Positions 1-64,000 of a stretch of 64,000 bases of DNA are shown here, in pieces. Below the pieces are notes generated by a model. The model was given only the letters and a program-made list of their open reading frames with translations. It made no database searches and was not told the DNA's origin. The DNA is from Pseudanabaena sp. PCC 7367. GTDB lineage: Bacteria > Cyanobacteriota > Cyanobacteriia > Pseudanabaenales > Pseudanabaenaceae. Every line of letters starts with the position of its first letter. Positions within the stretch are counted from its first letter, which is position 1. The stretch covers positions 3,916,001-3,980,000 of the forward strand of contig NC_019701.1 in NCBI RefSeq assembly GCF_000317065.1, in the 5' to 3' direction. The position numbers were made by a program, and so were the translations under genes.

Positions 1-2
1 CG

Positions 3-239
3 CGTGACCAAAATTTACGGCGCATCCGTAAGGTTGGTCGTGCCAAGTGGAAACGAGAGACTGGCTATCATCGGCGCTCACTGGCAGAGACTACTATGTT
101 TAGATTGAAGACTATTTTTGGCGGTAAGTTACGCTCACGAAATTTTGATAATCAAGCGGTGGAGCTGTTTTTACAGTGCGTGGCTCTTAATCGTATAATG
201 ATGCTATGCAAGCCTGATTCTTACCTGGTTGAAGACTAA
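3..239 (+). mobile_element. IS5/IS4-type transposase, C-terminal part (cut by window start)
   Basis: An open frame enters from the left edge and gives 78 residues before a TAA at 237-239. It carries a complete Y(2)R(3)E(6)K signature: Tyr22, Arg25, Glu29 and Lys36 of the visible part, in the string YHRRSLAETTMFRLK. This is the C-terminal catalytic segment of DDE transposases of the IS4/IS5 group. The following LRSRNF and ALNRI segments also fit that family. Only the C-terminus is visible, so I cannot say whether the element is intact. Its right terminal inverted repeat should lie in the 55 bases between the stop and sfsA, but I could not define it without the left end. Confidence 0.85.
170..199 (+). 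promoter_or_regulatory. Outward-reading sigma70-type promoter in transposase 3' end
   Basis: TTTACA at 170-175 and a perfect TATAAT at 194-199 are separated by 18 bases. The expected transcript would begin near 206 and read into sfsA, whose start is at 295. The elements lie inside the transposase coding frame, so the insertion sequence may supply the promoter of the neighbour. Seen in sequence; activity is inferred. Confidence 0.5.
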
Positions 240-294
240 ATTGGAGAATCTTGGCAGGAGTATTGTCCCTTTCTTCGATTCATGCAACAAAGCC

Positions 295-1131
295 ATGCTA
301 GTTTATTCATTCCCAGAACTTTCCACTGGCAAACTGGTCAAGCGCTACAAGCGATTTTTCGCCGACATTGAACTAGAAAACGGCGAGATTGTTACTGCCC
401 ATTGCGCCAACACTGGCCCGATGACTGGGATTTGTACGCCCGGTGCAACGGTTTATGTATCCCATAGCAACAACCCTAAGCGCAAGCTTAAATATAGCTG
501 GGAGTTGATCGAAGTGGATCAAACGATCGTGGGAGTCAACACCAGCCTACCGAACAAGGTGATCGGTGCAATGCTGGAGCAACGTTTGCTAGAACCACTC
601 GAACCCTACACCAGTTTTAAGGGCGAAGTGAAATATGGCCAGGAAAACAGCCGGATCGATTTTTTGCTCACCAGTGAAGTAGCCCAAACCTATGTAGAAA
701 TTAAAAATACCACCTGGGCAAAGGGCAATCTGGCACTCTTCCCCGACACTGTGACCACCAGAGGCCAAAAACATCTGCGCGAGCTAATGGCGGTAATGCA
801 GGAGGCTCCTGAGCAAAAAGAAGTTAGTGGCGATCGCCCTGCTTCCAAAACAACTAGCGCCAGGAAATCCACTAAGTCGGGTAAGACTAAATCGACTAAA
901 CCAGAGCAATCACCAAAATCGTCACTTCCTAATCTTGCTACCAAAGCAGCCCTCATTTACTTTATCAATCGCCACGATTGCGATCGCTTTACCCCAGGTG
1001 ATGAGGCTGATCCTGAGTATGGCAAGCTGTTTCGAGCGGCGATCGATCGCGGTGTAATGGTCTTACCCTGTCGATTTGAGATTTCTCCAGCAGGGATTAA
1101 ATATCTCGGTTTAGCAGAATTAGTGATTTAA
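295..1131 (+). CDS. sfsA: SfsA family protein (sugar fermentation stimulation protein homologue)
   Basis: The protein matches SfsA from the start: an opening MLVYSFPEL, then KRYKRFFADIEL, TAHCANTGPM, NNPKRKLKYSWELI, TRGQKHLREL and the C-terminal VLPCRFE and YLGLAEL. The family has an OB-like N-terminal domain and a nuclease-like C-terminal domain; its function is poorly known, with DNA binding and maltose gene stimulation reported in Escherichia coli. I place the start at ATG 295; an in-frame TTG at 229 adds 22 residues with no family likeness and would overlap the transposase. Residues about 169-214 are a Lys/Ser/Thr/Pro-rich insert absent from ordinary SfsA, beginning with GDRPAS encoded around a HIP1 octamer at 829-846. 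The insert sits between the conserved REL.AV helix and the ALIYFINR strand, in a probable surface loop. Confidence 0.9.
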   Translation: MLVYSFPELSTGKLVKRYKRFFADIELENGEIVTAHCANTGPMTGICTPGATVYVSHSNNPKRKLKYSWELIEVDQTIVGVNTSLPNKVIGAMLEQRLLEPLEPYTSFKGEVKYGQENSRIDFLLTSEVAQTYVEIKNTTWAKGNLALFPDTVTTRGQKHLRELMAVMQEAPEQKEVSGDRPASKTTSARKSTKSGKTKSTKPEQSPKSSLPNLATKAALIYFINRHDCDRFTPGDEADPEYGKLFRAAIDRGVMVLPCRFEISPAGIKYLGLAELVI

Positions 1132-1210
1132 ACTCATACAAATAACTTAATATTTGGTTAATATTTGTAATAACAAGAGAAACACTAAAAAACCTAAAGC
1201 AATCGCTGAT

Positions 1211-1699
1211 ATGACTATGGCAATCCAGATTCCGGACAGTATTCAACCTATTTTTACCTTTGCCCATCCCGCGCTGATGACAGCAACCATGCTGATCGCA
1301 TTTTATTCGCTCTATTTAGGGATTCAATCCTGGCGCACGCGTTTAGCTAAGGGCGATGAAAAGAAGAAATTGCTGGAAGGTAATTTTGCCAATCGCCACT
1401 TTCAAATCGGCTCTATCTTTTTGGTATTGATGGTGATGGGTGCAGTTGGTGGCATGGCAGTTACCTATGTGAATAACAATAAATTATTCGTAGGACCTCA
1501 CTTGCTGGCTGGGCTGGGTCTAATTAGCCTGGTGGCGATCTCAGCCTCGCTGGTGCCGTTCATGCAAAAGGGCAATGCCTGGGCTAGATATACCCATGTA
1601 TCGATCAACTTTGCCCTGGTGGGGATTCTTACCTGGCAGGCGTTGACTGGGTTTGAGATCGTGCAGCGGATTTTAGACAGCATGACGAAGGCTTCTTAG
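1211..1699 (+). CDS. DUF4079 family membrane protein
   Basis: A small integral membrane protein with four likely transmembrane segments: one in the N-terminal FTFAHPALMTATMLIAFYSL stretch, two in the middle and one near the C-terminus. The pattern HPALM..., ANRHFQIGSIFLVLMVMGAVGGM and GPHLLAGL matches DUF4079, found mainly in cyanobacteria and plastid-bearing lineages, of unknown function; conserved histidines suggest cytochrome-like haem ligands in some members, which is an inference. ATG 1211 or ATG 1217 are the plausible starts; a TTG at 1154 would add a polar, non-conserved leader. No clear Shine-Dalgarno sequence is seen. Its stop is only 24 bases from the end of convergent clpS, and a 13-bp palindrome (1715-1727) lies at that junction. 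Confidence 0.75.
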   Translation: MTMAIQIPDSIQPIFTFAHPALMTATMLIAFYSLYLGIQSWRTRLAKGDEKKKLLEGNFANRHFQIGSIFLVLMVMGAVGGMAVTYVNNNKLFVGPHLLAGLGLISLVAISASLVPFMQKGNAWARYTHVSINFALVGILTWQALTGFEIVQRILDSMTKAS

Positions 1700-1723
1700 G
1701 CTCTATGACGCTTTCTAGCTAAG

Positions 1724-2044
1724 CTAGGCAGGTTCAGGTGGAGCCATCGTTAAGCCAGCATTTTTTAGCTGCGCATAATACAACTCTGCCTGTTCCTGGG
1801 GGCCAACCCATACCACGGCCAATCCTTCAAAATGCACCTGATTGGTCAATTCCCAGGCTCTGGCCTCGCTCATACCAGGAATATATTTAAGCAGGCAGGA
1901 TGACACATGCTGAAAAGTGTTGAAGTCGTCGTTGAGGACAATTACTTTGTAGTTGGGGTAGGGCTTGCGGACAGTTTTGGGATCGGCTGTCTGGACTCCT
2001 TTGCTGGGGGCTTCTGTTACCGCTGCGATTGATAACATTGGCAT
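1724..2044 (-). CDS. clpS: ATP-dependent Clp protease adaptor ClpS
   Basis: ClpS binds the N-domain of ClpC/ClpA and delivers N-degron substrates to the Clp protease in the cytosol. The protein has 106 residues, normal for the family. The core shows PNYKVIVLNDDFNTFQHV with the conserved N-D-D/N hydrophobic pocket region, then M-S-E-A-R-A-W-E-L and VHFEGLAVVW. The N-terminal 25 residues are variable as expected. Start is ATG at 2044, with a second ATG two codons in. It converges on the DUF4079 gene. Confidence 0.93.
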   Translation of the reverse strand: MPMLSIAAVTEAPSKGVQTADPKTVRKPYPNYKVIVLNDDFNTFQHVSSCLLKYIPGMSEARAWELTNQVHFEGLAVVWVGPQEQAELYYAQLKNAGLTMAPPEPA

Positions 2045-2253
2045 TGGCTCAACCTAAATATTATTTTCTGCTTCAATTAACTATTTATAGCTTTTATGGG
2101 TCGCTAATAACGAACTGTCGATATATGGATTATTGATATCACAAACTATATTAGCGGTAAAACATGAGTCGGGATAGTCACAGAGCGATAGGTACTAATT
2201 AACTCTAATTAACTAATTATCGCGTCCACATTTGTCGATATTTATCGATGAAT

Positions 2254-2859
2254 CTAATCAGATGCGTCCAAAGCCGTAACTTTGATCTGGTCACCCACTT
2301 TTATGCCTAACTCCTGGGCACGGCCAGTCCTCAGCTCAATTACCCGATCGGCCAGAATTGGCGTGCTAGGGTAGATCGCACAGGGCTCGCTGGTGCAGGG
2401 GGGAACGGAATGCTCGATCGCTACTACTTGATCATTGAGCAAAAAGATCATATCCAGATTGACCGGCACATTTTTCATCCAAAAGGCCACCTGTTTAGCG
2501 GGTTGAAAATCAAATAACATGCCGCGATCGGCGGGCAGCTCTGGCCTAAACATCAAGCCTAAAGCCTGTTGCTGGGGGGTGCGAGTTACTTCTAGCTCAA
2601 TTACCTGGTCGGCGATTGTCGCGGTGGCAGTAATGGGTAGAAACTGAGCCTTTTGGCGATCGACCTCAACAGCGGCAGCGATCGCAGATTGCTCATTTTG
2701 ACTAGTTTGGATCTGCGGCATAGTAGTAAGCTTAGTTGTACTAGATTTTGGATTTGCACAACCAATCAGCAAAATGCTAGCTAAAGCCACACCCATAACT
2801 AGACCTCGATGAGGCTGCGTCAACCTGTGGCCAACTTGGTTAGACATCATCACCAGCAT
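2254..2859 (-). CDS. DUF192 family lipoprotein
   Basis: The C-terminal 120 residues match DUF192: LEVTRTPQQQALGLMFRPELPADRGMLFDF, WMKNVPVNLDMIFL, and a C-terminal RVIELRTGRAQELGIKVGDQI. The family is small, secreted and of unknown function. An N-terminal hydrophobic stretch ending LLIGC is a good lipobox, so the protein is probably anchored to a membrane. The frame is open much further upstream (to 3054) but that would run through the divergent GH57 gene; I chose the ATG at 2859, giving an Arg/His n-region before the signal core. ATGs at 2850, 2847 and 2940 are alternatives. A 40-residue polar linker precedes the domain. Confidence 0.85.
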   Translation of the reverse strand: MLVMMSNQVGHRLTQPHRGLVMGVALASILLIGCANPKSSTTKLTTMPQIQTSQNEQSAIAAAVEVDRQKAQFLPITATATIADQVIELEVTRTPQQQALGLMFRPELPADRGMLFDFQPAKQVAFWMKNVPVNLDMIFLLNDQVVAIEHSVPPCTSEPCAIYPSTPILADRVIELRTGRAQELGIKVGDQIKVTALDASD

Positions 2860-2949
2860 ATTTTGGGTTTTATTTTTAAGCCGATCGCCTGCTAAGCTCA
2901 GCTCAGTTTTATTTGTTAATCCTTTTTTTTGATCTAGCATTTTGCTCCT

Positions 2950-5166
2950 ATGTCCTCCTTGCCACTGTATGTCGCTTTTATCTGGCATCAGCATCAACCA
3001 CTTTACAAGAGCTTTGCGACTGGGAAATATCGGCTGCCCTGGGTAAGGCTGCATGGCACTAAAGATTACTTAGACTTAATGTTGCAGTTGGCAAAATTCC
3101 CCCAACTACATCAGAATGTTAACCTATCGCCATCCTTGATCAGCCAGATCCAAGATTATGCCAACGGGAGCGCATTTGACCCATATTTAGAACTCACCCT
3201 AACGCCAGTCAAGCAATTATCTCGATCGCAACGTCTATTCATCATCGAGCGTTTTTTTGACGCTAATTATCGTCGGATGATTGCGCCCTATCAACGCTAT
3301 CAAGAGCTATGGCAACTGCGGCAGCAATATGGTAGCACCTGGTGTTTGGCCAACTGGCATGAGCAAGATTTTGATGATTTGCTGACCTGGCATAATCTGG
3401 TCTGGTTTTCGCCCCTGGCCAGAAATAATGATCCAGAGATCCAATCCTGGTTTGCTAAGGGTAGGGATTTTAGCCTGAGCGATCGGCAGCGGATCTATTC
3501 CAAGCAAAAGGCAATTTTGGGTCAAATTCTGCCCCAACATGCCAAAATGCACGGCACTGGCCAGATTGAAGCTATTACCTGTGCCTATGGCCACCCGATC
3601 ATGCCCTTGATCGCCGACACCAAGTCCGCCAGGGTTGCAGATCCTCAGATGCTATTACCGGGGATTAGGTTCCGCCATGAATTTGATCTGGAATTGCATT
3701 TAAATAAAGCAAAGGAAATTTACGGCGAATATTTTCAGATTCAACCTGCTGGCCTGTGGACACCAGAACATGGCGTTAGTCCAGCTATTTTACCCCTGGT
3801 AGCCAAGCATCAATTTAAATGGCTATGTGCAGATGAAGGGGTATTGGGCTGGAGCTTAGGACATTATTTCCGGCGTGATGAACAGGGGTTGGTGAGTGCC
3901 CCAGATCTGCTTTATCGCCCCTATCGATTGGAGACTTTGTACGGCAACCTGGCGATCACGTTTCGGGATCGGCGCTTGTCTGACCTGATCGGGTTTAGCT
4001 ATAGCTCAATGTCTGCCGATGATGCGAGCAAAAACTTTTGCGATCAATTGTTGGCAATTCATGAACAGCAACAGCGGGAGCCCACTAACGGCAGCGAGCG
4101 CAAGCCCTGGTTGGTGACGATCGCCCTGGATGGCGAAAACTGCTGGGAGTTCTATGAGCAAAATGGGACTGAGTTTTTAGAGGCACTTTATAGTCGTTTG
4201 GCTCAGCTTGATGCGATTAAATTGGTTACCGTCTCTGAATATATTGCTAGATTTCCGCCCGACGAAAAGATCCCGCCCCACCAACTCCATAGCGGATCAT
4301 GGGTGGAGGCAAATTTCTCTACCTGGATTGGTGATCCAGTCAAAAACCGGGCCTGGGAGCTGCTCGGCGCAGCCCGTGACACCCTGGCTCAACATCCTGA
4401 AGCCACCTGGCAAAATAATCCCGAAGCCTGGCATAGTTTGCTGGCGGCCGAAGGATCGGATTGGTTTTGGTGGTTTGGTGAGGGGCATAGCTCTAATCAA
4501 GACCATATTTTCGATCAACTTTTTCGGGAACATTTACAATCCCTTTACCGAGCGATCAATGAACCCACCCCAGCCAGCCTCTACTACCCACTTGAGCCAC
4601 ATAAACCCTCGATCAGCCAGCAGCCTGGCAGTTTCATTCAACCCACGATCGATGGGTTTGCCAGTGATCAAGAGTGGCAAAATGCTGGTTACCTAGATAT
4701 TGCTGCTCACGGTACAATGCACAAAACTAAAGCATTGCAAAGATTATGGTATGGTTTCGATCACTTTAATTTCTATTTACGCTTAGATTTTGCGGAACCA
4801 CTACCCCTGCCTTTGCCAATTGTGCATTTATTTTGGTTTTATCCGGGCAAAAGACACTACAATAACTCTATTCAATTGCTAGACTTGCCAGATGTGCCCC
4901 CATTAAACTATCTATTTCACCACCATTGTGGAATTGATCCATCGGGGCGATCGGCATGGTTGCAAGAAGCAACGGAAAATGGCTGGAAAAATATCTCATC
5001 TCAGGTGAGAATGGAGTTTAATCAGTGCCTTGAGCTAGCGTTGCCCTGGAGTGATTTAGCGATCGCCCCAGCCAGCCCAGCCAGACTAGTGATTTTAACT
5101 AGCGCTGGTGGTAAGTTCCAGGTAGCATTGCCAGAGTATACAGTTATCCCTATTGAGGTGCCATAG
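2950..5166 (+). CDS. Glycoside hydrolase family 57 protein (alpha-amylase/glucanotransferase type)
   Basis: GH57 enzymes act on alpha-glucans as amylases, branching enzymes or glucanotransferases. The protein opens with the family's first motif, WHQHQP (His13-Pro17). The likely nucleophile is Glu273 in LWTPEHG and the acid/base Asp394 in IALDGENCWEFY; both catalytic regions look intact. It also shows HGTGQIEAITCAYGHPI as the second motif. Residues about 440-550 hold a Trp-rich WFWWFGEGH segment common in long bacterial GH57 proteins, and the last 180 residues look like a beta-rich accessory domain. No signal peptide is seen, so a cytosolic role in glycogen metabolism is likely. ATG 2950 is very close to the divergent DUF192 gene. 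The exact activity cannot be told from sequence. Confidence 0.9.
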   Translation: MSSLPLYVAFIWHQHQPLYKSFATGKYRLPWVRLHGTKDYLDLMLQLAKFPQLHQNVNLSPSLISQIQDYANGSAFDPYLELTLTPVKQLSRSQRLFIIERFFDANYRRMIAPYQRYQELWQLRQQYGSTWCLANWHEQDFDDLLTWHNLVWFSPLARNNDPEIQSWFAKGRDFSLSDRQRIYSKQKAILGQILPQHAKMHGTGQIEAITCAYGHPIMPLIADTKSARVADPQMLLPGIRFRHEFDLELHLNKAKEIYGEYFQIQPAGLWTPEHGVSPAILPLVAKHQFKWLCADEGVLGWSLGHYFRRDEQGLVSAPDLLYRPYRLETLYGNLAITFRDRRLSDLIGFSYSSMSADDASKNFCDQLLAIHEQQQREPTNGSERKPWLVTIALDGENCWEFYEQNGTEFLEALYSRLAQLDAIKLVTVSEYIARFPPDEKIPPHQLHSGSWVEANFSTWIGDPVKNRAWELLGAARDTLAQHPEATWQNNPEAWHSLLAAEGSDWFWWFGEGHSSNQDHIFDQLFREHLQSLYRAINEPTPASLYYPLEPHKPSISQQPGSFIQPTIDGFASDQEWQNAGYLDIAAHGTMHKTKALQRLWYGFDHFNFYLRLDFAEPLPLPLPIVHLFWFYPGKRHYNNSIQLLDLPDVPPLNYLFHHHCGIDPSGRSAWLQEATENGWKNISSQVRMEFNQCLELALPWSDLAIAPASPARLVILTSAGGKFQVALPEYTVIPIEVP

Positions 5167-5176
5167 AGATCTAGCT

Positions 5177-5731
5177 GTGGAAAAAAAGACAAGTATAGAA
5201 TTAATCGTTGAACAGGCCTTACAAGATGGTTATCTGACTCCTGCCATGGAGGCGGAGGTAGGGCGTATTTGTGATAGTGCCCTAGAGCTATCGGTAGAAG
5301 AATACATGGCCCTCGATCGGCTGATGGGTTCTTTGCTCACTGGCGAAGTAGTCGCTGTGCCGCGCAAGCAATTCATCAACGTGATGGAAGAGTTGGTGCT
5401 GAGTGAGGCCGTGGCCAGGGTTGCCGAAATTGAGGCCAGCACGAATAATGTTTTGGATTTGGGCGATATTGCGGCCTATGCCCTGAACCGCCTACCGCCC
5501 CTCTATGCCACCACCGAAGAAGGCGCAGCCTATCAACGGGAGCGGGCTCTGGCTGATTTACATCCCCTAATTGCCCAGCAGGTGAAAGAAGCGATCGAGC
5601 GGAATCTCGATCGACCCGAATTCTTCCCCGAACGCTCAACCCTGGCGCAGAAGAACAAAGAAGGCGTGCTGACTCAAATTAGCGCCCTGCTTAAGACCTA
5701 TGCTCCTGATTATGAAAAAAAATCTGATTAG
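5177..5731 (+). CDS. ComFB family protein (single domain)
   Basis: The hallmark is the string LNRLPPLYATTEEG at residues 103-116, preceded by a helix FINVMEELVLSEAVARV; this is the late-competence ComFB domain. Cyanobacterial ComFB-type proteins have been reported as cyclic-di-GMP receptors (CdgR), so a role in second-messenger signalling is plausible. The N-terminal 60 residues form a separate helical segment (VEQALQDGYLTPAMEAEV) often seen in cyanobacterial members. I chose GTG 5177; a TTG at 5153 would overlap the GH57 stop. It lies 10 bases after the GH57 gene and may be cotranscribed. A double-domain homologue lies 2 kb downstream. Confidence 0.85.
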   Translation: MEKKTSIELIVEQALQDGYLTPAMEAEVGRICDSALELSVEEYMALDRLMGSLLTGEVVAVPRKQFINVMEELVLSEAVARVAEIEASTNNVLDLGDIAAYALNRLPPLYATTEEGAAYQRERALADLHPLIAQQVKEAIERNLDRPEFFPERSTLAQKNKEGVLTQISALLKTYAPDYEKKSD

Positions 5732-5913
5732 TTGTGATTAGTTGGTAAGTAGTGCAATCTAGATCTAGATAAAGATTTGGGGGGAATTACGCTAGCGCTA
5801 AACTCGATCCAGTGATTATGACCTAGACAAGTTGATGTGATCTTAGAAGGGCTTATTGCGGCTCGATTCCTAGCGGAATATCCACATGCCTAATTCACTG
5901 CTGAAATATAACT

Positions 5914-6132
5914 ATGGAATTATTCCTATCTTTAGTTGGGGCAATAGTTATTTCATTGGTGGTTGTGGCGATCGCCTACCAGCTAGCCAAAGAATCAATG
6001 TACCGGAAGCAATCTTTTCTGGGAAAGCCAACCCATACATGGTCGGAATATAACTTGTTTGGTTTATTCATCATTTTATTTCCGGTTTTGGTGGTAATTT
6101 CTACGATCGTGATTGCTTTCATTATTCATTAG
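5914..6132 (+). CDS. Small two-helix membrane protein, unknown function
   Basis: A 72-residue protein made of two hydrophobic helices (about residues 2-24 and 48-71) joined by a charged loop with KESMYRKQSFLGKPTHTWSEYN. I do not recognise the family. It starts at ATG 5914, just after TATAAC at 5904-5909; if that is a -10 element the leader would be extremely short. It converges on the cobT-like gene. Small membrane proteins of this shape are common as photosynthetic-complex subunits, but nothing here identifies one. Confidence 0.55.
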   Translation: MELFLSLVGAIVISLVVVAIAYQLAKESMYRKQSFLGKPTHTWSEYNLFGLFIILFPVLVVISTIVIAFIIH

Positions 6133-6161
6133 CTTTTTGAAAGAGATTGAATGACTTGCAG

Positions 6162-6178
6162 GCAAATAATTTATTTGC
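6162..6178. terminator. 17-bp AT-rich palindrome between convergent genes
   Basis: GCAAATAA-T-TTATTTGC is a perfect inverted repeat with a single central base, in the 156-base gap between two convergent genes. It could be a weak bidirectional terminator or a protein-binding site; it lacks a GC-rich stem and a clear T-run, so the terminator reading is weak. Confidence 0.3.
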
Positions 6179-6288
6179 GTTAGTTGGTTTTGCTTAACTA
6201 ATTTCATTGAACTAACGCTGATTTACACTCTACTTATCGTCAAGTTCTAAGCTATGGGCGATCATTGGTAGAATAACGTTTGCAAATT

Positions 6289-7413
6289 CTATGTACTCGA
6301 CTGATTGCTGAGCAAGCTGGCTAGCTGAGTTTCAATGCTAGTCAATAGTTCAGATTGTGACCAGTTTTGATATAGCGTAGCGGCGATCGCCAACCCACCC
6401 GCACCCACCCCTTCTTTCACAAAACCCTGTTCATAGGCACGCAGTTGCGGATATTTAGAATCAGCAAAACTAAGTTGGGTGGCCAACAATGGCACATCGC
6501 CAATTGCCTGGGCAAGACCAACCGTATCGCCAGTAGGGTCTTCAGCCACCCAGCGGGTTGTCCCCACCACAATCTGAGTGGGTTGCCAGGCTAATTGATA
6601 TGTTTGCGCTAAAGCCTGCATCAGGGCATAAATCGCCAACATCTGAGTGCCACCAGCCAGCATTACACCCCCAAAATTACTCGCCGCGATTGCCATTCCC
6701 GCCACCACAATTTGCATTGGATCGCCAACCGCCGCCACAATTGCGATCGGATCAGCCAATAACTTCTGGCGATTAGCTTGCCCCAATCCCGCTTCTACTA
6801 GTTGCCATTTCTGAGCGTGGTTGCAATTGGGATGGGAACTATTGACCATGCCCTGTGCTTCTAGCCCCAAAGCAGTCAGCACTGCCAGGGCTGTTGTAGT
6901 GCCACCAACCACACATTCTCCCACAATTAAATATCTACCCATTTTGCCTGGTTCGTTAACTAACTGTTGCCCCAGTTTCTTGCCCCAGGCTAGTCCCTGC
7001 TGCCATAAATGCCACACTACCTCGATCGGCAAGGCTGCACCACTGCTTAAACAGTTAGCCGGCTGTCCCCCTAAATCGATCGTCGGTACGGTTGGTGCAT
7101 GACGTAATCCCGCATTAAACAGGTGATGGGGTAGCCCTAATCCGGCAATTACGGCTCTGGCAATTAGAACCGGCGAAGCTCCAGCCATGAGCGGCGGCAG
7201 CGGGAAATTGGGGTTATGTCCCAGGCTCAAGAACTCAGCGTCGGCGATCGCTGTAAATTGGCGATCCTCTGGCGTGGCACCGGCGGCGGAGATGCCAGAC
7301 AACAAGCCTGTATCAGTAAAACCCAGCACACAGGCGAAGGTGGGCTGTTGATGTTGGTGTTGCGATCGCCAAATCTTAGCTTGCTCTGGTTGGCAATATG
7401 CTCGGATTGTCAT
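6289..7413 (-). CDS. cobT: CobT-like nicotinate-nucleotide--dimethylbenzimidazole phosphoribosyltransferase (UPF0284)
   Basis: The 374-residue protein matches the archaeal/cyanobacterial branch of CobT (UPF0284/TIGR00303): FACVLGFTDTGLLSGISAAGATPEDRQFTA, GASPVLIARAV, MGRYLIVGECVVGGTTTALAVL and VMLAGGTQMLAIYAL. CobT activates the lower-ligand base for cobamide assembly. Cyanobacteria mostly make pseudocobalamin with adenine, so the substrate base here is uncertain. No cobalamin riboswitch is visible upstream. It stands alone between two ComFB genes, reading against them. Confidence 0.85.
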   Translation of the reverse strand: MTIRAYCQPEQAKIWRSQHQHQQPTFACVLGFTDTGLLSGISAAGATPEDRQFTAIADAEFLSLGHNPNFPLPPLMAGASPVLIARAVIAGLGLPHHLFNAGLRHAPTVPTIDLGGQPANCLSSGAALPIEVVWHLWQQGLAWGKKLGQQLVNEPGKMGRYLIVGECVVGGTTTALAVLTALGLEAQGMVNSSHPNCNHAQKWQLVEAGLGQANRQKLLADPIAIVAAVGDPMQIVVAGMAIAASNFGGVMLAGGTQMLAIYALMQALAQTYQLAWQPTQIVVGTTRWVAEDPTGDTVGLAQAIGDVPLLATQLSFADSKYPQLRAYEQGFVKEGVGAGGLAIAATLYQNWSQSELLTSIETQLASLLSNQSST

Positions 7414-7680
7414 TAGTTCGTTGATTTTTGAATCTCTATTAGCTTAACCAAACCAAATCCCACAAAATCCACCCACTCACTACCTACCTATTAACCCACT
7501 CTTTCTTACTGATTAGAAAAGGGAAACCTTATAAAGTGAAATCAAGTCAGGGATTGCAGATCAGAGTTAGTTAACTCCAATTTGCTTACCCTTGGGAATG
7601 ACGTGACGCATAACAAAATCAGATTTCGATCGAAATTTGGGCAGATATAAACCATATTCGGAATATAAAATTTAGGGCAC

Positions 7681-8745
7681 ATGGCAAGCTTTAGGAATGT
7701 TTTAGAAGATCTGGTGGTTCGGGAAGCAAAGTTACGGGTTAGTCACTTGCGTCATGAAGCTATTCCCAAACTGAATGTAGGCGAAGTAATTGCCTACTCC
7801 CTGAATCGATTGCCACCGATGTATGCCACTACTCAGCAGGGTTGCCTGAGGCTAAGAGCCCGGATTCGCAATGAGATCGGCTATCAGATTTCGGAAACAG
7901 TACGCCGTGCCATTTCTGCGGTTCAGGTAGGAGATCCGCTTCATGATCCTAATCCTTTACCGGAAACCGAACTAGTAGGTAGCGCCACAGCGTTGGCCAA
8001 ATTGCAAAAAATCCTGGGCGATCCCCACATGCACTGGAGTAAAGTGCCAGAGTCAGTGGCTTGGGCGATTTCCAAGGCTGGTTCGGTGTCGATGGAAAGT
8101 TTTAATGCCCTCAGTCACAATCGCCGCAGTAATGTTGCCAGCATTAAAGAATATTTGCGCCGATCGCGGGAGCGCCGTGCCCTGATTGCCTCAAATTCTT
8201 TGGGTGGGAATTCCGATGATGATAATACCCTGGGGCATGAAAATAGTGCTACGATCGCCCACTGTGAGTTTGAATTATATATGTCTAGAGCCTATCTGGG
8301 CTATTGTAATGTGCTGGAACGGTTGGTTCTAACTCTGGCTGAGCTTCAAATTAGCCGCCTTGCCCCAGAAATCCGCGATCGGATTGATGCCGCCGAGGTC
8401 ACCGCCTTTACCTTGAACCGCTTGCCACCTATGTATGCCACCAGTAGCCGTGGTCTACAACAGCTCCACCAAAGAGTTAAAGCCGAATTTGCTAGCAGCA
8501 TCAATCGCACTTTGTACCATGCAATCACCGTGATAGTAGATTCACCCCATCGATTTACTACGCCATTGCCCTATGACAAATTTGACCAAGAGCAATCTGA
8601 AGCGATCGATCAATTAAAACTAATTCTCAATCGCCCCGATCTCAATCCTAAAAATATTGCCCATGTGGTTGAAGAAGTTCTGGACCAAAAGGTCAGCGAT
8701 AGCCTGGGGCGCGCTTCCAGCTATATCATGTTGAATAGTGGTTGA
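7681..8745 (+). CDS. Tandem ComFB-domain protein
   Basis: The protein carries two ComFB domains. The first covers residues 1-85 (FRNVLEDLVVREAKLRV, then LNRLPPMYATTQQG at 41-54) and the second about 205-285 (YCNVLERLVLTLAELQI, then LNRLPPMYATSSRG at 245-258). Between them are about 110 residues with a basic RRSRERR segment and an acidic, Ser/Asn-rich turn; a similar segment follows the second domain. The first domain begins directly at ATG 7681 without the N-terminal helix of the single-domain homologue at 5177. The two halves share an LKLIL/LQKIL segment after each domain, so the whole gene looks like an internal duplication. ComFB dimers bind cyclic dinucleotides; a covalent pair would bring two sites together. 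A 267-base gap separates it from cobT. Confidence 0.85.
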   Translation: MASFRNVLEDLVVREAKLRVSHLRHEAIPKLNVGEVIAYSLNRLPPMYATTQQGCLRLRARIRNEIGYQISETVRRAISAVQVGDPLHDPNPLPETELVGSATALAKLQKILGDPHMHWSKVPESVAWAISKAGSVSMESFNALSHNRRSNVASIKEYLRRSRERRALIASNSLGGNSDDDNTLGHENSATIAHCEFELYMSRAYLGYCNVLERLVLTLAELQISRLAPEIRDRIDAAEVTAFTLNRLPPMYATSSRGLQQLHQRVKAEFASSINRTLYHAITVIVDSPHRFTTPLPYDKFDQEQSEAIDQLKLILNRPDLNPKNIAHVVEEVLDQKVSDSLGRASSYIMLNSG

Positions 8746-9021
8746 ATTCAGTTGATTTTGGTAGTCAGAAGAACTAGATTGGCTCTGGTATGGGCGTAAG
8801 TTTTTGGCAAAGGCCATTTAAGCCAAGCTTGGGCTTTAAGGCTGGCATCCTTAAGATGTGCAAGACTACCATCGCTAGATGAGCATTTATGATCAAATTA
8901 AGTCTAGCGTAAGTCTAACGACTGCGATCGCCATATTTTAAGATTGTCTTTATTAAGTTGGCTTTTAGCTTGTAACATTACTATGTATGTAAGTAGTTCT
9001 AAACGCTAAAGTCAAAAAATT

Positions 9022-10212
9022 ATGACGCGATCTATTGAGACAATTGCCGCTCATGGTGGTCAGTTAATTAATCGCATTGCTGCCGATCGGCAAAAACAAG
9101 ATTTCCTTGCCCAGGCCGATCGCTTACCCAGGGTGCAACTATCTGAACGATCGCTCTCGGATTTAGAACTAATTGCGATCGGTGGCTTTAGCCCGCTGAC
9201 CGGATTTATGAACCAGGCTGACTATATCGGCGTGGTTGAGAACATGCGCCTGGCCAATGGTTTACCCTGGTCGATCCCGGTGACGCTACCTGTCGCTGAG
9301 GCGATCGCTAACCAACTGGAATTAGACAGCCTGGTACGGCTTGATGATCCCAATGGGGAATTTATTGGCGTACTGGAGCTAAGCCAAAAATATACCTATG
9401 ACAAGGTGCATGAAGCCTTGCATGTTTATCGCACCAATGAAGACAAGCATCCTGGCGTAAAGGTGATTTATGATCAAGGTGAGGTAAACCTGGCTGGTGA
9501 TGTATGGCTGTTGGAGCGCCGCCCCCATCCCCAATTTCCTACCTATCAAATCGATCCGGCAGAATCCCGCCAATTGTTTCAAGAAAAAGGCTGGCGGACT
9601 GTGGTGGGTTTCCAGACTCGCAACCCGATCCACCGCGCCCATGAATATATTCAAAAGTCGGCACTGGAAATTGTCGATGGTTTGTTCCTGCATCCACTAG
9701 TTGGCGCTACCAAAAAGGATGATATTCCCGCAGATGTGCGGATGCGTTGCTATGAAATCATCCTGGAGAAATATTACCCCCACGATCGCGTGATTCTGGC
9801 GATCAATCCTTCGGCGATGCGCTATGCTGGCCCCCGCGAGGCAATTTTCCATGCCCTGCTGCGGAAAAATTATGGCTGCACTCACTTCATTGTGGGTCGT
9901 GATCATGCTGGGGTGGGTGATTATTATGGCACCTATGACGCACAACATATTTTTGGGGAATTTGAACCCGGTGAATTGGGCATCACGCCATTGATGTTTG
10001 AACATGCTTTCTATTGCAAGCGTACTGGTGGCATGGCCACAGCCAAGACCAGCCCCAGTTTGCCAGAGGAACGCATTCACCTGTCGGGTACGAAGGTACG
10101 CGAGATGCTACGCCGAGGTGAGTTGCCACCACCACAGTTTTCGCGCCCAGAGGTGGCCTCTGAATTAGCCAGAGCCATGCAGGCGATCGCCCAATCTGAA
10201 TCGAATGCTTGA
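9022..10212 (+). CDS. sat: Sulfate adenylyltransferase (ATP sulfurylase)
   Basis: ATP sulfurylase makes adenosine 5'-phosphosulfate from ATP and sulfate, the first step of sulfate assimilation. The 396-residue length is typical of the single-polypeptide bacterial enzyme. The nucleotide-binding [11 protein letters not shown] is at residues 198-208 and GRDHAGVG at 292-299; [10 protein letters not shown] near residue 54 and [17 protein letters not shown] near the C-terminus are also diagnostic. No APS kinase domain is fused. Start is ATG 9022. The gene stands alone. Confidence 0.97.
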
Positions 10213-10604
10213 ATGCTTAGTTCCATAGCAATACCAAAACATACAAAATATCATAATGCCCGTTAGTCGTGGCAATGTGCTAATCAATTCCCACCGGTAT
10301 GGAGGTAATCATATCTGTGGGTTTTGGATGTTTATATTGGCTTAGCGATCGCCATAATCTCTATTCGATCGATAATCTAAGCTTCTTGATCGATCAAATA
10401 GACTGCAATTTAATTAAATACATACCCAGCTAAAATTTATTGTGGGAAATCTTGCCAAATCTCGGCCTTTACGTCTCAGCCTAGCTCCTGTATTCTGGCG
10501 CTGTATTTAAGTTTACTAAAAGTCCTTTAGTAAAGAATTGGCAATAATGCAAATTTTGAAGGACAAAGAAACTAGATGTGGTTTAGTGCAGGAGCAAATT
10601 AGGG
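10213..10604. other. Intergenic, with operator-like inverted repeat
   Basis: No gene is seen in these 392 bases. At 10512-10534, TTTACTAAA and TTTAGTAAA form a perfect 9-bp inverted repeat around a 5-base spacer, about 70 bases before the RTX gene start. It could be a regulator site or a short hairpin in the leader. One HIP1-type site lies near 10347. Confidence 0.4.
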
Positions 10605-11327
10605 ATGGCAATTATTTTTGGTACCGCAGGCTTTGATGTTCTGCTCGATCAGCCTGGTGAAAATTCATTTTTGTTTGGTTTTGCTGGTAATGATTCGATC
10701 TATGGCATTGATGGTGATGACACGATCAATGGCAATCAAAACAACGATTCGATTTTAGGGGGCGAAGGGGATGATTTTGCCGTGGGGGGCAAAGATGCCG
10801 ATACGCTGGATGGTGAGGAAGGAAATGATTTTTTGAACGGCAATCTGGGCAGCGATCTGGTGCTGGGTGGGGATGGCAATGATACCCTGCATGGCGGCAA
10901 AGATAGCGATATTCTGATAGGTGGTGGCAGCAATGATTTGGTGAATGGCGATCGCGGTGGCGACTTCCTCACTGGCGTGGATCTCAGCTTCTCTGCTCCA
11001 GGGCTAGGCGAAATTGATACCCTGACCGGAGGATCGGGCGAAGATACTTTTGTACTGGGCGATCGGCTCAGGATTTACTACAACGATGGAATGACTGCCG
11101 CATTTGGGGTGGCGGTGATTACTGACTTCAATCCCCTGGATGATTTTATTCAACTCTCTGGCAGCGGCACCTATTCGATCGCGGCGGCTCCCACTGGATA
11201 TGTGGGCAGTGCGATCTACTATCACAACACCAGTGCTGGTTTTGGCCCCAATAGTGATGTGATTGCCATATTTGAGGATTTCTTCACCCTCAGTCTCAGC
11301 GCCGATTACATTATCCAGGTGACCTAA
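10605..11327 (+). CDS. RTX (haemolysin-type) calcium-binding repeat protein
   Basis: Residues about 22-120 are a run of glycine/aspartate nonapeptides of the GGxGxDxUx type (such as GGEGDDFAVGGKDADTL and GGDGNDTLHGGKDSDIL), which form calcium-binding parallel beta rolls. Residues 135-240 form the usual C-terminal segment with DTLTGGSGEDTFVLGD, VITDFNPLDDFIQLSG and a terminal SADYIIQVT, the C-terminal region that carries the type I secretion signal in this family. There is no N-terminal signal peptide and no enzyme domain, so it is a pure RTX module, probably exported or surface-layer associated. No type I secretion genes lie nearby. ATG 10605 follows a GGAG-like site. Confidence 0.85.
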   Translation: MAIIFGTAGFDVLLDQPGENSFLFGFAGNDSIYGIDGDDTINGNQNNDSILGGEGDDFAVGGKDADTLDGEEGNDFLNGNLGSDLVLGGDGNDTLHGGKDSDILIGGGSNDLVNGDRGGDFLTGVDLSFSAPGLGEIDTLTGGSGEDTFVLGDRLRIYYNDGMTAAFGVAVITDFNPLDDFIQLSGSGTYSIAAAPTGYVGSAIYYHNTSAGFGPNSDVIAIFEDFFTLSLSADYIIQVT

Positions 11328-11369
11328 ACCTAGATGACAGATGACATAAGTCTTAAGCTCTATTAAGCT

Positions 11370-12962
11370 CTATGTAGATTTAGTTGAATTAACCGATCGA
11401 TCGCCATTCATACTCGTCTCGGCGATCGGTGGCTGGGCAGTTTGATTTGGCTTAGCTTTTGAAGGCTTTGACTCAACAGGTGCGGCAGCTTGAGGCTCTT
11501 TTTTAGTGCTAGTAGTTCCCTTTTTCCCTGGTGCTGTGGCTGGTTGCTGCTCTTGTTTAGTGGATTTACCATCTGTGGTGGCTTTAGATGCTGTAGTAGT
11601 TTTATTTTTATGAGAGTTATTAGAGCTGGTTGCTGGTTTAGCCGATCGCTTGGCTCTGGTCGATGCCGAAGATTCAGAAAATGCAGAAGCTTTAGAACTA
11701 GTTGCACTTTTCGTTTTGATATTCTTCTGGGCATTACCCGCCCCCGTCGCAGTATTACTGTTAGTTTTAGCAGGCGTTTTTGCAGTTGAAGATGGTTTCG
11801 GGTTACTTGTTTTAGAGGTTGCGGCAGTTGAGGTTTTAGTTGATTTAGCTGATTTCTTAGAGCTACTGGTTTTAGGAGTTTTGGCGGTCTTAGTTGCGGT
11901 TTTGGCGGCCGTAGATTTGGTTTTAGTAGCTTTAGAGCTAGTTGATGAGATGGTGGTTGGTTTTAGTAAAATTTGAATCAAGCGATCGCGGTAGGTGCGA
12001 TCGATATAGAGGGCTTGAATTGGCCGTAGCTGCTGCCAAGCGCTCACCCTTTGCTGGCGTAGTTGCTCAGTCAGGGTCGGCATTTTTGTTTCGACATTTT
12101 TGCCCAATGCCTTAACCAGAAGCGATGCCAACACAAAACTATCCTGCAACTTGCCGAGTGCTTCCTGGGCAGTCTGAAAATGCTTAATTTCCTTGGCATA
12201 GTCTGCACCATAGAAAGCAGTAAAAAACTCGGTTTGATAGCGCACCCGCTTAATTTGCTTGCGCAGATCATGCAGCGCCGCATCATGGGTTTTGAGTTCT
12301 GATTCTAGCTGTTCTGGGGCGATCGGTGCGATCGCTAATTTTCCCTCGCTTAAATTAGTGCCCACCAGCCAGCCAGGATGTTGAAACAAATTCACCAGGG
12401 TCGGAATTAGCAGATCGGGAATCACAAACTCAGCCGCCAGGTTAGCAATATTGACATCACGATCGATATCAGCAGCTTGGAAGGAGGGTTGCTCCAACCA
12501 GTTGGCATAGGTGGCACTGAATTTCTGGTATGGTTTGCTGGCCAGGAGCGATCGCATTTTGGCCAAAGCTACCTTACGTTTTTTGCTCAGATATTTAAAC
12601 ACTTTGGCGAGTAATGCCTGCTCCGCTTCCGGTAGGGTTGGCGCGTAGATATTCTTAAGATCGGCTTGTAAAACATCCAGATCGCGCACCTTGCCCAGAT
12701 TACGGCCAATCCTGGCCATATTTTTCTCACTTGCGGCCTTGGGCAAATCCAGAATATCGGCAAACACCTGGAGCGTCGATCGCAACCGCCGCATCCCCAC
12801 CCGCATTTGATGCAGTGCCTCTGGGTCTTCGTCTGCAAATACATCGGGCTCATGCTTGACGATCTTTTGGTAGTGCTTGGCGATCGCCTGTTGGGCACAT
12901 GTAGCGAAGGTGATCGGGGTGTTGGCTGTGGTATCAGTCTGGTTCTTTTTACGGGCGGTCAT
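11370..12962 (-). CDS. CHAD-domain protein with Lys/Thr/Ser-rich C-terminal tail
   Basis: Residues about 25-315 form a CHAD domain: HQMRVGMRRLRSTLQVF, KVRDLDVL, LHDLRKQIKRVRYQTEFF and AQEALGKLQDSFVL carry the conserved His and basic residues that bind polyphosphate. From about residue 330 to 530 the protein is low complexity: Lys, Thr, Ser, Ala and Pro in histone-H1-like strings. CHAD proteins are known to bind polyphosphate and localise to polyphosphate granules. A Lys-rich tail beside a polyphosphate-binding domain suggests an extra site for polyphosphate or nucleic acid; that is inference. The complementary strand of the tail produces long hydrophobic frames, which are artefacts. Start ATG 12962; divergent from the pentapeptide gene. 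Confidence 0.88.
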   Translation of the reverse strand: MTARKKNQTDTTANTPITFATCAQQAIAKHYQKIVKHEPDVFADEDPEALHQMRVGMRRLRSTLQVFADILDLPKAASEKNMARIGRNLGKVRDLDVLQADLKNIYAPTLPEAEQALLAKVFKYLSKKRKVALAKMRSLLASKPYQKFSATYANWLEQPSFQAADIDRDVNIANLAAEFVIPDLLIPTLVNLFQHPGWLVGTNLSEGKLAIAPIAPEQLESELKTHDAALHDLRKQIKRVRYQTEFFTAFYGADYAKEIKHFQTAQEALGKLQDSFVLASLLVKALGKNVETKMPTLTEQLRQQRVSAWQQLRPIQALYIDRTYRDRLIQILLKPTTISSTSSKATKTKSTAAKTATKTAKTPKTSSSKKSAKSTKTSTAATSKTSNPKPSSTAKTPAKTNSNTATGAGNAQKNIKTKSATSSKASAFSESSASTRAKRSAKPATSSNNSHKNKTTTASKATTDGKSTKQEQQPATAPGKKGTTSTKKEPQAAAPVESKPSKAKPNQTAQPPIAETSMNGDRSVNSTKST

Positions 12963-13308
12963 AGGACAAAACCGGAGGGTAGCTTACATGGTTAATTCTA
13001 GGTTAAGAGATTGCGCAAGCTAGACTCCATAAGATTGATATAACAATTTTCGGCTTTGCAAATAGGGCATGAATTGAATTTGTTGGTCTATGCTTAAAAT
13101 CCATGCTTAATATGGAAATAGGGGTAGCTTTTGCGCAGTTTTGATCGCAATTGCTGGGATTTGTGGCCTGAATTGGATGGAATTCCCATTTACTCTAAAC
13201 ATAGCTAGAGGTTTGGCAGAATAACCGATATAATTCGACACATCAAGGGTAGAGCCTTGATTTTGTTTACATATATATCTACTTAAGCTCTCTCTAGCAG
13301 GCAATTCT
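12963..13308. promoter_or_regulatory. Divergent promoter region between CHAD and pentapeptide genes
   Basis: No gene is seen in these 346 bases. TATAAT at 13229-13234 could be a -10 element for the rightward gene, but no -35 at normal spacing is visible (TTGGCA at 13213-13218 is only 10 bases away). Confidence 0.3.
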
Positions 13309-14415
13309 GTGGCTTCTCCTGTCAGCTTTGGCCGCGCCAAATTTCTAGGTTTAACGATCGCAACTGTGGCAATGGCGATCGCATTGCTTGGATTGCGCCT
13401 GCCCGATCAGCGCTTGTTGTGGGGGGGGATTGCGGCAACTTCTCTTGTGATTATGCCGATCCTGCTGCCAGCCATAAAAAGGGTGTTTTTTAGCTCACCA
13501 TTGGGGCAAAACTGGCATATTACCTGGGCGAGTGGGTTGGCGATCGCAATCCTGGCAATTTGGGGGCGGTTTACGGCCTTGGATGATACCTTCTGGCTCT
13601 GGTTTAATAGCCTGCGTTGGGATGCTTTGGGAGCAGTGGGGCAAATTTTGATTGCGGTTTTGGCGGTGTGGGTGGCCAAGCGGCAAAATGAGATCGCTGA
13701 GCGCCTTACGGGGCAACAAAACCTGATTACCCAACAACAAACGATCGATGCTTATTTTCAGGGCATCTCCGATCTGGTGCTTGATCCCGAAGGCCAACTA
13801 GAGGACTGGCCATTGGAGCGATCGATCGCCAGGGCTAGAACCTCGGCGATTATGTCTGGCTCTGATGCGGAGGGTAAAGCTAAGATCCTGCGGTTTCTTT
13901 CCAGTGCCAACCTGCTCACGCCCTTAAAGCGGGATGGCCTGCTGGGGCGGCCAATCTTGGATGGTTCCGGTGGTTATGTGGTGGACTGGGCGTATGGGAT
14001 TCGGGTGGTGAGTTTGGGGGTGATGTTGGCGAAGAAGGATCTCAGCAAAACCGATCTGCGCTGGTGCGATCTCAGTGGCGCTAATTTTATTGGCACAGAT
14101 TTTAGGGGTTGCGATCTCACTGGTGCTAATCTGAGTGGGGCGATCCTGGCGGATGCTAATTTGAGCGGTGTAGATTTAAATATGACCAAGTTGTTTCATG
14201 GTGATATTGCTACTGCTTCGCCACGGGATCGGGATCATGAGCCAGATTTTGAGACAGGTGAATATACTGGGGCGATCGTGGCGGCGGCTGATTTTAGTCA
14301 GGCGGTGGAATTAATGCCAGAGGCTAAAAAATATATCTGTGCCTGGGGTGGCAACAAAACTAGAAAAACTGTACCGGGAGGGTGTGAGGATGTACCGAAT
14401 CTGTTGGGGCGTTAA
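13309..14415 (+). CDS. Membrane-anchored pentapeptide-repeat protein
   Basis: The N-terminal 125 residues hold about four hydrophobic helices (near residues 12-30, 36-54, 72-86 and 106-122). They are followed by a coiled, Gln-rich cytosolic linker (AKRQNEIAERLTGQQNLITQQQ), a domain of about 90 residues with SIARARTSAIM, and then pentapeptide repeats at about 244-297 (DLSKTDLRWCDLSGANF...). The linker plus RARTSAIL plus pentapeptide arrangement is a known cyanobacterial layout of unknown role. Pentapeptide repeats fold as a right-handed beta helix used as a protein-binding surface. Start is GTG 13309; no upstream ATG fits. The next gene overlaps its end by 26 bases, so the two are likely cotranscribed. 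Confidence 0.85.
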   Translation: MASPVSFGRAKFLGLTIATVAMAIALLGLRLPDQRLLWGGIAATSLVIMPILLPAIKRVFFSSPLGQNWHITWASGLAIAILAIWGRFTALDDTFWLWFNSLRWDALGAVGQILIAVLAVWVAKRQNEIAERLTGQQNLITQQQTIDAYFQGISDLVLDPEGQLEDWPLERSIARARTSAIMSGSDAEGKAKILRFLSSANLLTPLKRDGLLGRPILDGSGGYVVDWAYGIRVVSLGVMLAKKDLSKTDLRWCDLSGANFIGTDFRGCDLTGANLSGAILADANLSGVDLNMTKLFHGDIATASPRDRDHEPDFETGEYTGAIVAAADFSQAVELMPEAKKYICAWGGNKTRKTVPGGCEDVPNLLGR

Positions 14416-14791
14416 GCGATCGCCACTGGCCTTAGGATCTTTATCTTTACTAGCGATATTGATTGGTAGCAGCATGTTGCCCATGTCCCTAGAGGCTCAA
14501 ACACAGAACCAGTCTCAAACCCAAACTACACCTTCAAGCCAATCCCAAAACTTATTGCCACCACCGGAAGATACCCCGGAAGAAATCCTGCGCACGGAAA
14601 TATATGTGGAAGCGCGATCGCCGATCGATGGCAAGTTACTCACCGCAGCGGAATACATTGAACAGCAGGAAGATCTAGAGGCACAGATCGAAAACCTGCC
14701 GCCAGAGATGCTGGTCTCAGAAGAGGTGCGCGAGTTAATTGGCTTGCTGAAACTGCGGAAGCTCTTAAAAACTTTTGTACCGTTTTTCTAG
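14390..14791 (+). CDS. Secreted protein of unknown function
   Basis: A 133-residue protein with an N-terminal signal peptide (basic VKRSP, hydrophobic LALGSLSLLAILIGSSMLP, likely cleavage after LEAQ), then a Gln/Thr/Ser-rich stretch and a helical, acidic domain ending LRKLLKTFVPFF. I do not recognise the family. ATG 14390 is preceded by GGGAGG at a spacing of 8, which decides this start over the upstream in-frame GTG at 14339. It overlaps the 3' end of the pentapeptide gene by 26 bases, pointing to translational coupling. Confidence 0.7.
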   Translation: MYRICWGVKRSPLALGSLSLLAILIGSSMLPMSLEAQTQNQSQTQTTPSSQSQNLLPPPEDTPEEILRTEIYVEARSPIDGKLLTAAEYIEQQEDLEAQIENLPPEMLVSEEVRELIGLLKLRKLLKTFVPFF

Positions 14792-15134
14792 GTGGGAGTT
14801 GCGATCGCCCCAAAGTATCATTTACCAGAGTTTATCTAGAATCTTTTTGTGTTTCCTTGCCAAGCATAATATTAAAGCCGGTTAAATACCCTAGACTGGG
14901 ACTGTTGCAACCACGGCAATCAAAACACAAAACAAGGCGATCGTGTTTCATCTTCCATCGGTTGGATTCAAATTCGATCTAAGACATTGTGCGGATATTT
15001 GCTTATTGACCTGTTTCTAGCACAATAGAATGATAGATATTTAGATATTAATAGATATTTAGATATTACTTGTAATACTGTGTAATACATGGGACTAACG
15101 GCTAGCTAATCGCGTTGAAATTATAGGTAGGAGT
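14792..15134. repeat. Intergenic with exact 18-bp tandem repeat
   Basis: No gene is seen in these 343 bases. ATAGATATTTAGATATTA is present twice in tandem at 15033-15050 and 15051-15068, just upstream of the CDF transporter gene. TAGGAG at 15126-15131 is a good ribosome-binding site for its GTG start. Confidence 0.6.
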
Positions 15135-16058
15135 GTGCAAGAAGATACTCGTCCCGAAGTACGCAAAGTATTAATTGTGACACTGGTACTTAATGTGGCA
15201 GTGTTACTACTGAAGGTGATCGTTGGCATTTGGACTGGGGCATTGAGCTTGGTTGCTGATGCGCTCCATAGCCTGACCGATAGCGCTAACAATATTTTGG
15301 GCCTGGTGGCGATCCGCTTTGCCTCGCCCTTTCCCGATCGTGAACATCCCTATGGCCATCGCAAATTTGAGGCCGTGGGCGCGATCGGCATTACCGCGTC
15401 ACTATTGTTCGTTTGTTTTGAAATTATCCAAGCGGCGATCAATCGACTACTGTCCGGTGGCAAAATCCTGGATATTAATGCCCCAGTGATGTGGATTATG
15501 GTTATAGTCTTGGGGATCAATATATTTGTGGCTTTCTATGAGCGACGGGTGGGCAAACGCTTGAATAGCAATATCTTGATCGCCGATGCCTATCACACCA
15601 TGAGCGACATCTGGATTACCCTGGCGGTAATGCTGGGCTTGGTGGGGATTTGGGTTGGCAATGTCACTGGCTTGAGCTGGCTGAACTGGCTGGATGTGAT
15701 CGTGGCCTTTCCCGTAGCGGGATTTGCGCTCTGGAGTGCCTGGGAAGTTTTTATGAGCAATCTACCAATTCTGGTGGATGAAGCGGCGATCGCCCCCGAA
15801 GAAATTGCCGCGATCGCTAATTCAGTGCCCGGTGTGATTAATTGCCATGACATTGCCTCGCGGGGATTGGTAGGCCAACAGGTATTTATTGAAATGCATA
15901 TGGTAGTTGCGCCCCAGGATGTGGAAACTGCCCACGACATTACCGAGCGGGTTGAGGATCTATTACTCAATCGCTATGCTCCAGCGCGGATTACGATCCA
16001 TGTGGAGCCGCCTGAATACGAGTCCGATCGAATCACCTACACCAGCCAGCATGAGTAG
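15135..16058 (+). CDS. Cation diffusion facilitator (CDF) family transporter
   Basis: CDF proteins export divalent metals (Zn, Co, Fe, Mn) in exchange for protons. The six-helix core is present and the two metal-site motifs are clear: ADALHSLTDSANN in helix 2 and ADAYHTMSDIW in helix 5. Both have the Asp/His pattern of the transport site; HxxxD with Asp at position 4 is usual for Zn or Fe-type members, but the metal cannot be assigned. The C-terminal 90 residues form the cytosolic ferredoxin-like domain (GVINCHDIASRGLVGQQVFIEMHMVV...). Start is GTG 15135 after a TAGGAG site. The next gene starts inside its last codons. Confidence 0.92.
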   Translation: MQEDTRPEVRKVLIVTLVLNVAVLLLKVIVGIWTGALSLVADALHSLTDSANNILGLVAIRFASPFPDREHPYGHRKFEAVGAIGITASLLFVCFEIIQAAINRLLSGGKILDINAPVMWIMVIVLGINIFVAFYERRVGKRLNSNILIADAYHTMSDIWITLAVMLGLVGIWVGNVTGLSWLNWLDVIVAFPVAGFALWSAWEVFMSNLPILVDEAAIAPEEIAAIANSVPGVINCHDIASRGLVGQQVFIEMHMVVAPQDVETAHDITERVEDLLLNRYAPARITIHVEPPEYESDRITYTSQHE

Positions 16059-17067
16059 TTATCCTGTTGCCCTGTTACCAGTTTCCATCCAGCGTGCCTT
16101 GCGGGAAGAACCACAGGTGCCAATGTTTGATGAGCAAGCACCCAAACCACCAACCGATCAAGAGCCTCAGCCAGTTAATGTTGGCAATACGGTTATTTTA
16201 GCGCTGGCCTTGATCCTAGGAATTGTGGTGATGATTAGAATTAGTAAACTCTCGGCTGGTGTTTTGCTAGTGATTGGCCTAATCGGAATTACGCTCAGAA
16301 CCAGAATGCAGTCGCTTCAATATCAAAATCGCCTCCATGAATACGATCAGACTATGGAGCAATATTATGCCATCCTTAATCAGTATTCAGCCAGAGCCGG
16401 CCAACATCAAAATTTAGTCAATCGGGCTTTGTCACCGGAAAACTTAGCCAACTTTCGGGCTGCGTTGGCGACAGAAATCCTCAAGCAATATGAGCAAGAA
16501 GCAGCGATCGCCACTGACTTAGCGATCGATAATCAGGATGATAAAGCAGTCTATGGTTCGGCCTGTGCTAGTCAGGTCAGGGATCTACTGGCTCAATATT
16601 TTTCCCAGTATTTTGGTGCTGCGATCCAGGCGGATGTGCTGTTGACGTTGCCCCAGCTAGATAATCCTTATTTAGTGGATTTTGTCTATGGCGATCGTGA
16701 GCATAATTTATATATTGCGATCGTGATTGATGTACCCTACGACCTCAAGACTAAAACGGCGCTAAATTACGTCGATGCATGGCAAGATCGCCTCACCAGT
16801 CAAGCCCTGCATGAGAATGGCTGGATCTTACTCAAATTTGCTGAAGAGCAAGTGTGGCGATTGCCCAAAAGTTGCTGCCGTGAATTGGCCAAACTAGTAG
16901 CGACTGTTAGTTGTAAGCCAGAGATCATGGCTGAATTCCGTCAGGTGGGTGAGCTACCCAGGCTCAAGCAATGGAGTAAAAAACGGGTGGAGCAATTAGC
17001 GACTAATGGCTATCGGGAAAAGTATTTGTCGGCGATCGCTAAAAAGAATTCCAGTCAAAATCCTTAA
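16051..17067 (+). CDS. Membrane-anchored protein with a Vsr/DUF559-like C-terminal region
   Basis: A 339-residue protein: a Pro-rich N-terminus, two adjacent transmembrane helices (about 46-62 and 69-82), a helical segment, and a C-terminal region resembling restriction-endonuclease folds of the Vsr/DUF559 type: LVDFVYG (Asp210), IAIVID (223-227), a helix with WQDRLTSQALHENGW, then ILLKFAEEQVW. In active DUF559 proteins the second strand reads EIDG; here the acid is replaced, so the domain may be catalytically dead. I do not know this exact family. Start ATG 16051 overlaps the CDF stop by 8 bases; the longer frame from 15907 lies wholly inside the CDF gene. Coupled expression with the metal transporter is likely. 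Confidence 0.6.
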   Translation: MSSYPVALLPVSIQRALREEPQVPMFDEQAPKPPTDQEPQPVNVGNTVILALALILGIVVMIRISKLSAGVLLVIGLIGITLRTRMQSLQYQNRLHEYDQTMEQYYAILNQYSARAGQHQNLVNRALSPENLANFRAALATEILKQYEQEAAIATDLAIDNQDDKAVYGSACASQVRDLLAQYFSQYFGAAIQADVLLTLPQLDNPYLVDFVYGDREHNLYIAIVIDVPYDLKTKTALNYVDAWQDRLTSQALHENGWILLKFAEEQVWRLPKSCCRELAKLVATVSCKPEIMAEFRQVGELPRLKQWSKKRVEQLATNGYREKYLSAIAKKNSSQNP

Positions 17068-17246
17068 CTACCCTAACTACCATTTAAGCAGCCAGAAAGA
17101 ATTAAACATCTAGCATCTGCAGAAGTGGCGAGTGGTTGGCAATTCTTCAGTTTAAGAGCAGCTTTTTTCGATAAAATATTCTAGTGCTGATCCTGGCCGG
17201 AGCTAAATCCGATCGCATCCTCTAACCATCATCCAAGAAAAAAGTT

Positions 17247-18125
17247 ATGACAGTAAGGGTTGAGCAAAACCAGTATAAAACCTACGTAGTCACTGACCCC
17301 AAGACGCGATCGCAGATTAAAGTAGTGCCAGAGCGCGGCGGTATTATTCGCGCTTGGCAAGTAGATGGCAAAGATATTCTTTATCTCGATCAAGAACGTT
17401 TCGCCGACCCAACTAAAAGCATCCGGGGCGGGATTCCAGTGCTATTCCCGATTTGTGGCAACCTGCCCGAAGACTTGTATGTGTATTCTGGCCATGAATA
17501 TACCCTGAAGCAGCATGGGTTTGCCCGCGATCTGCCCTGGCAGGTAATTGGTCAAGCTTCCGAAGAAACCGACACCGCTTGCATTGTCCTGGAGCTAAGC
17601 AGTGATGACCAAACCCTGGCCGCCTATCCATTTGAGTTTCGGTTAGTGCATACCTATGTGGTAGATGGTAATCGCCTTACGATCAAGCAGAGCCTGACCA
17701 ATCTTTCGCGGGAATCGATGCCTTTTTCCAGTGGTTTTCATCCCTACTTTGCGATCGCCGACAAGCACAAACTCAAGCTCGATCTTCCTGCTAATCAATT
17801 CTGGGATCATCTTACCGAAGCTGATTATGACTATGATGGCAGCCTGGATTTTGAAGCGGCAGAAATTGATATTGCCTTTAAGGAATTATTTGGCGGCTCG
17901 GCCAGTGCCTTCGATCACGATCGGCAGATCAAGATCAACCTCAGCTACGATACCTGTTACTCAACGCTGGTGTTTTGGACAGTGAAAGGGAAAGATTATT
18001 TTTGTTTGGAACCCTGGACTGCGCCACGCAACGCGCTTAATTCCGGCGAGAGTATTATTTCCCTCGAACCCGGCGATACGCAGGAGATGTCGATCGAATT
18101 AGCGGTAGAATTTCTCAGCGGCTAA
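17247..18125 (+). CDS. Aldose 1-epimerase / hexose-6-phosphate mutarotase-like protein
   Basis: The protein shows the galactose-mutarotase superfamily pattern: VVPERGGIIRAWQVDGKDILYLD, GGIPVLFPICGNLPED, KQHGFARDLPW with the catalytic-type His, SSGFHPYFAI with the second His, and the C-terminal FCLEPWTAPRNALNSGE with the Glu. Family members interconvert alpha and beta anomers of hexoses or hexose 6-phosphates. Length (292 residues) and the RGGIP motif fit the YeaD-like subgroup common in cyanobacteria. Start ATG 17247 after an AAGAAAAAAG leader; no strong Shine-Dalgarno sequence. It converges on thiO. Confidence 0.85.
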   Translation: MTVRVEQNQYKTYVVTDPKTRSQIKVVPERGGIIRAWQVDGKDILYLDQERFADPTKSIRGGIPVLFPICGNLPEDLYVYSGHEYTLKQHGFARDLPWQVIGQASEETDTACIVLELSSDDQTLAAYPFEFRLVHTYVVDGNRLTIKQSLTNLSRESMPFSSGFHPYFAIADKHKLKLDLPANQFWDHLTEADYDYDGSLDFEAAEIDIAFKELFGGSASAFDHDRQIKINLSYDTCYSTLVFWTVKGKDYFCLEPWTAPRNALNSGESIISLEPGDTQEMSIELAVEFLSG

Positions 18126-18249
18126 TTAAAGCTTGGGTATTACTTATAGCTAGCAGTAATGATTCTCAGATTCTCAGCAAAGGACGCTTCAGGCAGTCTC
18201 GATTCTGTAGCCAAATGTCATTACATAACATGTGCAGGGATACCAAAAC

Positions 18250-19308
18250 CTATTGACTATAACTAAACTCTTTCAAAATCGGATCAGGATTCCCACCGCG
18301 AATATGCTCAGTTAGGAGCTTGGCCGTGATCGGTGCCAGCAAAATGCCATTGCGATAGTGACCAGTAGCCAAAGATAAATTTTCATAATTACTTGCACCC
18401 AATAGTGGCATTTCCTTGGGCGCATAGGGACGAAACCCCCACCAGGTTTCTTGAATAGTCATGTTGGCGATCGCTGGATATAGGGCGATTGCGTTGGTTA
18501 ATAAGGTCTGGATGCCGATCGCGGTATTGCCAGGGGCAAAGCCCACCTGCTCAACCGTTGCCCCCAAAATAATCGTGCCATCCAGGCGCGGCACAATATA
18601 AATCCCTGGCGCAAAAATAACCCGATGAAGACTGCGATCGGGATCAAAAACCGACAGCATTTGCCCTTTGTGGGGTGAAACTGGCAGCGGCATCAACTCC
18701 CTCGTCCAGGCTCCAGTTGCCACCAGGTAATGTCCAGCCTGGAACTTGCCAGAGCTGGTTTCTAAATGGGAAATGCGATTACCGTCAGCATGGGCCACAA
18801 TGTCATAGACGCTTACCCCTTCAAGCAAATTAACCGACAGCGATCGCGCCGCCATGATCAATACCTGCAACAACCGCCGACTATCCACCTGGGCATCATC
18901 TTCAAACCATAGTCCCCCCAGTACCTCCTTGCTCAGTCCTTCCTGGATTCTGGCTAGTGCTGATTTGTTCACAAATTGATTAATGCATTGGGCGGGATAT
19001 TGCGAAAATTGTTCTTTCTGGGTGATCGGCGTAAAGATACCACTCTGCCAATAGCCACAATCTTGACCAGTCAAATCTTCGAGCTTATTAATCCAGTAGG
19101 GATAGAGATCGCGGCTGGATCTACCGAGTTGGGCTAGCTTGCCGCTGAGTTGTTCTGCTTCTGGGGCGAGCATTCCGGCTGCTGCCCAGGTTGCCCCATG
19201 GCCGCAACGTTGGCGATCGACCACTGTCACTTTGGCGCCGTAGAGGGCTAGGTCAATGGCGATCGAGAGGCCAATAATACCCCCTCCTATGATCAAAACA
19301 TCGGTCAT
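18250..19308 (-). CDS. thiO: Glycine oxidase ThiO
   Basis: An FAD-dependent D-amino-acid-oxidase-fold enzyme; ThiO oxidises glycine to the imine used for the thiazole ring of thiamine. The N-terminal dinucleotide motif is VLIIGGGIIGLSIAIDL, followed by GATWAAAGMLAPEAE, typical of ThiO. The C-terminal FRPYAPKEMPLLGAS, NLSLATGHYRNGILLAP and a final helix match as well. The 352-residue length is normal and no ThiG domain is fused, unlike in some cyanobacteria. Start ATG 19308. An NMT1-like substrate-binding protein that could import thiamine precursors is encoded 3.5 kb further on. No TPP riboswitch is visible upstream. Confidence 0.88.
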   Translation of the reverse strand: MTDVLIIGGGIIGLSIAIDLALYGAKVTVVDRQRCGHGATWAAAGMLAPEAEQLSGKLAQLGRSSRDLYPYWINKLEDLTGQDCGYWQSGIFTPITQKEQFSQYPAQCINQFVNKSALARIQEGLSKEVLGGLWFEDDAQVDSRRLLQVLIMAARSLSVNLLEGVSVYDIVAHADGNRISHLETSSGKFQAGHYLVATGAWTRELMPLPVSPHKGQMLSVFDPDRSLHRVIFAPGIYIVPRLDGTIILGATVEQVGFAPGNTAIGIQTLLTNAIALYPAIANMTIQETWWGFRPYAPKEMPLLGASNYENLSLATGHYRNGILLAPITAKLLTEHIRGGNPDPILKEFSYSQ

Positions 19309-19404
19309 ACTAATTTAAGATTTCTGTTACAATAAATATTGTTATAGTAGCTTTGTAAAGTCCGATCACCATTGTGAAGGAAAGTCGGCATAGGTTGTTA
19401 AATT

Positions 19405-20106
19405 ATGCAGCAATTCCAGAACATCTATATTGAATGCTCGCCAGAAGACGCAGAATCACTGTTTGATTTTGTAGAAAGGGAGGTGGAAATCAATGAGCTA
19501 TGGGATATTGATTCCGAAGCTGTAGGAACTGCAAAGAAAGAGACCTATGGTGATGGGCTTCGTTTTACTTTCGTTAGCTTGTTAGACAAGAATAAGGAAG
19601 AAGTTGCCAATATAGTTTTACTTCATAGTCCTAGAGGGAAAATTTATGTGCCTAATATTGTACCTAATCAGCTAGGGCGATTAACCAAGTCTGAATACAA
19701 TAAAATCCTCCAAGATTTCGAGCAAGTTATCCTAAAACCTGCAATAAGTAAATGGGCACGGCCATATGAATACACTATAACTAAGCCAAATGTAGGTGTA
19801 GAAGATATTTTCCCTGAAACAGTGGCTACAGCACTCAGGCGATTTAGCCTGACATTATATAAAGCCAATCCTTTTCATCCTGATGCTCAAGAAAGATGGC
19901 GGCAATTCATAATAGATGCCTACTCTAATAATGTGGAAGTATCACAAGGGAAACTAGTCGGATTAATGGTAGAAGACTTAGGTTGGGATATAGAATATGC
20001 GAAAAAATTATCTTACGTGTACTTTGAAGGACTAGATCTTCTGAAAGATTTCGACAATTATGCCCATCAACAAGATGCAAGCTTTAGTCAAGCAAATGTT
20101 GGCTGA
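19405..20106 (+). CDS. Accessory protein of unknown function (partner of a PIN-like ORF)
   Basis: A 233-residue soluble protein that I do not recognise. It is acidic, with a beta-rich N-terminal half (RFTFVSLLDKNKEEVANIVLLHSPRGKIYVPNI) and a helical C-terminal half (PHPDAQERWRQFII-like region, then VEDLGWDIEYAKKLSYVYFEGLDLL). Codon use is more AT-rich than the flanking genes and no HIP1 octamer occurs, which suggests acquisition. A second short frame overlaps its end in another phase and looks like the start of a PIN-domain protein. This overlapping arrangement recalls toxin-antitoxin or nuclease-partner pairs, but the role is inference. Confidence 0.65.
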   Translation: MQQFQNIYIECSPEDAESLFDFVEREVEINELWDIDSEAVGTAKKETYGDGLRFTFVSLLDKNKEEVANIVLLHSPRGKIYVPNIVPNQLGRLTKSEYNKILQDFEQVILKPAISKWARPYEYTITKPNVGVEDIFPETVATALRRFSLTLYKANPFHPDAQERWRQFIIDAYSNNVEVSQGKLVGLMVEDLGWDIEYAKKLSYVYFEGLDLLKDFDNYAHQQDASFSQANVG

Positions 20107-20170
20107 ACCTAAACCAGTTTTGTATCTGGATACTTGCATCTATTTAGATTTGCTTAGTAAATTACTTTAG
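20060..20170 (+). pseudogene. Truncated PIN-domain-like ORF
   Basis: A 36-residue frame starting inside the previous gene reads PKPVLYLDTCIYLDLLSKLL before a stop at 20168-20170. The hhhLDTCIYLDLL pattern matches the first strand and helix of PIN-like nucleases, including the first catalytic Asp. A full domain needs about 100 more residues, but accC ends only 5 bases later on the other strand. The gene therefore looks cut off, leaving a remnant. A functional micropeptide is possible but less likely. Confidence 0.5.
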
Positions 20171-20175
20171 CTGGC

Positions 20176-21543
20176 TTATCCCTCATCATCACGGTGTTTG
20201 TCCAACAATGACTGCACATAACTGGTATAGACATTACCCTTCTGAAAAGCCTCATCTTCCAACACCTTTTGATGAAAGCCGATCGTGGTGGGTACGCCAG
20301 TGATCGCAAACTCATACAAAGCCCGCTTCATCCGTGCGATCGCGGTGGGTCGATCGCCTGCCCAGACAATTAGCTTGCCGATCAACGAATCATAATAGGG
20401 CGGGATTTCATAGTCAGTATAAACATGGGAATCCATCCGCACACCAGGGCCACCCGGTGGTAAATAGGCACTGATCCGGCCGGGGTTGGGGCGGAAATCA
20501 TAATCAGGGTCTTCCGCATTGATGCGGCATTCAATCGCATGACCGCTGAGAATTACATCTTTTTGGGAGATTTGCAGCTTCTCGCCCATGGCGATTTTGA
20601 GCTGTTCCGCAATCAAATCTATGCCTGTCACCATTTCTGTAACTGGGTGTTCCACCTGGATGCGGGTATTCATCTCCATGAAATAGAATTTGTTGTGCTT
20701 ATCGAGCAAAAATTCGATCGTGCCTGCGCCAGTATAGTTAATCGCCTGAGCAGCCCGCACCGCCGCGCTACCCATTTGCGATCGCAGACGTGGGGTCAGG
20801 GCAATACTGGGGGATTCCTCGAGTAATTTCTGGTGACGGCGCTGAATTGAGCAATCGCGCTCGCCCAAATGCACCACATTGCCATAGCTATCGGCCAGGA
20901 TTTGAAACTCAATGTGGCGTGGTTCTTCGACGAATTTTTCAATATATACACCAGAGTTGGCAAACGCTGCTCCGGCTTCGGTTTGGGCTGCCTTGAGCGA
21001 TCGCAACAGGTCTTCGGGATGATAGACCAGCCGCATCCCTTTACCACCACCACCAGCAGTGGCCTTAATCATGACCGGATAGCCAATTTTTTGGGCAACT
21101 TTGATCGCTTCTTCTTCCGATTCGATGATGTCATCACTACCGGGCACGGTGGGCACGTTGGCCTTTTGCATCGTGCGCTTGGCCGTGGACTTATCCCCCA
21201 TTTGGGAAATGGATTGGGGACTGGGGCCCACAAAAATAAGATTGTGGTCGGCACAAATTTCCGCAAATCTAGCATTTTCAGCCAGGAACCCATAGCCAGG
21301 ATGGATCGCGGTGGCATCGTGGGTGAGGGCGGCGGAAATAATATTAGGGATGTTTAAATAACTTTTATTGCTGGGTGATTCACCAATACAGACAGCTTCA
21401 TTGGCCAATTGGACAGGCAGGGAATCTCGATCGGCTTCAGAATGAACCGCTACGGTGGCTATGCCCATTTCTTCACAGGTGCGAATGATCCGCAGCGCAA
21501 TTTCACCGCGATTAGCAATCAGTAATTTTTTTATGGGTGCCAT
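20176..21543 (-). CDS. accC: Acetyl-CoA carboxylase biotin carboxylase subunit
   Basis: Biotin carboxylase charges biotin on AccB with bicarbonate using ATP, the first step of fatty acid synthesis. The protein is 455 residues, normal for AccC. Clear features are [40 protein letters not shown], the ATP-grasp glycine loop [33 protein letters not shown], the catalytic [18 protein letters not shown] and INAEDP. It stands apart from accB here. Start ATG 21543. The neighbour beyond its stop is the PIN remnant. Confidence 0.97.
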
Positions 21544-21580
21544 ATATCAAAAATCATCAAGTGGTTGCAGAGCAGAATAA

Positions 21581-21931
21581 TCATGATATCGGCTCGTAGA
21601 GAAATTCAAAGGTGTTATTGTCTGGATCTTTACTATAGAACGAAGCTGTTCCATCGCGGTGATCGTGAATTTTCCCTACCCTGACCCCTGATTCAGTTAG
21701 GCGGGTATGGTGTTGCTCTAGTTCGGTGCGATCGCTAAACACAAAGCCAAAGTGCGCGCCTGCCTGACGATATTCAGGCCCCAACAGAGCCAGGCCATCA
21801 TCGCCAGCTTTTAAATAGGCCCAATCATTATCTTGCCAGGCCAATTCCATGCCTAATTTCTGATAAAAGTCTACTGCTGCGGGGATGTCTTTAACACAGA
21901 CCGCCACATGCCCCAATCGCTTCAGGTTCAT
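21581..21931 (-). CDS. VOC (glyoxalase/bleomycin resistance) family protein
   Basis: A 116-residue single VOC domain. It begins LKRLGHVAVCVKDIPAAVDFYQKLGMELAW and ends GTASFYSKDPDNNTFEFLYEP, with the metal-site His9 of the first module and the C-terminal Glu of DPDNNTFEF. The family includes glyoxalase I, dioxygenases and resistance proteins; the substrate cannot be assigned. Start ATG 21931. It lies 37 bases downstream of accC's start on the same strand, upstream in transcription. Confidence 0.85.
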   Translation of the reverse strand: MNLKRLGHVAVCVKDIPAAVDFYQKLGMELAWQDNDWAYLKAGDDGLALLGPEYRQAGAHFGFVFSDRTELEQHHTRLTESGVRVGKIHDHRDGTASFYSKDPDNNTFEFLYEPIS

Positions 21932-22008
21932 TAGTGCAAACTTGTTTGATTGAATTCTTGACTACCTTTCTATTTTACCTTTTGCTTGCCATGATCTGGC
22001 GCTTGTGA

Positions 22009-22779
22009 TTAAGTCATCATCGCCTGAGCCAGTTGCGCCGATACCTGTTGGCAATAGTGGCTAAAGGCTTGAGAGGTGCGAAATTCCGGCTGACGGGGAT
22101 AGGGCTGATCGATCGCCACTTCGGCCACAATCCGCCCCGGTCGCGCTGCCATGATCACTACTCGACTGGATAAATATACCGCCTCATATATGTTGTGGGT
22201 GACAAACATCACTGTCCATTTTTCCTGGCTCCAGAAATTCAGCAGCTCATCGTTCAGGCTGGTGCGGGTAATATCATCGAGCGCACCAAAGGGCTCGTCC
22301 ATGAGTAACATCTGGGGCGAAGTAACCAGGGCTCTGGCGATCGAAACCCGCATTTTCATACCGCCGGAAAGCTGGCGCGGGTAGGATTGGGCAAAGTTTT
22401 CTAGCCCCACCAGTTGCAACACGCTGGTTACCAGTTTATTTGCCTCACGCCGACCGATTCCACTTAGCTTCAGTGGCAATCGCACATTATCTTGTACCGT
22501 AGCCCAGGGCATCAGAGCGGGTTCTTGAAACACAAACGCGATCTGCTTTTTTAGTTGGCGATCGACCCATTCCACCTGACCAGCACTGAGCGATCGTAAT
22601 CCGGCCACAATCCGCAGCAGCGTACTTTTGCCGCAACCAGAGGGCCCCACCAACGAGACAAACTCCGATTGCGCCACTTTCAGATTCACATCTTGAAGGG
22701 CTACAACACCATTTTCAAACCGTTTGGTAACGCGATCGAGAATCAGGGCGGGGGGAACATTCATACAGGAAAGATTCAA
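22009..22779 (-). CDS. ABC transporter ATP-binding protein, NitT/TauT/thiamine-precursor type
   Basis: A 256-residue ATPase. Walker A GPSGCGKST is at residues 45-53, the Q-loop is in AFVFQEPALMPW, the signature is LSGGMKMRVSIARAL, Walker B is LLMDEPFGALD and the H-loop is FVTHNIYEAVYLS. This pattern matches the SsuB/TauB/ThiZ group. It follows an NMT1-like binding-protein gene by 74 bases on the same strand, so the two are probably one operon. No permease gene lies in or near this operon. Start is ATG 22779, with a second ATG at codon 6. Confidence 0.9.
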   Translation of the reverse strand: MNLSCMNVPPALILDRVTKRFENGVVALQDVNLKVAQSEFVSLVGPSGCGKSTLLRIVAGLRSLSAGQVEWVDRQLKKQIAFVFQEPALMPWATVQDNVRLPLKLSGIGRREANKLVTSVLQLVGLENFAQSYPRQLSGGMKMRVSIARALVTSPQMLLMDEPFGALDDITRTSLNDELLNFWSQEKWTVMFVTHNIYEAVYLSSRVVIMAARPGRIVAEVAIDQPYPRQPEFRTSQAFSHYCQQVSAQLAQAMMT

Positions 22780-22853
22780 TTGGGCTGGATATTTTAGATA
22801 CTAATCACTACTCTACTGGTGGAGCTTGGGATCTAGCTATAGCATGAAGGAAT

Positions 22854-23966
22854 TTAGCTTTGATAGTAAGCCACGCCTTTATTGGCAAATTCCAGCGTAT
22901 AGGCTTCTTGATAATCTAGCCCAGCTTCAACAATGCCATATTCAACCAATTCGTTATATAAACTCTGCCAGCGATCGTCAGTCATCGCACCGATCCCTAG
23001 CTTTGTTGCTACCCCTGCCTTGATCACTTCATATTCTTTGAGCTTCTCGATGCTGTAGGCGATCTGCTCGGCGCTCATTTCTGGGTTGTCTTTTTGAATC
23101 AATTCATTGCCAGGGGCGGGATTTTCCAGATAGCTATACCAACCCTTAATTGAAGCATCCACAAATCGCTGTACCAGATCGGGCTTTTGTGCGATCGTTT
23201 CTCTTTTGGTATCGATCGTAAAGGAATAGGGGTTATACCCGGCTTCGGCAAGTTGCAGGATCACCGGATCAAAACCAGCCTCCTGGGCGATCGTAAATGG
23301 CTCGGCGGTTAACAGCCCTTGCTGGACTGAATTTTCATCGATTAAAAAGGGGCCAATATTAAAGTTATAGGGGCGTTGCTGGCTGTCATCGTAGCCATAT
23401 TTACTTTTCAGTAGTGGCCAGTAGGTAGTATTCACCGCAGGCGAGAGGAAAATTGGCTTCCCCTTCAGCGCCTCGAAGGAATCATTGCCCACGCCAGGAT
23501 GTGCCAATAAAACCTGGATCTCTTTTTGGAAGATCGACGCGATCGTCACCTTGGGAATCCCCTCTTGCAGCGCCTTGATCGAACTAACCGCATTACCCAA
23601 ACTAAAATCAATTACCCCACCCATTAGCATCTGGGTCAAATTAGCCTGGGGCGGTGTTTCCTGCACATCCACTTCCAGGCCATATTCAGCATAAATGCCA
23701 GTGGCCACGGCTTGATAATAACCGCCATATTCGGCTTCTGCTTTCCAACCTAGACCCAGAGCAATTTTATCTAATTGTTGATCTTGATCTAGCGATTGAT
23801 CGCTGCTGCTCGGTGCAGGTTCATTGTTTGCACTACAAGCAGACAAGACCCCTGCCCCCAGGACAAAGGAGCCGAGCTTCAGGAGTTGGCGGCGATCGAG
23901 ATTGCCAAGGTTGTTAATCCTGTTCATGGGGTTGAGGCGATCGAAAGGGTTTGATTTTCTGTTCAT
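22854..23966 (-). CDS. ABC transporter substrate-binding lipoprotein, NMT1/THI5-like
   Basis: The N-terminus holds a twin-arginine-like LDRRQLLKLGSF followed by a lipobox VLSAC, so it is probably exported by Tat and lipid-anchored. The mature part matches NMT1/THI5-like binding proteins: LGWKAEAEYGGYYQAVATGIYAEYGLEVDVQ, NLTQMLMGGVIDFSLGNAVSSIKAL and VTIASIFQKEIQVLLAH. In other bacteria such proteins (ThiY) bind pyrimidine precursors of thiamine; related ones bind nitrate, sulfonates or riboflavin. A thiamine role is supported only by nearby thiO. Start ATG 23966 or ATG 23927; the extra codons do not change the export signal. Confidence 0.85.
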   Translation of the reverse strand: MNRKSNPFDRLNPMNRINNLGNLDRRQLLKLGSFVLGAGVLSACSANNEPAPSSSDQSLDQDQQLDKIALGLGWKAEAEYGGYYQAVATGIYAEYGLEVDVQETPPQANLTQMLMGGVIDFSLGNAVSSIKALQEGIPKVTIASIFQKEIQVLLAHPGVGNDSFEALKGKPIFLSPAVNTTYWPLLKSKYGYDDSQQRPYNFNIGPFLIDENSVQQGLLTAEPFTIAQEAGFDPVILQLAEAGYNPYSFTIDTKRETIAQKPDLVQRFVDASIKGWYSYLENPAPGNELIQKDNPEMSAEQIAYSIEKLKEYEVIKAGVATKLGIGAMTDDRWQSLYNELVEYGIVEAGLDYQEAYTLEFANKGVAYYQS

Positions 23967-24644
23967 CGAGTTGCGGTTAACAGATTTGTTAAGTTGATTT
24001 GGCTACTTTAGCTATTCTATTGGTTAATTAAGCCCAGTTAGGGAATAATCCTGGTTTGCCCGAGTTATCAGCATTGAGTTATCAGCATTGGCAAACGAAA
24101 CCAAGGCAAATACTTAATGCTAAGTCTCAATTAGATCTGCAAGCGAGTTAATGAATTTGCTATTTACTTTGATAACTTAGCTTGGCGACAACACATTTAA
24201 ATAGACCAAATCAGTGGATCTACAGGTTTAGGTTGGGCATAAATCCAGATGCCACTGTATCAACGTAGTTGTTTTAGTTGCGAGGCAATTCGATGAAACA
24301 CCTGGCCAACGGAACAATCAAGCTTAGATCGATCGGCATTATCCATACTTATCGTTACTTATCGTTTCGATCGAACCTGAGACGCACCCTTGGCAGATTG
24401 CCGATATCACTTAATTGTCCACCCCGCTAAAATTAATGGGCAGCTAATCTTAATCGCTAATACCAGATCTATGCTGTAGAAAATATCTAAACCGATTCAT
24501 CTATGTAAATTACAGCGATTTCAATATAGGGCTTTGCCTCTTGGTAGGAGGCTGATTCAAGCATTTCAATCACACCTAAATATAAAAAAATGCAGCGAAC
24601 TTAGAGCGTCTGCAACCAGATCCAATCGGCTAAATAGAATATTG
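23967..24644. other. Intergenic region between divergent genes, with 14-bp tandem repeat
   Basis: No gene is seen in these 678 bases. GAGTTATCAGCATT is repeated exactly in tandem at 24062-24075 and 24076-24089. I found neither a TPP riboswitch motif nor remains of an ABC permease gene. Confidence 0.5.
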
Positions 24645-25514
24645 ATGAAAAGCCTACATATGTCATTCCTAAAATCTCGTCTTAAATCAAGTTTTTGGTT
24701 GAGTTATCTACTGGTATTTCTGTTCACTGGCAGCAAGGCTTTTGGTTTGGAACCTGGGCTCACCACGATCGAGGTCACTAATTCAACTTACTCGGCTAGT
24801 TCTACCTTTAGTTCTACATTGGCAAATTTAGAGCCGGTCGCAGATCGAGCTATTGATCGATCAATAGATTTATTATTGGCAAGTAAAACCAAGGCCACCA
24901 GAGCAGGCACGATCCAAGAAGTCCGCAATCGCCAGGTTTGGGTTGTTTCCGCCAATCAAAAACAGCGGCAAAGAGCAACCGCCGGGATGGAACTAAACGT
25001 GGGTGACATCGTCCAAACTAAAGGGAATGCAATGGCACAAATCCAACTGGCCAGTGGCATCACCTTTCGGGTCGGTGGTAATTCAACTACGATCATCCAG
25101 CCCGATCGCACCATGCGGCTCACTGCCGGGGAAGCCTTAATCTGGGCGAAACCAGGCGAGAAGGTGAATACGCAGGTTTATGGCAAGCGGGCAGTTGCTT
25201 CGATTCGCGGCACTACGATCCATGTCAAGGTCGAAGATGACTGCGTTTTTTCGGTGTGGGAGGGTTCAATTTCGCTGAAGCTGGAAAAATCACCAGACGC
25301 AGCAGTGATCTTAAATACTGGCGAGCAAGTGAGGGTTGCGACTAATGTGGAGGTAATGAAAAAATTCACCTCCGATGTGGAAACCATTGCCGCCGATCGC
25401 TTCCGCCAAAAGCTGGCCGACTCGCCTTTGTTGAATGATTTCAGCACGCCGATCGATACTCAGGCTGAACTCGATCGAGTGGTTGAGCAAACCTATGTAC
25501 CGCGATTGAAATAG
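24645..25514 (+). CDS. FecR-domain secreted protein
   Basis: After a signal peptide (SFWLSYLLVFLFTGSKAFG) comes a Ser/Thr-rich stretch and then a FecR domain at about residues 100-235: NVGDIVQTKGNAMAQIQLASGITFRVGGNSTTII, GEALIWAKPGEKVNTQVYGKRAVASIRGTTIHVKV and VWEGSISLKL. The domain name comes from the iron-dicitrate signal relay protein, but stand-alone secreted FecR proteins in cyanobacteria have no known partner. No sigma factor or TonB receptor lies nearby. ATG 24645 and ATG 24660 are both plausible starts; an in-frame start at 24534 adds a polar leader that would bury the signal peptide. Confidence 0.82.
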   Translation: MKSLHMSFLKSRLKSSFWLSYLLVFLFTGSKAFGLEPGLTTIEVTNSTYSASSTFSSTLANLEPVADRAIDRSIDLLLASKTKATRAGTIQEVRNRQVWVVSANQKQRQRATAGMELNVGDIVQTKGNAMAQIQLASGITFRVGGNSTTIIQPDRTMRLTAGEALIWAKPGEKVNTQVYGKRAVASIRGTTIHVKVEDDCVFSVWEGSISLKLEKSPDAAVILNTGEQVRVATNVEVMKKFTSDVETIAADRFRQKLADSPLLNDFSTPIDTQAELDRVVEQTYVPRLK

Positions 25515-25868
25515 ATGGTCACAGATAGTAATTGGCATGAATAGACAAATAAATAATCTGTGCTATTGTCTGTGATCAAATTGGTACTAACTGGCTTGGC
25601 ATTAAATTGGCCGTAATAGCCGTAATAGATCCAACTTAATGTGATTTTGGCAGAATCAAAGCAAGCCGATCGTGGTGGTGTGAGAGTGGAGAGACAAAAT
25701 TTAAATATGGAGATCGTAATCTTGTTAAGACATTTGTTCCCTGACGTGATTACAATTGCCCATCATAATTTCAATGGTTGACTACCAGAGCCATTACCTA
25801 CATATACATATCTCTTGTGGCTGCCAACCAAGCCATTCCTAATTCAATCGCCCCGCGATTTATGAAAG
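25515..25868. other. Intergenic, no gene seen
   Basis: These 354 bases contain no recognisable gene. GCCGTAATA occurs twice in tandem near 25609-25626. A promoter for the next gene should lie here but no strong -35/-10 pair stands out. Confidence 0.35.
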
Positions 25869-26666
25869 ATGAAAACCAGTTACTCTCTTAAAACCCAACC
25901 AGAACTCAACCAGGCAGAGCGTCAAACCAGGTCAGCCATGATTGGCAAGCTAGCAATGGCGATCGCTATATTAATTCCTGGCTTAAGTGGCTTAGGTGAT
26001 TTAAGTATGGCACTGCCTGCTGCTGCCCAAAACACGGCCAATCAAGATCAGGCCCTAACCAGAGCCCTGTGCGATCGGCAATGGATTCAGGCCGCCCAAC
26101 TTGCAGAAGCTAAGGCCACTAGCATTAGTGATCCGCAACTGAAGCAGCAATGGCTCGACTACCGCGATCGACTGATGTCGGTTTCCAGAGGCTCATTGAC
26201 CTTTAATACGTCTGAGCTGGAGCAGCTTGGTTGCAATGTGAAATATAGTTTGGCGGGGACGGTGGTGTTTGAGCGATTGCAATCCAATGTACCATCAACC
26301 CTGGTGATCCAAAGTGGACGGCAATGCGTGGTGGTGTCTGGTCACATTGATGTGCAAGAAGGCGCACCGGTGGTGATCAAAGATGGCCAGGGTAATACAT
26401 TGGTGACCACGGAGCTAGGCCGGGGTAGCACCATGCCAGAGCGCTATAGCTATGAAAATTCGCGGATGGGTTCATCGGTACAATCGATCAATTGCCTGTT
26501 TGCCTTCAATGTGGGCGATCTGCCCAATGCTGATAGTTATACGATCCAGGTGGGCAATCGTGCCCCCCAGAGCTTTAGCCGCGACCTGATCCAGCAAAAT
26601 AACTGGCAGGTTGAGCTGCGGGTTAAAAATCCCGCTTTCATTACTAATGGTGGTTTGATTTATTAG
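25869..26666 (+). CDS. Secreted protein of unknown function
   Basis: A 265-residue protein with an extended N-terminus, a hydrophobic signal core (LAMAIAILIPGLSGLGDL) and a likely cleavage site after LPAAAQ. The mature protein has a short helical part (ALCDRQWIQAAQLAEAKA) and a beta-rich part with paired cysteines (LEQLGCNVKYS, GRQCVVVSGH, QSINCLFAF). I do not recognise the family. A later ATG at codon 24 would give a more typical signal peptide. Its 3' end overlaps the end of tilS by 23 bases, in convergent orientation. Confidence 0.7.
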   Translation: MKTSYSLKTQPELNQAERQTRSAMIGKLAMAIAILIPGLSGLGDLSMALPAAAQNTANQDQALTRALCDRQWIQAAQLAEAKATSISDPQLKQQWLDYRDRLMSVSRGSLTFNTSELEQLGCNVKYSLAGTVVFERLQSNVPSTLVIQSGRQCVVVSGHIDVQEGAPVVIKDGQGNTLVTTELGRGSTMPERYSYENSRMGSSVQSINCLFAFNVGDLPNADSYTIQVGNRAPQSFSRDLIQQNNWQVELRVKNPAFITNGGLIY

Positions 26667-27657
26667 GCTCTGAACCAGAATTAGGCTCGCTGCGTAGCCA
26701 GATCCAGGAATGTTCCACCTCCGCCCAGACATCACCAGGCAAAGGATCGGTGCGCGATCGCCTGGGGGCATAAATTAAACTCACCACTTTTTCAATCTGT
26801 TCAAAGTTTGGCGCTTTGGACAAGTGTTTTTGCAAGAACTGCCGGATTACCCGTCGTTGGAGTGCTTTAGGTAGATCACGCAGCTTGAGGCGATCGATGC
26901 GTGGTAATGCTTCTGGTTGCCATGCCTGGGTGGCCAGAGTTTCTAGTAATTCCACCTCATCCCTGAGGATCGCGGCAGTTTGAGCAAGGCTGCGTTCTAC
27001 TTGCGGATTAAAGTGTTGTTCTAGATAGGGGAGCAGTTCCAGGCGAATCCGATTGCGACTATGTTTAAGATCTTGGTTGGTGGCATCTTCCCAGATTGGC
27101 AAGCTCATCGCTTCACAAAAAGAGCCCGTTTGACTACGGCTAAATGACAGCAGCGGCCGCACCAGTAATATGCCCTGGCTTAGCTCCCGTTGCCAGCCCA
27201 GCGATCGCAAGCCATCACTACCACTACCCCGGATCGCATTATATAAAAAGGTTTCCGCTAGATCGCTGCGGGTATGCCCCGTTACGACATAGTTGTAATT
27301 TGTTTGCTGTGCCAATTCAATTAATTGACCATAGCGCCATTCCCTGGCGGTAGCTTCACTTGCTGGTGGGGTGGTGGCGGTGCGGAGCCAGAATGGTAAG
27401 CCCCAGTTTTTTGCCAAATTTGCAACATGCCTTGCATTAGCCTGGGAATCGCTCCGCCAGCGGTGATCACAATGGCCGATCGCCAATTGCCAATCCCAGC
27501 TTGCTTGCAGCTTGATTAATAGCTGTGCTAAGCAGAGAGAATCCTGACCACCGGAAACCGCAATCAAAATCTTTGCCCCATTTGGTAGCAGGGGCGGGGG
27601 CGATCGCAGGATCTCGCTCAGCTTCGCCGGTAATAATTTTGCAATTTTGCCGGACAT
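26644..27657 (-). CDS. tilS: tRNA(Ile)-lysidine synthase TilS
   Basis: TilS adds lysine to C34 of the tRNA-Ile with a CAU anticodon, changing its reading to AUA; it is essential in most bacteria. The PP-loop SGGQDS is at residues 35-40 within KILIAVSGGQDSLCLAQLL. Also present are GHCDHRWRSDSQANARHV, VVTGHTRSDLAETFLYNAIRGSG and LVRPLL, all typical. The length of 337 residues fits the short cyanobacterial form, which lacks the longer C-terminal domains of the Escherichia coli enzyme. Start ATG 27657. The 3' end overlaps the convergent secreted-protein gene. Confidence 0.93.
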   Translation of the reverse strand: MSGKIAKLLPAKLSEILRSPPPLLPNGAKILIAVSGGQDSLCLAQLLIKLQASWDWQLAIGHCDHRWRSDSQANARHVANLAKNWGLPFWLRTATTPPASEATAREWRYGQLIELAQQTNYNYVVTGHTRSDLAETFLYNAIRGSGSDGLRSLGWQRELSQGILLVRPLLSFSRSQTGSFCEAMSLPIWEDATNQDLKHSRNRIRLELLPYLEQHFNPQVERSLAQTAAILRDEVELLETLATQAWQPEALPRIDRLKLRDLPKALQRRVIRQFLQKHLSKAPNFEQIEKVVSLIYAPRRSRTDPLPGDVWAEVEHSWIWLRSEPNSGSEPNKSNHH

Positions 27658-27697
27658 GCGGTCTAGGCGTAAATAAGCAGATATCTAGAATAACAAA

Positions 27698-27730
27698 AAT
27701 AACAAAAGGGACAACACCTTGGCTGTCCCT
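27698..27730 (-). terminator. Rho-independent terminator, probably for acsF
   Basis: Read on the minus strand, AGGGACA and TGTCCCT pair around a 10-base loop (27707-27730) and are followed by TTTTGTTATTTTTGTT. This fits a Rho-independent terminator for the leftward acsF transcript, whose stop is 162 bases upstream. It also separates acsF from tilS. Confidence 0.7.
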
Positions 27731-27891
27731 AACGTAGATGAATAACTGTGGGTAAGTGACCTAGTAGTTTAGTGAGCTGAGGCAATCTTGCAATCTGCGT
27801 CAACTCACTTGCTCTAGTTTAGCTGCTAGTGGATTAATCTGGTGTAGCTCCCAGCATGAACTAAATGAACTAGTAAATTGTAAATTTAGAG

Positions 27892-28956
27892 TTAGAGTAC
27901 GGCTGCCTTATCCACATCGATCGGCTTGAGTAAATACATCGTCACGAATTGCCAACCATTAGCAACATAATGGGGCAAAGCTCTAAGTTTTTTGATTACC
28001 TTTGGTTGATTAGATTCCGCGATCGCCTTGAGCTTGCCATTGATCGCTACGCATTTTTCTAGACAACTCCAGAATTTGGGGTTTTCGAGATCCAGGATGA
28101 CTGGAAATGCTCTGGCAGATTCTTCATTGGTATCCCGCAACACTGCCTCGACGTATTGTTGGGTATCCAAGCCGATCGCTTCATAAAAATCAGAGCGATT
28201 GCAAATATCGTTGAGATACATGGTGGCAAACACCGACAGCAGGAAGAAACGACACCATAGCTTGGCACGCCAATCACTCACAAACTGCGGTTGGCTCTTC
28301 AGCAACAGGTTACAGAAATCACCATGACGGTTTTCATCCTGACACCAGTTCTCAAAGAATTTAAAAATAGGATAGATCCGATTCTCAGGATTCTTGGCCA
28401 GGTGTTGATGGATTTTGATATAGCGCCAGTAGCCGATCTTCTCGGACAAGTAGGTGGCATAGAAAATAAACTTGGGTGCAAAGTAAACATACTGCTTACT
28501 TTTTGATAGCACCGACAGATCGATTTGCAGATTAAAATCTGGCATTGCTTTATTCAAAAAGCCAGCATGTCTTGCTTCATCACGGCTCATTAGCGAGAAA
28601 CACTCTGCCATGAGCGGGCTTTTGTCTTTTAGTTTGACTGCAATCTCCTTGTAGAGCAAAAAGCCAGAAAATTCAGAGGTGCAAGAACCTTCCAAAAACA
28701 CCCTGAATGCTTGTTTGGTGCGATCGTCAAGGTGCTCCCAGGACTGATCAAAATCCTTGTCACGCCTGAAGTGACGGCGATTGTAGTCGGCTTTGAACTC
28801 TTCTAGGATCGCCTGATAGTCTGCTTCGCTATCAGTAATATCCATCTTTGCCATCGCTTCAAAATCAGTGGTGTAGAAGCGAGGTGAAAGAATGGTCTCC
28901 TTACGTCTTTGCGTGGATGGTGATTGCTGTGTTTCTTTTGTGGGGGTAGCTACCAT
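27892..28956 (-). CDS. acsF: Magnesium-protoporphyrin IX monomethyl ester oxidative cyclase (aerobic)
   Basis: AcsF forms the isocyclic ring of chlorophyll with O2. The protein (354 residues) is a di-iron ferritin-like oxygenase with carboxylate/His motifs DEARH at 126-130 and DENRH at 207-211, plus an [17 protein letters not shown] helix. [18 protein letters not shown] is characteristic of the family. It probably works at the membrane with Ycf54. Cyanobacteria often have two copies (ChlAI aerobic, ChlAII micro-oxic); I cannot tell which this is, and no heme-oxygenase or hemN gene accompanies it, which favours the aerobic type. Start ATG 28956. Confidence 0.96.
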
Positions 28957-29153
28957 AGACCTAAAAAAATCCTAGATTCAGATATATATCTTAGATGGGC
29001 AAATAGATATGCAAATGAGTGCGATCATTATATGACTGAGTTCTAGTCTATGAGTATTTACCCCTTTTGCCCATTAAGAAGCGTTAAGAAAGGATCTCAC
29101 TTCATAGAATGATACAAACCTGGTATAGAGATTAACTCATCCTTTTCCTATTC

Positions 29154-29720
29154 CTATAAACCTTCTAACGGCACACCCAAAAACTTAGCCAACTCGGCAG
29201 CACGATCTTCCAGCTTAGACAATGCCATTGGCTGACCAACCTGCGTAATCGGGATATCATTTTTACCCTTGACCCGAATGTAAAGCGCCCGCTTGGGATT
29301 GAGGCCATTGCGGATCTCAACCCGGATCGCTTGAATATCTTTTAGGTCATATTCAAAATCAATCTTGCGATTTTTGCCAGGATAGCCAAGCCGAAAAATT
29401 CTGGCTTTCTGGCTATTTTGATTAAATTCATTAAAGCCGCTACCCACATCTAGTACCACGATCGCCCAAAGATAGATATCCAGCAGGATTCCCGCTGCAC
29501 CATAGCCCGTCAGTGCCAAACCCTGGGGTACAAATTGTAGATCTGGTGTGGGGATCATTGGCAGCAGTGGCGTATGTAAATAGCTAGACAGCCCCGCCAG
29601 CAGAAAACCAATCGCGCCGATCGCCACAATAACGCCAAAGAAAATATTGCTGAAGCGCCGTGAGCCGACTATTTTGTAGTGCAAAATATTAGTATCATTG
29701 CCAGAGATTTCAGTTGCCAT
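29154..29720 (-). CDS. ycf4: Photosystem I assembly protein Ycf4
   Basis: Ycf4 helps assemble photosystem I at the thylakoid. The 188-residue protein has two transmembrane helices near the N-terminus (about 25-45 and 64-90) and the conserved YKIVGSRRFSNIFFG, FVPQGLALTGYGAAG, FRLGYPGKNRKIDF and ALYIRVKGKNDIP. The length and order match cyanobacterial and plastid Ycf4. Start ATG 29720, with a divergent gene 145 bases away. It lies upstream of acsF on the same strand but 197 bases apart, so separate transcription is likely. Confidence 0.95.
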   Translation of the reverse strand: MATEISGNDTNILHYKIVGSRRFSNIFFGVIVAIGAIGFLLAGLSSYLHTPLLPMIPTPDLQFVPQGLALTGYGAAGILLDIYLWAIVVLDVGSGFNEFNQNSQKARIFRLGYPGKNRKIDFEYDLKDIQAIRVEIRNGLNPKRALYIRVKGKNDIPITQVGQPMALSKLEDRAAELAKFLGVPLEGL

Positions 29721-29865
29721 ATTCTAAGTCTTGTCTTTTCTTTATGAGGTGCAGTAGGTGTAAATATGTCTGATTGCTATCTTAACGGTCAGCAACACTT
29801 TATCGATCGCAAATATACTTAAATAATTAGCCATATTAGCCGCAAACAGTGAAAGGTCAAAAATC

Positions 29866-30246
29866 ATGCTGCGCACGTTTGTATATATCTTGCTCTGGGT
29901 TTTGATCATGGGCGTTGCCATCTTTGCCAGCCAGAACCTGACCCTGGTAACGATCAAGCTGTTTATATTTGAATCGATTCGCTTACCGCTAGGCTTAGTT
30001 TTGGTTACTTGCGCTGGGGCGGGGGGCGTGGTGGCGACCCTTTGGCAGGTTAGTGCTAGAGCACAGCGTAGGCAATTTACCGATCGCGTTGGTAGCAAGC
30101 GGGTCAATGCCAGTCGGGGTAATGCGGCTAGTTTTGGCGATCGTAAATCCTCTTCTCGCTCTAAGCAGTCGCGTCAATCGAAGCAATCTGGTGGTGGTTG
30201 GGAGGATGACTGGCTCGATGGTAAGGATCAAGATGATTGGCTTTAA
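29866..30246 (+). CDS. LapA-domain (DUF1049) membrane protein
   Basis: Two transmembrane helices (MLRTFVYILLWVLIMGVAIFA and LPLGLVLVTCAGAGGVVATLW) flank the short NLTLVTIKLFIF strand typical of DUF1049/LapA-domain proteins. The remaining 60 residues are a basic, Ser-rich tail ending in an acidic, Trp-containing EDDWLDGKDQDDWL. In Escherichia coli LapA/LapB proteins act in envelope lipopolysaccharide assembly; the cyanobacterial role is not known. Start ATG 29866. It ends 11 bases before the convergent small gene. Confidence 0.75.
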   Translation: MLRTFVYILLWVLIMGVAIFASQNLTLVTIKLFIFESIRLPLGLVLVTCAGAGGVVATLWQVSARAQRRQFTDRVGSKRVNASRGNAASFGDRKSSSRSKQSRQSKQSGGGWEDDWLDGKDQDDWL

Positions 30247-30257
30247 TGATCACCACG

Positions 30258-30692
30258 CTAAAAAACGATCGGATTATTCTCTTTCCTAGCGGCGGCAATT
30301 AGTTCTCGAAAGCACTCAATAAAATATCTGACAAGAGAGTTTTCACGATCGTAATGTTCTTCAACATGATTTAGCTCGGCCTCAAGTTGATCAAGCTCAC
30401 TCACTGGAATTTCTCCATCATGGATTGCGTTGTAGACAATTTTATTCAGAATGATCGAGTTTTCCTGATCTAGTAAGGGAGTCATATGTTCACGCATATG
30501 GCCTACCGCAGACATATTACCGATCCGCTTACTAATAGCTTCAAAATACTCCAGCGGGAAGACGTATTCGTCCCAATAGTCATAGCTCACGTCGTATTCG
30601 CCTGTACGAGGATCCAATGTAAGAGGTACATCTTTAAGCTCTTCCCAGTTTAAGCTTTGCTTACTTTTGAAAACAAAAGCATCAAGTCCCAT
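30258..30692 (-). CDS. Soluble protein of unknown function
   Basis: A 144-residue acidic protein beginning MGLDAFVFKSKQ, an opening shared by several uncharacterised bacterial and phage proteins. It has aromatic-rich YDVSYDYWDEYVFPLEYFEAI and a C-terminal helix pair (LDQLEAELNHVEEHYDRENSLVRYFIECF). No catalytic motif is seen. Start ATG 30692. It lies alone between the LapA-like gene and the lipoprotein cluster. Confidence 0.65.
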   Translation of the reverse strand: MGLDAFVFKSKQSLNWEELKDVPLTLDPRTGEYDVSYDYWDEYVFPLEYFEAISKRIGNMSAVGHMREHMTPLLDQENSIILNKIVYNAIHDGEIPVSELDQLEAELNHVEEHYDRENSLVRYFIECFRELIAAARKENNPIVF

Positions 30693-31040
30693 CTTGTCTC
30701 AACCTTAAAAGACAGCAATATTAGAAATAATTCGCCGACCGCATCTTATTCCGATTGTAACCACAGATCATAAATTTAAACTCAAAGCCAAAGGCAACCT
30801 GATGCAGTGGATTTAGCCGATCGCAACCGAATCTAGGATGAGATATATTTGTAATAGTCGAATCCAGACGATCACAGCGATCGCAACCAATAGCTTAAGC
30901 CCAGCTTCAAAAAGCTAATTGCATATTTGATCCACATCCAGAACCTAAATACCCTCACCCAGAATACTTCTGGCTATTAATTAGATATTAAATATATTCA
31001 TCAATTATTAACTAAATTCATAACTAAATGGAGCAAGGCA
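30693..31040. other. Intergenic, no gene seen
   Basis: These 348 bases separate two divergent genes. Apart from AT-rich blocks before 31041 and one HIP1 octamer near 30878, I see nothing. Confidence 0.35.
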
Positions 31041-31727
31041 ATGCGGCATGTTTCCTTAGCGATCGCTAGTTTATTCCTAGCCGCGATCGGCGGAGCCTGT
31101 AGTAATAATTCAACTAGTAATAGTGCGACTAATGCGGCCAATTCAAACCTTGAGCAGGCCACCGAGCAAACAAGCACCCAATCAGGGGCAACCTATTTTG
31201 AAGAACCAGTGCTGGTATTAAACCAGACCTCGCCACAAGCCCTGGGCATTGAGCGATCCAGATCGCCCCGATCGCCAGGACTAACCACGCCCACCGACAA
31301 AAAACAACGCCAGGCCGAGCTAGACGTGCGTCTTGACTATCCCAGCGAACTCAGCCGCGATCCCTTTGCTACCGCTCCTGGCTTAACCCGATTACCCGAA
31401 GTAGTGATCCCAGACCCGATCGATATTCCAGTCCCTCCACCGCCAGCCAGACCACCCCAACCAAGCCCCAGCAATCGCACCGCCTATACCCCACCGCCCC
31501 AGGCCACAGCGCAGGTAATCGAAGTTTCGGGTGTGGTGGAAATTGGTGGCAGACGCTATGCGATCGTGACCATTCCTGGTGATATTAGCTCGCGGTATGT
31601 GACTGTCGGCCAGCGGATCGCCAGTGGCCAGGTATTGGTCAAGCGGATCGAAATGAGTACCTATCCGCGCGTGATTTTGCAGCAAAATGGCCGTGAATAT
31701 GCCCACTCGGTCAAGTTGGGAATTTGA
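31041..31727 (+). CDS. PilP/GspC-like lipoprotein, paralogue 1 of 3
   Basis: A signal peptide ends in the lipobox IGGAC with Cys20. A long Ser/Asn/Thr/Gln-rich linker leads to SRDPFATAPG (RDPF at 106-109), a Pro-rich stretch, and a C-terminal beta domain at about 158-226: VIEVSGVVEIGGRRYAIVTIPG, YVTVGQRIASGQVLVKRIE and RVILQQNGREY. RDPF plus such a small beta domain is the layout of the type IV pilus inner-membrane lipoprotein PilP and of GspC. The likeness is by eye and not proven. Two paralogues follow on the same strand. ATG 31041 follows GGAGCAAGGCA; a 348-base gap precedes it. Confidence 0.75.
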   Translation: MRHVSLAIASLFLAAIGGACSNNSTSNSATNAANSNLEQATEQTSTQSGATYFEEPVLVLNQTSPQALGIERSRSPRSPGLTTPTDKKQRQAELDVRLDYPSELSRDPFATAPGLTRLPEVVIPDPIDIPVPPPPARPPQPSPSNRTAYTPPPQATAQVIEVSGVVEIGGRRYAIVTIPGDISSRYVTVGQRIASGQVLVKRIEMSTYPRVILQQNGREYAHSVKLGI

Positions 31728-32078
31728 TTGTGGTTGATTGAAATTCAAAGAACTTGTTCTAAGCTGTGTTTGGCTAAGTTGTTTTACACATATTTAGACA
31801 TGCTAATTTTAGGCAAAAAATTCAAATTGTCAATCGCCAACTTTTAGTGACATATTCTGGCAAAATCAGATCTTGATTCAGGCAATACCTGGCTAGACCA
31901 GGCAAAATGCGCCAACGTCAGGGAAAGAGCGCAATAGAAAATTAATTGCCAAATTCGCCCAGAAGACGTAAAATCTTATCGCATTAGAGAAGAGATAAGT
32001 ATGTATGGCTAGTGGTTTTGCCAAACATAACTTTTGATTGGTGGTTATGACATATATAAATGTCATTGGAGGAGTTCA
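31728..32078. other. Intergenic between paralogues 1 and 2
   Basis: No gene is seen in these 351 bases. GGAGGAG at 32068-32074 is a strong ribosome-binding site for the ATG at 32079. The region is long enough for a separate promoter, so the three paralogues may be transcribed independently. Confidence 0.4.
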
Positions 32079-32891
32079 ATGCGAATAATTTATCTAGCTG
32101 GCATTTCAGCTATTATTGCGGTGGCAACGGTTGCCTGTGGCGATCGTCCGCCTAAAAGCTCTACGGATTTCTTTGCCGCAACTGATCAGCCAGACTTAGT
32201 TGATCCCAGTTCCGCTACAACCATATCCGGATCAGCTAATACTAGCGTCGGTAATTCTAGAAATACTAAAACAGATTCAGAAACCTCAGAGACCTCAGAA
32301 ACCTTTGATCAGGCCTTCCTGGGTGACCTGACTGAAACAACTTCTAAGCAAGAGCGTAAGCAGCTACTTAGCGATCGCCAAAAAATGGTCGATCAACTTA
32401 CCAGCCAGCCAAAACAGTCGGAATCAGCAACACAATCAGAGGATAGCGAAGTTTTCACCACCACTACAGTAGTTGAGCGTGATCCCTTTGCACCAATTCC
32501 CGGCAGTGTTAAACCATTGGCCGAAGTATTGGCGGAAACCAGGCCGCAACTGCCACAACTATCTGTCAATCAGCCGCCCGCAGTGCCGATTGCGCCACCG
32601 ATCGCGCCGATCGTGGTCGATCCAGTGGCCGAAGCCAGAGCCGTCCAGGTAACTGGTGTGGTGGAGCTTAATGATGGCAAATATGCGATCGTGTCTGTGC
32701 CTGGTGAAAGTAGCACCCGCTATGTCAAAGAAGGACAAATGTTAGCATCCCAAATTTTAGTCAAACGGATCGAGCTTTCCAGTCCACCGGCAGTGATCCT
32801 CCAACAAAAAGGCATTGAGGTGCGCCATAGCGTGGGACAATTCCTGAGTCAGATCTACCAAAACCAAGTAGTAAGCCAGGATCTTGGTTAG
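32079..32891 (+). CDS. PilP/GspC-like lipoprotein, paralogue 2 of 3
   Basis: Signal peptide with lipobox TVAC, Cys20 exactly as in both paralogues. The linker (about 21-130) is Ser/Thr/Gln-rich and includes a repeated ETSETSETF. VERDPFAPIPG puts RDPF at 134-137, followed by a Pro-rich segment and the C-terminal domain at about 188-253: AVQVTGVVELNDGKYAIVSVPGE, YVKEGQMLASQILVKRIE and AVILQQKGIEVRHSVG. I prefer ATG 32079 because of the strong GGAGGAG upstream; an in-frame ATG at 32034 would ruin the signal peptide. A short tail (FLSQIYQNQVV) follows the domain, absent from the others. Confidence 0.75.
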   Translation: MRIIYLAGISAIIAVATVACGDRPPKSSTDFFAATDQPDLVDPSSATTISGSANTSVGNSRNTKTDSETSETSETFDQAFLGDLTETTSKQERKQLLSDRQKMVDQLTSQPKQSESATQSEDSEVFTTTTVVERDPFAPIPGSVKPLAEVLAETRPQLPQLSVNQPPAVPIAPPIAPIVVDPVAEARAVQVTGVVELNDGKYAIVSVPGESSTRYVKEGQMLASQILVKRIELSSPPAVILQQKGIEVRHSVGQFLSQIYQNQVVSQDLG

Positions 32892-33036
32892 CTGGTTAAC
32901 TAAACGATTTACTTGGGCGATCGATTGGATTGATGAATCAGAATATGCGAAAGATTTAAATGGATTAGAATTGAAGTAATGGCGTGAGGGTGGCTCTAGC
33001 AGAGATCTAATAAACAGGTATAACAGGAGTAGAGCA

Positions 33037-33798
33037 ATGCGTACTTTTTATCTAGCAGGAACGATGGCGGTGTTAACCGCACTATTAGGGGCATGTACCA
33101 CAAATTCGATCGAAAATGCCGGTGACCAGCTTTCCATGAGCGATCCCCTGGCTCCAACCGAAGAAACCCCAGCCGAAGAAGTTCCTGCCGCCACCGCCCC
33201 CACCGCAACGGAGCAGCCATTATTCACCCGACCAGTAGTAAGCGGGGTGCAGCTAATTCCACCGACGGATAAACAAGAAGTCCAACAGGAACTAAACCAA
33301 AAAATTAGTGGTAATTCCACCGTACGCGATCCTTTCCTGACTATTCCTGGTACTGTGCCTTTGCCAGAGCTACCCCAGGCCAATCCAACTCCACCTCCAA
33401 ATGTGCTGAGACCAAGCGGTCCTACAGTAACGGTTGCAGAACCAACTTTGCCTATCCCCACAGAAGCCAGAGCGGTTGAAGTTAGCGGTGTGATTGAAAT
33501 AGGCGGTGAGCAATATGCGATTATTGCTGCCCCCAATGAACCCACCACCAGATATGTGAGAGCTGGACAAAGGGTGGCGGGGAATCAAGTTTTGGTAAAA
33601 CGGATTGTAACGTTTGGTACGCCCGTGGTGATCCTAGAGCAGTATGGCGTGGAAGTGACCAGGCCGATCGGCGAAAAGGTTGCAGCAGCGCCAAATAGCA
33701 ATTCACCGACCAATGCCCCGAATGCGCCTCAAACCAATCGACCAGCACCTGGGGTAATCTTACCGCCACCAACTGCTACCTCACCGTTGCTGCCATAG
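33037..33798 (+). CDS. PilP/GspC-like lipoprotein, paralogue 3 of 3
   Basis: Lipobox LLGAC with Cys20. The linker is Glu/Pro/Ala/Thr-rich. VRDPFLTIPG puts RDPF at 97-100, then Pro-rich spacer and the C-terminal domain at about 146-212: AVEVSGVIEIGGEQYAIIAAPNE, YVRAGQRVAGNQVLVKRIV and PVVILEQYGVEVTRPIG. A 40-residue Asn/Pro-rich extension follows. All three copies have ATGCG at the start and a conserved domain over a divergent linker, which points to old duplication. A terminator-like hairpin closes the cluster. Confidence 0.75.
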   Translation: MRTFYLAGTMAVLTALLGACTTNSIENAGDQLSMSDPLAPTEETPAEEVPAATAPTATEQPLFTRPVVSGVQLIPPTDKQEVQQELNQKISGNSTVRDPFLTIPGTVPLPELPQANPTPPPNVLRPSGPTVTVAEPTLPIPTEARAVEVSGVIEIGGEQYAIIAAPNEPTTRYVRAGQRVAGNQVLVKRIVTFGTPVVILEQYGVEVTRPIGEKVAAAPNSNSPTNAPNAPQTNRPAPGVILPPPTATSPLLP

Positions 33799-33847
33799 AT
33801 TTGCTTGCTTGTTTTAGCTAAAAAGTTGCCTGCCATAGCAAAAAGAT

Positions 33848-33901
33848 AGCTAGCTGTGCTTTAGGGTTTACCAACAACCTTAGCCATCAGCTAGCTTTTT
33901 T
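33848..33901 (+). terminator. Terminator-like hairpin after lipoprotein cluster
   Basis: AGCTAGCTG (33848-33856) and CAGCTAGCT (33888-33896) pair perfectly around a 31-base loop and run into TTTTTT. It lies 50 bases after the third lipoprotein stop. The long loop is unusual but the arrangement fits a Rho-independent terminator. Confidence 0.55.
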
Positions 33902-34219
33902 ATTGCCTAAAATTATGGAAATTATGGCAAACGTGGGTAGTTGGGAAGGACATGATCGATACTTAATCAAGGCACTATTTCTAATCGATTAGAAACCTTG
34001 GCTGTTGTCCTATGTCCTAACCCAATCTTTGATTGATATAGCTCAGGAGTCAATATCAATCACCAACATCCAGGCGATCGCCCGATGACTAATCTCAATT
34101 GCTAACCTGATTATTAATGATTAATCAGTAGTCCGTAGCAATATCCTGAGTAATTATTAAGATTATTAAGTAATTGAATCGGGATGAAATGCCTATTTAC
34201 ACCTACCTAATTACCTAAT
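33902..34219. other. Intergenic downstream of infC, no gene seen
   Basis: These 318 bases between convergent genes are AT-rich with one GCGATCGC near 34075. I see no gene and no clear terminator for infC. Confidence 0.35.
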
Positions 34220-34753
34220 TTACTTACCCTCTGTCTTTTTGGGTGCCATCAGCATAGTCATATTACGGCCTTCACGCTTGGGAGCCTGTTGGATATCCGC
34301 TACTTCCATCAGATCGTTCGCCATCCGATTGAGTAGATCTTCAGCCAAATTGACATGCTGAATTTCTCGACCCCGAAACATCACCGTAGCTTTGACTTTG
34401 TCGCCACCTTTTAAAAACCGCGAGGCATGATTGATCCGCACTTGATAGTCATGCTCATCGATCTTGTAGCGCATCTTCACTTCCTTGAGATCAGCGGTAT
34501 GCTGTTTTTTACGGGCTTCGCGCTCTTTTTTCTCTTTCTCAAACTTGTACTTGCCGTAATCCATGATCCGGCAAACTGGTGGATCAGCTTTATCGCTGAC
34601 CAGCACTAAATCCAGTTCCCGCTCATCTGCAATCGTCATCGCTTCCTGGGGCGGCATAATGCCTAGTTGCTCCCCATCCGCACTAACTACACGAATTTGG
34701 GGAAACTTGATGCGTTCATTGATGGTAGGGAGATCTCGCTTGGATTTCTTCAT
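34220..34753 (-). CDS. infC: Translation initiation factor IF-3
   Basis: IF-3 keeps ribosomal subunits apart and checks initiator tRNA pairing. The 177-residue protein has the N-domain [23 protein letters not shown]...ALV-type start, the basic linker [19 protein letters not shown] and the C-domain [25 protein letters not shown] and [12 protein letters not shown]. Start ATG 34753, not the rare AUU used for autoregulation in Escherichia coli. rpmI and rplT are not adjacent. The 845 bases upstream carry no gene. Confidence 0.97.
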
Positions 34754-35598
34754 GCAGATTGTATTTGTATAACTCCTGGCTAGTCTACTAAGTTAAATAA
34801 ATTGAATTTATGTCGCTGACAACTACTACTATTACTACATCAAACCTAATTTCGTCTCAATCGATCGCAATTTTAAATAATTCACGCGCAGTTAAGTTAA
34901 GCTCTGACGATCGACTAACTAATTGAATTAACCAAATTGAGTTTGGATTAAGCGATCGCTCCTCCTCCTCCTCCTACATGACTGTTACATATAGAGTGAC
35001 ATGAGTTTGAGCGAATTCGAGCCGTTTGAGCAAAATATTAAAGCTTGTAGTTATCAGCTAGTTTGTGGTGTGATCGCGCAATTCATCGCATCGCTGCATC
35101 AAAATGCGTTAGAAAATAGATTAGATCAACAAATCAAACTGAAATAAACAGTAATGGGAGCAGACGCAATTAGAGCTAAAGTGCTTACCGATTAACTATC
35201 TTGATTAGAATGGCAAGCTCAACACCTATGAGTCCAGCTCAGATTGAACTATTCTACACATTTTGTCCTATAAATTTTGGCGATGGCAATGGATTAATAT
35301 TCTCAACTGTCCTTGCAGCCAACATAATTGATTAAAGATGAATATCAATTACCAATTACTGCTCTAGGAAACATGGCGATCGCACTCGATCAAATAACCA
35401 CCCCTCACCTGGCACCAAGTTTAGTTAAGCTTAACCAATAACCAAAGTTCAGCGCATATTCGATCAGACCAAATAATCAAACCGAATAATTTGTGAGCCT
35501 AAATCTATGGCTGCTAGGCTTGACTAAATAACTTGACATAAATTTGACTTCAGACTAATAACTTGACCTAAATTTGACTTCATCCTAAGCATTCCAAC
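34754..35598. other. 845-base gene-free stretch between aroB and infC
   Basis: No coding frame, tRNA or other known RNA is recognisable. It contains a (CCT)5 microsatellite at 34961-34975 and a 30-bp imperfect tandem repeat at 35528-35587. On the infC-sense strand the microsatellite reads as GGAGG repeats, resembling Shine-Dalgarno sequence, but no start codon lies in range. A long infC leader or a small RNA is possible. Confidence 0.4.
35528..35587. repeat. 30-bp imperfect tandem repeat
   Basis: Two copies (35528-35557, 35558-35587) of a unit beginning ATAACTTGAC and containing AAATTTGACTTCA, with three mismatches. It lies just beyond the aroB stop. Confidence 0.75.
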
Positions 35599-36744
35599 TT
35601 ATGGTGTCAAGCTTTGTTGTAAAACTTTGATGACCAGTTCTGCGCTGACCCGATCGCTGATTTGGGTATGGCCGATCGCGGTGGGCAAAATAAACCGAAC
35701 CTTGCCATGTTCCACCTTCTTATCATGACTCAATGCGGTCACAATTTGATTCAAGTCAGTATTAGGTGGCAACTTGTGGGGTAATTTGGCCTTAGTAATT
35801 AATTCTAGCTGGCGATCTTGACTCTCTTGATCCCATAAGCCCATCGCCACGGCGATCGCCCCAGCGGCAATCATCCCCAACGCCACGGCCTCGCCATGAT
35901 TAAATAGCCGATAATTGGTCACCATTTCGATCGCATGACCGACGGTATGGCCATAATTGAGGATCGCCCTGAGGCCACCTTCTTTTTCATCCTTGGCGAC
36001 AACTTCGGCCTTGGCTTTGGCGCAGCGATATAAAATTGTGTCCAGCAAATTTGCATCCACATACCGAAACTGATCGAGGCGCTTGGCTTGGCTCAAAATC
36101 TCGAATAATTCAGCATCCCAGATCACACCATATTTAATTACCTCAGCGATCGCGGCGCGAAATTCTCGGCTCGGCAAGGTACTTAGCACCTGGGGATCAA
36201 TCCACACCAGACGGGGTTGATAGAATGCGCCGATCAGGTTTTTGCCCTGGGGATGATTTACGCCGGTTTTTCCACCAATGGCGGCATCGACCATTGCTAG
36301 CAGACTGGTGGGTACTTGCACAAAATTGATACCCCGCAACCAGGTAGCGGCAGCAAACCCAGCCATATCACCAATTACACCACCCCCCAGCGCCACGATC
36401 GTGGAGTTGCGCTCTAGATGATTGGCATAGGCAGCATCGTGAATTTTATAGAGCCATTTGGTGGTTTTATAACGTTCTCCGGCCGGAATCACAAAATGAT
36501 TGGCGGCAAATCCAGCTTGTGCCAGGGAGCTTAACACCCGATCGCCATAGTAATCAAGAATCTTGGGATTCGATACCACCAGGACTTTGTTGCTTTTTTG
36601 ACCTAGCTGCAATTGCGCCATTTGCGATCCCAGGTCAGCCAGGATGCCAGGGGCGATCGTAATCTGGTAGTTCTTATTCTTGGTGGCAGCGGGCTCAAAT
36701 TCAACATTAATGATCGCGGGTTGACTGGACATTGAACTGGGCAT
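35599..36744 (-). CDS. aroB: 3-dehydroquinate synthase
   Basis: AroB converts DAHP to 3-dehydroquinate, the second step of the shikimate pathway, using NAD and a divalent metal. The 381-residue protein has the NAD-binding [66 protein letters not shown] with the metal-ligand Glu, and [12 protein letters not shown] and [10 protein letters not shown] with metal-ligand His residues. Start ATG 36744, or ATG 36732 (MSSQPAI). Confidence 0.97.
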
Positions 36745-37046
36745 TGATTTGTATCTGCTGGGTTTATGAATATTATTTAGTTAACTATTATTAGCTAACA
36801 ACGGGTGAATTCATTGATCAAAGCAATGCATATGTCCTTGATCGTTTTTTAAGCAATCCTTCAAGCAATTTTATGTACTAAATATCCTTTCCCTTCTATA
36901 AGATGCAAAGCATCACAATTGAAACCAATAGTGAAACCAATAGATTTAAAGCCTGATAAAATTCGTCAGCACAAGTTAGGCATAGCAGGAAATTGCCAAC
37001 ACTTGTAAATACCTAACACTTGTAAATACATAGTATATAACTTTAA
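36745..37046. repeat. Intergenic with 17-bp tandem repeat
   Basis: No gene is seen in these 302 bases. AACACTTGTAAATAC plus two bases is duplicated in tandem at 36998-37014 and 37015-37031, differing at one base, directly beyond the tRNA 3' end. Confidence 0.6.
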
Positions 37047-37117
37047 AGCGGGCGACCAGAATCGAACTGGCACTATCTGCTTGGAAGGCAGGAGTTCTAC
37101 CACTAAACTACGCCCGC
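37047..37117 (-). tRNA. tRNA-Gly (anticodon UCC)
   Basis: On the minus strand the acceptor stem GCGGGCG pairs with CGCCCGC and leaves discriminator T. The D arm is GTTTAGTGGTAGAAC, the anticodon loop CTTCCAA gives UCC, and the T arm GCCAGTTCGATTCTGGT is intact. The length is 71 nucleotides, usual for glycine tRNA. The CCA end is not encoded. The first pair of the anticodon stem is C-A. Confidence 0.93.
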
Positions 37118-37621
37118 GAAATATTGCGGCTGGGATGATTGACTTTGCCAATAGCTAAAGGATAAACCACTTAAACTAAATAGAGCCGCTCCCCATCACC
37201 TCTAGCCGTAACTGCGAATGATAAGTTTAACACAAAAGCCAAAAACTACCCAGCGCGATCGGTACTATTCATGCCTAAGCAGTCTTTTGCCGAAGATATT
37301 GGAGTTAGAAGATATTGGAGTTAGAAGATATTGGGATTAAAAGTATTAGTATGATCTGTCCCTCCCTAAGATTATGATCTGTTCCTAAGATCAACAGGCT
37401 ACTAATGGCCAACCACAAAAACCATGCTCAGTATCGCTCCGATCGGGTAGACACATGGTTCTGGACTGCAATTTCTCAGATTCAATTCAAATTATTTAGA
37501 TAAATGGCTTAAATATAATTTAGAGCACAATTAATAATTAAGCCCTGAAGTAAAGTAGTCTGCCCTTGACGACACATAGAACATCAACCGAGAATTTGAG
37601 CAGGGGAAAAATCATGGAGCA
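37118..37621. repeat. Intergenic with threefold 16-bp repeat
   Basis: No gene is seen in these 504 bases. A 16-bp unit GAAGATATTGGAGTTA occurs at 37292-37307 and 37308-37323 exactly and at 37324-37339 with two changes. The promoter of the tRNA (leftward) and of the kinase gene (rightward) should lie here. GGAG at 37615-37618 precedes the kinase. Confidence 0.55.
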
Positions 37622-40555
37622 ATGCGATCGCAGATGAGTAAATATAAATTACTGATCGTTGATGATGAAATTAATAACCTGGACATGCTGGAGCGGATCT
37701 TTCGGCGTGAATATCAGGTATTAAAGGCATTAAATGGTGCAGAGGCTTTATCTTTGCTGGAGCAGGAAGGCGAGGTAGCTGTAATCATCTGCGATCAACA
37801 GATGCCACAGATGACTGGTACTCAGCTTTTAACGCAGATTGCGGCTAGCTATCCCGACACAATTCGGATCATTCTCACCGCTTACACTGATGCCGCTGAT
37901 ATGGTGACGGCGATCAATACCTGCCAAGTATTTAAATATTTAACCAAACCCTACGAAAGCAAAGAATTAACTAGCATTGTCGAGCAAGCGATCGCTGCCT
38001 ATGAGCTAGTCAAAAATCGCACTCAGTCTCTACTTCAAGATTTACATTCTGCCGAGGAAAAATATCGTAGCATTTTTGAAAACTCGGTAGAGGGGATTTT
38101 CCAAACCACGATCGATGGCCAGTACATCACGGCTAACCCAATGCTAGCCCGCATCTATGGCTATGATTCGCCCAGCGATTTGATGGCTAATATTACTAAC
38201 ATCAGGGAGCAACTCTATGTGGTAAAGGATCGCCGTCGGGAATTTGTGCGCTTAATGCATCAGCATGATACAGTTTCTGGGTTTGAATCCCAAATCTATC
38301 GCCGCGATGGTAGCAAAATCTGGATTTCCGAAAATGTCAGGGCAATGCGGGATGAAGCTGGTAATTTGATCAGGTTTGAGGGCACAGTTCAGGATATTAC
38401 CCAGCAAAAACGAGCCGAGGATGAGGTTAAGCTGCTGCAAACCATTACGCTGGATATCAGCACCGCAGAAGATTTTAATGCAGCTTTACATATTGCCCTG
38501 CGTGATATTTGTAGTTTTACGGAATGGGAATTGGGAGAAGCCTGGATTCCCGATCGAGATTATCGAGTTTTGCAATATAGCTCAGCCCTATATACCTCGA
38601 TCAATCCAGATTTGTCAGCAAAATTTGTGCAGTTTAGCCGCGATATGACTTTTTCCTACAATGTCGGGATGCCAGGTAGAGTGTGGGCCAAGCAAAAGCC
38701 AGAATGGATCTGGGACTTACCCGTGAAATCAGGGAAAGAGTTTCCGCGCAGGCAAATTGCACTGGAATGCGGTCTCAAGGGCTGTTTGGGTATTCCCATC
38801 ATTGCGGTCGATCGGGTCGTGGCGATCATGGCATTTTTCATGAGTGATCCCGATGAGGAAGATCAACGGCTATTGGATCTGGTCAATGCGATCGCTACTC
38901 AGCTAGGGGGGCTAATGCAGCGTCGCCGCAGCGAAGAGGAACTAAAGCGGCTCAATGAGGAGCTATCCCAGGCCAGAGACCAGGCATTGGAAGCAAACCG
39001 CGCCAAGAGCGCCTTCGTTGCCAATATGAGCCATGAGCTACGCACGCCCTTGAATGCGATTATTGGCTACAGCGAAATGCTGCAAGAGGATTGCGAGGAT
39101 CTCGGTGAAGAGGAAATGGTAGATGATCTGCTCAAGATCTATGATGCTGGGAAACATCTGCTGGAGCTAATTAACGACATCCTGGATCTATCTAAGATCG
39201 AAGCAGGCAAGATGGAAATGTTTCTAGAAACCTTTAATGTCTATGACCTGGTAGATAATGTGGCCGCCACAATCCGACCATTGGTAGAAAGAAATAATAA
39301 CCACTTGTTGATTAATTGCGATCGCCAGATTGGGATTATGTATGCTGATGTTACTAAGCTGCGGCAATCCCTGTTTAATTTGCTTAGTAACGCCTGTAAA
39401 TTCACCGAAAACGGCCAAATCAATCTGAATGTATTTGCATACCAAGAAGATGACCATCGGTGGATCAAGTTCCAGGTGGTTGATACTGGCATTGGCATCA
39501 GCATCGACAAAATCGGCAAGCTTTTTCAGGCTTTCACCCAGGTGGACAGCTCCACTACCCGTAAATATGGTGGCACTGGACTAGGTTTGGCCATCAGTCA
39601 GCGCTTTTGCCGGATGATGGGTGGAGATATCATGGTGGAAAGCGATTTAGACCAGGGTTCAACTTTTACAATCGTCTTGCCGCTTGATCCGCGCAAAGCA
39701 AAGCCTTTAGTGCCTCCTCCCCCTGCTGCTCATATTGATCCAGAGTCAGGAGAGCAGGAGCTACCCACCGATTGCCCCAGGATCCTAGTGATCGATGATG
39801 ATCCCACAGTCCATGATTTGATGAAGCGTTTTTTGCAGAAAAAGGGCTTTTATACAATCTCAGCAGTGACAGCCGAGGAGGGAATCAATAAGGCCAAACG
39901 ATTCAAACCAAATGCGATCACCCTGGATGTGATGATGCCGCATATGGATGGATGGGCAACCCTCACTGCCCTAAAAGCCGATCCAAGTACAGCTTCGATT
40001 CCAATTATTATGCTAACGATGGTGAGTGATAAGAGCATGGGATATGCCCTGGGAGCTTCGGATTATTTAACCAAGCCGATCAATCGTGATTTACTTGTAG
40101 CCACTTTGAATAAATACCGTCATGGTAGTTTGAGTGATGCTGAAGAGGAAATTGCTGCTGGTATTCTACCTTCACTCGAAGAATTAACCGTGTTAATAGT
40201 TGACGATGAACCTGATATCCGTGAGATTTTTCGACGGATTCTAAACAAGGAAAACTGCCAGGTGCTGGAGGCCGAGAACGGTCAAGTAGCCCTCGACGTA
40301 ATCGATCAACAAACTCCAGATCTGATTATTCTAGATTTGATGATGCCAGAGATGGATGGATTCCAGTTTATTGATACACTCCGAGCCCAATGTCGTTGGC
40401 CTGCGATCCCAATTCTTGTTACCACGGCTAAGGAGATCACCGAAGACGATCGGCAGAAGTTGAATGGTTCAGTGCGCAAGGTTTTGCAAAAAGGAGCCTA
40501 TAGTCGGCAGGAGTTACTTGATGAAATTATGCGGATCTTAGATATGAATAATTAG
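37622..40555 (+). CDS. Hybrid histidine kinase: REC-PAS-GAF-HisKA-HATPase-REC-REC
   Basis: A 977-residue soluble signalling protein. The N-terminal receiver has phosphoacceptor Asp58 (IICDQQMPQMTG). A PAS domain covers about 145-262, a GAF domain about 275-430 and a coiled coil about 435-465. HisKA has His471 in NMSHELRTPLNAIIGYSEML; HATPase spans about 575-695 with DTGIGIS and GGTGLGLAIS. Two more receivers follow with Asp769 (TLDVMMPHMDG) and Asp905 (ILDLMMPEMDG). There are no transmembrane segments. All catalytic residues look intact. The RpfG/RegA-like first receiver suggests input from another kinase. No output regulator is adjacent. ATG 37622 and ATG 37634 are both possible starts. Confidence 0.92.
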   Translation: MRSQMSKYKLLIVDDEINNLDMLERIFRREYQVLKALNGAEALSLLEQEGEVAVIICDQQMPQMTGTQLLTQIAASYPDTIRIILTAYTDAADMVTAINTCQVFKYLTKPYESKELTSIVEQAIAAYELVKNRTQSLLQDLHSAEEKYRSIFENSVEGIFQTTIDGQYITANPMLARIYGYDSPSDLMANITNIREQLYVVKDRRREFVRLMHQHDTVSGFESQIYRRDGSKIWISENVRAMRDEAGNLIRFEGTVQDITQQKRAEDEVKLLQTITLDISTAEDFNAALHIALRDICSFTEWELGEAWIPDRDYRVLQYSSALYTSINPDLSAKFVQFSRDMTFSYNVGMPGRVWAKQKPEWIWDLPVKSGKEFPRRQIALECGLKGCLGIPIIAVDRVVAIMAFFMSDPDEEDQRLLDLVNAIATQLGGLMQRRRSEEELKRLNEELSQARDQALEANRAKSAFVANMSHELRTPLNAIIGYSEMLQEDCEDLGEEEMVDDLLKIYDAGKHLLELINDILDLSKIEAGKMEMFLETFNVYDLVDNVAATIRPLVERNNNHLLINCDRQIGIMYADVTKLRQSLFNLLSNACKFTENGQINLNVFAYQEDDHRWIKFQVVDTGIGISIDKIGKLFQAFTQVDSSTTRKYGGTGLGLAISQRFCRMMGGDIMVESDLDQGSTFTIVLPLDPRKAKPLVPPPPAAHIDPESGEQELPTDCPRILVIDDDPTVHDLMKRFLQKKGFYTISAVTAEEGINKAKRFKPNAITLDVMMPHMDGWATLTALKADPSTASIPIIMLTMVSDKSMGYALGASDYLTKPINRDLLVATLNKYRHGSLSDAEEEIAAGILPSLEELTVLIVDDEPDIREIFRRILNKENCQVLEAENGQVALDVIDQQTPDLIILDLMMPEMDGFQFIDTLRAQCRWPAIPILVTTAKEITEDDRQKLNGSVRKVLQKGAYSRQELLDEIMRILDMNN

Positions 40556-40580
40556 GTATTGAAAAATTAGGTATTGAAGA
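40551..40580. repeat. 15-bp tandem repeat over the kinase stop codon
   Basis: ATTAGGTATTGAAAA and ATTAGGTATTGAAGA lie in tandem at 40551-40565 and 40566-40580. The first copy contains the kinase stop codon. Confidence 0.75.
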
Positions 40581-40760
40581 ATAGGCATAGCTGAACAAAG
40601 GCTTAGTAACTTTTTGGCTATGATTGAATACCGTACCTAATCATGACTGATCATTAATCTACTTAAACTCTGGGTTGGTTAATGTGATTAATATAGATTT
40701 CAGAGACTGATGTTTAATTGATAGTTTTAATCTTCATCTGCGATCGAACCTACCTATCCT

Positions 40761-42764
<2,004 letters not shown>

Positions 42765-42784
42765 GATTGTTCTAAATATTTTCG

Positions 42785-43915
42785 GTGGTACAACTTGAGC
42801 CCATCAATGGCAATGCTCAAAAGCTAATGGAAACACCAGATAAAAATGCCCAATTAAGCCGAGTGGTGCTAAAAGGATTTAAGTCGATCGCTGAATGCGA
42901 TATTGAACTTAAGCCTCTCAATGTGCTGATCGGTTGCAATGGTGCTGGTAAATCTAACTTCATTAGCTTTTTCAAGATGATTCAGCAATTGCTGGACAAG
43001 AATTTACAACGCTTTGTGGGTCAGGAAGGTGGGCCTGATTCAATTTTACATTTCGGTCGCAAAACAACCGAGATTCTTGAGGTAGGCCTATATTTTGGAA
43101 TGCGTCAATACAAAGCTGCATTCATGCCGACCAAAGATAATCGTTTAATGATTGGAGAAGAAATACTTATAGCATTTGATAATCTGGCTGGCAGCAGCAA
43201 AGGTAAATTTGAGACGGTTATGGGGCAGACGAAAGGAACCGCTGATTATTATGTACTGTCTGGCATGAAGGGCTGGTGGATTTTTCACTTCCACGACACC
43301 AGTGACAGCGCAACAGTTAAACAACTACACCCAATCAACGACAATATTTATTTACGTCCCGATGCCAGCAATCTGGCCGCGTTTCTTTATTTACTAAAAG
43401 AGCAGTATCGAGATAACTACGATCGCATCGTTAAAACAATTCGCCTGGTTGCCCCTTTCTTTGGCGATTTCATCCTGCGGCCATCACCCCTTAACCAGGA
43501 TAATATTCAACTGGAATGGCAAGAACTAGGCCAGGATATCCCTTTTAAAGCCCACCATTTGTCTGATGGTACGTTGCGGTTCATTTGCCTTGCCACGTTG
43601 TTGCTGCAACCAAAATCCTTACAGCCAGAAACCATCTTGATCGATGAGCCAGAATTGGGACTACATCCCTATGCAATTAACGTCCTGGCATCATTGATCA
43701 GGTTGGCATCGTTGGAAAAGCAGCTAATTGTTTCTACTCAATCGATCGAGCTTTTGAATAATTTTGAGCCAGAAGATGTGATCGTAGTCGATCGTGACCA
43801 GGGCAAATCAACTCTAAACCGTCTTTCTAGTTCAAAACTTCAGGAGTGGTTAGATGAATACACCTTGGGTGAGCTATGGCAAAAGAACCTGTTCGGGGGT
43901 ACACCTGCCAGATGA
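42785..43915 (+). CDS. AAA ATPase (AAA_21/OLD-RecF-like), partner of DUF4276 protein
   Basis: A 376-residue ABC-class ATPase of the OLD/RecF type. VVLKGFKSIAECDIELKPLNVLIGCNGAGKSN gives Walker A at 50-57; the signature-like HHLSDGTLRF is at 257-266; Walker B ILIDEPELGLHP is at 284-295; the H-loop region is IVSTQS (315-320). There is no long coiled coil. The next gene starts within its stop codon. Such ATPases paired with a TOPRIM-like protein occur in anti-phage systems such as PARIS and OLD; this exact pairing is an inference. Start is GTG 42785 or, equally possible, ATG 42827. No full HIP1 octamer is seen, unlike flanking genes. Confidence 0.85.
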   Translation: MVQLEPINGNAQKLMETPDKNAQLSRVVLKGFKSIAECDIELKPLNVLIGCNGAGKSNFISFFKMIQQLLDKNLQRFVGQEGGPDSILHFGRKTTEILEVGLYFGMRQYKAAFMPTKDNRLMIGEEILIAFDNLAGSSKGKFETVMGQTKGTADYYVLSGMKGWWIFHFHDTSDSATVKQLHPINDNIYLRPDASNLAAFLYLLKEQYRDNYDRIVKTIRLVAPFFGDFILRPSPLNQDNIQLEWQELGQDIPFKAHHLSDGTLRFICLATLLLQPKSLQPETILIDEPELGLHPYAINVLASLIRLASLEKQLIVSTQSIELLNNFEPEDVIVVDRDQGKSTLNRLSSSKLQEWLDEYTLGELWQKNLFGGTPAR

Positions 43916-44556
43916 GCAATGTTTACATACTTGTTGAGGGGCAGACTGAGTTCATATTTATTAGTGAATTCCTGAGCGAGTTCTTTCGGGGAAAAAGTAT
44001 ATATCTGTTTCCCATCGTGACTAGAACTAGTAAGACGGCAAAGGGCGGTATAGTCATATATTCTCAGGTAAAGCCTCAATTAGAACAACTATGCAAAGAA
44101 CACCCGAATGAATTTGTCACAACAATGATTGATTTATATGGGTTGCCCAATGATTTTCCTGGTAAGGATTCCTTGCCAAATATTACTGATCCATACCAAA
44201 AGGTTGAGTATCTTGAACAAAGTTTGGCGAGCGATCTAAATTGTCCAAACTTTTACCCTAATATTATGCTGCATGAGTTTGAAACTCTACTTTTCAGCGA
44301 TCCTAAGGCTTTCAGGAGTTGGTTTAATGATGAAGTGGTCAATCGCATAGAAGTTATTAGCCGCAACTTTGAAACTCCTGAGCATATTAACGATGGTGTA
44401 ACTACTGCGCCTTCAAAGAGAATCATCCAATGCTGCAAAGGCTATGACAAGATTCTGCATGGCTCAACAATATCCCTGGATATTGGTTTAGATACTATTC
44501 GTAACAAATGTAGGCATTTTGACGACTGGCTCAATAAACTGATGACATTGGTTTAG
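43912..44556 (+). CDS. DUF4276 family protein, TOPRIM-like
   Basis: A 214-residue protein. Its N-terminus VYILVEGQTEFIFISEFL carries the VEGxTE glutamate motif (residues 8-13) of TOPRIM-type nucleases; FVTTMIDLYGLPNDFPG includes Asp74, a candidate for the second acidic motif; NIMLHEFETLLFSDP is characteristic of DUF4276. The start ATG 43912 overlaps the ATPase stop (ATGA), indicating translational coupling; an in-frame ATG at 43876 is less likely. Nuclease activity is inferred from the fold resemblance only. AT-rich, HIP1-free DNA suggests recent acquisition with the ATPase. Confidence 0.82.
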   Translation: MSNVYILVEGQTEFIFISEFLSEFFRGKSIYLFPIVTRTSKTAKGGIVIYSQVKPQLEQLCKEHPNEFVTTMIDLYGLPNDFPGKDSLPNITDPYQKVEYLEQSLASDLNCPNFYPNIMLHEFETLLFSDPKAFRSWFNDEVVNRIEVISRNFETPEHINDGVTTAPSKRIIQCCKGYDKILHGSTISLDIGLDTIRNKCRHFDDWLNKLMTLV

Positions 44557-44725
44557 CCACCAATTCGCAGCAGAAAATTTTTTTAGGGCAGGTAAATCGC
44601 CTATGATCCAGGTATTAGACTTCTTGCCTAAATGCTAAATCTGAGGCTGAGAGATTAATCTCTCTGGAATATGAGGCGTTTGCAAGAGATCTATTGTCGA
44701 TCGTATCGATGGGGACTTTTATCCT

Positions 44726-45649
44726 ATGAGAGTAGTTATTACTGGCGCTACTGGTTTTATTGGCACCAGACTGGTGGAAAAATTACATGGGCGGGGCGAT
44801 CGCCTCACGCTGCTGGTGCGCGACCCAGACAAAGCCCAGCAGCAATTCCCAGCGGATGTTTTTACCAACCTGGCGATCGTGGCCTATACCCCGCTGCAAC
44901 TGGGCGAATGGACTAATGTATTTGGCGATTGTGATGGCGTGGTCAATTTAGCTGGAGCACCGATTTTTGGCCAACGCTGGAGCGATAAGGTAAAAAAAGC
45001 GATTCTGGAAAGTCGGCAAATTGGCACCAGACGAATTATTGAAGCGATCAAAACCAATCAACATAAACCGACAGTATTAGTTAATGGCTCGGCGATCGGT
45101 TTCTATGGCACCGATCCAGACAAAGAATTTGATGAATATAGCTTTTCTGGTGATGATTTTCTGGCCGAGGTTTGTAAAGCCTGGGAGGCAGAAGCAGATG
45201 TGGCCAGCGAACTGGGCTTGCGGGTGGTCAAGCTACGCACTGGCATTGTGATGGGGAATGGCGGCGCTTTAGCAAAACTGCTGCCTATTTTTCAGCTTGG
45301 GGCTGGTGGCAAGATTGGTAATGGCAAGCAATGGTTTTCCTGGATTCACCGCGACGATCTGGTCGATTTAATTATGCTAGCGCTGGACAATACCCAAATT
45401 ACTGGATCGCTAAATGGTACTGCCCCCAATCCAGTCACTAATGCTGAATTTACCAAAACCCTGGCCAAGGCCGTTGCCAAACCGGCGCTTTTACCAGTGC
45501 CAGCGATCGCCCTGCAAGTAATCCTGGGTGAGGCATCGATTTTAGTATTAGAAGGGCAAAAGGTTTTACCCAAGAAAGCGCTGCACAATAAGTTTTCTTT
45601 TACCTATCCTGAATTGGAGCCAGCTTTAATGGAGATTGTAGGCAAATAG
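44726..45649 (+). CDS. TIGR01777-type SDR epimerase
   Basis: An extended short-chain dehydrogenase-like protein of 307 residues. The NAD(P)-binding GATGFIGTRLVEKL is at residues 7-20; GVVNLAGAPIFGQRW, NGSAIGFYGTDPD, GGKIGNGKQWFSWIHRDDLVDLI and NGTAPNPVTNAEFTKTL are hallmarks of the TIGR01777 group (YfcH; SulA homologue in plants and cyanobacteria). A role in cell division or chloroplast division was proposed for some members, but the substrate is unknown. Start ATG 44726. Confidence 0.92.
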   Translation: MRVVITGATGFIGTRLVEKLHGRGDRLTLLVRDPDKAQQQFPADVFTNLAIVAYTPLQLGEWTNVFGDCDGVVNLAGAPIFGQRWSDKVKKAILESRQIGTRRIIEAIKTNQHKPTVLVNGSAIGFYGTDPDKEFDEYSFSGDDFLAEVCKAWEAEADVASELGLRVVKLRTGIVMGNGGALAKLLPIFQLGAGGKIGNGKQWFSWIHRDDLVDLIMLALDNTQITGSLNGTAPNPVTNAEFTKTLAKAVAKPALLPVPAIALQVILGEASILVLEGQKVLPKKALHNKFSFTYPELEPALMEIVGK

Positions 45650-45710
45650 TGGGTAGGAACAATCATTTCTCCTGCCCTGATCTAGGTGATCTAATTATTT
45701 GAATAGACCT

Positions 45711-46037
45711 ATGAGTAAACAAAAAAAGGTAGTTTATCGGGAGTTTGGCGACCCGGAACCAGAGTTTGTGGAGGAGGCGATCGATTTGCCACCGCAACAA
45801 CAAAACCTGAAGATCGAGGCTTCTCGCAAGGGGCGCAAGGGTAAAACCGTAACTGTGATCAGCGGGTTTCAAACTGATGCGGAAACGTTAGCTAAGTTGA
45901 CCAAGCAACTCAAAAATCAATGCGGTTCTGGCGGCACGCTCAAAGACCAGACGATCGAAATCCAGGGCGATCACAAACAAAAAATTTTACAGTTTTTAAC
46001 TAGTTTGGGTTACAAAGCAAAAATTAGCGGCGGTTAG
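45711..46037 (+). CDS. SUI1/YciH-type translation initiation factor homologue
   Basis: A 108-residue protein whose C-terminal 70 residues form a SUI1 domain: GRKGKTVTVISGFQTDAETLAKLTKQLKNQCGSGGTLKDQTIEIQGDHKQKILQFLTSLGYKAK. SUI1 is the eIF1 fold; the bacterial YciH protein influences start-codon fidelity. The N-terminus is polar with VVYREFGDPEP as in cyanobacterial members. I chose ATG 45711 over an upstream TTG at 45699. It follows the SDR gene by 61 bases. Confidence 0.93.
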   Translation: MSKQKKVVYREFGDPEPEFVEEAIDLPPQQQNLKIEASRKGRKGKTVTVISGFQTDAETLAKLTKQLKNQCGSGGTLKDQTIEIQGDHKQKILQFLTSLGYKAKISGG

Positions 46038-46079
46038 GTAATCAATCATGTTTTAAAATGCTGAGGCAATCATCGATCG

Positions 46080-46109
46080 CCTGCATTTAAATAACCTGCA
46101 TTTAAATAA
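46080..46109. repeat. 15-bp exact tandem repeat just before a start codon
   Basis: CCTGCATTTAAATAA occurs twice in tandem at 46080-46094 and 46095-46109. The next gene's ATG follows at 46111, so its 5' leader was probably rebuilt by this duplication. Confidence 0.75.
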
Positions 46110-46110
46110 A

Positions 46111-46437
46111 ATGTCTCTACGTGTAATTAATGATTTTGATGCCAGCTTTGAACTGGAGCCAGAAGCCAAGGCAACTTTATTTGAGCTTTTGAAAAATGAG
46201 GCTTTTCTAGCCCAAGTTGCTGAGCAAAGTAAATGCGATCGGCTGGAATTTAGTGAGCTCTTGTTTCAGCCTGTGCCCTATTCCACCAAAACTCCCAAGG
46301 GCATGTTGCCGGAATTTGAGCAATATCATGATGCGGATGATTATTTGATTATCAATGTGCCGCCGAATTTTATGTTCAAGGCCAAAATTTTCAAACCCAG
46401 CCGCCTTTGTGCGATCTACAGCAAGCTAGAAAACTAG
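46111..46437 (+). CDS. Small soluble protein of unknown function
   Basis: A 108-residue protein with an N-terminal helical part (LEPEAKATLFELLKNEAFLAQVAEQSKC) and a C-terminal part (PKGMLPEFEQYHDADDYLIINVPPNFMFKAKIF). No known domain or catalytic motif is recognised. It starts ATG 46111 with no Shine-Dalgarno sequence visible. It lies 73 bases after the SUI1 gene on the same strand. Confidence 0.65.
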   Translation: MSLRVINDFDASFELEPEAKATLFELLKNEAFLAQVAEQSKCDRLEFSELLFQPVPYSTKTPKGMLPEFEQYHDADDYLIINVPPNFMFKAKIFKPSRLCAIYSKLEN

Positions 46438-46825
46438 GACTCGATAGCAGTAGTTATGATGATGAATAGATTTAGCAGTCACATCTAACCAATGTGTTTT
46501 TGCAAAAGCATCCTGAGTAATTGAGTTTGGTGGATTTTTGCAATCTCTAATTTGTGATTAGTGGCGATCGCTGCCCCTATATTGCTCCTTTTGGAATCGC
46601 TCCTGATCGAATTTAATCAAATAGGCATTAAGCATTATTCATGATCGACTGATTTGCTGATCTGCTTTCTCACCTTAAATAGGAATCAAGATATATCTCT
46701 GGCAGGAAAGAGATCGTCTAATTGCAATTACTGCCAGCCACAATCAATCCTGCACAATATCTCGCTCTTAACAGCCCGATCGAAAATCAGGGCAGCTAAT
46801 CATCAGAATCAAAAACAGTTTAAGC
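46438..46825. other. Intergenic before proB, no gene seen
   Basis: These 388 bases hold one GCGATCGC near 46565 and no recognisable gene or hairpin. Confidence 0.35.
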
Positions 46826-48145
46826 ATGGCTCAGGCAAAACCAACCACAAACCAACCCGCTTCGCAATCCTCGAAAAACGCACAGACAATTGTAATTAAA
46901 ATTGGCACTTCTAGCCTGACCAAGCCAGATACTGGCGATCTGCGGTTGGCAGCGATCGCCCAGCTAGTTGAGGTGATCGTGCAATTACAACGGTTGGGGC
47001 ATCGGGTGGTGCTGGTGTCATCGGGGGCGATTGGCGTGGGTTGTACTCGTCTGGGGATGACCGATCGACCCAAGCGAATTGAGGCCAAGCAAGCGATCGC
47101 GGCAGTGGGTCAGGGGCGGCTGATTCGGATTTATGATGATTTTTTTGCCGCCTTTGCCCAACCGGTGGCGCAGGTATTGCTGACCCGTAATAATTTAATT
47201 TTGCGGCATCATTACATCAAGGTACTCAATACCTTTAATGAGCTGTTGCAGATGTCAATTGTACCGATCGTGAATGAAAATGACACAATTGCGATCGATG
47301 AAATTAAATTTGGCGATAATGATACCCTCTCGGCGTTGGTGGCCAGTTTAATCGAAGCTGATTGGTTGTTCTTGCTTACTGATGTGGACTGTCTTTATTC
47401 TGCTAATCCCCACCAGGAAGAAACTGCCGTGCCAATTTCAACGGTGGGCTATGAACAGTTGCAAAAGTTGATTGGTCAGGATATGGGGCAAGATACTGGG
47501 GGCGATCGCCCTGCCTCTGGTTTTGATAATCAAGCTAATCGGTTTGAGCAGTCAATCGCTCAAGCTCCTCCTCGCCCCACTAAGCAGCCCAGCCAAACCA
47601 ACCACCCCAACCAAAGCAATAAATGGGGCACAGGTGGCATTAATACCAAGCTGACCGCCGCTAAGATTGCGGCCACGGCAGGGGTCAAAACCGTAATTAG
47701 CCTCGGCAGTGAACCGCAACGGCTTTTATCAATTCTGCAAGGTGAGCAACTCGGTACTACCTTCGAGCCCCTACCCCGTGCGGTTACGGCTCGCAAACGC
47801 TGGATCGCCTATGGCTTGATTCCGGCCGGAAAGTTGATTCTGGACGCGGGGGCAGTGCTGGCGCTGGAAAAATCGGGGCGATCGCTCTTGCCTGCTGGTA
47901 TTACTCAGGTAATTGGCAAATTTGAAATAACCGATGCCGTGAGCCTTTGCGATCCCAATGGGGTAGAGTTTGCGCGGGGGATTGTTAACTATAACAGCGG
48001 TGATATTGCCAGGATCGCTGGGTTCAACTCCCAGCAAATCCCCCAACTTCTTAATCTAGATCCCAATGAGTTTGATGGTGAAGTGATCCACCGGGATAAT
48101 ATGGTGTTGCTCAACCCCACGATCGCTACCCCAACTGGAACTTAG
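46826..48145 (+). CDS. proB: Glutamate 5-kinase with low-complexity insert
   Basis: ProB phosphorylates glutamate, the first step of proline synthesis. The kinase domain has VIKIGTSSLTKPDTGDL, VVLVSSGAIGVGCTRLGM, VPIVNENDTIAIDEIKFGDNDTLSALVA, LLTDVDCLYSANP and WGTGGINTKLTAAKIA. The C-terminal PUA domain covers about 360-430 (RSLLPAGITQVIGKFEITDAVSL). The protein is 439 residues against about 370 usual. The excess is an insert of about 50 residues at 215-264, starting GDRPAS (codons at 47501-47518), Gln/Pro/Asn/Thr-rich, just before the WGTGG loop. The same GDRPAS start occurs in the SfsA insert. Start ATG 46826. Confidence 0.95.
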   Translation: MAQAKPTTNQPASQSSKNAQTIVIKIGTSSLTKPDTGDLRLAAIAQLVEVIVQLQRLGHRVVLVSSGAIGVGCTRLGMTDRPKRIEAKQAIAAVGQGRLIRIYDDFFAAFAQPVAQVLLTRNNLILRHHYIKVLNTFNELLQMSIVPIVNENDTIAIDEIKFGDNDTLSALVASLIEADWLFLLTDVDCLYSANPHQEETAVPISTVGYEQLQKLIGQDMGQDTGGDRPASGFDNQANRFEQSIAQAPPRPTKQPSQTNHPNQSNKWGTGGINTKLTAAKIAATAGVKTVISLGSEPQRLLSILQGEQLGTTFEPLPRAVTARKRWIAYGLIPAGKLILDAGAVLALEKSGRSLLPAGITQVIGKFEITDAVSLCDPNGVEFARGIVNYNSGDIARIAGFNSQQIPQLLNLDPNEFDGEVIHRDNMVLLNPTIATPTGT

Positions 48146-48518
48146 CTATAGCAATGTAAGTTGCTGGGTTCCCAAAGAGGTAACTATTGAGGGGCTGACC
48201 TGGATTGATTTTGGCTATTATTTGCCTTTGGCTCTGCATAATTAATTTATTACCAGGGATTATATACATTCCTGAGCACTAGATCATCACTAGATCACTA
48301 GGGCATCTTCAAGAGACTTCTTTGGCATAAACGCCTATAGATTAGATCAAAACATACCACTGCTTGCCCAACATCTAGCTTGGAATAGCGCCAGCAAAGA
48401 ACTAAATAGACTAAATAGCGATCGATTGAACCAGATCTAGGCTCAGCCAGTCTAATCAATTAAGTTTGGATTCAATCACTAATCGTTAGACTTTTGATTA
48501 TTATGGGGAAAAGCAGCC
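48146..48518. other. Intergenic, no gene seen
   Basis: These 373 bases between two rightward genes contain no recognisable gene. No convincing terminator for proB is seen. Confidence 0.35.
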
Positions 48519-49118
48519 ATGAAAAGTCATTTACATTCAATTAAATATTCAATTAAATATTCAATCAAACTAACCGTGCTAACCCTCGCCGCTGTTGGTC
48601 TGAGCCTATCGCTAGGCGGTAACATTGCCCAGGCTGGCGAAACCACGATCAGGGGCAGAAATGGTCGCACCGGCACGATCAACACCAATGTCAATCGGCA
48701 AAACAATCGACTAAACTACGATCGCCAGATCACCTATCCCAATGGCAGAAACGCTAACTCGACCGGAGAATTTATCGGCGATCGCAATGGTAATTACAAG
48801 GGCAACGTAACCAGGACTAATGTCAATGGTAAATCCAACAACTATTTCGTTGAAGGGACTCGCACCCGCACCAATGGTACTCGCACCAATGATGCGGTGA
48901 TCACTGGCCCCAACCAGAATCAAGCAACTTTTAATAGTTCTAGCACCTGTAATAGTGGCAGTTGCACAGGCAATCGCAGCCTTACCTATCCCAATGGCAA
49001 AACACGTACTACCACTCTGACTGGTGAGCGGGTTGCGCCTGGTGAATATAGCGGTGATGTGAATGTGACTGGTCGCAACGGTCGTACTCGCAGTGGTGAA
49101 TTCTATCATCGCCGCTAG
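48519..49118 (+). CDS. Secreted Asn/Gly/Thr-rich protein of unknown function
   Basis: A 199-residue protein with a signal peptide (KLTVLTLAAVGLSLSLGG, cleavage after AQA). The N-terminal n-region contains three SIKY/SIKL repeats made by a 12-bp DNA repeat (48535-48570). The mature protein has recurring RNGRT and YPNG motifs (GRNGRTGTI, ITYPNGRN, LTYPNGKT, GRNGRTRSGEF) and two cysteines close together (STCNSGSCTG). The pattern suggests a small beta-sheet or MORN-like repeat structure, but I do not recognise the family. Start ATG 48519. Confidence 0.7.
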   Translation: MKSHLHSIKYSIKYSIKLTVLTLAAVGLSLSLGGNIAQAGETTIRGRNGRTGTINTNVNRQNNRLNYDRQITYPNGRNANSTGEFIGDRNGNYKGNVTRTNVNGKSNNYFVEGTRTRTNGTRTNDAVITGPNQNQATFNSSSTCNSGSCTGNRSLTYPNGKTRTTTLTGERVAPGEYSGDVNVTGRNGRTRSGEFYHRR

Positions 49119-49299
49119 TTAGGGCAGACTCTCTAGATCAATCACGATCGCAAGGTTTGCAAAGCAATGATGACAATGGCTCTTATTTAGTTTAATCGGA
49201 TTTTAGATACTTTAGATATAGATTGCCGATTAAATTAGGGACACATGATTGCATCACTTCGACCATAGCCTTGCGATCGGGATAGCTAGTTGGCAATGG

Positions 49300-51219
49300 T
49301 TAATTGGTATTAATTGGCGATCGTGTCTCACTGGTGGTGAGTTGGGTCAAAATGCGATCCTTGATTTGACCACTGGTTAAGCCCAATCCTGCTTTAGCTT
49401 CATCGGGAGAAGCATGATCCACCAGAATGTCGGGCACACCCAGACGGGTAATTGGCAACATAATGCCCATATCCATCAGTCCTTCGAGCACGCCGCTGCC
49501 AAAGCCACCCATAATGCAGCCTTCTTCGAGCGTAAACACATGGCCGATTTTTTGAGCCAGGGGTGCAATCAGCTCTAGATCGATCGGCTTGGCAAATCTG
49601 GCATTCACCACAGTTGCTTCCATGCCATGTTCCACCAGCAATTCAGCCGCCTGCATCGCCGTATTCACCATCGTGCCATAGGCAACTAACAACACATCAT
49701 CACCTTCGCGTAATACCTCACCCTTGCCGATCGGCAGTGGTTGCCAACCTTCCTCTTGAAGCGGCACACCAATGCCATTACCACGGGGATAGCGCATGGC
49801 GATCGGGCCATCGGTGTAGTTAATCCCGGTCACCAGCATTTGTTGCAACTCGGCTTCATCCTTAGGAGCCATCATCACCATATTCGGGATACAACGCAGA
49901 TAGGCTATATCATACATACCCTGGTGAGTAGGGCCATCTGCACCCACGATCCCGGCTCGATCGAGACAGAAGAAGACGGGCAGCTTCTGGATACAAACAT
50001 CATGGATAATCTGGTCATAGGCACGCTGCAAGAAGGTGGAATAGATCGCCGCGATCGGTCGCACTCCTTCGCAGGCCATTCCCGCCGCCAGGGTGATCGC
50101 ATGTTGTTCGGCAATTCCCACATCCACATATTGATCGGGGAACTTGGTTTGTAATTTGTCTAGGCCAGTACCAGTGGCCATCGCTGCTGTAATACCAATA
50201 ATCCGCTTGTCATGCTCGGCTAGCTTGATCAGCGTATCCACAAACACCTTGGAATATTTAGGTGGTTTGGGCTTGCTGGGTGTAGCTTTACCAGTGGCAA
50301 TATCAAAGGCATTTTGAGCATGGTAGGCCACCTTGTCTACTTCCGCATATTTATAGCCCTTGCCCTTGGTGGTTGATACATGCACCATCACTGGCCCTTT
50401 GAGCGTATGCGCCATCGTGAAGGTGTCGATCAATTCCTTGACATTATGGCCATCGATCGGGCCAATATATTTAAAGCCCAGTTCTTCAATGATTGCCCCT
50501 ACCTTGTTTTGCAGCATGGTAACAATCTTGAAGTTATCGCGCAGCCTTTCAATCTCTGGGCTGATCGAACCACCCAGAAACGGCAGATTGCGAATTTGAT
50601 CTTCGAGGTTTTCACTAATCGACTGGATCGGCTCACTGAGGCGGAGACGATTGAGATAACGGGGGATCGCACCAACGTTGGGTGAGATCGACATCTCATT
50701 ATCATTCAAGATTACCAGCAGGTTAGTTTTGGGCAAATGTCCAGCATGGTTGATTGCTTCTAGAGCCATGCCGCCGGTCAGCGCTCCATCACCAATGATC
50801 GCCGCTACCTTATAATCATCGCCCATCGCATCACGCGCCATTGCCATACCCAGGCCAGCAGAGATACTTGTGGAAGCATGACCAGCACCAAAATGATCGA
50901 AGGGGCTTTCGGTGCGCTTGAGATATCCAGCTACGCCATCCTTTTGCCGCAGGGTATGGAATTGCTCATAGCGGCCAGTAATCATTTTATGGGGATAGGC
51001 TTGATGCCCCACATCCCAAATCACCTTGTCACGATCGAGATCTAAGGTCTGATACAAGCCTAAGGTTAGTTCCACCACCCCCAAGCCAGGCCCAAGGTGT
51101 CCACCTGTCGCCGCGATCGTTTGCAGGTGTTTCTCCCGAATCTCCTGGGCAATAGATTCCAATTCTGCCACAGTCAAACCATGCAGTTGGTTGGGATGAA
51201 CGATATCTCTTAAACGCAT
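49300..51219 (-). CDS. dxs: 1-deoxy-D-xylulose-5-phosphate synthase
   Basis: Dxs condenses pyruvate and glyceraldehyde 3-phosphate, entry step of the MEP isoprenoid pathway for carotenoids and the chlorophyll phytol tail. The protein is 639 residues, as usual. Motifs include [52 protein letters not shown] for thiamine diphosphate and magnesium, [28 protein letters not shown] with the catalytic Glu and [23 protein letters not shown]. Start ATG 51219. No thiamine riboswitch is visible upstream. Confidence 0.97.
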
Positions 51220-51518
51220 AAGGCTTTAAGTATTAATTAGTTAATGAAAATGAATAATGGCAATGCACCTAGTCTACCGACAAATGCATGGATGCGGTGG
51301 TTACTACACCCAAATTAATTCTTCTCCTTATCTTAGTCAGAACGGTGTAGCTTTTTTGACATTCGTAATTCTTTGTATCTATCGCCAAGCTTTTAATTTA
51401 CATTTGTTCATTAAAATGAGAGCAGAGCTTCTACTATCAATCTGCGCAATTAACTCTATCGCAATCTAAATAGCTAAACACGGCTTGCGATCGGCATTTA
51501 CCCTCAACTCCAGGCTAG
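51220..51518. other. Intergenic, no supported gene
   Basis: These 299 bases contain a 70-codon rightward frame (51257-51469) but it has no ribosome-binding site or recognisable likeness. Nothing else stands out. Confidence 0.35.
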
Positions 51519-53168
51519 TTATTTGATCCGCTCAAAGAGATATACTCCATCTTGGCTAAATACTGACCGATAGCGATCGGCAAAGGGCGATCGGCTGGCA
51601 TCTTGATACCTTGCCACCAGATCCGCAGCAAATTCAGGATTACTGAGCCAGCCAGGATGTTTAATATTTAACAACACAAAATCATATTGATTCAGATCGG
51701 TGGGCATGGGCTCGGTGATCGCCAGACGCACATAGCGGCGATGGGTCAGGTGGGGCGCAATTTCATTGGTGGTAAGAACGCTGGGTTTTTCGCTGCGGTA
51801 ATTACGCATGTCTATGATTGGATCGCGTGACTTGACGTAGGCGATCGCTTCATGATCAGCCTGCCAGGTATCGAGCCGATCGAGGTAATTACTGCCAAAA
51901 AAGCTAAGCCGCGAGATGATCGCAAATGCCAACAACGACCATAGTAAAATATGCCGCATCGATCGCAGCAAGCCTGGATAAGCAGGGCGATCGTGCCAGC
52001 TATAAATCACCACTAGAAATAAAAATGGCAAAACTGGCAGCGAATATTGATGCACCAAGTCCCGTTGCGCCCCATCGCTGGCCAAAATATTCATCGCCAG
52101 CGCCGGAATTGCGGCGATCAAGGGTGTTAGTTGCCGATATGAAATCAACCAGATTAACGGCGCAGCTAATAAAGCTAAATATCCCAATGTATCCAGCGAG
52201 AAAACCTGACCTAGTAATAGCTGGGGCTTGGTAAACAAGTTCGTAAAAATCTCGGTAAACGAACCGCCCAGATAGTCATAGCGAGACAGATGTCTACCGA
52301 TCGCTGCATTCTCACCACCGATCGCGGGGATGATTAACTGAGTAGCGACAATAAACCAGATGATTCCATCAATAATTGCGATCGCTCCACAAATTTTTTG
52401 CTTACGTTGCCACAGTTGCCAGTTATTACTATTACTGAATTGTTCAGGAGCGCAAGCCGCTGCAAGGAGAGCATTTCGATCGCTATTTATTTCTTGTTCA
52501 ACTTTGCTTATGGATTGATTAGTTTGCTTTGGCTCAAGTTGATCAGACAGTTCTGGTTTAGATACGAAGCGATCGCGCTCAAAAATTAATAACCATATCC
52601 CCATCGCGGCAACCGTTAATGCCAAGGCAGCCTTACAACTGAGCACCAGCAAAACTGTGCTACTAAATCTGGCAATTTGTCCCCTCTTTGCAAATAAGAT
52701 CGCCCAGCACAACCCTGGCAGGGCAATTACTTCCGGGTGAAAGTCAAACAGGTTGATATTAAATACGGCCGGATAGAGCAGATAGATCGCCGCGATCGCT
52801 AGTGCTGCGGATTTGTTCAACTGGGCATTAATTGCCAGTTCATAAATTGGGATTGCGGCGATCGTTAGGGCAATGGCCTGCACTGCCAGCAACCAATGTA
52901 AATCGGCATAAATTGCATATAGCAATCCTAAATAGTAGAGAATGATCGCGGCATGATCGCCAAGAATATGAAACCCGGTCAGGGAAGAGAGCGGCTCCAG
53001 GCCACGACTGATTAAATAGGCAGCTTGATCAAAAATGCCCAAATCCCAACCACCGGATTGAAACAGAGCATGACGGGTGCTGCTGGCAATAAAAAATAAG
53101 ATCGCAGCGATCGCGGTGAGTAAATAGATGGCGTAGCGATCGGTTAGCTGGTGGATTAGTTTGTTCAA
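51519..53168 (-). CDS. DUF2079 family polytopic membrane protein
   Basis: A 549-residue membrane protein with about ten hydrophobic helices. The N-terminal FFIASSTRHALFQSGGWDLGIFDQAAYLISRG and GDHAAIILYYLGLLYAI with NLFDFHPEVIALP match DUF2079, a GT-C glycosyltransferase-like family. The GWDLGIFDQ aspartates resemble the catalytic loop of GT-C enzymes. A polar insert of about 60 residues (about 205-265, KPELSDQLEPKQTNQ...) separates two helices and is absent from typical members as I know them. The C-terminal 100 residues form a soluble domain. Start ATG 53168. Confidence 0.82.
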   Translation of the reverse strand: MNKLIHQLTDRYAIYLLTAIAAILFFIASSTRHALFQSGGWDLGIFDQAAYLISRGLEPLSSLTGFHILGDHAAIILYYLGLLYAIYADLHWLLAVQAIALTIAAIPIYELAINAQLNKSAALAIAAIYLLYPAVFNINLFDFHPEVIALPGLCWAILFAKRGQIARFSSTVLLVLSCKAALALTVAAMGIWLLIFERDRFVSKPELSDQLEPKQTNQSISKVEQEINSDRNALLAAACAPEQFSNSNNWQLWQRKQKICGAIAIIDGIIWFIVATQLIIPAIGGENAAIGRHLSRYDYLGGSFTEIFTNLFTKPQLLLGQVFSLDTLGYLALLAAPLIWLISYRQLTPLIAAIPALAMNILASDGAQRDLVHQYSLPVLPFLFLVVIYSWHDRPAYPGLLRSMRHILLWSLLAFAIISRLSFFGSNYLDRLDTWQADHEAIAYVKSRDPIIDMRNYRSEKPSVLTTNEIAPHLTHRRYVRLAITEPMPTDLNQYDFVLLNIKHPGWLSNPEFAADLVARYQDASRSPFADRYRSVFSQDGVYLFERIK

Positions 53169-53262
53169 GCCTCAAGTTTGCCTCGGCAATTTGACTTTTA
53201 GATTTTAAAATCTGTTAGTGGTTTACAGATAAGATTTGGCGGGTTAATAGCCGTATTTAGCA

Positions 53263-53268
53263 TATAAT
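53263..53268 (+). promoter_or_regulatory. -10 element at the start of the membrane-protein operon
   Basis: A perfect TATAAT ends 6 bases before the ATG at 53275. If used, the transcript would start at or beside the start codon, giving a leaderless message. TTGGCG at 53236-53241 is a weak -35 with a long 21-base spacer. Confidence 0.4.
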
Positions 53269-53274
53269 CCTGGT

Positions 53275-53769
53275 ATGACTGAGGAGCAACCAGACCCTAA
53301 TCAGCCTAATCCTGATGATACTGCTAATGAGGAGGAGCAGAAAATATCTTCAGGGGCGATCGTGCCTTTGCCTGAACAGCCATTGTTCGATTCAAAAGAT
53401 ATAATTAATGCACGCATCAGTGAATTAGCCCAGCACGAGGAATCAATTGAACGATTAACAGAACTCCTGGAAAGATTAACCAAAAATGATGTTGGCCAAA
53501 GGATTGTAGAAGAAACTATTGCAGGTAGAGTGCATGAAAGAAAAAGCAAAGATCGCCAGTTTTTGTTTAAAACTTCAGCCACAGTAGTGAGTGCTTCTCT
53601 GGGAATTGCATTTTTGCTATTTGGCACTGAGGTTATCGCTGCTACTGGTATGGCTGTTATTGCGCTTTCAGTAATGTCGGCTCTGGGAATACCCTTGCAG
53701 GATTTAGCTAAATTAGTAGCTGCAATGCGAGGTAAATCTAATAGCGATCGGGAAAATGGTGAAAAGTAA
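53275..53769 (+). CDS. Membrane protein of unknown function, first gene of a coupled pair
   Basis: A 164-residue protein: an acidic, Pro/Asn-rich N-terminus, a coiled helix (ISELAQHEESIERLTELLERLTKNDV), a basic stretch (RVHERKSKDRQF) and two transmembrane helices (TSATVVSASLGIAFLLFGTEVI and ATGMAVIALSVMSALGIP). The helix-basic-two-TM layout resembles cyanobacterial TRADD-N-associated membrane domains, but the match is weak by eye. Its TAA shares a base with the next ATG (TAATG), so the two are translationally coupled. Confidence 0.6.
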   Translation: MTEEQPDPNQPNPDDTANEEEQKISSGAIVPLPEQPLFDSKDIINARISELAQHEESIERLTELLERLTKNDVGQRIVEETIAGRVHERKSKDRQFLFKTSATVVSASLGIAFLLFGTEVIAATGMAVIALSVMSALGIPLQDLAKLVAAMRGKSNSDRENGEK

Positions 53770-54551
53770 TGACTAATAAAACTACTCGCAACCGGATTAG
53801 CTATGCTCCTTTTCTAGTTGGGGCATACCTAACTTTGTTAATTACTGGATTGATATACCTTTCTAATAATTTTAAATCCAGGTCGGCAAGGAGTATTGCT
53901 TTGTTTGTCGCTGCGGCAATGGTTATGCCTGCGGTTACTGCTTTTCAAATGCAGTTGGTCAGCGATCAAGATGAACAGCCTGGCTCGGTACTGGATAATT
54001 ATTCCAGCAAGTTGATTGATGAATATATGGTTGAGTTGTTGAAACCAGCCCCAAGCAAATTCTCAACAAACAAGTTTGTATATAGTGGTAAAAATAGAGC
54101 TAAGAAACCAACTGAGAAAGATAGTAAAAATGAATATCAGGAAATAGAATTTATTGATGCAGTTTTCGAAGATGCCGTTGATTGGAATGCTTTTAGTGAA
54201 TTTCTATCAGAATTAAAAGACGAGATTAATATCTCAAGCAAAATATCTATTAAGTCGGTAAAAAAACAAAATGGCAAATTTACCATTGTTATAGATGCCC
54301 CTCAAAATACTGACAAAGCAGCAATCGAAAATTTCTTAAACCAACAGCATAAATCAGCATTAAGTAATTTAGAAGAAAAGAACCTGGAATATGCTAAGGC
54401 ATTGGCATACAAAGAAGGGATGAGTTTTCTTCATCGGTCTTTTGTTGAGCAAATTTCAAATCAGCAGCACGATCAAATTAATACAACTGATACTAAGCGG
54501 CAGGTTCGTTTTTATGGTGATAAACAAAAAACTATAGAATCGGATGAATAA
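53769..54551 (+). CDS. Membrane-anchored protein of unknown function, second gene of a coupled pair
   Basis: A 260-residue protein: two transmembrane helices at the N-terminus (about 10-30 and 41-60), then a charged region with many Lys/Asn, and an alpha-beta segment FIDAVFEDAVDWNAFSEFLSELKDEINISSKISIKSVKKQNGKFTIVIDAPQ, followed by a helical tail. No family is recognised. The DNA is AT-rich and lacks HIP1 sites. It is coupled to the preceding gene by a TAATG overlap, so the products probably form a complex. Confidence 0.6.
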   Translation: MTNKTTRNRISYAPFLVGAYLTLLITGLIYLSNNFKSRSARSIALFVAAAMVMPAVTAFQMQLVSDQDEQPGSVLDNYSSKLIDEYMVELLKPAPSKFSTNKFVYSGKNRAKKPTEKDSKNEYQEIEFIDAVFEDAVDWNAFSEFLSELKDEINISSKISIKSVKKQNGKFTIVIDAPQNTDKAAIENFLNQQHKSALSNLEEKNLEYAKALAYKEGMSFLHRSFVEQISNQQHDQINTTDTKRQVRFYGDKQKTIESDE

Positions 54552-54582
54552 AGTCATCTCACCTTCTAAAGGATGCGTAAAT

Positions 54583-55077
54583 CTAGATCGAAAAGGCAAA
54601 CCTGGTATTCTGCGACTCAGCATAAGCCAGAATTCTTTCGTAGGCTTCTAGATCCCAGAGCAGCGCGATCGCCAACTGGGGGTCTTTGAAAAAGCGATCC
54701 TCAATTTCCTTGTGATTATCCACATGGATATACACCCGCATTTTCCTGACCGTGGCTAGGCATTCAGCCGGGTCATACCAGCGATCTTGTTCAGGCTTAT
54801 TGCTCACCTGTTGAATTTTGGCGGCGATCGCCTGTTCCAGCTCTTCATTACTCTGGCTCTTTTCGTCCGCTTCCAGGGCATCTTCCAGCACATCCGCAAA
54901 CAGCATCGCGTCTTCAAACATAAACGCGCCCAATGGTGATAACCCCCGCTCCCTGGCGATCGCATCTATGGTTGAAAGGGAGCTAAAGACCGCATTGCCA
55001 TATACAAACCCCTGCCCATCAGGGTCCATTTCCGATGGGATTGAAGCCGCGCCTTGATTTTCCAGTTCAATAATCAT
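54583..55077 (-). CDS. Soluble protein of unknown function
   Basis: A 164-residue acidic protein, mostly helical, with recognisable but unassigned conserved-looking segments: GNAVFSSLSTIDAIARERGLSPLGAFMFED, DRWYDPAECLATVRKMRVYI and ALLWDLEAYERILAYAES. I do not recognise the family and see no catalytic motif. Start ATG 55077. It converges on the preceding membrane operon, 31 bases away. Confidence 0.65.
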   Translation of the reverse strand: MIIELENQGAASIPSEMDPDGQGFVYGNAVFSSLSTIDAIARERGLSPLGAFMFEDAMLFADVLEDALEADEKSQSNEELEQAIAAKIQQVSNKPEQDRWYDPAECLATVRKMRVYIHVDNHKEIEDRFFKDPQLAIALLWDLEAYERILAYAESQNTRFAFSI

Positions 55078-55121
55078 TACTTTTGCCAGTCAACCCTGCA
55101 TTATTTAATGTAAGTAGGCTG

Positions 55122-55907
55122 CTAATAATCATAGGGTTTTTTGGGTCGATCGACAGGGGTGATTTTATTTGAAGCGATCACTAATTGCCTTTGCCCCTCT
55201 AGTTCTTCTGTAATCATTTGCCCTTCCACTTGCACCCATTGATCCGGTTTAAAATTGGCGCGATCGACAGTACTTTCAACCCTAACCGGTAAGCCCACCG
55301 GGTAGGCATCTGCCGCGCAACAGGTAATTACAAACCGGGTGACCACAAAATAGTTGGCTGGCATCGATTCAGGATGCACCACAAACCCAATTACATCGGC
55401 AGCCTGACCATTATAGGCATCAGGCTCAGGATAAACATTTAAGGTTCTGACCCACTCAATCAGGGTGCGATCTTCCGGCTTCCGATTGGCACGAAATGAT
55501 TCTGGGTTCGATCGCGTATCCCGCAAGGTTTCATTCACCCCTCGCTGCAAGGCCATATCGCTAGCAAAGGCGCGTGGTGAAATCAACAGCCCCAAAATTG
55601 CCACAACTAAAAGCAAAGAGCTACCGAGGCTAGGCAACAGGATGGTAGTGTGCGATGCAGTGCTGAAATAGCGACGGCGTTTAGCTACTCGTACTCCCTC
55701 GAATCCAGCAAAGATCAACAGAATTACACCTGCCACGATCGTCAACCACATGTAGTTGGGATGGATCAACAGGAAGAGTTCCTGGGTGAACCAGAGTTTG
55801 AAGAATAATAAGCCCCAGGCCGCGATCGCCAGGGTATCAAGCCAGGGCGCAATTAGTTTAAGGGGGGATAGCTTAGGAGCTGGATTAGCTGGTCGTCTTG
55901 CAGGCAT
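55122..55907 (-). CDS. TIGR03943/DUF1980 family permease subunit
   Basis: The N-terminal half has three to four transmembrane helices; the C-terminal half is a soluble domain with VIGFVVHPESMPANYFVVTRFVITCCAADAYPVG and GQMITEELEGQRQLVIASNKI. The CCAADA motif is diagnostic for TIGR03943. These proteins occur beside YraQ-type permeases, as here (the permease ends 128 bases upstream), and are thought to form one transporter; Bacillus YcgQ/YcgR is an example. I chose ATG 55907 over 55970, which adds a non-conserved leader. Confidence 0.85.
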   Translation of the reverse strand: MPARRPANPAPKLSPLKLIAPWLDTLAIAAWGLLFFKLWFTQELFLLIHPNYMWLTIVAGVILLIFAGFEGVRVAKRRRYFSTASHTTILLPSLGSSLLLVVAILGLLISPRAFASDMALQRGVNETLRDTRSNPESFRANRKPEDRTLIEWVRTLNVYPEPDAYNGQAADVIGFVVHPESMPANYFVVTRFVITCCAADAYPVGLPVRVESTVDRANFKPDQWVQVEGQMITEELEGQRQLVIASNKITPVDRPKKPYDY

Positions 55908-56034
55908 ATAGATTGGGGTAATTAAGCTACAAAAATACTTAGATTCAGATCTTGAGAGGCAGTGGGGCAATCAGCAACGCTTAAAAAGCAAACGGCCAAA
56001 ACTTTCGCCTAATTTGTTTTAGATTAGTACGTTT

Positions 56035-57075
56035 TCAAGCAATATTTAGATTAATAAACAGGCACATGAAAAATACTAACTGCGCTACCAGAATGAATAA
56101 ATAAATGATCGCGCGGCGCTTAAAAATCGACATGGTTAAGCCGATCGCCTTGATGTCGATCGTAGGACCAAACACCAGAAACGCCAGCAGCGAACCACTG
56201 GTAAAAGAAGAGGCGAACGAGAGGGCAAAGAAGGCATCAACGGTTGAGCAGATCGAAACTACCGCCGCCAGCACCATCATCGCAATAATCGAAGTGACTG
56301 GCCCTTGCCCCAGGCTAATAATAATTTCGCGGGGGACACCAACTTGAATGATCGCCGCGATCGCACTACCCAAAACCAATACACCGCCCAGCTCGCGCAT
56401 TTCACCGATCGTATTTTCTACAAATAAGCGCATCCGATCGCCCCAGGGCTTATTGCGAATCGCCGCTGCGTCAAAGGCCAGCGCTCCCATATCCAGGGGT
56501 TGATTTGGTTCCCCCAGAATAAAAGTACCAGTTTGCAATAATTTTGCACCTTGGCCGCTCGAAGCATCCCTAGTATCTTTAGTATCTGTCTGTCCTAGCG
56601 AGTCATTAACTAGCTCAGGCATAGTGCGACAGAGAGCTGGTTGCAACAGGGGGCGAATGTCCTTTTGGGTACTAAACACACAACCGATCGTGGTGGCCAC
56701 AATCAAAGACAACACCACCCGCAAAACCACAATCTCTGGTTGATCGCGGAAGGCGACCCAGGTAGCCCAGATCACGACCGGGTTAATGGTGGGGGCGGCA
56801 AGAAGAAACCCAACTGCCACCGAAGCAGGCGCGCCCTGAGCGATCAAACGCCTGGCCACTGGCACATTCCCACATTCACACACCGGGAATAAAAAGCCAA
56901 ACAGACTACCAGACAAAGCTCCCAAAAATGGGTGCTTGGGTAGCGAAGCAATTAACTTGCGCTCATCCACAAACAACAGCAGCAGGCTGGAAAGCAAAAC
57001 CCCTAGTAACAAGAAGGGCACTGCCTCAACCATTAAGCTCAGAAATAGCGTAAAAGCATTACTGATCTGATTCAT
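56035..57075 (-). CDS. YraQ/DUF318-type permease
   Basis: A 346-residue membrane protein with eight or more helices in two halves. FPVCECGNVPVARRLIAQGAPASVAVGFLLAAPTINPVVIWATW is the conserved core of this family (PF03773), including the CxC pair. A polar loop at about 160-205 joins the halves; the second half ends VFGPTIDIKAIGLTMSIFKRR. Members include the methylarsenite exporter ArsP; the substrate here is unknown, and the TIGR03943 partner points away from ArsP. Start ATG 57075. Confidence 0.88.
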   Translation of the reverse strand: MNQISNAFTLFLSLMVEAVPFLLLGVLLSSLLLLFVDERKLIASLPKHPFLGALSGSLFGFLFPVCECGNVPVARRLIAQGAPASVAVGFLLAAPTINPVVIWATWVAFRDQPEIVVLRVVLSLIVATTIGCVFSTQKDIRPLLQPALCRTMPELVNDSLGQTDTKDTRDASSGQGAKLLQTGTFILGEPNQPLDMGALAFDAAAIRNKPWGDRMRLFVENTIGEMRELGGVLVLGSAIAAIIQVGVPREIIISLGQGPVTSIIAMMVLAAVVSICSTVDAFFALSFASSFTSGSLLAFLVFGPTIDIKAIGLTMSIFKRRAIIYLFILVAQLVFFMCLFINLNIA

Positions 57076-57919
57076 TGGCTAACTAACTTAAAATCCTGCC
57101 ACTTGATTGATTTAACAGAATTCTTGCAAAAGTCCAATTTTGTAATCAGAGAATTACGAGCCACTATGTGAACATCGATATGAGCATCCATATGAGTATC
57201 CATGCAAGAAGTCTAATCTACTTTGCCACATTCTAGATTTTTCGGCACTACAGAAATGCACCCAATTGGGGCGAATTTGGAAGTAAAAGCTGCTCTTTCT
57301 CGCAGAAGTGGCATGGGCTAGTTATAAACCGGAGCCATATTGGGCAATCTAATATCTGGGGAGTAATATGAGTAGATGTGCCGGTAGTCATACAGTAGTA
57401 AGGATAATTGGCAATCGATTTAAAATTCGGAGCTTAGCTTATTTGGGTTATGGATATTCAACTATCTCCTAGATCCTTACTTGTTCAGCACTACCAAAAT
57501 TTGTAGCTAGTCTATGCTGGGTTATGGATATTTAAGTGTCTCCTAAATCCTTAACTCGCTTAACAATACCAAATTCACTAAGAACTCGATAAACCATTGA
57601 TGATTAGGCGGAGTGCTCTGCTTTTGATTGTATTAAGCCGTACTAATTAGGCCGCAGCAACATATCTCCAGAGATAAGGCGATCGCTGGAAAACCAGCTT
57701 GCTTCCTTAGCGATCGTTTAATCGAACTGACGTTAACTTAGGGACATTTTCTAAAAGCTATATACTAAATTATGCAAACTGCATCTACTCAGTATCTACA
57801 GGTTAAACAGGATAATAGTAAATAGAGCGGCTACTAAATACTAAGGGAATTAGGAATTACGATCGCCCATTAATAGGCAAGCAACAGGGAATTAATGTGA
57901 CTAGAGCAGGTTGGTAGCA
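57076..57919. other. 844-base gene-free divergent region with repeats
   Basis: No gene is seen. It contains a 12-bp tandem repeat at 57178-57201 (ATATGAGCATCC and ATATGAGTATCC) and a diverged 74-base duplication at 57445-57576. Two GCGATCG sites lie near 57680 and 57710. Promoters of both flanking genes must lie here. Confidence 0.45.
57445..57576. repeat. Diverged tandem duplication, period 74
   Basis: GGGTTATGGATATT begins both copies (57445 and 57519); similarity continues through TCTCCTA-ATCCTTA to TACCAAA with scattered changes and one inserted base. The copies are old compared with the exact short repeats elsewhere. Confidence 0.65.
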
Positions 57920-59095
57920 ATGAATAAGTCAGATTGGGATCAGCAACAGGATGACACCAGGTTTGAGCCACCAAAATTAGAGAACTATCGCATATCGTCG
58001 CGTTCTACACATGAGCATAGGCGGATTCAAGCTGCGCCAGAAATAGGTGGGATGGCCTCGATTCTGGCTGAATTTGATGCTGCAACCCGTTCTGATCAGT
58101 TTTCGCGGGTATTGCAAAAACTAATTTCTTGTCGCCAGAATGTAGTACCAGAATTGATTGCCAGGTTAGAGAGTAGTGACTTAGCGGTTGCCAAGAAAGC
58201 CTCCTTAGCATTGGGATATTTGCGATCGCCTCAAGCGGTTCCCAGTCTGGCCAGGGTTGCCCAAAAGCCGTTTTTGCCGGTGCATTGGCATGCCGCCAGT
58301 GCCTTGGGGTGTATTGGCACCTCTGAAGCGATCGGTTTTTTGGTCAAACTACTGCGCCATCCTTCTGATCAGGTGCAGGCTTCGGCTGCCAGGGCACTCA
58401 GTCGGGGTAATTTACCTGCCGTTTCGCCCCTGGTTGATGCGCTCAAAAATGGCAATGATCTAGTCAAAATGCATGCGGCACATTCCCTGGGAAAAATTAA
58501 TTCACCACTGGCGGTGCCCGCTTTAATTAAGGCTCTGGATAATCAAGTCAAAGCAATCCGACTAGAGTCAGCCTGGGCGTTGGGGCAAATTCGATCGCCC
58601 CTGGCAGCTAACGCCCTGGCCGCAAGACTAACCGATACGGATATTAGTGTGCAATCCCAATCGGCGCAAGCGCTCAAAAGCATTGGTGCTCCGGCAATGC
58701 CAGCCCTGGTGAACATGCTCAATAATGAAGCTAGTAATACCCGCAGTGTGGCGGTGCGGACATTGGGGCAAATGGGGATCGAAGAGGTGATTCCGGTTCT
58801 GGTGGAAGTTTTACGCAATGATAGTTTTCCCTATGTGCGGTGTGATGCGGCCACTGCCCTGGGCGAAATTGGCAGCTATGATGCAGTGTTCCACCTGGCG
58901 CAGACACTTAAGGATAGCGATCGGGCGGTGCGTAACTCAGCGGCGCGGGCACTCCGCAAAATCAATAGTCCTGAAGCCCAGAAATTCCTAAAAACCCATC
59001 ATCAGGCCGTTAATGTACCCAGATACTCAGTGGCCTCGATGCGATCGCCCGACACAATTCGCTTGGATGATGATGACTTAACCATTCTGCAATGA
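57920..59095 (+). CDS. HEAT-repeat (PBS lyase-like) protein
   Basis: After a 45-residue polar N-terminus, residues about 50-370 are nine or more HEAT-like repeats of about 31 residues, each with a pattern such as AVPSLARVAQ..HWHAASALGCIG and AVPALIKALDNQVKAIRLESAWALGQI. These alpha solenoids occur in phycobilisome lyases (CpcE/F type) and in many scaffold proteins. The repeats are unusually regular and there is no lyase partner nearby, so I prefer a scaffold role. I chose ATG 57920; an in-frame TTG at 57911 is less likely. Confidence 0.85.
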   Translation: MNKSDWDQQQDDTRFEPPKLENYRISSRSTHEHRRIQAAPEIGGMASILAEFDAATRSDQFSRVLQKLISCRQNVVPELIARLESSDLAVAKKASLALGYLRSPQAVPSLARVAQKPFLPVHWHAASALGCIGTSEAIGFLVKLLRHPSDQVQASAARALSRGNLPAVSPLVDALKNGNDLVKMHAAHSLGKINSPLAVPALIKALDNQVKAIRLESAWALGQIRSPLAANALAARLTDTDISVQSQSAQALKSIGAPAMPALVNMLNNEASNTRSVAVRTLGQMGIEEVIPVLVEVLRNDSFPYVRCDAATALGEIGSYDAVFHLAQTLKDSDRAVRNSAARALRKINSPEAQKFLKTHHQAVNVPRYSVASMRSPDTIRLDDDDLTILQ

Positions 59096-59635
59096 AATTT
59101 GCAGTCAGGATCGCCAGCAATTCTGGACAATTGTCCAGACCTGTTGCCCCTGTTGCTCAGATATAGTAAAGTCTGAGTAGAACTTATGCACAAATGAGTT
59201 CAGACTAAATATTCCGCTTGTGGATTTTACTTGCCTGAGGATCCCGATCGTTAGTTGGGATAGCAAACTAACTGCGATTAACCTACATCCAGATTAAGCA
59301 TAGTTACTCAATCAATTTCAATTTTTCTAGCGCTAATAGGTACTAAATATTTAGAAACTAATAGATAAACACTAATAGATAAATTGATTAGGCATTAGTA
59401 CAAGTTATTTATTTAATTGCATATTTAACTTGATTTGTGTGGTTGGTGCAGGAATTGGGCTTTGGCAAGGTTCACAAAGCTGACTAAAAAGCTAAATGGA
59501 TTAGATCTCTGACTAGATTGGTCTAATTTATTTTATTAGGCATCAAAGAGACTCCTAGCGGCAGTGGTGGCCTGACGACTAATCCCAGATTGATGATGTA
59601 ATTTTAAGATTAGGGGAAGGAAGAGGAGAATTAGC
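59096..59635. repeat. Intergenic with 14-bp tandem repeat
   Basis: No gene is seen in these 540 bases. ACTAATAGATAAAC/T repeats in tandem at 59357-59370 and 59371-59384. GGACAATTGTCC at 59127-59138 is a perfect 12-bp palindrome 30 bases after the HEAT gene. AGAGGAGA at 59622-59629 is a strong ribosome-binding site for the next gene. Confidence 0.5.
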
Positions 59636-62600
59636 GTGAGCCAGGGAACATCACGATCGCCAGAACCACCAAATCCTGGATCGAGTCCTAGATCAAAAAA
59701 ATGGGGACGCTTGGGCATTAGCCTGGCTCTAAGCCTAACTGCGGCTGGGTTAGGAGCTTTTTGGTATGGTCGCTATTTTCTCAATCAGCGCCTAGCTCCA
59801 CTGATAGAGGCAGAATTAGAAGAAACCCTCCAAAGACCGGTTGAGCTGGGGGAAGTTGAGCGGGTTGGCCTGGGTGGGGTCAAGTTTGGTGATTCGATCG
59901 TGCCTGCCACTGATGATCAGGCTAATTTTTTGGTGGCGGATGCGATCGATGTGCAGCTTGATCTATGGAGCTATTTTCGTAGTTCCCAGGTAGGTCTGGA
60001 TATTGTGGTAGAAAGCCCACAGGTATTTTTGCGTCAAGACCCCGACGGAGATTTTCTGCCAGAAATTGCGGCGCGTGACTCGGATGGGCAACAGGGGGCG
60101 ATCGATCTGCGCACCGTCACAATCAAAGATGCCAAGGTGACGCTGCAAACCGAAGACCTCAATGGGTTGGTGTCGCTGAGCGAAGTGAACGTGAGTAGCA
60201 ATTGGTCGATCACTGACCCCAATGCCCAAAGCGTAGAATTTAATGGCGCTGGTAAGGTGGTGGTGCCGAATATCGCCCGCACTGAAGCGGTTCCTGAGCC
60301 GGTTGATTTGGCAGCAGCGATCGCCGCTCAACCCACCAATAGCGGTTCGGTATCGATTACTGGTAACTGGGATCTCACCACTGGCGCAGGTAATATTCAA
60401 ACCCAATCGCAAAATCTTTTGGTCACTGCTGTCGATGGCTTTATCCCCCAACTACCATTTTCATTGATTCGGGGTCGGGTCGATGGCGATCTAAATGTAG
60501 CAATTCGTCCCGGTACAACCGGCCCAGAGATCTATGGCGATCTCAAGGTGCGCGATACGGTGGTAACTGTGCCCTCGGTGCCGGAACCATTCACAGATAT
60601 TACCGGGCGGGTGGTGATCGATGGCTCGGATCTTAACCTGGAGGGGCTATCGGCTCAGTATGAAACCCTGGTGGCTCAAGCGGATGGGACGATCAGCCCT
60701 ACGGCTGGCTTAAACTTGAATGTAGCCCTGGCACCCACTGATATTGCCACCGCGATCGACAGCTTTTCCGCAGAGGGGAGCGAGTTGCCCGTAGAAATCA
60801 CTGGTGAAATTGAAGCCACCGCAACCATAACTGGCAGTCTGAAAGATCCGCAAATTTCTGCTAATTTTAATTCCACCCAGGATGTGGTGGTCGATCGCGT
60901 CACCCTTAGAGATCTCAGCGGCGTGGTGGTAAATGAAGGACTAACTAACTTTAAATTCAATAGCATTACCGCTACTCCAGTGCTAGCCGATGGGCAAGTA
61001 CCTGGTAGCAGTGGCAGTTTGCAGGGATCGGGCGAAATTCGGTTGCCAGAGGGTAATAACCCACCGGAAGTGCTGTTTGCCTTTAATTTAAGTGACTTCA
61101 CTGCCGAGGCGATCGCCGCTACCTATGAATTTGACCTGCCGATCGCAGTGGGGACGCTGGCTACTGCGGTGCAAGTCTATGGCAATTTTAATAACTTGCA
61201 GGTGGTGGCTCAGGTTGATGCGCCTGCGGCTGAATATCCCACCAGTGCTGAGGTTCTATTAGCAGGTAATGTGGCCACGATCCGCGATACGGTGGTGCAG
61301 TTGCCGATCGGTTCGGTGGGTGTGAATGGCAGCATCAATCTCACTGGCGATCGCGCCTGGCAGGCTACTGTCACTACCAATAACATTGCCCTGGATACCT
61401 TCTCTCCTGGGCAGCGCGGTGTAGTTTCTGGGGTAATTAATCTTGATAGTCCCACTGGCAGCTTTGAACTGGCACAGATTAATGCCAATGCTGATCTGAG
61501 TTTGCCAGAGGGGGCAGCAGTGATTGTCGATCCGATCGCGGCGCGGCTGAACTGGAACGGCAATAGCTTGCAAATCCCCAGCCTTAGTGTGGGCAATTAT
61601 TTAACTGGTTCTGGCCAGGTGGCGCTTGTTTTCAATGACCAGCAATTACCCACCGACATCGCCTCAATCAACCTGGATCTAGATGCCAATAATGTCAGTG
61701 TGAGCCGCTTAAGCTCGTTTGTACCCCAGTTGGCTGGTATAAGTTCTGGCGTAGTTAATTTCAACGGTAATATTGCTGGCGCGCTGGATGATTTAGAAAT
61801 AAACGGCGACGTTAGTTTAACTAATCTGGCGGTAGGACAAATGGCCAGCGCCTTCCTGCCCCAAAATGCCAACGAAAATGCACCCACTCCAACCGGAACG
61901 ATCGCCTTTAATGGCAAGGTTGCTGGCCCGATTACAAATCCCCAACTAGAAGGTAATGTTCAGCTTAATAATCTCAGTGTGGAGGATGTGGCGTTTGAAC
62001 CTACTTTGTCAGGGCCGCTCAGCTACAATCAGGCTGCTGGCTTAAACATGGACTTGCAGGGCAGTCAGGATCGGATCGCCCTGAATCTGGACTCCAACTT
62101 CCAACCAACTAGTTTTAATGTTCAGCTTGACCAGGCCACCGCAACCGGTGAGCGGATTGCCGAAAATCGCCTGGCGATCGATATCAACAATTTGCCAGTG
62201 CCATTGGTTACCGCGATCGCTGGCCAGTCCGGTAATTACGATGGCAGTATTTCCGGCCAATTAGTGGCTGATTTTGGTGGCACGGATGGTGCATCGGCGG
62301 TGAGCGTAACTGGGGATGTGGCGATCGATCGGCCTCGGTTTGGTCGGGTGCAGGCTGAGCAGGCCACCGCGAAATTGGCCTACACCAATGGCAATTTGCG
62401 TATTACCGATGGCGTAATTGATCTTTCACCCTACATCGATGAACAAAGCCAATATCGGTTTGATTTGGCCTATTTACCAGGAGCAGACACACCGCTTCAG
62501 GCTAACTTTGCGATCGATCGCGGTCGAGTGCAAGATGTCTTTGCCACCCTGCAATGGTTCCAACTCACTGATATTGCCTCTGGCATTGATATCCCTGAAT

Positions 62601-64000
62601 ATGGCAACGCCGCCGACCTGGCCAGCCTTCCTGATGTTGGGGTTGAGAATCAAAATTTCTATTCACAACTGGAATATTTCTCGCAGATCAATGCCCGCAT
62701 CGATCAACGGGAGACAATCATTGCCGCTGAAAACCGCAATTTGCCACCATTAGAGCAATTCACTGGCCAGATTGACGGTCAAGTTAGTGTCACCAGTGCC
62801 GACACGATCGGGATTAAGTTTGATGTGACTGGTTCCGATTGGGAATATGGCAAGTTTGCGATCGATGATGTGATTGCTAAGGGTAGTTTCATTGGTGATG
62901 AAGTCACAATCGAAACTCTGCGGATGGAATCGATCGACGATCAAGGACGGGTCGCCTATGGCCAGATTACTGATGCAACGCTTGGCCTCCAACAACAGAC
63001 TGGCCGGATTGAATTGGCCAACTTCCCGATCGAATCCTTGCGGCCGTTGGGTGTATTTGACACAATCCCAGTCGAGGTTTCCGGCGATGCCAATGGTGTA
63101 GCCACGATCGGCGGCAATATATTTAATCCCAGCTTGAGCGGAGACCTAACCCTGGCCGATGCCACGATTAATCGTCAACCCCTAGAATCAGTCAGTGGCA
63201 ACTTTGATTTTGCCAGCGGCAGATTTAGATTTGATAGCACTTTCTTGGTCTCTGGACCTGAACCCGTTCTTATCTCTGGTGATATTCCTTTCCGCCCACC
63301 TGGGGCACTGGTAAGTGGTGGTCGAGATATCGATCTTACAATTGAAGTCAAAAATGAAGGCTTAGCCGTAGTCAATATTTTCAGTGAAGCGGTGCGCTGG
63401 GAAGACGGCATGGGACGAGCTAGCTTAGTTGTTTCCGGTACTAAAAGACGACCGATGGTACAGGGTGAAGTAGTGCTGGATGATGCCACGATTACCCTGG
63501 CAGCTTTGCCGGAGCCGATTACCGATTTATCTGGGGATGTGGCCTTCAGCCGCGATCGCCTGGCTGCTAATTTAACTGGCCTGTTCAGTGATGGCGAAGT
63601 TACTGCTAATGGGGTGCTAGCGGTTTCCGATCCCAACCTGATTAGCCCTGCTGACCCTGATTTCGATCGCCCCCTCACTGTGTCGGCCAATAGTTTACAG
63701 CTAGAACTCAAAGATCTATATTCTGGTGGCGTAAATGGCTTCTTTGAAGTGCGCGGCGCGGCTCTAGACCCATTAATTGGCGGTACGGTGGCGCTATCGC
63801 GGGGTCGCATTTTGATCACTAATCGTCAGGCACGTCAGGGTACGGATAATAATAATGCTGTCAATATAGGCTTCAATCAATTGATGGTGCGATTGACCAA
63901 TGATGTGCAGGTGACGGTGCCACCGGTTTTGAATTTGCTGGCGGAAGGGGAAATTGTGGTAAATGGCGCGTTCAACGATATTCGGCCGGAAGGCAGGGTG
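59636..64000 (+). CDS. TamB/DUF490-like translocation and assembly module protein (3' end beyond window)
   Basis: An open frame of 1455 codons runs to the window edge. GTG 59636 follows GAGGAGA. The N-terminus is a Pro/Ser/Arg-rich cytosolic part, then one transmembrane helix (LGISLALSLTAAGLGAFWYG) and an AsmA-like start (PLIEAELEETLQRPVELGEVERV). The rest is a very long repetitive beta-rich protein full of short Asp/Asn/Gly/Thr strands (such as GRVVIDGSDLNLEGLSAQYE). The last visible part, SRGRILITNRQARQG and LLAEGEIVVNGAFNDIRPEGRV, matches the start of the DUF490 C-terminal domain. TamB-like proteins bridge inner and outer membranes and move lipids or help outer-membrane protein assembly; the plant homologue is TIC236. 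Confidence 0.9.
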   Translation, partial: MSQGTSRSPEPPNPGSSPRSKKWGRLGISLALSLTAAGLGAFWYGRYFLNQRLAPLIEAELEETLQRPVELGEVERVGLGGVKFGDSIVPATDDQANFLVADAIDVQLDLWSYFRSSQVGLDIVVESPQVFLRQDPDGDFLPEIAARDSDGQQGAIDLRTVTIKDAKVTLQTEDLNGLVSLSEVNVSSNWSITDPNAQSVEFNGAGKVVVPNIARTEAVPEPVDLAAAIAAQPTNSGSVSITGNWDLTTGAGNIQTQSQNLLVTAVDGFIPQLPFSLIRGRVDGDLNVAIRPGTTGPEIYGDLKVRDTVVTVPSVPEPFTDITGRVVIDGSDLNLEGLSAQYETLVAQADGTISPTAGLNLNVALAPTDIATAIDSFSAEGSELPVEITGEIEATATITGSLKDPQISANFNSTQDVVVDRVTLRDLSGVVVNEGLTNFKFNSITATPVLADGQVPGSSGSLQGSGEIRLPEGNNPPEVLFAFNLSDFTAEAIAATYEFDLPIAVGTLATAVQVYGNFNNLQVVAQVDAPAAEYPTSAEVLLAGNVATIRDTVVQLPIGSVGVNGSINLTGDRAWQATVTTNNIALDTFSPGQRGVVSGVINLDSPTGSFELAQINANADLSLPEGAAVIVDPIAARLNWNGNSLQIPSLSVGNYLTGSGQVALVFNDQQLPTDIASINLDLDANNVSVSRLSSFVPQLAGISSGVVNFNGNIAGALDDLEINGDVSLTNLAVGQMASAFLPQNANENAPTPTGTIAFNGKVAGPITNPQLEGNVQLNNLSVEDVAFEPTLSGPLSYNQAAGLNMDLQGSQDRIALNLDSNFQPTSFNVQLDQATATGERIAENRLAIDINNLPVPLVTAIAGQSGNYDGSISGQLVADFGGTDGASAVSVTGDVAIDRPRFGRVQAEQATAKLAYTNGNLRITDGVIDLSPYIDEQSQYRFDLAYLPGADTPLQANFAIDRGRVQDVFATLQWFQLTDIASGIDIPEYGNAADLASLPDVGVENQNFYSQLEYFSQINARIDQRETIIAAENRNLPPLEQFTGQIDGQVSVTSADTIGIKFDVTGSDWEYGKFAIDDVIAKGSFIGDEVTIETLRMESIDDQGRVAYGQITDATLGLQQQTGRIELANFPIESLRPLGVFDTIPVEVSGDANGVATIGGNIFNPSLSGDLTLADATINRQPLESVSGNFDFASGRFRFDSTFLVSGPEPVLISGDIPFRPPGALVSGGRDIDLTIEVKNEGLAVVNIFSEAVRWEDGMGRASLVVSGTKRRPMVQGEVVLDDATITLAALPEPITDLSGDVAFSRDRLAANLTGLFSDGEVTANGVLAVSDPNLISPADPDFDRPLTVSANSLQLELKDLYSGGVNGFFEVRGAALDPLIGGTVALSRGRILITNRQARQGTDNNNAVNIGFNQLMVRLTNDVQVTVPPVLNLLAEGEIVVNGAFNDIRPEGRV

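Follow-up and report, generated by a model that had tools for sequence, protein, structure and literature searches.

What are the three consecutive lipoprotein genes in this genome, and why are there three of them? The genes lie close together in the window, the 64,000-nucleotide stretch of Pseudanabaena sp. PCC 7367 DNA that was analysed as a whole. We consider it very probable that they are tandem paralogues and encode cyanobacterial PilP, the lipoprotein found in the type IVa pilus alignment complex. Three lines of evidence tie the family to PilP and support this reading, namely its fold, an apparently ancestral position within a pilMNOPQ operon, and its joint presence and loss with PilM and the secretin.

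Architecture and fold of the three lipoproteins

The first-pass annotation had described three tandem lipoprotein genes on the plus strand, and all three open reading frames are present (Table 1). Each encodes a variable linker, an RDPF-x3-PG motif, a Pro-rich spacer and a C-terminal domain. The motif is indeed invariant, and the consensus that had been claimed for a homologous C-terminal domain matches all three proteins. With copy 2 starting at ATG 32079, the lipobox cysteine falls at residue 20 of every copy. We took this start rather than a longer one at TTG 32034 because a ribosome-binding site, GGAGGAG, precedes it at 32068; the counterpart in copy 3 is GGAGTAG. Identity to copy 1 is 36% for copy 2 and 38% for copy 3, and each of the three proteins retains 22 of the 26 positions whose conservation across the family reaches at least 85%. 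Searches of the window proteins against Pfam and NCBIfam returned nothing over the cut-off, and scans for promoters and terminators between the copies gave counts not above chance. Elsewhere in the window, an open reading frame with RTX-like GGxGxDxL repeats was seen at 10605-11327 on the plus strand.

Table 1. Coordinates in the window of the three predicted lipoprotein genes, their domains and motifs, and the flanking genes
Feature	Position	Strand	Remarks
Copy 1, predicted PilP-like lipoprotein, 228 aa	31041..31727	+	Cys20 lipobox, linker, RDPFATAPG, Pro-rich spacer, C-terminal HR/PilP domain
Copy 2, predicted PilP-like lipoprotein, 270 aa	32079..32891	+	Longest linker of the three
Copy 3, predicted PilP-like lipoprotein, 253 aa	33037..33798	+	Pro-rich C-terminal tail beyond the domain
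Copy 1 HR/PilP domain	31479..31724	+	
Copy 2 HR/PilP domain	32601..32849	+	
Copy 3 HR/PilP domain	33436..33684	+	
Copy 1 RDPF-x3-PG motif, RDPFATAPG	31356..31382	+	Repeat D2
Copy 2 RDPF-x3-PG motif, RDPFAPIPG	32478..32504	+	Repeat D2
Copy 3 RDPF-x3-PG motif, RDPFLTIPG	33325..33351	+	Repeats D1/D2
infC and aroB, flanking genes outside the system	34220..36744	-	Mark the locus in two single-copy relatives

A comparison of the predicted domain structure with PilP and the HR domain of GspC had been set beforehand as a possible refutation of the PilP-like reading, and the fold proved to be that of PilP and GspC-HR. In an AlphaFold model of full-length copy 3, built on a 41-sequence alignment, the domain consists of a helix and six strands, with blocks at pLDDT 95-98. 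Its top ten matches in the PDB by fold are without exception PilP or GspC-HR structures, headed by 3oss (GspC) and 2y4y (PilP), and the PilPs among the matches include those of P. aeruginosa, N. meningitidis and the M. xanthus pilus model. The copy 1 domain was modelled alone (pLDDT 90.8) and gave target-normalised Foldseek TM-scores of 0.80 to GspC 3oss and 0.60 to PilP 2y4y_B; the M. xanthus pilus model, 2ivw PilP and 6hcg PulC followed, and the best five matches were all of the PilP/GspC class. The Foldseek E-values were only 0.01-0.4, as expected with a domain of about 70 residues, so that the weight rests on the consistency of the match list.

The Pfam model for PilP, PF04351, gave no significant match to the window proteins, and matched 6 of 58 family domain sequences (best E 0.0055). 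When the window genome was searched with it together with control genomes including S. elongatus, no control matched. Since PF04351 was silent in every control, it does not reach cyanobacterial PilP, and its silence was not counted as exclusion. Comparison by hhalign with two-sequence PilP or GspC alignments from PDB excerpts, which hold too few sequences, was not significant, and a sequence search of the PDB with the window family matched only low-complexity lipoprotein N-termini. We accepted remote full-length profile matches only if gene position or the domain profile concurred; several weak matches within loci L093-L118 were rejected as spurious, being of the same low-complexity N-terminal type.

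Homologues between pilO and pilQ

Based on the family profile, we found a match (E 2e-10) in a genome of the same phylum outside class Cyanobacteriia, G038, in which the gene order is pilN-pilO-X-pilQ and X carries GRVDPF, a Pro-rich spacer and the domain. A protein X with GRxDPF is encoded between pilO and pilQ in 11 further genomes from several families outside Cyanobacteriia, or 12 with G038. Profile-profile alignment (hhalign) of the window family with X gave a probability of 97.4 and an E-value of 1.2e-11 over the full length, and 95.4 and 1.7e-8 with the domain only. In the window genome, the pilMNOQ operon lies at C2:41000-50500 (L119) with no gene intervening between pilO and pilQ, and a family gene was likewise absent from this slot in the other cyanobacterial loci examined. 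Taken together, these arrangements suggest that the ancestral place of the family gene was between pilO and pilQ, and that in Cyanobacteriia it often came to stand beside sigF.

We also observed lipoproteins that carry GRxxPF, have a beta-like C-terminus and are encoded immediately upstream of a secretin gene (L092:1453-2178, L094:1153-1962 and L099:1420-2139). Their genomes are small, lie outside Cyanobacteriia, probably belong to gut Gastranaerophilales, and are without a strong PilM match.

The X proteins match PDB chains of GspC (8e-5) and, weakly, of PilP, while Pfam T2SSC matches 8 of the 12 (best E 8.6e-7). It could be argued from this that the window proteins are of the GspC type and belong to a type II secretion system (T2SS), having the same fold and clamping the T2SS secretin, since their best fold match is the GspC HR domain, not PilP, and T2SSC fits the pil-operon homologues better than Pfam PilP does. 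However, the single secretin match of the genome sits in the pilMNOQ operon, a T2SS operon context was not encountered, and the homologues elsewhere belong to pilMNO-X-pilQ operons. A role in type II secretion is scarcely credible against this background.

Distribution of the family and earlier assignment of PilP

In other cyanobacteria, a pattern search located the family at 55 loci (best E 5e-19), and 136 of 386 Cyanobacteriota genomes contain it at E <= 0.001; because the family recurs in this way, the three-gene architecture is no chance pattern. The RDPF-type motif is nearly invariant across the family. One or three transmembrane (TM) segments replace the lipobox in five members (L031, L035, L156, L157 and L159), which agrees with an inner-membrane anchor. 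At the N-termini of L031, L035 and L156, there are about three such segments in place of the lipoprotein signal, and the L156 gene is still immediately 3' of sigF. The order psbO-sigF-family gene, on one strand, was found in many other cyanobacteria. In Synechocystis, SigF governs piliation as well as pilA, and in Nostoc it governs pilA (PMC7690835).

Two further features of these loci were observed. A small conserved protein of about 85-105 aa with the motif FPxLPLAVYREIAAHL is often encoded immediately 3' of the family gene (L178:2620-2871, and the genes labelled c6 of L016, L018, L048 and L050). The family member at L155:6188-7330 has a fused extra C-terminal domain of about 110 aa.

Presence of the family in genomes without a secretin had been named as a second possible refutation. 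Among 186 Cyanobacteriia genomes compared, every one of the 122 with a confident family member has both PilM and a secretin, and the association with PilM gave a Fisher p of 1.6e-44, a statistic that ignores kinship. The association with the secretin is statistically weaker because many picocyanobacteria have a secretin and no confident family member. Divergent picocyanobacterial lipoproteins with GRxDPF were seen at L137:4655-5257, L091:1264-1854 and L098:1474-2037 and are candidates for PilP.

Four genomes with PilM (G177, G332, G022 and G051) were initially without a family member. The domain profile recovered a divergent copy in G177 and G332, raising the count to 124 of 126 PilM genomes. 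In G022, pilMNOQ is intact and the family gene survives only as a truncated remnant of 90 codons after sigF, so perhaps not every genome strictly needs the gene; in G051, neither psbO nor a family gene was found. Joint loss was seen in three complete genomes of about 3 Mb from one genus (G147, G183 and G268), which are without PilM, secretin and family member, while their congener G143 has all three. In G268 an apparent decayed remnant of the family gene is found next to its usual neighbour. Since psbO is broken in all three (L171-L175), these organisms look like non-photosynthetic endosymbionts.

The first-pass annotation had also stated that cyanobacterial pilMNOQ operons are without a recognised pilP, and this view is outdated. 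A 2015 review reported that cyanobacterial PilP had not been found (PMC4390875). Later reviews attribute a PilP homologue unlinked to pilMNOQ to Taton et al. 2020 (PMC7690835; PMC12288463), and the word pilP is absent from that paper's main text in the version consulted (Nat Commun 11:1688). According to Simkovsky et al. 2022, PilP is Synpcc7942_0168, a prediction without experimental confirmation, and the mutant forms strong biofilms, as do pilQ and sigF mutants (PMC9260433). One of the genomes searched, G036, has plasmid contigs that are 100% identical to NZ_CP143528 and NZ_CP143529 and is therefore S. elongatus PCC 11801. The strongest family member of this genome (E 9e-13) stands immediately 5' of glnN, the type III glutamine synthetase gene, and glnN of PCC 7942 is Synpcc7942_0169; this points by synteny to the same gene as Synpcc7942_0168. 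Judged by that gene order, the window family is the known, predicted cyanobacterial PilP family. The "missing PilP" is thus no new discovery, the identity of the family having already been proposed in the literature. For slr1565, considered as the name of the gene in Synechocystis, the literature offered no support.

S. elongatus PCC 11801 also encodes a second protein whose C-terminal domain is HR/T2SSC-like, at L189:3357-4229 on the minus strand, beside mnmG/gidA. It is TM-anchored, has no RDPF, matches Pfam T2SSC at E 0.03 and Y4YQ_C at 4e-5, and is possibly another cyanobacterial PilP/GspC-like protein.

Instead of the pilus, a PilP-fold clamp spanning the envelope might serve some other partner, such as a SigF-regulated export system. 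In many cyanobacteria the gene adjoins sigF and not pilMNOQ, SigF also affects the exoproteome (PMC7690835), and several genomes have dispersed extra copies. Nevertheless, we regard such a partner as very unlikely in view of the unbroken co-occurrence with PilM and the secretin (122/122), the pil-operon position in sister lineages, the joint loss in reduced genomes and the resemblance of the S. elongatus biofilm phenotype to that of pilQ (PMC9260433).

Three copies beside one pilus machine

The family is mostly single-copy, although additional copies are dispersed in several genomes, and no second adjacent set of family genes was found among the matches listed. Within the GTDB family of the window genome, three other genomes have one copy each. 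In two of these relatives (L145 and L146), that copy adjoins infC and aroB, whose identities are 79% and 66%, and so the triplication is probably local to the window genome. In the domain tree, which has few columns, copies 1 and 2 are sisters with support of 97/85, the branch of copy 3 is long, and neither copy 3 nor the relatives from the GTDB family received a supported placement. The proposal that these are the missing, amplified PilP subunits therefore stands in part: PilP-like they appear to be, from the fold, the homologues in the pilO-pilQ slot and the co-occurrence, but "the missing" subunits they are not, as the family is normally single-copy and its triplication here looks local.

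PilP and GspC proteins combine an inner-membrane anchor with a linker on PilN/PilO and an HR domain on the N0 domain of PilQ, so that platform and secretin are aligned across the periplasm. By analogy, each copy would be lipid-anchored in the inner membrane, and its disordered linker would dock through the RDPF stretch onto the PilN/PilO dimer. The long Pro-rich spacer may then span the thick cyanobacterial peptidoglycan, and the HR domain would grip the PilQ secretin at its N-terminal periplasmic domain. Such a clamp would hold the pilus platform and the secretin in line across the periplasm. Long linkers have been suggested to suit thick peptidoglycan (PMC12288463).

With one secretin match and one pilMNOQ operon in the window genome, the three copies must share one machine, substitute for each other or be partly redundant. 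Most simply, they are alternative or mixed subunits of one machine. It is possible, though we doubt it, that only one copy works as PilP, next to two duplicates that are redundant or in decay. The single copy found in the three relatives from the GTDB family, demonstrably at the same locus in two of them, would fit this, as would the divergence of the copies (36-38% identity) and the long branch of copy 3. However, the frames, lipobox and RDPF-x3-PG motif are intact in all three, 22 of 26 conserved positions are kept in each, and clear ribosome-binding sites precede copies 2 and 3. More speculatively, and rather improbably in our own estimate, one pilus scaffold may be served by three interchangeable PilP clamps of different reach and tail, the swapping of subunits joining PilNO to PilQ for pili of different function or for different states of the cell wall.

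PilP was long the missing piece of the cyanobacterial pilus machine. What is new here is the link to an ancestral operon, the test of the fold, and the local tandem triplication beside one pilMNOQ operon and one secretin. Three PilP copies side by side are an unusual arrangement and indicate that the clamp subunit can multiply by itself, so that knocking out one or all three copies could reveal any specialisation.

Among known systems, the GspC HR domain (PF11356; PDB 3oss, 6hcg) is the closest structural match of the window domain; GspC itself is TM-anchored and belongs to the T2SS, whereas the window proteins carry a lipobox and occur in the context of type IV pili. With the proteobacterial type IVa PilP (PF04351; PDB 2y4y, 2lc4, 2ivw, 4av2) they share the lipid anchor, the disordered linker and the fold of the small beta domain, but they fall below Pfam detection, have longer linkers and are encoded outside the pil operon. 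The RDPF-type motif is degenerate in N. meningitidis PilP. E. coli HofP (b3392, PF10748) has RDPF-x-PP (MRDPFKPP) before a small domain, and its gene lies between hofO and hofQ in hofMNOPQ; in contrast to the window proteins, it has 134 aa, no lipobox and a very short linker. The cyanobacterial PilP Synpcc7942_0168 is, like the window proteins, a lipoprotein with GRxDPF and an HR domain, unlinked to pilMNOQ. It is present in single copy and adjoins glnN, whereas the window holds three tandem copies with differing linkers and tails that adjoin infC-aroB.

Follow-up and report, generated by a model that had tools for sequence, protein, structure and literature searches.

The locus raises the question of whether two overlapping genes between uvrB and an SDR gene (flanking names as assigned in the initial annotation) of the cyanobacterium Pseudanabaena sp. 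PCC 7367 form a defence system against phages and, if so, to which kind of system they belong. The initial annotation had proposed a stand-alone immunity module in which an ATPase is coupled to a TOPRIM-like effector. The window analyzed here is a stretch of 64,000 nucleotides, in which both reading frames and their overlap were confirmed:

42827..43915, + strand: gene A (HEC-01A), an OLD/SMC-type ABC ATPase of 362 aa, with an alternative GTG start at 42785
43912..44556, + strand: gene B (HEC-01B), a DUF4276 protein of 214 aa, predicted to be an OLD-type TOPRIM nuclease
43912..43915, + strand: the ATGA overlap coupling A to B, read from the sequence

The annotated GTG start of gene A at 42785 is possible; the ATG at 42827 has more support, since the alignment of two Nostoc plasmid homologues begins at that residue. 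The gap between uvrB and gene A is 62 bp (20 bp with the GTG start), and transcription of the pair may therefore start from the upstream gene. A scan of positions 42500-44800 for promoters and terminators gave counts that did not exceed those of shuffled sequences and was uninformative. The G+C content is 43% in gene A, 39% in gene B, and 47% in the window. The absence of HIP1 (GCGATCGC) from the pair, which had been pointed out initially, is real (0 copies in the pair, 79 in the window) but not unusual: 123 out of 1245 windows of the same size are likewise free of HIP1, and the absence, being weak evidence for this reason, was dropped as a sign of foreign origin.

Gene A matches AAA_21 in Pfam (7.3e-29) and carries the motifs of an ABC-type ATPase:

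42929..42958, + strand: Walker A, IGCNGAGKSN, residues 35-44 of A, read from the sequence
43562..43570, + strand: core of the ABC signature, SDG, residues 246-248 of A, invariant in a 50-row alignment
43631..43654, + strand: Walker B, TILIDEPE, residues 269-276 of A, with D273-E276 invariant in the 50-row alignment

Within the Walker A motif, G36, N38, G39, G41, K42, and S43 are invariant in the same alignment. The predicted structure (pLDDT 92.2) finds its best matches among SMC/Rad50 heads (Z about 20) and the retron/Septu PtuA ATPases (Z about 18), and a profile of A compared with the PDB matches OLD, GajA, PtuA, and AriA chains (AriA at about 2.5e-6). No nuclease domain was found in A by profile scans with Pfam and PADLOC-DB. 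Judged by motifs and model, gene A is predicted to be an ATPase of the Walker/ABC type whose head resembles those of SMC, Rad50, and PtuA. At one homologous locus (L100, 9792-15005, - strand) a 1738-aa protein, possibly a fused sensor, ends in HEC-01A, has a TCAD9 domain close to its N-terminus, and adjoins a DUF4276 gene.

Gene B matches DUF4276 (PF14103) in Pfam at 1.8e-60, and its model (pLDDT 92.3, pTM 0.87) is a beta-alpha sandwich followed by helices. The sole two Foldseek matches of the model below 1e-3 are OLD C-terminal regions. In a second structural alignment the top 13 rows (Z 9.1 to 6.9) all belong to OLD, AriB, retron Eco8, or GajA, and they are followed by an unrelated designed Rossmann fold (Z 6.6). 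These structural scores (Z 7-9) are modest, yet the agreement of the model is specific to the OLD-type TOPRIM. Sequence searches of the PDB with B alone or a B profile returned chance matches only, and profile comparisons of DUF4276 with OLD (E 1.1e-4, Prob 57, C-terminal part only) and with RloB (E 0.003, Prob 10, 23 columns) were weak. A search of a viral fold library with B gave nothing below 1e-3 (the best match, E 0.02, was a RloB-like protein), and the phage records contained no B match.

Conservation was counted over 53 aligned sequences. The residues E9, G10, E13, D74, Y76, E122, E124, and K180 are invariant (53/53) and H121 is kept in 50; the VEGxTE motif and the HEFE segment noted initially are present as VEGQTE (residues 8-13) and HEFE (residues 121-124). 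The putative active site comprises:

43936..43950, + strand: EGQTE motif of B (E9, E13), invariant in 53/53
44131..44139, + strand: DLY (D74-L75-Y76), at the site of the TOPRIM DxD and the end of the third strand, D74 and Y76 each in 53/53
44272..44283, + strand: HEFE (H121-E124), proposed metal-B ligands, E122/E124 fitting T506/E508 of BpOLD (T506-x-E508) by spacing alone
44449..44451, + strand: K180, proposed catalytic lysine, in 53/53, compared with K562 of BpOLD by spacing alone

The structural alignments pair residue 1 of the B model with residue 392 of BpOLD and 18 of AriB, and residue 2 with residue 372 of GajA. These starting points therefore place E9 on BpOLD E400, AriB E26, and GajA E379, and E13 on BpOLD E404, in a register taken from the ends of the aligned ranges and not from a residue-level superposition. 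E400 of BpOLD (PMC6755086), E26 of AriB (PMC12409363), and E379 of GajA (PMC10781630) are reported as catalytic glutamates. In the inferred register E9 supplies the invariant glutamate of the first TOPRIM strand (53/53), and by spacing D74 fits D455 of BpOLD. The TOPRIM DxD is not present in B, the second aspartate being Tyr76 (DxY in 53/53); this is a real departure from the family definition, and B is a relative with a TOPRIM fold, not a canonical member. Overall, the fold predicted for gene B is that of an OLD-type TOPRIM, including its beta/alpha core, with an invariant acidic cluster and lysine, in agreement with the ATPase and TOPRIM-like class first suggested. In one homologue (L070, 9228-10508) DUF4276 is interrupted near residue 179 by an inserted reverse-strand reading frame of 426 aa that has no Pfam match.

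The pair was compared with the models of PADLOC-DB 2.0.0. Gene A matches HEC-01A (PDLC04175) at 4.5e-148 over residues 8-360 of 362, and gene B matches HEC-01B (PDLC04188) at 2.2e-81 over residues 1-213 of 214. The same two protein families occur in the same order, adjacent on one strand, and the pair is a stand-alone member of the catalogued candidate defence system HEC-01, which the initial annotation had not named. HEC stands for Hma-embedded candidate, a name from a 2024 preprint; a later paper that cites it reports that several HECs, HEC-06 included, have antiviral activity (PMC12988326). The window's copy lies outside Hma or any other defence operon. In the literature covered by our searches, which did not extend to bioRxiv, the one paper on defence genes that names HEC-01 lists it without further detail and no mechanism for it was found; no mention of "DUF4276" was found either.

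The initial assignment to the broad class of PARIS, OLD, and Gabija holds as kinship but not as membership: the pair is related to PARIS, AbiL, OLD, and Gabija and is a member of none. PARIS (AriA/AriB) likewise consists of two genes, an ATPase and a TOPRIM effector, and B matches AriB structurally (Z 8.2), but AriB belongs to another sequence family and the window's B has DxY where DxD is expected. Neither an AriB model nor DUF4435, which we take to be the family of AriB, is among the Pfam and PADLOC matches of B up to E 1. AbiL and RloA-RloB also join an ATPase to a TOPRIM-like partner with EGxxTE, and in sister species they are found at a chromosomal site that HEC-01 also occupies. The window's B is nevertheless DUF4276 and not RloB, which keeps DxD in the aligned set, and no RloB or AbiLii match to B was found up to E 1 in Pfam or PADLOC. 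The OLD nucleases and GajA of Gabija share the ABC ATPase and the TOPRIM and are the best structural matches of B; they are single polypeptides, in contrast to the two reading frames of the window's pair, beside which no GajB-type partner was identified. The MAD3 ATPase model of MADS matches A (1.2e-27), but at 97.2 bits against a curated cut-off of 420, and no MADS operon was recognized around the pair.

The two outcomes that the initial annotation had named as refuting its proposal were checked, and neither was obtained: DUF4276 is predicted to have a TOPRIM core, as described above, and the pair is neither core nor syntenic. DUF4276 occurs in 80 out of 386 genomes of the phylum (0 out of 14 controls), close relatives of B are present in 22 out of 58 relatives, and the placement between uvrB and the SDR gene, judged by coordinates, recurs in no other genome of the family. 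A partnership with uvrB was considered and rejected: by coordinates, the pair adjoins uvrB in none of the other genomes searched. A total of 37 loci were picked from the best DUF4276 matches, and more distant DUF4276 pairs are therefore under-represented among them. Upstream of B, A is matched over at least residues 12-360 in 36 of these loci (adjacent in 35, about 1.1 kb apart in L078) and is recognizable over residues 6-94 only in the 37th. The distance matrices of A and B correlate with r = 0.90 over 50 pairs, a value reached in 0 out of 2000 permutations. In the tree of A, the window's copy is separate from those of its own family and clusters with six Nostoc-type copies that belong to a different family in the class (99/96); copies on plasmids of Piscirickettsia and of Aeromonas adjoin this clade. 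By these comparisons, A and B, which overlap, travel together and are horizontally exchanged. Between two genomes of the sister genus (G017 and G019; four genomes compared), dS is 0.23 in B, 0.83 in A, and 0.5 to 1.0 in the flanks, which suggests a recent exchange of the effector alone.

Broken copies among the 37 loci (B disrupted in four, A in two, an insertion between A and B in one) are what would be expected if the pair were a decaying mobile passenger without present function. The window's copy is, however, intact in every proposed catalytic residue, and the four intact copies at one site of the sister genus (site 1) have dN/dS values well below 1 (0.05-0.19 for A and 0.12-0.25 for B; flanking release factor 0.01-0.02 and GNAT 0.01-0.05 in the same genomes), and the passenger explanation is highly improbable. 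A preferential loss of the effector was also considered and dropped, the numbers of disrupted B and A copies being too few.

In the sister genus the pair occupies two fixed chromosomal sites. Site 1 is flanked by a GNAT gene and a release-factor gene, the latter present in 26 out of 26 genomes, of which 25 were assigned. The site is filled in ten (seven by direct reading, two by coordinates alone, one as a B remnant at a contig end), and empty with GNAT adjacent in nine; in six, the stretch contains neither GNAT nor the pair. Most of the empty loci show by eye a hairpin past the GNAT stop codon; in filled loci the pair replaces the hairpin, A starts about 10 bases after the GNAT stop, and no target duplication is visible.

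Site 2 follows an M16 peptidase gene (25 out of 26 genomes), and 22 of its 25 loci were classified: ten contain HEC-01, seven an AbiL/RloAB pair, three a HEAT-repeat gene, and one a PIN-type gene pair alone, and one is empty. The AbiL/RloAB assignment was scored on one of the seven (L146; RloB 1.2e-35, AbiLi 1.8e-90); in one of the seven pairs RloB is split, and one pair is truncated by its contig end. One slot therefore takes alternative small modules, including another ATPase-TOPRIM pair. The PIN-type gene is also carried by four of the ten HEC-01 copies at this site. Where it stands alone with its small partner (L144, 5091-5635, - strand), the left junction is typical of HEC-01-filled sites and the pair was likely deleted. 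The HEAT-repeat protein, of 627 aa, sits in the HEC-01/AbiL slot in L147 (2392-4272) and L152 and matches HEAT proteins of defence models (HEAT-ARM_XIII, 2.2e-41).

Both sites are surrounded by housekeeping genes and are retained from species to species, in contrast to islands with fast turnover. This stability could be read as a sign of a housekeeping role in DNA repair or the cell cycle, for which the OLD family offers a reported non-immune precedent in the archaeal protein Cran1 (PMC12796447). Housekeeping neighbours at the window's locus and at both sites, uvrB directly upstream of the pair, and the purifying selection are in keeping with such a role; the patchy presence among relatives, the empty or replaced sites, the tolerance of broken copies, and the uniqueness of the uvrB adjacency to the window's genome among those searched argue against it. 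A housekeeping function is accordingly quite improbable.

The surroundings of homologues outside the cyanobacteria point to immunity. On the Colwellia contig, the one of four named genome contigs whose neighbours were scanned, PglX precedes and PglZ follows the pair, with BrxC further upstream (BrxC-PglX-[AB]-PglZ). This arrangement is a BREX operon and provides the strongest indication of an immune role. On Aeromonas veronii plasmid pHX3 it lies exactly between a type III methyltransferase and a type III restriction enzyme gene (mod-[AB]-res). Both homologues are carried inside another defence operon; the window's copy is not. Methyltransferase and helicase genes surround the pair in four of the eight plasmid records read (out of 12 that bear B), in three lineages. 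Among the cyanobacterial copies, one on a Nostoc plasmid has a divergently oriented AIPR gene (2e-46) next to it (L096, 6862-8061).

An enrichment in defence islands, the survey proposed with the initial annotation, was not visible in cyanobacteria, where the copies lie mostly outside islands. The PADLOC models were compared, at 1e-15, with 188 neighbour proteins of 24 loci (out of 38, same-place copies within a genus being reduced to representatives) and with 120 neighbour proteins from 20 control loci. Among the 25 families listed per set there was no clear excess, with scattered matches in both sets and family counts that are at least the numbers obtained.

The same surroundings bear on a toxin-antitoxin or addiction module, in which A would neutralize B and which would persist mainly as a selfish element, phage defence being incidental or absent. 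The type IV toxin-antitoxin label of Pfam AAA_21, the plasmid-borne copies (one adjoining vapBC), and the PIN-type gene at site 2 fit this explanation. The typical antitoxin is far smaller than the ATPase of gene A, and a pair set between core genes of a BREX or a type III restriction operon is in a defence context, which makes the addiction module improbable, even though AAA/TOPRIM_OLD pairs are reported to act as toxin-antitoxin pairs in another study (PMC10440598).

The best explanation, with a probability of about 0.72, is that the two genes make up a stand-alone immune module of the split-OLD type, a candidate HEC-01 system. This reading, in line with the immunity module originally proposed, is supported by the homologues that lie within BREX or type III restriction operons and by the exchange with AbiL/RloAB at one site, from which an antiviral activity is inferred.

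In PARIS, AriA is reported to sense and AriB to cut tRNA (PMC12409363). By analogy, A would most likely sense infection and control B as a metal-dependent nuclease. ATP-bound A would oligomerize and keep B inactive until a signal from the phage releases or switches it; this signal might be an anti-restriction protein or the impairment of restriction or BREX. B, probably a dimer, would then cleave nucleic acid by means of E9, E13, D74, E122, and E124, two metal ions, and K180. The substrate would be either host tRNA as for AriB or DNA as for OLD and GajA, and this cutting would stop the infected cell (abortive infection, as in PARIS or AbiL). The embedding in restriction and BREX operons suggests that the pair guards those systems; solo copies would need another trigger or would guard unlinked systems.

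A more far-reaching version of the immune reading is tentative and, on balance, unlikely. DUF4276 would represent a separate class of TOPRIM nuclease with two metals and DxY, and would have originated as a guard of restriction and BREX systems that is triggered when phage anti-restriction proteins or DNA mimics disable these systems. In cyanobacteria the system would be solo, just downstream of housekeeping genes, maybe promoterless, and its effector would be exchanged separately from the sensor with AbiL or other modules at fixed sites.

The predicted fold, the few predicted catalytic residues, the embedded copies, and the site at which HEC-01 and AbiL are swapped open HEC-01 to testing with a small set of mutants. 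Should the system work, DUF4276 would be a third partner of stand-alone OLD-type ATPases, beside DUF4435 (AriB) and RloB, and stable sites outside islands would be places to seek defence genes missed by island surveys.

The same genome contains a second, divergent ATPase and DUF4276 pair on a 329-kb contig (L102, G000:C1:164500-183500, at 7910-9094 and 9058-9675). It matches HEC-01-type models at 4.3e-203 and 3e-61, with the PADLOC A and B labels swapped, and its neighbours are haem-binding, Rieske, and glycosyltransferase genes. A RloB gene (7.9e-52) is also present (L176, G000:C2:2039846-2040382), which may mean that the genome carries an AbiL-type pair too.
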